From: Candidatus Methylomirabilota bacterium
GTDB lineage: Bacteria > Methylomirabilota > Methylomirabilia > Methylomirabilales > Methylomirabilaceae
DNA length: 26,859 bases
Direction of reading: 5' to 3'
Assembly (NCBI GenBank): GCA_028869615.1
Contig: JAGWRQ010000003.1
Location: 1 to 26,859, forward strand
Positions 1-26,859 of the stretch are shown here, in pieces. The notes under the pieces are model-generated. The model searched no databases, was not told where the DNA came from, and saw nothing but the letters and a program-made list of their open reading frames with translations. A program made the position numbers and the translations under genes. Every line of letters begins with the position of its first letter. The first letter of the stretch is position 1.

Positions 1-1119
1 GACCGTGAGGATCTCGTACGGGATGGTTCCCAGTTGTTCTGACCAGTCCGCGATCGAGATGCACTCCTCGCCGTCTCGCCCCAGCAGCGTGGCGACCTCT
101 CCCTCGCATGCCTGTGGTACGTCGGTAACGTCGATCAGGCATTGATCCATTGTGATCGTTCCTACTTGCCGAGCCCGCCGACCGCGAACCAGGACGTCGA
201 TCCTGTTGGAGAGGGCGCGAGGGATGCCATCGCCATAGCCGATCGATATGGTGGCCAGTCGCGTCTGACGGTTTGTTCGAAAGGTATGGCCGTAACTGAC
301 CCCGGTTCCTGGTGGAACTGTCTTGACGAAGATGATCCGCGCTTTGACAGAGAGGGCGGGGCGAAGAGCCACAACGTCCTGAAGGCGAGAGGTCGGGTAC
401 AAGCCATACTGAGCCAACCCGATCCGGACTAAGTCGAAGTGAGTGTCAGGGGATGTCAAGGTAGCGGCAGAATTAGCCAGGTGAGCTAATGGGGGCTGGA
501 TTCCCTGCCGCTGTAGCATATCCACTAGCTTGGCGAATCGTTCGAACTGCTCCCGGGTTGTCGTGGGATCGACGGCGTCAGCCGTGGCGAGGTGACTGTA
601 AAGGCCGGAAACCGTCACATTGGGCAGGATCCTGATCGTGCTCAAGAGCTCTTGAGCCTCCTGCCAGGCGACTCCCAAGCGGGACATGCCGGTATCGACC
701 TTCAGGTGAGTCTGGATCGGTCCCAGACCTGCCACAGAAAATTGACGGGCCTGGTCGAGGCTGCAGACGGTCGGCTGCAGTCGATATTCGGCAATCGCCT
801 CGGTCTCCTCTTTGCAGATCGCGGGGCTAAAGAGGAGAATCGGCGTGTCGATCCCTGCCCTTCGTAAGTGGATTCCCTCTTCAACTGTGGCTACGGCGAG
901 CCATGACGCGCCGGCTGATAGCGCGGTCTGAGCGACCGCCACCGCGCCGTGGCCGTAACCGTCGGCCTTGACGACCGACATAAACTGCGTAGAGGGTCGC
1001 AGCAGCCGTCGAATTGCCACTATATTGTGGCGGATCGCTCCGAGATCGACCTCTACCCAGGCACGGTGGGTCGCGGGAACCCGATCGGCTGCCCAGCCGA
1101 GCCTCTGATCAATACCCAT
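1..1119 (-). CDS. alr: Alanine racemase, 3' end beyond window
   Basis: PLP-dependent alanine racemase, which interconverts L- and D-alanine for peptidoglycan synthesis in the cytoplasm. I translated the minus strand from ATG 1117-1119 and the frame stays open for 373 codons to the window edge, so the C-terminus is missing. The PLP-lysine motif VVKADGYGHG is near residue 50, the H-x-K-x-D-T-G-M-x-R-x-G strand is present (HLKVDTGMSRLG), and the second-domain signature SYGHTF followed by SIGYGDG is clear. ATG 1119 is the only ATG between an in-frame TGA just upstream and the conserved start of the domain, although it has no good Shine-Dalgarno. It lies 47 bp downstream of ppcA and is probably the last or next-to-last gene of the cbb operon transcript. 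A role in carbon fixation is not implied. Confidence 0.93.
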   Translation of the reverse strand, partial: MGIDQRLGWAADRVPATHRAWVEVDLGAIRHNIVAIRRLLRPSTQFMSVVKADGYGHGAVAVAQTALSAGASWLAVATVEEGIHLRRAGIDTPILLFSPAICKEETEAIAEYRLQPTVCSLDQARQFSVAGLGPIQTHLKVDTGMSRLGVAWQEAQELLSTIRILPNVTVSGLYSHLATADAVDPTTTREQFERFAKLVDMLQRQGIQPPLAHLANSAATLTSPDTHFDLVRIGLAQYGLYPTSRLQDVVALRPALSVKARIIFVKTVPPGTGVSYGHTFRTNRQTRLATISIGYGDGIPRALSNRIDVLVRGRRARQVGTITMDQCLIDVTDVPQACEGEVATLLGRDGEECISIADWSEQLGTIPYEILTV

Positions 1120-1166
1120 ACTTTTTAACCGTCAAGCGTCACAACACAATACGGCCCACCGAGACT

Positions 1167-2663
1167 TCAGCCCAAAAACTTTCGAATCCAAGCCGCCCGG
1201 AGGATGAGGTCGCCGAGGTCTTTGGCGCTTCCCTCCCGAACCCGCTTGATCATCGTCGCCGTGACCTCCCGGTGGGCATGATCAGTGGAGGGGATAAGGC
1301 TGAGCAGTTGGATGGTCGTCTGGATCTCCTCTGCCGCGGTAGGGGGGAGGAGGGTGAACGCTTCCTCATTGAGATACCGAAGGGCATCTTTGAGGTCGTC
1401 TTCGAAACCCGGATCAATCTCCCTCAGCAAGGCCAGATCCTCCTGACCAAGACAGGAGAGGCCGAGGATCTCCGGGGGCAGGCCTAAAGAGTAGAGGGCG
1501 GCACAGAAGGAGATGGCGCGGGGGAGCGAGACCCCGCCCAGGCTCCGGCTATAGCCGAACAGACCGATATGCAGTTTCCGCATCCGACGCCTGGGGACAG
1601 CGGAGGCTATGTGATTCATCAGGGGGGCTATTGCGCTCACCTGGCGCTGGTAGCACGCGGAGAGCCGCTCGATCAGATCGCTGATCTTTTCCTCCGGCTC
1701 TACCGGCTTGGCGCTCTTTCTGGGTGCGTTCTTGAGGGTTTCGATGGCCCGGATGATTGCCGGGGCCGGATGGTCGTACTTGAAGGCCGACTGGATTGTG
1801 AACGTCTGAACGCTTGGATGCTCCGCAAGGTGCCGTTCCACGGTATCGGGCCGGAAGTTGCCGCGAAACGGGGCGCTTCCGGCCCCAAGGATTGGATAGA
1901 TGGGGATCCCCAGTTCTTGCTCCAGCCTTTCCAGGCGACTCAAGGCCGCCTTGACCAGGAGGCTGGCTGCCAAGCTCCCGTAGTTTAAGGCGGGATCGGA
2001 ACGGGCCAGGAAGACGCGCTGGTACGAGAGGTCTTTACCTTGCAGGTACGCGCGGACAATCGCATCGGCCCGAAGCAACGATTCCTTATCCTCGATTAAT
2101 GGGATGATCTGGATGGCTGCGGGATGAAACTCTCCGATCCACTCTTTGAGAGAGATATCGCCGGGTGTAAGAACCGCCTCCTCCTTCCCCGTGACGAAGA
2201 CCTGATAGTACCGGAGGACCCGGTTCAACTCCTCCGCCGAGGTGGTCATGGGGAAGATGATCTCGAAGACGGGGGCGACATCCTCCCCGTAAAAGAGGCG
2301 GGCTACGTCGTTCGCTCTGGGGATTCCTTGGAGGACTTCAAGGAGGATCTTCCCCTGGGTCTTTTCCACCGCAGGGTTTGGAACTCGCAAGGTCAGGAAC
2401 ATCTCCCGTCCCAAGGGAAACGCCCGGAAGAAGCTCTCATAGGTGGTCAGGAGCTTCTCAACAACGAACTCATCGACCTCCTTTCCCTCGAAGTCCCACA
2501 TCTGCTCGTCACAGCCTAAATGGGAGAATGCGTAGTAGGCCTCCCGGATCTCGTCCATCCCCTCCATTACAGGCCCTTGGGCGAAGAAGGGGACGGTGAC
2601 GTTGTCCGGATGCTGGGTGCTCATACAGCGGGGGATGCGGGGGCGCGTCTCGATATCGATCAC
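1167..2663 (-). CDS. ppcA: Archaeal-type phosphoenolpyruvate carboxylase
   Basis: Catalyses PEP + HCO3- to oxaloacetate + Pi, an anaplerotic entry into C4 acids. The 498-residue length and the motifs match the short archaeal-type PpcA family rather than the ~900-residue bacterial/plant enzyme. These include CMSTQHPDNV at the N-terminus, YYAFSHLGCDEQMWDFEGKE, RVPNP, FLARSDPALNYG, GSAPFRGNFRPD, KLHIGLFGYSRS and the C-terminal RKFLG. I chose the GTG start at 2663 because family members carry a few residues before MSTQHPDNV, because a GAGAG sits about 7 nt upstream, and because it leaves only 4 nt after the cbbX stop. ATG 2624 (MSTQHPD) is the conservative alternative and ATG 2708 would overlap cbbX. 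Its position directly behind cbbLSX suggests co-expression of both carboxylases. This enzyme type is uncommon in bacteria, which suggests lateral acquisition. Confidence 0.93.
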   Translation of the reverse strand: MIDIETRPRIPRCMSTQHPDNVTVPFFAQGPVMEGMDEIREAYYAFSHLGCDEQMWDFEGKEVDEFVVEKLLTTYESFFRAFPLGREMFLTLRVPNPAVEKTQGKILLEVLQGIPRANDVARLFYGEDVAPVFEIIFPMTTSAEELNRVLRYYQVFVTGKEEAVLTPGDISLKEWIGEFHPAAIQIIPLIEDKESLLRADAIVRAYLQGKDLSYQRVFLARSDPALNYGSLAASLLVKAALSRLERLEQELGIPIYPILGAGSAPFRGNFRPDTVERHLAEHPSVQTFTIQSAFKYDHPAPAIIRAIETLKNAPRKSAKPVEPEEKISDLIERLSACYQRQVSAIAPLMNHIASAVPRRRMRKLHIGLFGYSRSLGGVSLPRAISFCAALYSLGLPPEILGLSCLGQEDLALLREIDPGFEDDLKDALRYLNEEAFTLLPPTAAEEIQTTIQLLSLIPSTDHAHREVTATMIKRVREGSAKDLGDLILRAAWIRKFLG

Positions 2664-2667
2664 CGCG

Positions 2668-3630
2668 CTACTCTCGATCGGTTGTCTGATTGGAATCCGG
2701 CTGACCATCCCTGAATACCCGGCTGGGAAGGATATCTTCAGCCTCAATCGTGACCAGATCCTTTTTCGTAAGGGTGTCTTTGTGTTGCGCGAACAAGCGG
2801 TTGGCCTGGCGCAGGCGAGCTCGATCAAGCGCATTCCGCACACTGCGGGCATTGGCAAAATTCGGCATCTGCATGCGCTTCAACAGGTATTGATAAAAGA
2901 CCTTTTCAGCTTCAGGACTGAAACGGTATTGCTGCTTTTCCAGCATCAGCTTGGCAATCGCGATCAGTTCTTCCGCCGTGTAGTTTGGAAAATCCAGGTG
3001 ATGCGCAATGCGAGAGGACATCCCCGGATTGCCCTGGAAGAATGTCTCCATACGGTCCTTGTAACCGGCCAAGATGACCACAAGGTCCTCTCGCTGATTT
3101 TCCATAACCTGGAGCAGGATCTCGATCGATTCCTGGCCGTAGTCGCGCTCATTTTCCGAACGGTAGAGATAATAGGCCTCGTCGATAAACAATACGCCGC
3201 CCATAGCTCTTTTCAAGACCTCTTTGGTCTTCGGCGCAGTATGCCCGATGTACTGGCCGACGAGATCGTCGCGCGTAACTGCCGCCAAATTGCACTTGCG
3301 GATGTAACCGAGGCGGTGCAGAATCTCAGCCATCCGCATCGCGACGGTGGTCTTGCCCGTACCGGGATTGCCGGTAAAGCACATATGGAGGCTGGGCGGG
3401 CCAGACATAAGACCCAGGCTGTTCCGCACCCGGTCGACCAGCAACAGAGCTGCGATCTCCCGAATCCGCGTCTTTATCGGCTTCAGGCCGACCAATTCCC
3501 GATCGAGCTTATCAAGGATATCCTGAATCTGGGAATCGCGAAAGACACTTTCAAGATCTACTGGCGTATCGTCGGGGAGTCCGGATAGTGCCTTCTCTTC
3601 TGGGGTCTGTTCAACTTCCGCTTCGCTCAT
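2668..3630 (-). CDS. cbbX: Red-type RuBisCO activase CbbX
   Basis: AAA+ ATPase that remodels inhibited red-type RuBisCO, pulling on the large-subunit C-terminus to release bound sugar phosphates. The protein has 320 residues from ATG 3630. Walker A GNPGTGKT is at about residues 87-94, the YIGHT pore-loop region follows near 127, Walker B LFIDEA is at about 147-152, and an AAA+ lid with NARSVRN (sensor-2 type arginine) follows near 260. ATG 3630 has GAGG six nt upstream and is preferred over GTG 3642. It is separated from cbbS by a 108-bp gap holding a strong hairpin and is followed 4 bp later by ppcA. Its presence confirms that the neighbouring RuBisCO is of the red lineage (form IC/ID), in which activation is RuBP-regulated; that regulation is family knowledge, not seen here. 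Confidence 0.96.
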
Positions 3631-3688
3631 AGACTTCCTCACTTCACCTGGCGGTCTTCACAACGCTTGTCTGAAACCGCACAGTGTG

Positions 3689-3720
3689 GGGAGGAGAGGG
3701 GGGTTACCCCCTCTCCTCCC
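3689..3720 (-). other. Intergenic hairpin between cbbS and cbbX
   Basis: Perfect 14-bp GC-rich inverted repeat (arms 3689-3702 and 3707-3720) with a four-base loop, 18 bp after the cbbS stop on the transcribed minus strand. No U-run follows, so it is unlikely to be a plain intrinsic terminator. It more probably blocks 3' exonucleases or marks a processing site, which would keep cbbLS mRNA in excess over cbbX mRNA. The structure is seen directly; the function is inferred. Confidence 0.75.
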
Positions 3721-3738
3721 GGCATATCCGATCAGCGT

Positions 3739-4161
3739 TCAGTCCGTATACCGCGCGCCCTCCGGCTTGTCGGTGGCATAGCTGTGCACGACGTAGTTGA
3801 TGGTGCGGCCATTCACTTCCTGGCGCACCAAGCCAAATCCGGGCTCATGCTTCGGTCGGTGGACGATGAACGACAGACGGATGGTTTCCCAGCCTTTATT
3901 ATGGTCGAAGGCGTTCACCTTGACGTAGTGGTTGGGATAGGCCTTGCGGCAGGCGTCGATCTCGTACATGACTCCCGCCGGGTCTTCCAGGTCGAACATC
4001 GGCAAGCCCCACATCTCCCAGAACGTATTGCGGGGGTGCGGGTCATCCGTAAACTCGACACTGACGGCCCATTTATTGTGTAACGCATACTCTACCTGCT
4101 TTCTGATCTGGTCATCGGTCAGATCAGCCAGGAACGAGAACGTACCTTGGGTAATTCGCAT
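3739..4161 (-). CDS. cbbS: RuBisCO small subunit, red type
   Basis: Small subunit of ribulose-1,5-bisphosphate carboxylase/oxygenase, which caps the L8 core of the L8S8 enzyme. The protein is 140 residues long, starting [19 protein letters not shown]. It has the family blocks [10 protein letters not shown] and [14 protein letters not shown], and a C-terminal extension after the RLSFIVHRP strand. That extension (to [16 protein letters not shown]) is the beta-hairpin tail typical of red-type small subunits, which fills the central solvent channel. GGAGGAAG lies just upstream of ATG 4161, fixing the start. An upstream in-frame extension to 4287 would run into cbbL and is rejected. It lies 20 bp after cbbL, so the two are almost certainly co-translated from one message. 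Confidence 0.97.
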
Positions 4162-4181
4162 ACTGCTTCCTCCCTTCTCAC

Positions 4182-5663
<1,482 letters not shown>

Positions 5664-5807
5664 TCAGCCTGCGTGTTCACCCTGCGCTACCGTTCTGTTG
5701 TGTCGTTCCCCAAGGGGTCTTGGACGAGCTACCTCTTACGTTCATCTCTTATTGAGCCAGATCGGATCCCCAGACTCATGCCTATACTTGGCCTTAAGTT
5801 ATCAGTT

Positions 5808-5854
5808 CTTACCATAAGGTCAAATAGAAAATTATGGGACTTATCATAAGGTTA
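5808..5854. promoter_or_regulatory. Twin palindromic boxes, candidate operator
   Basis: Two 15-bp direct repeats, CTTACCATAAGGTCA at 5808 and CTTATCATAAGGTTA at 5840, differ at two positions and start 32 bp apart, close to three helical turns. Each contains a dyad of the form CTTAY-C-ATAAG; the second is an exact 5+1+5 palindrome. This is the layout expected for two regulator dimers bound to one face of the helix. A CbbR-like LysR protein is a guess; no regulator is encoded in the window. Confidence 0.5.
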
Positions 5855-5936
5855 TCTTTATAAATAACACGCTGTGCCCCTTTACAAACGGCGCATCTTG
5901 TGCGCGGTTATGGGTACTCGGAGCCTGAAGCGCTCC

Positions 5937-5967
5937 TTGACATCCGGATATCTGACATAGTAATAAT
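5937..5967 (+). promoter_or_regulatory. Candidate sigma70 promoter for rpiA-fbp-fba
   Basis: TTGACA at 5937-5942 and AATAAT at 5962-5967 (5 of 6 to TATAAT) with a 19-bp spacer, slightly longer than ideal. Transcription would begin near 5975, about 50 nt upstream of the preferred rpiA start at 6026, and would exclude the upstream in-frame ATG at 5900. Confidence 0.35.
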
Positions 5968-6025
5968 ATCTGCCACAAATAAACCTGCAACCTTTGAGAG
6001 AGGACTGGGAGCCTTCCATCATTCG

Positions 6026-6760
6026 ATGAATCAAGAATCGCGTCCCCATAATCAACAGTTGCCTGCTACCGCCCCCGGCGCGCCAGGGGCTCAGCCGTCT
6101 ATGGCGAACATGGCCCTCGATTTCATCAAGGATGACGATGTGGTCGGTCTGGGCACCGGACGGGCCGCAACCGCTTTTGTCCGCGCCCTAGGTTGTGCGG
6201 TGCAAGCCGGTCTCCGGGTCACGGCGGTCTCGACTTCGCAGGCAACCGCCGCGTTAGCGGCGCAGCTTGGAATACCGCTGACGACGCTCGAGGAGGTTTC
6301 AAGCATCGATGTCACATTTGATGGCGCGGATGAGGTCGATCTCAGGCTCGATCTGATCAAGGGCTACGGCGGCGCGCTGGTTCGGGAAAAGATCGTGGCC
6401 GCCTCGTCGCGACGGCTGATCATCCTGGTTGGCGCCGAAAAGCTGGTACCGGTTCTGGGGAGCCGTGGCATCCTTCCCGTAGAAGTCGTGCCGTTCGGGC
6501 TGCCCCTCTGCCGGCGCCGCCTCACAGAACTCGGGTGCCGGCCGGCTGTCCGCAAGCATGATGGGCAGCCGTTCGTGACCGACAACGGCAATCATATCCT
6601 CGACTGCAGCATCTCGCCGCTCCCTAACCCGGCCTCTTTCGAGCAGGCGATCCTTGGGATCCCTGGGGTGGTCGGAACGGGGCTCTTCATCGGTATGGCG
6701 GACACAGTCCTGGTGCAGGACGGCGATGCGGTCAACGTACAACAACGCGGAGACCGATGA
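6026..6760 (+). CDS. rpiA: Ribose-5-phosphate isomerase A
   Basis: Interconverts ribose-5-phosphate and ribulose-5-phosphate, supplying the precursor of ribulose bisphosphate in the Calvin cycle. The phosphate loop GLGTGRAA is at about residues 41-48. FDGADEVD and IKGYGGALVREKI place D99, D102, K112 and E121 at the same mutual spacing as D81, D84, K94 and E103 of the E. coli enzyme. DNGNHILD is also present. From ATG 6026 the protein has 244 residues, slightly longer than usual because of a Pro/Gln-rich leader of about 25 residues. No strong Shine-Dalgarno supports this start; ATG 6101 is possible, and ATG 5900 lies upstream of the likely promoter. The stop overlaps the fbp start, so the two are translationally coupled. 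Confidence 0.93.
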   Translation: MNQESRPHNQQLPATAPGAPGAQPSMANMALDFIKDDDVVGLGTGRAATAFVRALGCAVQAGLRVTAVSTSQATAALAAQLGIPLTTLEEVSSIDVTFDGADEVDLRLDLIKGYGGALVREKIVAASSRRLIILVGAEKLVPVLGSRGILPVEVVPFGLPLCRRRLTELGCRPAVRKHDGQPFVTDNGNHILDCSISPLPNPASFEQAILGIPGVVGTGLFIGMADTVLVQDGDAVNVQQRGDR

Positions 6761-7776
6761 TGGGAGATCCGATGATCAGCAAAGGCATTACCCTTACCCG
6801 TCATCTTCTGGACGACCGGACACCGGTGGAGGGGGATCTTGGCGCGCTGCTCATGAAGATCGGCTCTGCCTCGAAACTGGTTTCGCGCGAGGTGAACCGG
6901 GCGGCGCTGCACGGCAAATTGGGATATACCGGGGAGGTCAACGTTCAGGGAGAGCAGATTGCCCAGCTCGATCTCTGGTCGAATGAGGTGTTTGTGGATG
7001 CGCTGAAAGAGACCGGTCTCGTCTGCACGATGGTCTCAGAGGAGATGGAGGCGCCGCTGCATGTCGACCGCAACTGCCTCCCAGGGAGCTATGTGGTCTG
7101 TTTCGACCCGGTTGATGGCTCGTCGAATATCGACATCAACGGCACAGTGGGGACGATCTTTTCGGTGCGGCACCGGCGCGGCCATGGGCGGGAGCATGTG
7201 GCGGCGGATATCTTGCGGAAGGGCACCGAGCAGGTGGCGGCCGGCTATGTGATGTATGGCCCCAGTACCATGTTCGTCTATGCTGCCGGCCAAACGGTGC
7301 AGGGTTTTACATGGGATCATACGCTGGACGATTACGTTCTGTCACACCCCGACATTCGGATTCCGCGACGGGGGAAAATGTATAGCGTGAACCATGGGAA
7401 CTACCATCGCTGGTCCGAGCCGACTCGCCGGGCAGTCGATTATCTGAGCACGCCGGATAAGCCGACAGGCCGACCCTATTCGCTCCGCTATGTCGGGTCG
7501 ATGGTAGCGGATCTTCATCGCACGCTGCTTGAAGGCGGGCTCTTCATGTATCCTGGTGAAGCCGGCGGGGGAAAGAACGCCAATGGGAAGCTCCGACTTC
7601 TCTACGAGGTGGCGCCGATGGCCTATATCGTAGAGCAGGCTGGGGGACGGGCCAGCACCGGCGCTGAGCGGATCTTGGAGATCGAGCCGTCGGAGTATCA
7701 CCAGCGTGTGCCGATCATCATTGGCAGCCCCGATGACGTGGTTCTCGTCGAGGAGTTCTACCAGGGGAAGCGTTAA
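6757..7776 (+). CDS. fbp: Fructose-1,6-bisphosphatase, class I
   Basis: Hydrolyses fructose-1,6-bisphosphate to fructose-6-phosphate, an irreversible step in Calvin-cycle regeneration and gluconeogenesis. The protein has 339 residues, the normal length. Metal-binding acids are in SEEMEAP (about E95/E96) and in the class I signature FDPVDGSSNID (about 117-127). The substrate-binding blocks NHGNYHRW, LRYVGSMVADLHRTLLEGG and NGKLRLLYEVAPMAYI are intact. ATG 6757 overlaps the rpiA stop and has GGAG five nt upstream. ATG 6772 also has a good GGGAG and would give a protein five residues shorter. It lies between rpiA and fba in the same direction, which supports a carbon-fixation or gluconeogenic role. 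Confidence 0.96.
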   Translation: MMGDPMISKGITLTRHLLDDRTPVEGDLGALLMKIGSASKLVSREVNRAALHGKLGYTGEVNVQGEQIAQLDLWSNEVFVDALKETGLVCTMVSEEMEAPLHVDRNCLPGSYVVCFDPVDGSSNIDINGTVGTIFSVRHRRGHGREHVAADILRKGTEQVAAGYVMYGPSTMFVYAAGQTVQGFTWDHTLDDYVLSHPDIRIPRRGKMYSVNHGNYHRWSEPTRRAVDYLSTPDKPTGRPYSLRYVGSMVADLHRTLLEGGLFMYPGEAGGGKNANGKLRLLYEVAPMAYIVEQAGGRASTGAERILEIEPSEYHQRVPIIIGSPDDVVLVEEFYQGKR

Positions 7777-7844
7777 CACGCTCACTCTACGATCAGTTCG
7801 GGCCTGAACCCGACATGCAGGGCGGTTCGAAGGAGGCGATGCGC

Positions 7845-8771
7845 ATGAACCAGCGTGCCCGTGAGATACTTGATTGGTACAGCGGTGACAATCCGGGAAC
7901 GCTGACGAACCTGGCGCGGCTGCTTCACCATGGCTACCTCGGCGGCACGGGTCGACTGGTGATACTGCCGGTGGATCAAGGGTTTGAGCATGGTCCGGCG
8001 CGAAGCTTTGCTGTCAACCCTCCCGCTTACCACCCGCACTACCACTTTGGACTGGCCATTGAGGCGCGTTTGAGCGCTTACGCGGCGCCGCTAGGCTTCC
8101 TCGAGGCCGGCGCGGCGGACTTCGCCGGCCAGATTCCCCTGATTCTGAAACTCAATAGCCACGACGTGCTGCACGACGACAAGAACCCGCTTTCCTCGGT
8201 GACGGCCAGCGTCAAGGATGCGCTACGCCTCGGGTGTGTCGGTGTGGGCTTCACGATCTACCCAGGCTCCGCCCATTGCGCCACGATGTACCAGCAGTTC
8301 CGCGAGATCGCGGCTGAGGCCAAGGCGTCCGGCCTGATCGCGGTCTGCTGGTCATACCCGCGCGGCACCGGCCTGAGTAAGGAGGGCGAGACGGCGATCG
8401 ATGTAGTGGCCTACGCGGCTCAGATCGCGGCGCAGCTTGGCGCGCACCTCATCAAGGTGAAGCTGCCCACCGCCCACATCGAGCAGCCGGAGGCCAAGAA
8501 GGTTTACGACAAGACCAAGGTGCCGATCGGGACCCTGGCGGACCGTGTCCGACACGTGGTCCAGAGCGCCTTCGATGGGCGACGGATGGTGATCTTCTCC
8601 GGCGGGGCGGCCAAGGCGGACGACAATGCGGTCCTGGATGAGATCCGGGCCATCCGCGATGGGGGAGGGTTCGGCACCATCATCGGCCGCAACTCGTTCC
8701 AGCGCCGCCGATCCGACGCCATCGACCTGCTCACCAAGATCATGAAGATCTACTCGGGCGAGATGCAATAA
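7845..8771 (+). CDS. fba: Fructose-bisphosphate aldolase, class I (DhnA/FbaB type)
   Basis: Condenses dihydroxyacetone phosphate with glyceraldehyde-3-phosphate (or erythrose-4-phosphate) to feed fbp. The 308-residue protein belongs to the metal-independent DhnA family. LPVDQGFEHGP is at about 41-51, LKLNSH near 101, and the Schiff-base lysine region HLIKVKLPT at about 201-209 (K204 or K206). The phosphate-binding FSGGAAK and GTIIGRNSFQR are near the C-terminus. AAGGAGG ends eight nt upstream of ATG 7845; ATG 7839 is too close to it. It is 68 bp after fbp, probably the last gene of the rpiA-fbp-fba unit. Many proteobacterial cbb operons use a class II aldolase, so the class I enzyme here is a distinguishing trait. 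I found no clear terminator after it. Confidence 0.94.
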   Translation: MNQRAREILDWYSGDNPGTLTNLARLLHHGYLGGTGRLVILPVDQGFEHGPARSFAVNPPAYHPHYHFGLAIEARLSAYAAPLGFLEAGAADFAGQIPLILKLNSHDVLHDDKNPLSSVTASVKDALRLGCVGVGFTIYPGSAHCATMYQQFREIAAEAKASGLIAVCWSYPRGTGLSKEGETAIDVVAYAAQIAAQLGAHLIKVKLPTAHIEQPEAKKVYDKTKVPIGTLADRVRHVVQSAFDGRRMVIFSGGAAKADDNAVLDEIRAIRDGGGFGTIIGRNSFQRRRSDAIDLLTKIMKIYSGEMQ

Positions 8772-8946
8772 AACGCGCTGACGGCATCCGACCCGGAGTC
8801 AAGCTCGCTCATCTTATCGTCCTACCTTAGCCGAACGTAGCAATAAGCTGAGAGTGGCGTCTCGACCTTGGAACCGTCTACCAGCCTATAACGGGAGCCA
8901 ACCACCAGCTTCATTGCCTGATTCGACTATTTCAGATCTCCTTGGA
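8772..8946. other. Gene-free spacer after fba
   Basis: Convergent intergenic stretch between the fba stop and the stop of the minus-strand DUF2442 gene. No hairpin followed by a T-run, no repeat array and no coding potential recognised on either strand. Confidence 0.5.
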
Positions 8947-9204
8947 CTACGCTACGATGGTTTTGCCGACAGCCTTGGAGTAGAGCGTTTCCGGTGCAAT
9001 ATCGACACCGTTTTCCCAAGAGATAACTCCAAGTTCTTTATCAATTCTAAAGTGCTTGAAGTATTCTATGTCGTTAAATTTGGAGAATACCCCGCCGCGG
9101 TTACGATATTGCGAAAAATCAACGATGCCCTTTGTGCCGTCCTCAAATTCAAGCTCAAGCTCATAATCCCGAATATGCCGCGCTGAAACCACGTCAAGTA
9201 TCAT
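8947..9204 (-). CDS. DUF2442 family small protein
   Basis: An 85-residue protein starting MILDVVSARHIRDYELELEF. It has the DUF2442 pattern: an N-terminal strand, a DGTKGIVDFS turn, and a C-terminal block ISWENGVDIAPETLYSKA. DUF2442 genes are often found beside DUF4160 genes, as here (10-bp gap), and the pair is commonly suspected to be a toxin-antitoxin-like module; no biochemical role is established to my knowledge. ATG 9204 begins the conserved domain; longer upstream starts would read into the neighbour. The gene is AT-richer than the surrounding metabolic genes, in keeping with a mobile accessory origin. Confidence 0.85.
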   Translation of the reverse strand: MILDVVSARHIRDYELELEFEDGTKGIVDFSQYRNRGGVFSKFNDIEYFKHFRIDKELGVISWENGVDIAPETLYSKAVGKTIVA

Positions 9205-9214
9205 GACGCGCCTC

Positions 9215-9475
9215 CTATCGAAGTGGTTCAATCTTCTGTGGTTGGTTATTCTGAATAACCTTTTCCCAATTCGCAAATAGTTCATCTCTGTGCTGTGATG
9301 CCCACTCAATGACCAACCCCAGTACCCTGGGTGGTAAAGATCCTTCCAATACACATAACGAATCGATTTCGATAGACGCCTTGTCGCCTCCATAACGAGC
9401 ATGAAAGTGAGGTGGGTTATGCTCGTCGAAGAACATTGCGATAATGATTCCGAAGAATCTCGAAATCTCCGGCAT
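9215..9475 (-). CDS. DUF4160 family small protein
   Basis: An 86-residue protein with the DUF4160 signature: MPEISRFFGIIIAMFF, then DEHNPPHFHARYGG, which contains the conserved His-x-His, and a C-terminal helix WASQHRDELFANWEKV. It precedes the DUF2442 gene in transcription order by 10 bp and is almost certainly co-transcribed with it. The two families recur together in many bacteria and may act as a toxin-antitoxin-like pair; which would be the toxin is not known from sequence. The Shine-Dalgarno is weak. Confidence 0.87.
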   Translation of the reverse strand: MPEISRFFGIIIAMFFDEHNPPHFHARYGGDKASIEIDSLCVLEGSLPPRVLGLVIEWASQHRDELFANWEKVIQNNQPQKIEPLR

Positions 9476-9581
9476 CTTTTATGTTTTCCCTTCTTCCCTT
9501 TTAGAGTCGAACGACGAAGCTAACCCTCTGGGAACAGGCCGGCGCGAAGCGTCCGCGCCATCTACAATTAGTTGGGTTTTC

Positions 9582-9881
9582 TTATCGTTGACTCATGGCA
9601 AGTCGGTCCCGCGCCACTAGGCTGCCCGCGACATATTTATGCAGGATACTGGCAATCAAAGTCTGATATGGGATCCCCTCTTGGAGGGCCAGTGTCTGCA
9701 AGGCGTCCAGGTCCTTTTGCGAAAGGCGAATATTGATCCGCCGATCCTTCTTGAACGTCGCCCGGGCACAGCCTTGATAGCGCGTTCGCTCCTTGTCCAG
9801 ATTTTTCACCGATTGCCACTCGCCCCGCTCCACAGCGGTGAGCAGTTCCCGTTCTTCTTGTATCAGCTTACTCATTGTCAT
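9582..9881 (-). CDS. Ribbon-helix-helix (CopG-like) antitoxin, orphan
   Basis: A 99-residue protein with a short N-terminal segment (LIQEERELLTAVERGEW) and a C-terminal ribbon-helix-helix domain at about 46-85: RRINIRLSQKDLDALQTLA as strand plus helix, then GIPYQTLIASILHKY. This build is typical of CopG/BrnA-type antitoxins that bind their own promoter and a small RNase toxin. The 254 bp upstream show no convincing toxin gene, and the downstream neighbour is the DUF4160 gene, so the partner looks lost. ATG 9875 is an alternative start two codons in. DNA binding and antitoxin function are inferred from the fold. Confidence 0.75.
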   Translation of the reverse strand: MTMSKLIQEERELLTAVERGEWQSVKNLDKERTRYQGCARATFKKDRRINIRLSQKDLDALQTLALQEGIPYQTLIASILHKYVAGSLVARDRLAMSQR

Positions 9882-10135
9882 TTCTCTTTCGAAGATACTG
9901 TGTCGTCAGCTTCCGACATTGTGTGCCACTTGTCAACAGCTAAGGGCCCTTGGAAAAGACAACGGTAGGATTGCGCCGTACCGATTCTCGCCTGCACAGA
10001 CGGCAGAGATGGCGGTAACGTTGATCTTCGCATCCGCCCGCGCCGGCACCGGCCCCACTGTGGGGGAGCGCTGCAGCGGGTTATCGTTCTTGCGCCAGAG
10101 TAGGCGCTTGCGGATGGTACGCCGAGGTCCTTCAA
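9882..10135. other. Spacer downstream of nth
   Basis: Gene-free stretch between nth and the antitoxin gene, both on the minus strand. It holds short GC-rich dyads (CCCCACTGTGGGG at about 10053-10065 and CGCTGCAGCG at about 10069-10078) that could fold in the 3' end of the pyr transcript. There is no T-run, so a Rho-independent terminator cannot be claimed. An 85-codon frame across this spacer has low-complexity composition and no family resemblance. Confidence 0.4.
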
Positions 10136-10810
10136 TCAGATGGTCTTGTCCGGCCAGGGGCAGAGGTGGAGGACGGGGCAGCGGGGGCAGTCTGGCCGCT
10201 TAGCCGTACAGACGGCCCGACCGTGGAAGACGAGCAGGTGGGTCAGGGGGGTCCACTTCTCTTTGGACACGATCCGGCAGAGCTGTTGCTCGATCTCATC
10301 CGGCTTGTCGCTGTGCGCCAGGCCCAGGCGATTTGCCACTCGCGCGACGTGGGTGTCCACCGCAATCCCGGCGGTGACGCCCAAGGCGTTGCTCAGGACG
10401 ATGTTGGCCGTCTTGCGCCAGACACCGGGCAGCGTGATTAACTCCTCCATCGTCTGGGGTACCTGCCCGGCGAACTCCTCCATGATCTTCTTGCAGCAGC
10501 CGATGATGCTTCTGGCCTTATTCCGGTAGAAGCCGGTGGATCGGATCGCCTCCTCCAACTCGACCGGATCGACGTCGGCGAACGCCTTCGGGGTCGGGTA
10601 CCGTCTGAACAGCCCCTTGGTGACCTGGTTGACCCGCTCGTCGGTACATTGAGCGGCCAGGATTGTGGCGATCAGCAGTTCGAATGGATTCTTGAAGTCC
10701 AGCGTCACGCACGCATCAGGGTAGGTCTCCTCCAGGATAGCGAGGATCTTTTTTGCCGTGGCAGGGGTGGCAGTACGAATGTCGCCTTTCGCGAGTTTTA
10801 ACTTGACCAT
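10136..10810 (-). CDS. nth: Endonuclease III (DNA glycosylase/AP lyase)
   Basis: Removes oxidised pyrimidines from DNA and cleaves the abasic site (base-excision repair). It has 224 residues. The helix-hairpin-helix LITLPGVWRKTANIVL contains the catalytic lysine K133, the catalytic aspartate D152 is in VDTHVARVANRL, and the C-terminal 4Fe-4S cluster ligands follow C-x6-C-x2-C-x5-C (C201, C208, C211, C217). The residue before RKTA in the hairpin is Trp where most homologues have Gly. Its ATG overlaps the 3' end of pyrD by 13 bp, so it is the distal gene of the pyrimidine operon. The link between a pyrimidine-repair glycosylase and pyrimidine synthesis may be chance. Confidence 0.96.
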   Translation of the reverse strand: MVKLKLAKGDIRTATPATAKKILAILEETYPDACVTLDFKNPFELLIATILAAQCTDERVNQVTKGLFRRYPTPKAFADVDPVELEEAIRSTGFYRNKARSIIGCCKKIMEEFAGQVPQTMEELITLPGVWRKTANIVLSNALGVTAGIAVDTHVARVANRLGLAHSDKPDEIEQQLCRIVSKEKWTPLTHLLVFHGRAVCTAKRPDCPRCPVLHLCPWPDKTI

Positions 10811-11745
10811 TCAGTGGCCTCACGCGCGGTGCCGGTCAGATCCAAAGACCCGATGAGGTCGGCCACGCGCCCCACCTTGTGGTCGATCAAATACGCCTTG
10901 ATCCCATCAATGACCCGTTCCGCACTGCTCGGCGAGGTGAAGTTGACCGTGCCGACCGCGACGGCCGTGGCGCCGGCGATCAGGAACTCCAGCGCGTCGT
11001 CCGCCGTCATGATCCCGCCCATCCCGATCAGTGGGAGCTTCACCGCTCGCGCCGCCTCCCAGACCATTCGGACCGCAACAGGCCGGATGGCCGGGCCGGA
11101 GAGCCCACCCGTCACATTGCCGAGCTTCGGCCGCCGGCTTCGCACATTGATGGCCATGCCAATCAGTGTATTGATGAGGGAAAGCGCGTCGGCGCCACCA
11201 TCCGCCAGCGCCCGCGCGATCTCCACTACATCGGTGACATTCGGGGAGAGCTTTGGGATGAGTGGGAGCGACGTTGCCTGTCGCACCTGCGATATCAGTT
11301 TGTGAGCCAACGCCGCATTACAGCCGAAGATCAGGCCGTCGGCAACGTTGGGACAAGAGATGTTCAGTTCCAACCCGCTGATCCCCTCGTGATCGCTGAG
11401 TTGCTTTGCCAGCTCAACATAGTCCTCAATCGACTCACCGGCGATATTGACAATAATGGGCGGACCCAACGTCCTGAGGTAGGGGAGTTTCTTCTCGATG
11501 AACGCTTGCACGCCCACATTCTGCAGGCCGATGGCGTTCAGCATCCCAGCGGGAGTCTCGACGATCCGAGCCGGCGGATTCCCGGCTCGCGGCGCACGCG
11601 TGATGGTCTTGACGACGATGGCTCCCAGACGAGACAGGTCCAGGAAAGGCTCAAATTCCTGAGCGTAGCCAAAGGTCCCGGAGGCGGTCATCACCGGGTT
11701 CCGCATGCGGATGCCCGCAATCGTCACGCTGAGATCCGGTTTCAC
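10798..11745 (-). CDS. pyrD: Dihydroorotate dehydrogenase, class IB catalytic subunit
   Basis: FMN enzyme that oxidises dihydroorotate to orotate, the fourth step of UMP synthesis. It has 315 residues. Class IB is indicated by the catalytic cysteine in LELNISCPNV, by KLSPNVTDV, and by the phosphate-binding GLSGPAIRP and GMGGIMTADDA, together with a pyrK gene in the same operon. The encoded enzyme should be a PyrD2-PyrK2 complex passing electrons to NAD+. It starts with GTG in a 4-bp overlap with the pabC stop, and its stop overlaps nth. pabB and pabC separate it from pyrK, an unusual arrangement. Confidence 0.96.
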   Translation of the reverse strand: MKPDLSVTIAGIRMRNPVMTASGTFGYAQEFEPFLDLSRLGAIVVKTITRAPRAGNPPARIVETPAGMLNAIGLQNVGVQAFIEKKLPYLRTLGPPIIVNIAGESIEDYVELAKQLSDHEGISGLELNISCPNVADGLIFGCNAALAHKLISQVRQATSLPLIPKLSPNVTDVVEIARALADGGADALSLINTLIGMAINVRSRRPKLGNVTGGLSGPAIRPVAVRMVWEAARAVKLPLIGMGGIMTADDALEFLIAGATAVAVGTVNFTSPSSAERVIDGIKAYLIDHKVGRVADLIGSLDLTGTAREATEWSS

Positions 11746-12629
11746 GACTTTCCTCGTATACCCCGCGCCCGTTCCTCTTCAACGGCTGCCCGGTAGCACT
11801 TCTGGAGACGGCGCGTGACTGGACCTAGGCTGCCCGTGCCGATCCTGCCGCCATCGACCGAGATGAGCGGTGTGATCTCCTTGAGGGAGCCGGTGAGGAA
11901 CGCCTCGTCTGCGGACAGGGCCTCATCGAGAGGGACCGGAGCCTCTCGGACGATCAGGCCTTCCCGCTTTGCCAGCTCGATGACCACTTCCCTGGTAATC
12001 CCTGGTAAGAGCCCAGAGCCCTCGTGAGGAGTCGTCAGTATCTCCTGTGAGATCAAGAACAGGTTGCTCGTTGTCCCCTCAATAACGCAGCCATCGGCGC
12101 CCACAAACAGGGCCTCCTGGGCGCCTTCGCGTTTTGCATGCGTCATCGCCAGCATGTTATAGAGATAGTCCAGCGACTTGATCTGGAGTGGGTTGAATGG
12201 ACTCCCCCAGTGAACCGTGACCGCGCCGACCCCGACCTGCTGGCGTTCGGCGATCCCAGCATCCAAGGGCCTCGCGACCAACAGCAGCGTCGGTGAAGGG
12301 GGCGCGTCGGGAGGCAGGAGGGAACCCAGTACGTCCGGACCTCTCGTCACCGTCAGCCGCAAAGAAGCATCAGCGCCATGCAGGCGATTACGCCGGAGCA
12401 GTTCACCCATCACCTGCCGCCACTTGCCCACGTCACCCTCAAACGGGATCCCGATCTGATCGGCACCTTTCTTGAGGCGAGCGAGGTGGCGCTCGAGACC
12501 AAAAACCCACCCAGCATACGCCCGGATAGTTTCGAAGAGGCCATCGCCATACGAGAACCCGCGGTCGAAGGCCGACACCTTCGCCCGCTCGGCTTGCACG
12601 TAGCGCCCGTTCAGATAGACCACAGCCAT
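11742..12629 (-). CDS. pabC: Class IV aminotransferase, probable 4-amino-4-deoxychorismate lyase
   Basis: PLP enzyme of fold type IV, 295 residues. It has the N-terminal FDRGFSYGDGLFETIRAY block, the PLP lysine in QIKSLDYLYNMLA (about K150), EGTTSNLF, and the phosphate-binding LLPGITREVV and FLTGSLKEITP. The family also includes branched-chain and D-amino-acid aminotransferases, which are hard to separate by motif. The position 9 bp after pabB points to PabC, which splits 4-amino-4-deoxychorismate into p-aminobenzoate and pyruvate for folate. A branched-chain aminotransferase role remains possible. ATG 12629 is preceded by a purine-rich GGAGGTAGGGGCGAGGG, and the stop overlaps the pyrD GTG by 4 bp. 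Confidence 0.82.
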   Translation of the reverse strand: MAVVYLNGRYVQAERAKVSAFDRGFSYGDGLFETIRAYAGWVFGLERHLARLKKGADQIGIPFEGDVGKWRQVMGELLRRNRLHGADASLRLTVTRGPDVLGSLLPPDAPPSPTLLLVARPLDAGIAERQQVGVGAVTVHWGSPFNPLQIKSLDYLYNMLAMTHAKREGAQEALFVGADGCVIEGTTSNLFLISQEILTTPHEGSGLLPGITREVVIELAKREGLIVREAPVPLDEALSADEAFLTGSLKEITPLISVDGGRIGTGSLGPVTRRLQKCYRAAVEEERARGIRGKS

Positions 12630-12638
12630 CCCTCGCCC

Positions 12639-14105
12639 CTACCTCCCTGCACCGAGGCCGACGCCAAGGGTTCGAAAGAAGGTTTCGGCCTTGAGCAGCG
12701 TCTCCTCATACTCTCGTGTCGGCGAAGAGTCAGCTACGATCCCTCCACCCGTCTGGAAGTAGATCCGTCTGCCGGTCACGATGGCTGTCCGAATGGCGAT
12801 GTTCAGTTCCATCCCCCCTGAGAACCCGATGAACCCGATCGCCCCGGTGTAGAGGCCGCGAGCCGTCGGCTCCACCTCGTCGATTATTTCCATGGCGCGG
12901 ATCTTCGGGGCTCCGGTGATCGATCCGCCCGGAAAGGTCGCTCGCAGACAGTCGATCGGATCTGTCCCCTCCTCCAGGGTGCCCGCCACGGTCGACACCA
13001 TGTGGTGAAGGGTGTGGTAGGTCTCGATCGTCTCGAACTGCTCCACATGCACGGAGCCGACCTGACAGATTCTACCCAAATCGTTTCGCTCCAGGTCCAC
13101 GATCATGACATGTTCGGCGCGCTCTTTCGGATCGTGACGGAGGTGGCCAATGATCCGCGCATCGTCCTCCACGGTCATCCCTCGGGGGCGAGTTCCCTTG
13201 ATCGGACAGGTCGAGATCCGATTCCCCTCCACCAGCAGGAACCGTTCCGGAGAGTTGGACAGTACGTGGAAGGGGCCACAATGAAGGTACGCCCCAAAAG
13301 ACGCGGGAAAGCGGGTCCGAAGGCGCCGGTAGAGGGCCCAGGGGTCGCCCGAGAAGTGAGCGGCGAAGCGCTGTGAGATGTTGGCCTGATAGATATCGCC
13401 CGCCGCGATATACTCCAACACCGCCTCCAGCGCCTTACGGTACTGCTCGTTCGACATGTTGCTCTCGAGGGGGGTCTCGAGATGCGGCAACTCGGGCGGC
13501 CTGCTCCCGCCGGTCAGCCGGGCGCGCGCGATCAGGTCACGACCCTCCTGCAACCGCTCTCGGGCCCGTCGCTCGCGCGCGGCGCCCGGCGGGAGCGGCA
13601 AGCCGGAGGAGGTGACGAGCAGTTCACCGTTCGCAGGCTCGAACCAGAAGAGGCGGTCGTAAAAATAGATTACGCAGTCAGGAAGCCCCAGGTCGTCCAC
13701 CGCTACGGCCGGCAGTCTTTCCAGGTGGTGCCGGAGATCGTACCCGAAATAGCCGATCGCGCCGGCTGTTGGAATGTCCCCGATAGATGCTGCGCCACCA
13801 TACTGCCTGAGAGCCGCCTGAAGGAGTTGGAACGGATCGCCTCTGACTCGGCGGGACTCACCCTGGAGCGAGATGGTGATCTCATCGCCTTTCGCCGCAA
13901 AGGTAAGGAACGGATCGTAGCCGAAGCATGCAGCCCGCCAGTGATTCACAGCCCAGGGGTCGGCGTCCAGGAGGCTGAAACCGGGCTCGGCGGCGACCAG
14001 ACCAAACAGATCCGTAAGGGCGGGTGGATTCAGGACCTCCTCAACGAGAAGATGCGGATCGGCGTGCGAGTTCCTGCGCACAGAGGTGGGAAACGACAAG
14101 GTCAT
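12639..14105 (-). CDS. pabB: Aminodeoxychorismate synthase component I
   Basis: Uses chorismate and ammonia, supplied by a PabA glutaminase, to make 4-amino-4-deoxychorismate on the way to p-aminobenzoate and folate. The protein has 488 residues: an N-terminal beta domain with GYFGYDLRHHLERLP near 120, then the chorismate-binding domain from about 225. SFGAYLHCGPFHVLSNSPERFL and PIKGTRPRG are characteristic of PabB; the PIKGT lysine separates PabB from anthranilate synthase TrpE. EHVMIVDLERNDLGRIC, FPGGSITGAPKIRAMEII and QTGGGIVADS complete the active site. No pabA lies in the window. The start overlaps the pyrK stop (ATGA). The Shine-Dalgarno is a GGAGGG about 9 nt upstream. Confidence 0.93.
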   Translation of the reverse strand: MTLSFPTSVRRNSHADPHLLVEEVLNPPALTDLFGLVAAEPGFSLLDADPWAVNHWRAACFGYDPFLTFAAKGDEITISLQGESRRVRGDPFQLLQAALRQYGGAASIGDIPTAGAIGYFGYDLRHHLERLPAVAVDDLGLPDCVIYFYDRLFWFEPANGELLVTSSGLPLPPGAARERRARERLQEGRDLIARARLTGGSRPPELPHLETPLESNMSNEQYRKALEAVLEYIAAGDIYQANISQRFAAHFSGDPWALYRRLRTRFPASFGAYLHCGPFHVLSNSPERFLLVEGNRISTCPIKGTRPRGMTVEDDARIIGHLRHDPKERAEHVMIVDLERNDLGRICQVGSVHVEQFETIETYHTLHHMVSTVAGTLEEGTDPIDCLRATFPGGSITGAPKIRAMEIIDEVEPTARGLYTGAIGFIGFSGGMELNIAIRTAIVTGRRIYFQTGGGIVADSSPTREYEETLLKAETFFRTLGVGLGAGR

Positions 14106-14974
14106 ACGCCTTGGCCCTCCACCTTCCCATCCCCCGCACTGTGTTCATTCCAGAGGATCTCGCGGCCGTCGAAGATCGGCCCATCCTTGCAGACAAGGCG
14201 GTAGGTCCGCTCTTGTTCGTCCCCCCTGATCGGCACAACGCAGCCCATACAGGCCCCGAACCCACAGGCCATGTTTGCCTCCAGGGAGGCCTGGTATGGC
14301 AGGCCGTATTTCACAGCAATCGGCGCAATGGCTGCCAGCATGGGGTGTGGGCCGCAGGCATAAAGAGCAGTGCGAGGTGCGAGGTGTGAGGTCCCCAGGA
14401 AGTCCTCAAGCAGTTCCGTAACCAGTCCGTTATGACCGATACTGCCGTCTTCGGTGGCCACGTGGACCGTGGCGCCGGCTCGCCGAAGGTCGGAGACGCA
14501 CAGCAGGTCAGCCCTGGATCGTCCGCCGAGCAGGACCGTCACTGCGATCCGACGGGTAGCCGCTCGATCGGCGAGGGTATCGACAAGAGCGGCAATCGGT
14601 GGTACGCCGACTCCGCCGGCAACCAGAACGACGCCCGTTGCTTTTCGGGGAATCTCAAAGCCATTTCCAAGCGGACCGACTACTCGGAGCGACCCTCCCG
14701 GGCGCATTGCCGCCAGAAGTGCCGTACCTCGGCCACATACCTTGTAGAGGATCTCGACCTCGCACCTCCCGCCTCGCACCTCCCGCCTCGCACCCCTGAT
14801 ACTCATGGCTCGAGGCAGCAGCGGATCGAGTCCGTCGGTCCATCCGAGCATGAGAAACTGTCCAGGACGGAAACGAGCCATGCGCGCCGGGCCGGCCAGA
14901 CGCATCGAAAAGTACTCCGGCGCGATCTGCCGATTGGACACCACCTCGACGACAGTTTCAGATGTCGCCGCCAT
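14102..14974 (-). CDS. pyrK: Dihydroorotate dehydrogenase electron-transfer subunit
   Basis: FAD/2Fe-2S subunit that carries electrons from PyrD to NAD+. The 290 residues comprise an FAD-binding barrel (FRPGQFLML near 35, RAMSIR near 55), a nucleotide-binding domain ([14 protein letters not shown] near 118, YACGPHPML near 205), and a C-terminal cluster motif CGFGACMGC with a fourth Cys in [11 protein letters not shown] 14974 with GAGG about 7 nt upstream is preferred over GTG 14983. It overlaps the carB 3' end by 17 bp. Two heptanucleotide arrays lie inside the gene, encoding about residues 60-71 ([12 protein letters not shown]) and 195-203 (TSHLAPRTA). It is about 30 residues longer than the usual ~255-265. 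Confidence 0.94.
14365..14392 (+). repeat. Heptanucleotide array inside pyrK (distal)
   Basis: Three units GCGAGGT, GCGAGGT, GTGAGGT at 14372-14392, preceded by a weaker GAGCAGT. The G-rich strand is the plus strand, opposite to the proximal pyrK array. It encodes about residues 195-203 of PyrK, just before the YACGPHPM motif, without breaking the frame. Confidence 0.7.
14761..14795 (-). repeat. Heptanucleotide array inside pyrK (proximal)
   Basis: Five heptamers at exact 7-nt steps, alternating CGCACCT and CCCGCCT and ending in CGCACCC. The G-rich strand is the coding (minus) strand. It encodes about residues 60-71 of PyrK, an Arg/Gly-rich stretch between two strands of the FAD-binding barrel. 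Confidence 0.8.
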
Positions 14975-17900
14975 CCCCCGCACCTCGGACGTCGTGATAC
15001 TCCTGCAGCGCCTTAACCCTCAACTTCCCGTGCCGCATCGCCTGGATCGCTTCGATCGCCGCGCGCGCCGCAGCCATCGTGGTAAAGTAGGGAATGCCCA
15101 TCGTGACTGCAGTCCGCCGGATGGAGTAGGAGTCGAGACGCGCGTGGTGACCCTCCGGGGTATTAATGACCATGCCGATCTCTCTATTCTTCATCTTATC
15201 TACGATATGCGGGCGTACGCCGTCGATGACTTTGGCCACTGCCTCCACAGTTACGCCTCCGTCTTTTAGCACGGCCGCAGTCCCGGCCGTCGCCACGAGC
15301 TGAAAGCCCAGCTCCGCGAGCCGTCGCGCCAGGGGCACGATATGCGGCTTGTCATTGTCCCGCACGCTCAGGAAGACCGTTCCATCCAGGGGGAGGGCGC
15401 CACTCGCCCCAACCTGCGACTTGGCGAAAGCCAGTCCGAATTCGCGGTCGATCCCCATCACCTCGCCGGTCGATTTCATTTCCGGCCCCAACACGGCATC
15501 AACCCCGGGGAACTTCACGAAAGGCAGGACCGCCTCCTTGACCGCCACATGGCGAAGCCCAGGCTCCTCGGTAACGTCCAGCTCCCTGAGGCTCATCCCA
15601 GCCATGATCTTGGCCGCCAGCTTGGCCAAAGGGACGCCGATCGCCTTGCTGACGAAGGGGACGGTCCGCGAGGCGCGAGGATTGACCTCCAGGACGTAGA
15701 CCACATGGTCTTTGATCGCGAACTGGATGTTGATCAGGCCAAGCACCCCAAGCTCCAACGCCATGGCCCTCGTCTGGACCCGGATCTGATCGAGCAACGG
15801 CTGTGGCACCGACCGGGGTGGTAGTGAACAGGCCGAGTCGCCGGAGTGGACCCCAGCCGCCTCGATATGCTCCATGATCCCGCCGATCACGACCTCCCGG
15901 CCGTCGCACAGGGCATCCACATCCATCTCGATGGCGTCCTCCAGGAACTTATCAACCAGCACGGGATGTTCCAACGAGGCTTGTACTGCCCTGGTCATGT
16001 ACTCCTGGAGACTCGATTCGTTATAGACAATCTCCATCGCACGGCCACCGAGAACGTACGACGGTCGCACCAGGATCGGATAGCCGATCTGCCGAGCGAT
16101 CCGAAGCGCCTCGCTCACCGAGACGGCGGTCCCGTTCGGCGGCTGATTCAGGCCAAGATGCTGCAGCATCTGCTTGAACCGCTCCCGATCCTCGGCCCGG
16201 TCGATAGCGTCGGGCGGGGTTCCCAGGATTTTTACGCCCGCTCGTTCGAGCGGGATGGCCAGTTTCAGCGGGGTCTGCCCACCGAACTGGACGATCACTC
16301 CGTCCGGCCGCTCCCGCTCCGCGATGTTCAGGACATCCTCCAGACAGAGCGGCTCGAAGTACAGGCGATCGGATGTGTCGTAATCCGTCGAGACCGTTTC
16401 GGGATTACAGTTGACCATGATCGTCTCGCAGCCGATCTCCTTCAGGGCCAAGGCCGCGTGAACGCAACAATAGTCGAACTCGATCCCCTGGCCGATCCGA
16501 TTCGGGCCGGAACCCAGGATCATAATCTTTTTGCGATTGGTTGGGTTGGCCTCGCACTCCTGCTCGTACGTCGAGTACAGGTACGGCGTGTGGGCCGCGA
16601 ACTCGGCGCCGCAGGTATCCACCATCTTAAAGGTGGCCTCGATCCCCATCCGCTTCCTGGCATCCCGGACGGTGAATTCCTGAGAGCCGACAAGCTCGGC
16701 CAGTCGGCGATCAGAAAAACCTAGGGCTTTGGCCTCCCGCATGAGAGGGGCCGTCAAAAGGCGAAGCAACGTCGAGCCGCCCCGACGCCCACTCAGGCCG
16801 GTCAATCGGTCCTCAAAGGCTACGATCTCCTTGATGTTTTCGAGGAACCAGGGATCAATGGCCGTGAGCCTATGGATCTCCTGTATAGTCATCCCCAGTC
16901 GGAGCGCATCGGCAAGGTAAAAGACCCGCTCCCAATTCGCAATGCGGAGGCGGTCGCGAACCCGCATCAGGTCTGCTTCACTGGCTTTGGAACTGCGCAC
17001 CCCGCACCCCGCACCCCGCACTTCCAGGTCCCTGAAGATCCGACTCTCCAGTCCATGAGCGTCGATCTCGAGGGAGCGGATCACCTTCTGCAGAGCCTCC
17101 TTAAAGGTCCTGCCGATCGCCATCGCCTCTCCGACTGATTTCATCTGCGTCGTCAGGGTCTCGTCGGCGCCGGCAAACTTCTCAAACGAGAACCGCGGAA
17201 ACTTGACAACGCAGTAATCGATGGTCGGCTCGAAGCAGGCGGTTGTCTCTTTCGTGATATCGTTACTGATCTCGTCCAGCGTATAGCCCACCGCCAGCTT
17301 GGCGGCGATCTTTGCGATTGGGAACCCGGTGGCCTTGCTGGCCAATGCCGAGGATCGAGAGACCCTCGGATTCATCTCAATCGCCAACATCCGCCCGTTC
17401 TCGGGGTTGACGGCGAACTGGATGTTGCTCCCGCCGGTCTCGACGCCGATCTCGCGGATGATGGCGATGGCGGCATCCCGCATGAGTTGGTATTCTTTAT
17501 CGGACAGGGTCTGAGCCGGAGCCACCGTGATCGAGTCGCCGGTGTGGACCCCCATCGGATCGAAATTCTCGATGGAACAGATGATCACTACGTTATCCTT
17601 CAGGTCGCGCATCACCTCCAGCTCGAACTCCTTCCAACCGATTACGGAAGCTTCCACCAGGATCTGGTGGACCGGGCTCACGTTGAGACCCCACTGGACC
17701 TGCTCGTCGAATTCTTCCCGGTTGTAGGCGACGCTGCCGCCGGTGCCGCCGAGCGTAAATGAAGGACGGATAATGGCCGGGTAGCCAATCCGCTCGACAA
17801 TGGTACGAGCCTGCTCGAAGGAGTCGGCATGGCCGCTCTCAGGCACCTCGACCCCGATCTTCTGCATCGCCTGCTTGAAGAGGTCGCGGTCTTCGGCCTT

Positions 17901-18272
17901 CTTGATGGCATGCAGTTTCGCCCCGATCATCTCAACCCCGTATCGGTCGAGGATCCCCTCCTCAGCCAGCGCAACGGTCAGATTGAGGCCGGTCTGACCC
18001 CCGAGGGTGGGGAGCAGCGCATCAGGCCTCTCCCGAGCGATGATCTGCTCAACAATCGGCACGGTCAGCGGCTCCAGGTAGGTCCGGTCGGCCATCTCCG
18101 GGTCGGTCATGATCGTGGCCGGATTCGAGTTGACCAGGATCACCCGGTACCCGTCCTCCCGGAGGGCCTTGCAGGCTTGGGTCCCTGAGTAGTCGAACTC
18201 GCACGCCTGCCCGATCACGATCGGACCCGACCCGATGATTAAGATTTTTTCGATGTCAGTGCGTTTGGGCAT
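14958..18272 (-). CDS. carB: Carbamoyl-phosphate synthase large subunit
   Basis: Makes carbamoyl phosphate from bicarbonate, ammonia (channelled from CarA) and two ATP, feeding both pyrimidines and arginine. It has 1104 residues, about 30 more than E. coli CarB. The duplicated ATP-grasp halves are clear: [20 protein letters not shown] at about 10-29 and [19 protein letters not shown] in the second half. [10 protein letters not shown] and [10 protein letters not shown] are the paired glycine-rich loops, [18 protein letters not shown] and [18 protein letters not shown] the paired metal-binding segments. An MGS-like regulatory domain ([13 protein letters not shown]) closes the protein. A heptanucleotide array encodes about residues 417-426 ([11 protein letters not shown]) in the oligomerisation domain. 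It abuts the methyltransferase stop. Confidence 0.98.
16996..17023 (-). repeat. Heptanucleotide array inside carB
   Basis: Three perfect CGCACCC units followed by CGCACTT on the plus strand, at exact 7-nt steps. The coding strand reads as GGGTGCG units, giving a Gly/Val/Arg-rich stretch near residues 417-426 of CarB, in the linker before the oligomerisation domain helices. Confidence 0.82.
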
Positions 18273-18932
18273 CTACTTCACCTTCGCGCCGTAGGCGAGG
18301 CCATCGCCTACTGGGAGGATCTGAGCGAGAAGCTGAGGATGGTGGACGAAGTAGTCGTTAAAGCCGCGCAGCGCCTCTGTTGAGCGGCGGTACTGCTCGG
18401 CGTGTAACCGACCGCTCGCGACCTGCCCTCTCCAGAGAACGTTGTCGCACACGACAACCCCGCCAATCCGCATCAGCGGTAAGGCCAGATCCAGATAGTC
18501 CCGGTACTCTTCCTTCACCGCATCAAGATAGACGAGGTCGAACGGCCCCTCGATTGTCGGGATAACTGTCAGGGCCGGATCATTGTGGAATTCGACCCGC
18601 TCTTCCAGGCCTGCCCGTTTCACATACGCTTTCGCCTTCTCGATCATCTCGGCGCTGATGTCGATGGTCACAACTTTACCTTGAGGCGTCATGGCCCGCG
18701 CCATGAAGATGTCGGCGTACCCGATGGCAGTTCCGACCTCCAGGACCCGCTTTGCCCGGATCGCCCGAACCGTGATCTCCAGAAACGTCGCAACCTCCGG
18801 ATCAGTGATAGGAATGCCATGCTCATCTGCAAAGCGTTCCATCTCCCGTAACAGCAGGTCTCTTTCAGGAAGCAGTCGCTCCAGGTAGTCCTCTTGTTCC
18901 TGATGAATGATCAGCCCAACCTGCGCCTTCAT
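18273..18932 (-). CDS. SAM-dependent O-methyltransferase, TrmR/COMT-like
   Basis: A 219-residue class I methyltransferase of the cation-dependent COMT family. SAM motif I is [10 protein letters not shown] at about 63-72. [15 protein letters not shown] and VCDNVLWRG supply the metal-binding Asp and Asp-Asn pair, and the C-terminus [13 protein letters not shown] closely follows the tRNA 5-hydroxyuridine methyltransferase TrmR (YrrM) pattern. The length also fits. If it is TrmR, it would methylate U34 of some tRNAs; other small acceptors cannot be excluded. It is wedged between carA (4-bp ATGA overlap) and carB (directly abutting). It is therefore translated with the two carbamoyl-phosphate synthase subunits, which are normally adjacent. 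Confidence 0.87.
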
Positions 18933-20131
18933 CGGCTTGCGCCCGCTATTGCCATCAACTCTACGAAGCGCTGAAAGAGGTAGCCGGCATCATGGGGACC
19001 AGGGGAGGCTTCCGGGTGGTATTGTACCGAGAAGATCGGCAGGCGGCGATGGCGCATCCCCTCAACGGTGTGGTCGTTGAGGTTCACGTGAGTCAGCTCG
19101 ATCTCCGAGTCCGGGATCGAGGCGATGTCTACGGCAAAACCATGGTTCTGGGTGGTGATCTCTACCTTGCCGGTCGTCAGATCCTTGACCGGCTGGTTGC
19201 CGCCGTGATGACCGAACTTCAGTTTGTAGGTTCGTCCCCCGAACGCGAGACCCAGAATCTGATGGCCCAGACAGATGCCGAAGATCGGCGTTTTGCCGAT
19301 CAGCTTCTGAACGTTGTCGATCAGATACGGCACGCCCTCCGGGTCACCGGGACCATTGCTCAGGAAGACCCCATCCGGGGTCAGACCCAGGACCGTGGAC
19401 GCCGGGGTGTCCGGCGGGACCACTGTCACGTCGCACCCTGCCTCTATCAGCTTTCGCAGAATATTGTGCTTGATCCCGCAATCGTAGGCCACCACGCGGT
19501 AGGGTGTAGGGGATAGGGTAGAGGGTTGAGTGAAGAGAGGCAGTTGGAGCTTCTGCTGTTCACCCTGACCCCTGGCCCCTAACCCCTGCTCTATGTGGCC
19601 TTTGCTTAATTGCCACGGCCCCTCGTGCCAGGTGTAGGGCGAGGTACAGGCGACTTCCTTCACCAAGTCACGCCCGATCAGGCCAGGCGAGGCTTTCGCT
19701 TTGGTAATCAGACTGTCGGGATGGAGATCTTTGCTGGAGATTACCCCCTCCATGGCTCCATGGTCTCGGAGATGCCTGGTCAAGGCGCGGGTATCGATCC
19801 CCTGAATTCCCACGATATCCCGCTCTTTGAGGTAGCTGTCCAGGGTCTGAGCGCTGCGCCAGTTGCTTGGGTAGGGACTTGCCTCCTTCACAATAAACCC
19901 TTCTACTGCCAGGGTGCTCGACTCGACATCTTCAGGATTGATCCCGTAGTTGCCGATCAGTGGATAGGTCATGACGACCATCTGGCCCTTATAGGAGGGG
20001 TCGGTCAGGACCTCCTGGTAGCCGGTCATGCTGGTATTGAAGACCACCTCGCCAACGGCCTCCCCCTCTGAGCCAAAGGAGCGCCCCTCGAAAAGTGTGC
20101 CGTCAGCCAGCGCCAGGAACGCCTTTTTCAC
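18929..20131 (-). CDS. carA: Carbamoyl-phosphate synthase small subunit (glutaminase)
   Basis: Class I glutamine amidotransferase that releases ammonia from glutamine for CarB. It has 400 residues from GTG 20131. The N-terminal domain starts [16 protein letters not shown], with [18 protein letters not shown] and [12 protein letters not shown]. The GATase domain has the nucleophile C287 in FGICLGHQ and the His/Glu pair in [13 protein letters not shown] 20131 matches usual family starts; GTG 20143, four codons upstream, has a better GGGAGG and is a real alternative. Between the domains, residues 182-210 ([18 protein letters not shown] and onward) are extra relative to E. coli CarA and correspond to two heptanucleotide arrays in opposite orientation. 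It begins just after pyrC. Confidence 0.96.
19501..19528 (+). repeat. Heptanucleotide array inside carA (distal), G-rich on plus strand
   Basis: Units AGGGTGT, AGGGGAT, AGGGTAG, AGGGTTG in exact 7-nt register, trailing into degenerate units to about 19549. Four G-runs of at least three separated by 3-4 nt satisfy a G-quadruplex pattern on the non-transcript-like strand. It encodes about residues 202-210 of CarA. Confidence 0.75.
19561..19588 (-). repeat. Heptanucleotide array inside carA (proximal), G-rich on coding strand
   Basis: Units CACCCTG, ACCCCTG, GCCCCTA, ACCCCTG on the plus strand in exact 7-nt register. The coding strand and mRNA carry four G-runs, a G-quadruplex pattern. It is an imperfect inverted copy of the array at 19501-19528 with 32 nt between, so the mRNA could also form a long hairpin. 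It encodes about residues 182-190. Confidence 0.78.
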
Positions 20132-20144
20132 AGATCCTTCCACG

Positions 20145-21485
20145 TCATGCCTCCCACACCACCTTGCCGGCGACAAGCGTCGCCACAGTCTGCCCTTTGA
20201 GCCGCCAGCCGTGGAATGGGGTATTGTGGCTTTTCGACGCAAAGGCGCTCGCGTCCACCTCCCACTCCCGAGTCGGATCAAAAATCGTGAGATCGGCGTC
20301 GGCGCCCTCGGCGATCCGTCCCTTTGGGAGCTTCAGGATGCGCGCGGGCTCGCTGGTGAGCTTCGCTATCGCCTGCGGCAGACTCAGCACTCCAGGGGCC
20401 ACCAACGTCGTAAGCGTCACGGCGAGCGCTGTCTCCAGGCCGATCACACCATGAGGGGCCTGATCAAATTCCCGCTCTTTCTCCTGGACTGTGTGTGGGG
20501 CGTGATCTGTTGCGATTACGTCGATGGTGCCGTCCCGCAACCCCTCCAATAGGGCCTGCCGATCGGCCTCGGACCGAAGCGGCGGGTTCATCTTGGCGTT
20601 GGTGTGAAAGTCACGGACCGCCTCTTCCGTGAGCGCCACGTGATGCGGGGTGACCTCACAGCTTATACGGACACCGCGGGCCTTAGCCTCGCGAATCAGA
20701 CGCACCGATTCGGCCGCGCTCACGTGGGCAATGTGGAATGTCGCTCCGGTCAACTCCGCCAGCAAGAGATCGCGCGCTACCATCACCGCCTCTGACGCCG
20801 ACGGGATGCCCCGAAGCCCAAGCTCGGTCGAGACCAACCCCTCGTGGGCAACTCCCCGGCCGCTCAGGTGCAGGTCCTCGCTATGCTGGATGACCAGCAG
20901 ATCGAACATCGCCGCATATTCCATGGCCCGTCGCATCAGCTCAGCGTTCATGACCGGGCGGCCATCGTCAGAGATAGCCACACATCCGGCCTCGAACAGC
21001 TCGCCGATCTCGGCCAGCTCCTCCCCTTTCAGTCCCTTCGTGATGGCGCCAACGGGGAATACCTGAACGGCCCCCTCGCGCTTGGCCGTGTCCAAAATAA
21101 ACTCGGTCACCGAGCGCGTATCGTTGACCGGATCGGTGTTCGGCATACAGCAGATCGCCGTAAAGCCGCCCCGCGCCGCCGCCATCGTTCCGCTCGCAAT
21201 GGTCTCTTTATCCTCACGCCCAGGCTGGCGCAGGTGGACATGCATGTCGATCAACCCGGGGCACACCACCAGTCCCGTCGCATCCATGACCCGATCAACA
21301 GCGAGGGCGGATTCCGCGTTTCTCATCGCTTTTGCCCCTTTGCCTTTACTGGCCTCCGGAGATTCCGCGCCTCGCACGCTCTTCCCTATCCGGACAATCT
21401 TTCCATCCTCAATGGACAGATCGAGGAGATCGTCCAAACCGCTTGCCGGATCGATGACTCGCCCACCCTTGATCAGAATCCTCAT
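20145..21485 (-). CDS. pyrC: Dihydroorotase, class I
   Basis: Zinc amidohydrolase that cyclises carbamoyl-aspartate to dihydroorotate, third step of UMP synthesis. It has 446 residues. The metal-binding HxH is in [10 protein letters not shown] (H82/H84), MPNTDPV follows, [12 protein letters not shown] and [13 protein letters not shown] supply further His ligands, and [11 protein letters not shown] carries the catalytic Asp. This is the multifunctional-type (class I, PyrC/PyrX) family. Residues about 37-64 are a Lys/Ala/Glu-rich insertion between the first barrel strand and [12 protein letters not shown], about 20 or more residues beyond typical homologues. GGAG sits five nt before ATG 21485. 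It is 19 bp after pyrB, probably forming the common PyrB-PyrC complex. Active residues all look intact, so it should be catalytic rather than a pseudo-DHOase. Confidence 0.96.
21294..21377 (-). repeat. Degenerate in-frame insertion in pyrC
   Basis: The DNA for PyrC residues 37-64 is bounded by the exact 9-mer GATTCCGCG at 21310-21318 and 21361-21369, 51 nt (17 codons) apart. The coding strand between them shows a loose 7-nt periodicity (AAGGCAA, AGGGGCA, AAAGCGA, TGAGAAA, CGCGGAA). It may be a decayed relative of the heptamer arrays in carA, carB and pyrK. Confidence 0.4.
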
Positions 21486-21504
21486 GATCGCTCCATTCCT
21501 CGGA

Positions 21505-22434
<930 letters not shown>

Positions 22435-22445
22435 CACATCTTCCC

Positions 22446-23057
<612 letters not shown>

Positions 23058-23095
23058 CTAAAATGACTTGCGGAGTTCCCACTGCATCTCCTTTT

Positions 23096-23113
23096 CGAAC
23101 CTCTCTGAGTTCG
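23096..23113 (-). promoter_or_regulatory. PyrR-binding hairpin (anti-antiterminator)
   Basis: RNA CGAACUCAGAGAGGUUCG forms a 5-bp stem around a loop with the AGAGAGG core that PyrR recognises in Firmicute pyr leaders. Formation of this hairpin ties up GAGAGGUUCG, freeing the downstream terminator. It is seen directly; PyrR binding is inferred from the consensus and the adjacent pyrR gene. Confidence 0.8.
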
Positions 23114-23129
23114 ATTAAAAGGTTAATTA

Positions 23130-23157
23130 ACCATACCAAAACGCGGCTGACTGTCAA
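23130..23157 (-). promoter_or_regulatory. Sigma70 promoter of the pyr operon
   Basis: On the minus strand TTGACA (23152-23157, perfect) and TATGGT (23130-23135, four of six) are separated by 16 bp. Transcription would start near 23123 and give a leader of about 130 nt that contains the PyrR hairpin and terminator. A perfect 12-bp palindrome GGTTAATTAACC (23121-23132) covers the -10 edge and the start point. Confidence 0.7.
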
Positions 23158-23212
23158 GCTAAATCTTCACACCTCCAACCCATGGCTCATCGTCTTCCCA
23201 ACCTCTCTCCTC

Positions 23213-23494
23213 CTAGGCCACAGGCGGCGCGGCCCGTCGCGCTTCAATCAATTCGCGGATAGCCGGCACCAGGTAGACTGTGGAAAGGTCGAACCGTGAC
23301 AAGCAATCGGCTAGGACCCGTATTCTATCGCCTGGAGTAAGGCGATGATCGATGATCGCCACCAGTTGTCCTCGCAGCGTGCAGGTCCCGCTCTTCACGA
23401 CGAACTCCTGCTGATCCAAGCTCTCATAGAGGATCTTGACGCCAAGCCGCTCTGCTAGCTCTTCAAGCTGTTGCAGGAGTCTGGCTTCGACCAT
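23213..23494 (-). CDS. Conserved small protein of unknown function
   Basis: A 93-residue cytoplasmic protein, not assigned to a named family here. It starts MVEARLLQQLEELAERLGVKI, continues with a strand FVVKSGTCTLRGQLVAIIDHRLTP, then GDRIRVLADCLSRFDLSTVYLVPAIRELIEARR. I recall short proteins with this Gly-x-Cys-x-Leu-Arg-Gly and FDL-x(3-4)-LVPAIRE layout in delta-proteobacterial and NC10-like genomes, but cannot name them. There is no signal peptide or membrane segment. ATG 23494 is preferred; TTG 23506 would add four residues. It lies upstream of the pyr promoter in the same direction with its stop 55 bp before the -35 box, so it is not part of that operon. Confidence 0.7.
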   Translation of the reverse strand: MVEARLLQQLEELAERLGVKILYESLDQQEFVVKSGTCTLRGQLVAIIDHRLTPGDRIRVLADCLSRFDLSTVYLVPAIRELIEARRAAPPVA

Positions 23495-23592
23495 TGCGCT
23501 CGCCAACGTGGGTGACCATCATCTGCAGAAGCCACCCTACAGAAGAAGCGCATAAATGTCAAGGTGACGAACAGAGTGCCCGAAAGCAGAAG

Positions 23593-23635
23593 AAAACCGC
23601 TGAGGGACTAACCAGGCGGTCAGTCCCTCAGCGGT
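23593..23635 (-). terminator. Intrinsic terminator after the small exported protein gene
   Basis: A perfect 14-bp inverted repeat (23596-23609 and 23622-23635) with a 12-nt loop, followed on the minus strand by UUUU-C-UUCU. It lies 40 bp past the stop of the minus-strand gene at 23675 and would end its transcript. Confidence 0.85.
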
Positions 23636-23674
23636 CGGAGGGAGGGGGAGGAGGTCAGGCAGAGCAGGAGGCGT

Positions 23675-23932
23675 TTACCGCCAGTGGCCAGGGACCCAGG
23701 CACCCCATCGGTTGACGTGTCCGGGCATCCAGACAGGCCGATAAGCAACAGGCACAGGTCGCGCGTACCATACCGGAGTTGGTACCACAACAGGAGCCCG
23801 GGTGACGATCACTGGGAATGGGACCCCGACGTTGATTCCGACTCTGACCCATGCCAGAGCCGGCCGAGTGACGGCAATCAATCCAACGATGACGAGAGCC
23901 ATGACTACCAGTTTCGACAGATACTGTTTCAT
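23675..23932 (-). CDS. Small exported Pro/Val/Trp-rich protein
   Basis: An 85-residue protein with a clear Sec signal peptide: MKQYLSK, a hydrophobic core LVVMALVIVGLIAV, and a likely cleavage after ALA at about residue 26. The mature part is about 59 residues and rich in Pro, Val, Arg and Trp. It ends in WMPGHVNRWGAWVPGHWR, a repeated W-x-PGH motif common in small periplasmic or surface proteins of unknown function (YXWGXW/PXPV-like repeats). GGAGG stands eight nt before ATG 23932. It has its own terminator and a separate upstream region shared divergently with ligA, so it is a monocistronic unit. Function is unknown; envelope association is inferred. Confidence 0.78.
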   Translation of the reverse strand: MKQYLSKLVVMALVIVGLIAVTRPALAWVRVGINVGVPFPVIVTRAPVVVPTPVWYARPVPVAYRPVWMPGHVNRWGAWVPGHWR

Positions 23933-24070
23933 GATCGTTCCCTCCTGTTGTGACCGTTTGCTTGATTAGACAGCCAACCTCGGCAACGGTTTAGGGGCCG
24001 AATTACCTTGCCTCGCTAAACAAATTCTGGTACCAATAGGCTGAAGGTGGCATCTATAAATCCCTCTATT

Positions 24071-26459
<2,389 letters not shown>

Positions 26460-26510
26460 GACACGCTATTGACATTTGTAAGATTGCCATGCTGCACTCG
26501 CAATGACGAG

Positions 26511-26535
26511 CCAGTCATCCAGATCGAGTGACTGG
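26511..26535. promoter_or_regulatory. Inverted repeat before the HlyD-type gene
   Basis: CCAGTCA and TGACTGG, a 7-bp dyad with an 11-bp spacer, lie just before the start of the membrane fusion protein gene. It could be an operator for a local transporter repressor or a leader hairpin. No regulator of that type is in view. Confidence 0.35.
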
Positions 26536-26549
26536 ACAGGGGGTATGCG

Positions 26550-26859
26550 ACGGAACCAAAACGCAAGATAGCATTGCTTGTTGCGCTGGCGCTGGCTGGC
26601 GCTGCACTCATCGTTGGCTGGGGACTGGTGCGCGAGAGGGGGGGCGGCGAGGGCTTGGTGGCGAACGGGACGATCGAGGCCACCGAGGTCGAGGTCAGCT
26701 CGAAGCTGCCTGGCCGGCTTGCGCAGCTTCTGGTGAAGGAAGGGGACCAGGTTCAGGCAAATCAGGTTATCGCCCGCCTTGACACCTCAGAGATCGAGGC
26801 GGAGAGAGCGCAGAATCAGGCAGCATTGGCGAGGGCCGAGGCGCAACTCAAGGAGCTGC
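26550..26859 (+). CDS. HlyD-family membrane fusion protein, 3' part beyond window, start unclear
   Basis: Periplasmic adaptor of an efflux pump or ABC/RND exporter. The frame reads KRKIALLVALALAGAALIV as a single membrane anchor, then GLVANGTIEATEVEVSSKLP and GRLAQLLVKEGDQVQANQVI, the biotinyl-lipoyl half-motif. A coiled-coil hairpin beginning ERAQNQAALARAEAQLKEL runs to the window edge. No ATG or GTG precedes the anchor in this frame after the in-frame TGA at 26529-26531. An ATG at 26545 is one frame off and would join if the four-A tract at 26558-26561 had one more A. An ACG at 26550 has an ideally spaced AGGGGG, and TTG 26574 is a shorter option. The listed start is therefore provisional. 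Confidence 0.8.

Follow-up and report, generated by a model that had tools for sequence, protein, structure and literature searches.

Heptamer arrays that change around a conserved peptide in the interdomain linker of Methylomirabilota CarA

What are two opposed runs of heptanucleotides doing, in frame, inside the gene for the small subunit of carbamoyl-phosphate synthase, an essential enzyme of pyrimidine synthesis? The window, i.e., the whole stretch of DNA analysed, is 26,859 nucleotides of contig JAGWRQ010000003.1 from a Candidatus Methylomirabilota bacterium. In it carA (Table 1) has as neighbours carB and pyrK, as identified with Pfam, and pyrC, pyrB and pyrR, as judged from their translations. 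The named relatives of its CarA are from the methane-oxidising Methylomirabilota / NC10 (Methylomirabilales), and the nearest of them include Candidatus Methylomirabilis. A sequence-only reading had drawn attention to the arrays, and their placing and strict 7-nt register were confirmed: on the plus strand the units are AGGGTGT-AGGGGAT-AGGGTAG-AGGGTTG at 19501-19528 and CACCCTG-ACCCCTG-GCCCCTA-ACCCCTG at 19561-19588, i.e., units of exactly 7 nt arranged head-to-tail as in heptameric simple sequence repeats. As carA is on the minus strand, the G-rich arm (19561-19588) precedes the C-rich one in the mRNA. That the pair is in frame at the interdomain linker of CarA was borne out; its assignment to residues 182-210 was near the mark, though in the numbering of P0001 the arms are residues 183-192 and 203-212. 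The arms constitute a 26-nt inverted repeat of 73% complementarity with 35 nt between. Each array does, as had been claimed, have the G-quadruplex pattern G3N1-7 x4, with one such motif on the plus strand (19502-19525) and one on the minus strand (19563-19586). A pattern designed with the window sequence already known, in which four GGG heptamers precede four CCC heptamers by no more than 60 nt, has a single match in the window and none in 200 second-order Markov resamples, and the strict pattern CCCCTNNCCCCTNNCCCCT has 3 matches in the 2.06-Mb draft genome, its reversed control 0.

Table 1. Features of the window referred to in the text
Feature	Position	Strand	Remarks
carA, carbamoyl-phosphate synthase small subunit	18929..20131	(-)	probable GTG start at 20131; Pfam PF00988 + PF00117, TIGR01368
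first heptamer arm (5' in mRNA)	19561..19588	(-)	coding strand G-rich; residues 183-192 (P0001 numbering)
QLPLF codons between the arms	19532..19546	(-)	residues 197-201 of P0001; motif conserved in relatives
second heptamer arm (3' in mRNA)	19501..19528	(-)	coding strand C-rich; residues 203-212 (P0001 numbering)
carB heptamer array near residue 422	16996..17021	(-)	GTGCGGG on coding strand; arrays at this address in some relatives
pyrK 14-nt double-heptamer array	14758..14794	(-)	address near residues 70-85; arrays there in some relatives
pyrK heptamer array, CTCGCAC type	14370..14392	(-)	address near residues 200-219

The answer thought probable, if without great assurance, is that the two arms are a tolerated and replaceable heptamer cassette in a disordered linker, flanking a selected docking motif whose best-matching known partner is the sliding clamp. 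On this proposal the heptamers would be tolerated simple-sequence DNA that is homogenised within an array, and array identity would be replaced wholesale between lineages with linker length and frame largely kept. Selection would hold Q[LM]x[LM]F between the arms as a short linear motif, most likely for docking, for which the best match among known partners would be the DNA sliding clamp (beta, DnaN).

Period-7 arrays across genomes

At a score of at least 13, a 400-kb sample of one complete genome of 2.75 Mb (G005) has 22 arrays of period 7 and 181 kb of another (G000) has 5, while each of periods 4-6 and 8-12 gives at most 1 in either. When the score is at least 16 the counts are 14 and 2, against 0 and 0 in order-1 Markov resamples; other periods reaching that score are 14 (2 arrays in G005 and 4 in G000), 20 (1 in G005) and 4 (1 in G000). 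Compared with other periods, period 7 is over-represented in the sampled genomes, and the expectations that such arrays are enriched in the sampled genome and exceed a composition-based control both held. One further sample, of G009 (108 kb), differs from the rest in having 8 period-9 arrays. No period-7 array was found in 131,710 bases of four sister-class genomes, which have three at period 9, nor in 6,000 bases of the order member G027.

Could an active, mobile element made of heptamers and akin to STRRs or REPs have inserted in carA and elsewhere? Heptamers of one genome do resemble each other more than those of different genomes (2.47 versus 2.83 on permutation, 0/500), 39 of 97 arrays are outside crude ORF calls even though those calls cover 92% of bases, and 36 of the 97 have an inverted partner at most 120 nt away, as against 8 and 3 in controls. 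Arrays are therefore enriched between genes, though more than half (58/97) are inside the calls. However, the element would be one with no fixed sequence, the strict pattern being present 3 times in the genome and heptamers varying by locus, and several array addresses recur across the order, so that such an element is quite improbable. The genome dialects of heptamers could reflect mutation bias. (On contig 100 of G006 all seven arrays scoring at least 13 in 120 kb are of one GTGCGNN-like family, which is such a dialect.) The recurring addresses, occupied in several species and often by different heptamers, are carB ~422, the carB/pyrK junction, pyrK ~72/84 and pyrK ~200-219. At a score of at least 10 the loci L169-L171 (G027, G041 and G043) have none at the carB/pyrK addresses, and at carB ~422 none is listed at score 10 for G003, G006, G007, G008 and G009. 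That carB address (16996-17021 in the window) has a similar GTGCGGG-type heptamer in G002, G004, G005 and G013, unlike the carA site.

Cyanobacterial STRRs are heptamer arrays and Rickettsia palindromic elements are in-frame palindromic inserts, both being families with a recognisable common sequence; for the arrays described here no sequence common to all loci was found. Closer counterparts are the heptameric simple sequence repeats, e.g., GGGAATC in Xanthomonas and GGGGA(C/T)T in Nostoc, a kind of repeat that is over-represented in bacteria and whose functional role is described as unsettled (PMC4692102). As presented in the part of that report drawn on here, the likeness extends to the period of 7, the preference for four units, the existence of some inverted pairs, the capacity for G-quadruplexes as in the window, and positions that close species mostly share, although the repeats vary extensively among them in length and sequence. 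There, however, each organism has one G-rich type that is under-represented in coding regions, whereas the NC10 genomes have many heptamer types each, 58 of the 97 arrays are in ORF calls, arrays occur in frame in carA, carB and pyrK, and in carA they flank a conserved peptide. The TAACTGA direct repeats of Beggiatoaceae are likewise short heptamer arrays across a genome, but of one heptamer and, according to the portion of the account used, mostly directly upstream of putative start codons (PMC4679880). A search of the literature by title found nothing on heptamer repeats in Methylomirabilis.

A shared address with changing heptamers

CarA was searched for in 60 genomes and matched in 59, and 27 linkers could be parsed. 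Of these, 25 are from the 35 genomes of the order, where carA is cut in G010, in two pieces in G033 and without a full match in eight; the 25 class genomes gave two parsed linkers only (L029 and L030). In the order every one of the 25 parsed linkers is extended, at 111-189 nt on the boundaries chosen. Of these, 23 have 7 as their best-scoring period, the weakest being L005 (score 7), and the two of family f4 (L027 and L028) are without period 7. The sister-class linkers are 63 nt (L029) and 204 nt (L030, which has neither motif nor heptamers). The empty site that a mobile element would leave was not seen among the 25 parsed linkers of the order, the one short linker, of 63 nt, being the class-level L029. 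The heptamers themselves differ: AGCGTCG/CCTCCAC in G004, AGTGTCG/CCCTCCA in G005, GTTCAAG/CCGAAAC in G013, CGACGAC/GGTCAAC in G023, AGAGCCG in two genomes of f5 and AGGGGNN/ACCCTNN types in the window.

Nor is the address peculiar to this phylum. Among 80 cross-phylum loci, 74 had a parsed linker (six did not), and in 15 of the 74 period 7 is best with a score of at least 9, another period reaching that score in L083. Four of the 15 are NC10 and 11 are other records, labelled Nitrospirae, Nitrospiraceae, Thermodesulfovibrionia, Deltaproteobacteria, WOR-1, Desantisbacteria and Margulisiibacteriota. With arrays at this linker in other phyla also, the CarA interdomain linker is a recurrent home of heptamer arrays. 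The suggestion that the arrays are a lineage-specific insertion found no support, and a recent insertion into carA is rejected, as the extended linker is order-wide (25/25 parsed members) and other phyla have arrays at the same site. The same linker in distant CarA homologues, the outcome that the sequence-only reading had itself named as damaging, was not seen among 55 other-phylum and NC10 linkers. Two Nitrospirae carA linkers, L074 and L075, have longer in-frame repeats, of the GTGGASPDGAPSRQM type, at the same CarA site.

How fast, and by what means, do the heptamers change? Copies within an arm differ on average at 1.56 of 7 positions, against 4.28 in shuffled arms, and 84% of 50 arms fall below the first percentile of that control. 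Orthologous arms differ at 3.04 and 3.00 of 7, and random heptamers at 3.66. Such likeness within an arm and unlikeness between orthologues may be taken as a sign of concerted evolution. Between L017 and L018 divergence is 7% at 4-fold sites and 2.4% in residues, and yet both arms differ at 3/7 positions: the alignment has a different cassette between near-identical flanks, with the same QLDLF in other codons. In a 20-kb piece of the same two genomes there are eight aligned stretches, 84-98% identical (92-95% for the longer ones), and on inspection some arrays at other addresses are alike and others changed. In P0034 and P0066 the domains are 98.6% identical and the linker types are different.

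Might neutral slippage and point mutation explain all of this turnover, with no recombinational replacement? In the part of the report cited here, slippage is conjectured to underlie the abundance of heptamers (PMC4692102), and some pairs are just one homogenised base apart, as in L007/L009 (AGCGTCG/AGTGTCG). Against it, 6 of 14 heptamer positions differ between L017 and L018 at 7% 4-fold divergence, with motif codons differing too, and between L006 and L008 the first arm is kept but the second is different, in register and of the same length. Slippage as the whole explanation is therefore unlikely. Wholesale replacement, by conversion or short-tract recombination, would account for these comparisons better than changes in copy number, though cassette differences among metagenome bins could be assembly chimeras. 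Linker lengths within the genus (n=13) are 132 nt in 9, 135 in 3 and 111 in 1, the step from 132 to 111 being three heptamers. A DNA search of the 35 order genomes for a donor of the G026 cassette found the full cassette in G026 alone, the 6 other matches covering 23-28 nt (G015, G016, G023 and G026). Inspection of G023 and G026 revealed a similar heptamer retained at some addresses, so replacement is not universal.

An instructive parallel is the P6b stem-loop of the Nostoc trnL intron, which is built of heptanucleotide repeats and where, as that source relates in the part drawn on, motif classes have swapped repeatedly at one address in a manner not precisely matching phylogeny (PMC4476775). 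It differs in being a non-coding intron with two classes, and recombination was not detected there; the CarA linker is coding, with many classes and, apparently, a selected peptide in the loop. There is good support for the view that the arms, as a variant of a known repeat type, are heptamer DNA that is tolerated and quickly replaced.

The peptide between the arms

What has been kept while the heptamers changed? In all 25 order linkers the DNA between the arms encodes Q[LM]x[LM]F, QLPLF in the window. A set of 121 CarA proteins was assembled from the query and the best 120 homologues listed, of which 119 were parsed and two were not, and the motif or a near variant is present in 119/119: QLDLF in 45, QLNLF in 25, QLSLF in 17, QLKLF in 13, QLPLF in 9, QMDLF in 5, QLDIF in 2, and QLALF, QLDMF and QLTLF in 1 each. 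QLNLF is also carried by the linker L038. In that set Q and F are 100% conserved and the two leucines 96-97%, while the top residue averages 43% in the surrounding linker (177-194 and 206-212) and 88% in residues 1-160. The codons vary synonymously, with CAA/CAG for Q, six leucine codons as well as ATG at position 2, and TTC/TTT for F. By all appearances the conserved unit is this peptide, which the sequence-only reading had overlooked, and comparison of the homologues gives good support to its being selected. The predicted structure of CarA has confident domains, with pLDDT < 50 at linker residues 178-203 and 205-207, so the segment around the motif is predicted to be disordered.

A second search, seeded with the Planctomycetota CarA L059, added 84 proteins, of which 80 were parsed and four were not. 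The motif is present in 13 of the 80, i.e., 12 that are NC10-like by their linker and P0122, L059's own protein; the NC10-like P0164 has QLDRF. L059 has QLDIF and its four nearest listed relatives have no motif, so the string can arise alone. Across the sets examined the motif in CarA was seen in the order and in L059 only.

If the peptide is what is conserved, what of the nucleic acid structures, i.e., a G-quadruplex or hairpin that would pause transcription or translation between the CarA domains? The window has a G-quadruplex motif on both strands, a template-side motif is present in 10/27 linkers, and arms complement their own partner better than a permuted one (37.0 against a permuted mean of 30.3, 0/20,000, n=25; p=0.0076 for the genus alone, n=13). 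However, the coding strand has the motif in 3/27 linkers and both strands in 2/27, so the pattern is not kept at the site in relatives. By mononucleotide shuffles, RNA folding has z < -2 in 8/25 order linkers, in six of 25 (L006, L008, L010, L018, L027 and L028) the pairing of an arm with its own partner falls below its average with foreign arms, and the f4 linkers devoid of heptamers (L027 and L028) retain the peptide motif. Better pairing on average with six exceptions points to some pairing having been kept but not to a strict hairpin. As a conserved feature the quadruplex or pausing structure that had been proposed is rejected, and pausing as the explanation of the locus is very improbable.

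A candidate partner, and PurF

To what might a disordered QLxLF dock? The consensus for binding the bacterial clamp is QL(S/D)LF, with highest affinity for QLxLF, and such motifs are in tails, loops and disordered segments (PMC11139829, in the part relied on). The CarA motif fits the beta-clamp definition Q-aliphatic-x-[L/M]-[F/L] and sits where pLDDT is < 50, a likeness both of residue pattern and of setting that PurF shares, though neither enzyme is named as a clamp binder in that part of the paper and the motif here is a candidate one. The C-terminus of PurF has the strict motif in 111 of its best 120 homologues, a loose form in 7 and none in 2. From 30 loci, 29 PurFs were parsed (25 of the order, 4 of the class); the motif ends in F in 28, with QLRLL in G021. 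QLRLF, QLPLF, QLSLF and similar tails are found in Methylomirabilota (L123:376-1800 of G005; P0206-P0325), and the motif reaches the sister class (4/4 parsed); it is absent from four PurFs of Alphaproteobacteria and Fusobacteriota. For PurF the predicted structure is of low confidence (mean pLDDT 70), and the tail, residues 443-472, is < 50. The entry enzymes of both nucleotide pathways thus share the motif in this lineage.

Is the string simply common? A strict-motif scan of 1,433 ORF calls (444,613 aa) from 19 sampled genomes gave 21 matches, of which 15 are CarA, from stretches included on purpose, one is PurF and five are others: RtcA, a proton-antiporter subunit, PhoH, thymidylate kinase and an MFS transporter. 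To judge by their positions, those five seem to fall within conserved domains or membrane segments. For G005 alone the scan matched the motif 5 times and its reverse once. Genome-wide, the reversed control outnumbered matches to the codon pattern for Q[LF]x[LF]F in each of the six genomes searched, so there is no general enrichment of the motif. On inspection DnaN of G005 has the pocket segments TDGHRL, FPNY and VIMPMRL, and that of G000 has TDGHRL and VIMPMRL; Pol III alpha of G005 has QGSLL near residue 924, not QLxLF. The dnaN of G000 (L261) has its own double heptamer, AGCTGTC-AGCTAAC twice after TDGHRLAM, which specifies ELSANSCQLTA, part of a loop; the repeat does not reach the array threshold, and its counterpart in G005 is degenerate.

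CarA functions as a complex with CarB. A contact with CarB or another nucleotide-synthesis enzyme, i.e., a metabolon rather than the clamp, is accordingly a serious contender for what QLxLF serves, if one to which less than even weight is given. The complex is established knowledge, and the same motif in the tail of PurF, another gateway amidotransferase, would allow a shared partner other than the clamp. On the other side, the motif fits the clamp consensus position by position, as set out in the part of the source cited (PMC11139829), and the class-level CarA L029 has neither the motif nor the whole segment, so assembly of CarA with CarB presumably needs no motif there.

Clamp binding by the CarA motif is put forward tentatively, as possible but on balance doubtful. 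The same reserve attaches to its wider form, in which CarA with its linker QLxLF and PurF with its C-terminal QLxLF would both be replication-clamp clients in Methylomirabilota, the heptamer arms being an evolvable spacer that presents the motif. A sliding clamp as docking site for metabolic enzymes has a precedent in the proposal that PCNA is a scaffold for human ENO1 and 6PGD, though, as the part of that work drawn on has it, with a eukaryotic clamp, other motifs and other enzymes (PMC9937922). A literature search, mostly without subscription journals, listed no publication linking CarA, pyrimidine synthesis or PurF to the sliding clamp.

Orthologous arrays at a fixed address in a widespread gene, set against 4-fold sites, are a natural experiment, and in at least one pair turnover has outrun silent drift. 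The presence of QLxLF in both CarA and PurF leads to a testable claim, that nucleotide synthesis in this lineage has a common docking partner, which may be the sliding clamp; if CarA and PurF were clamp clients, the synthesis of carbamoyl phosphate and of purines would be tethered to replication.
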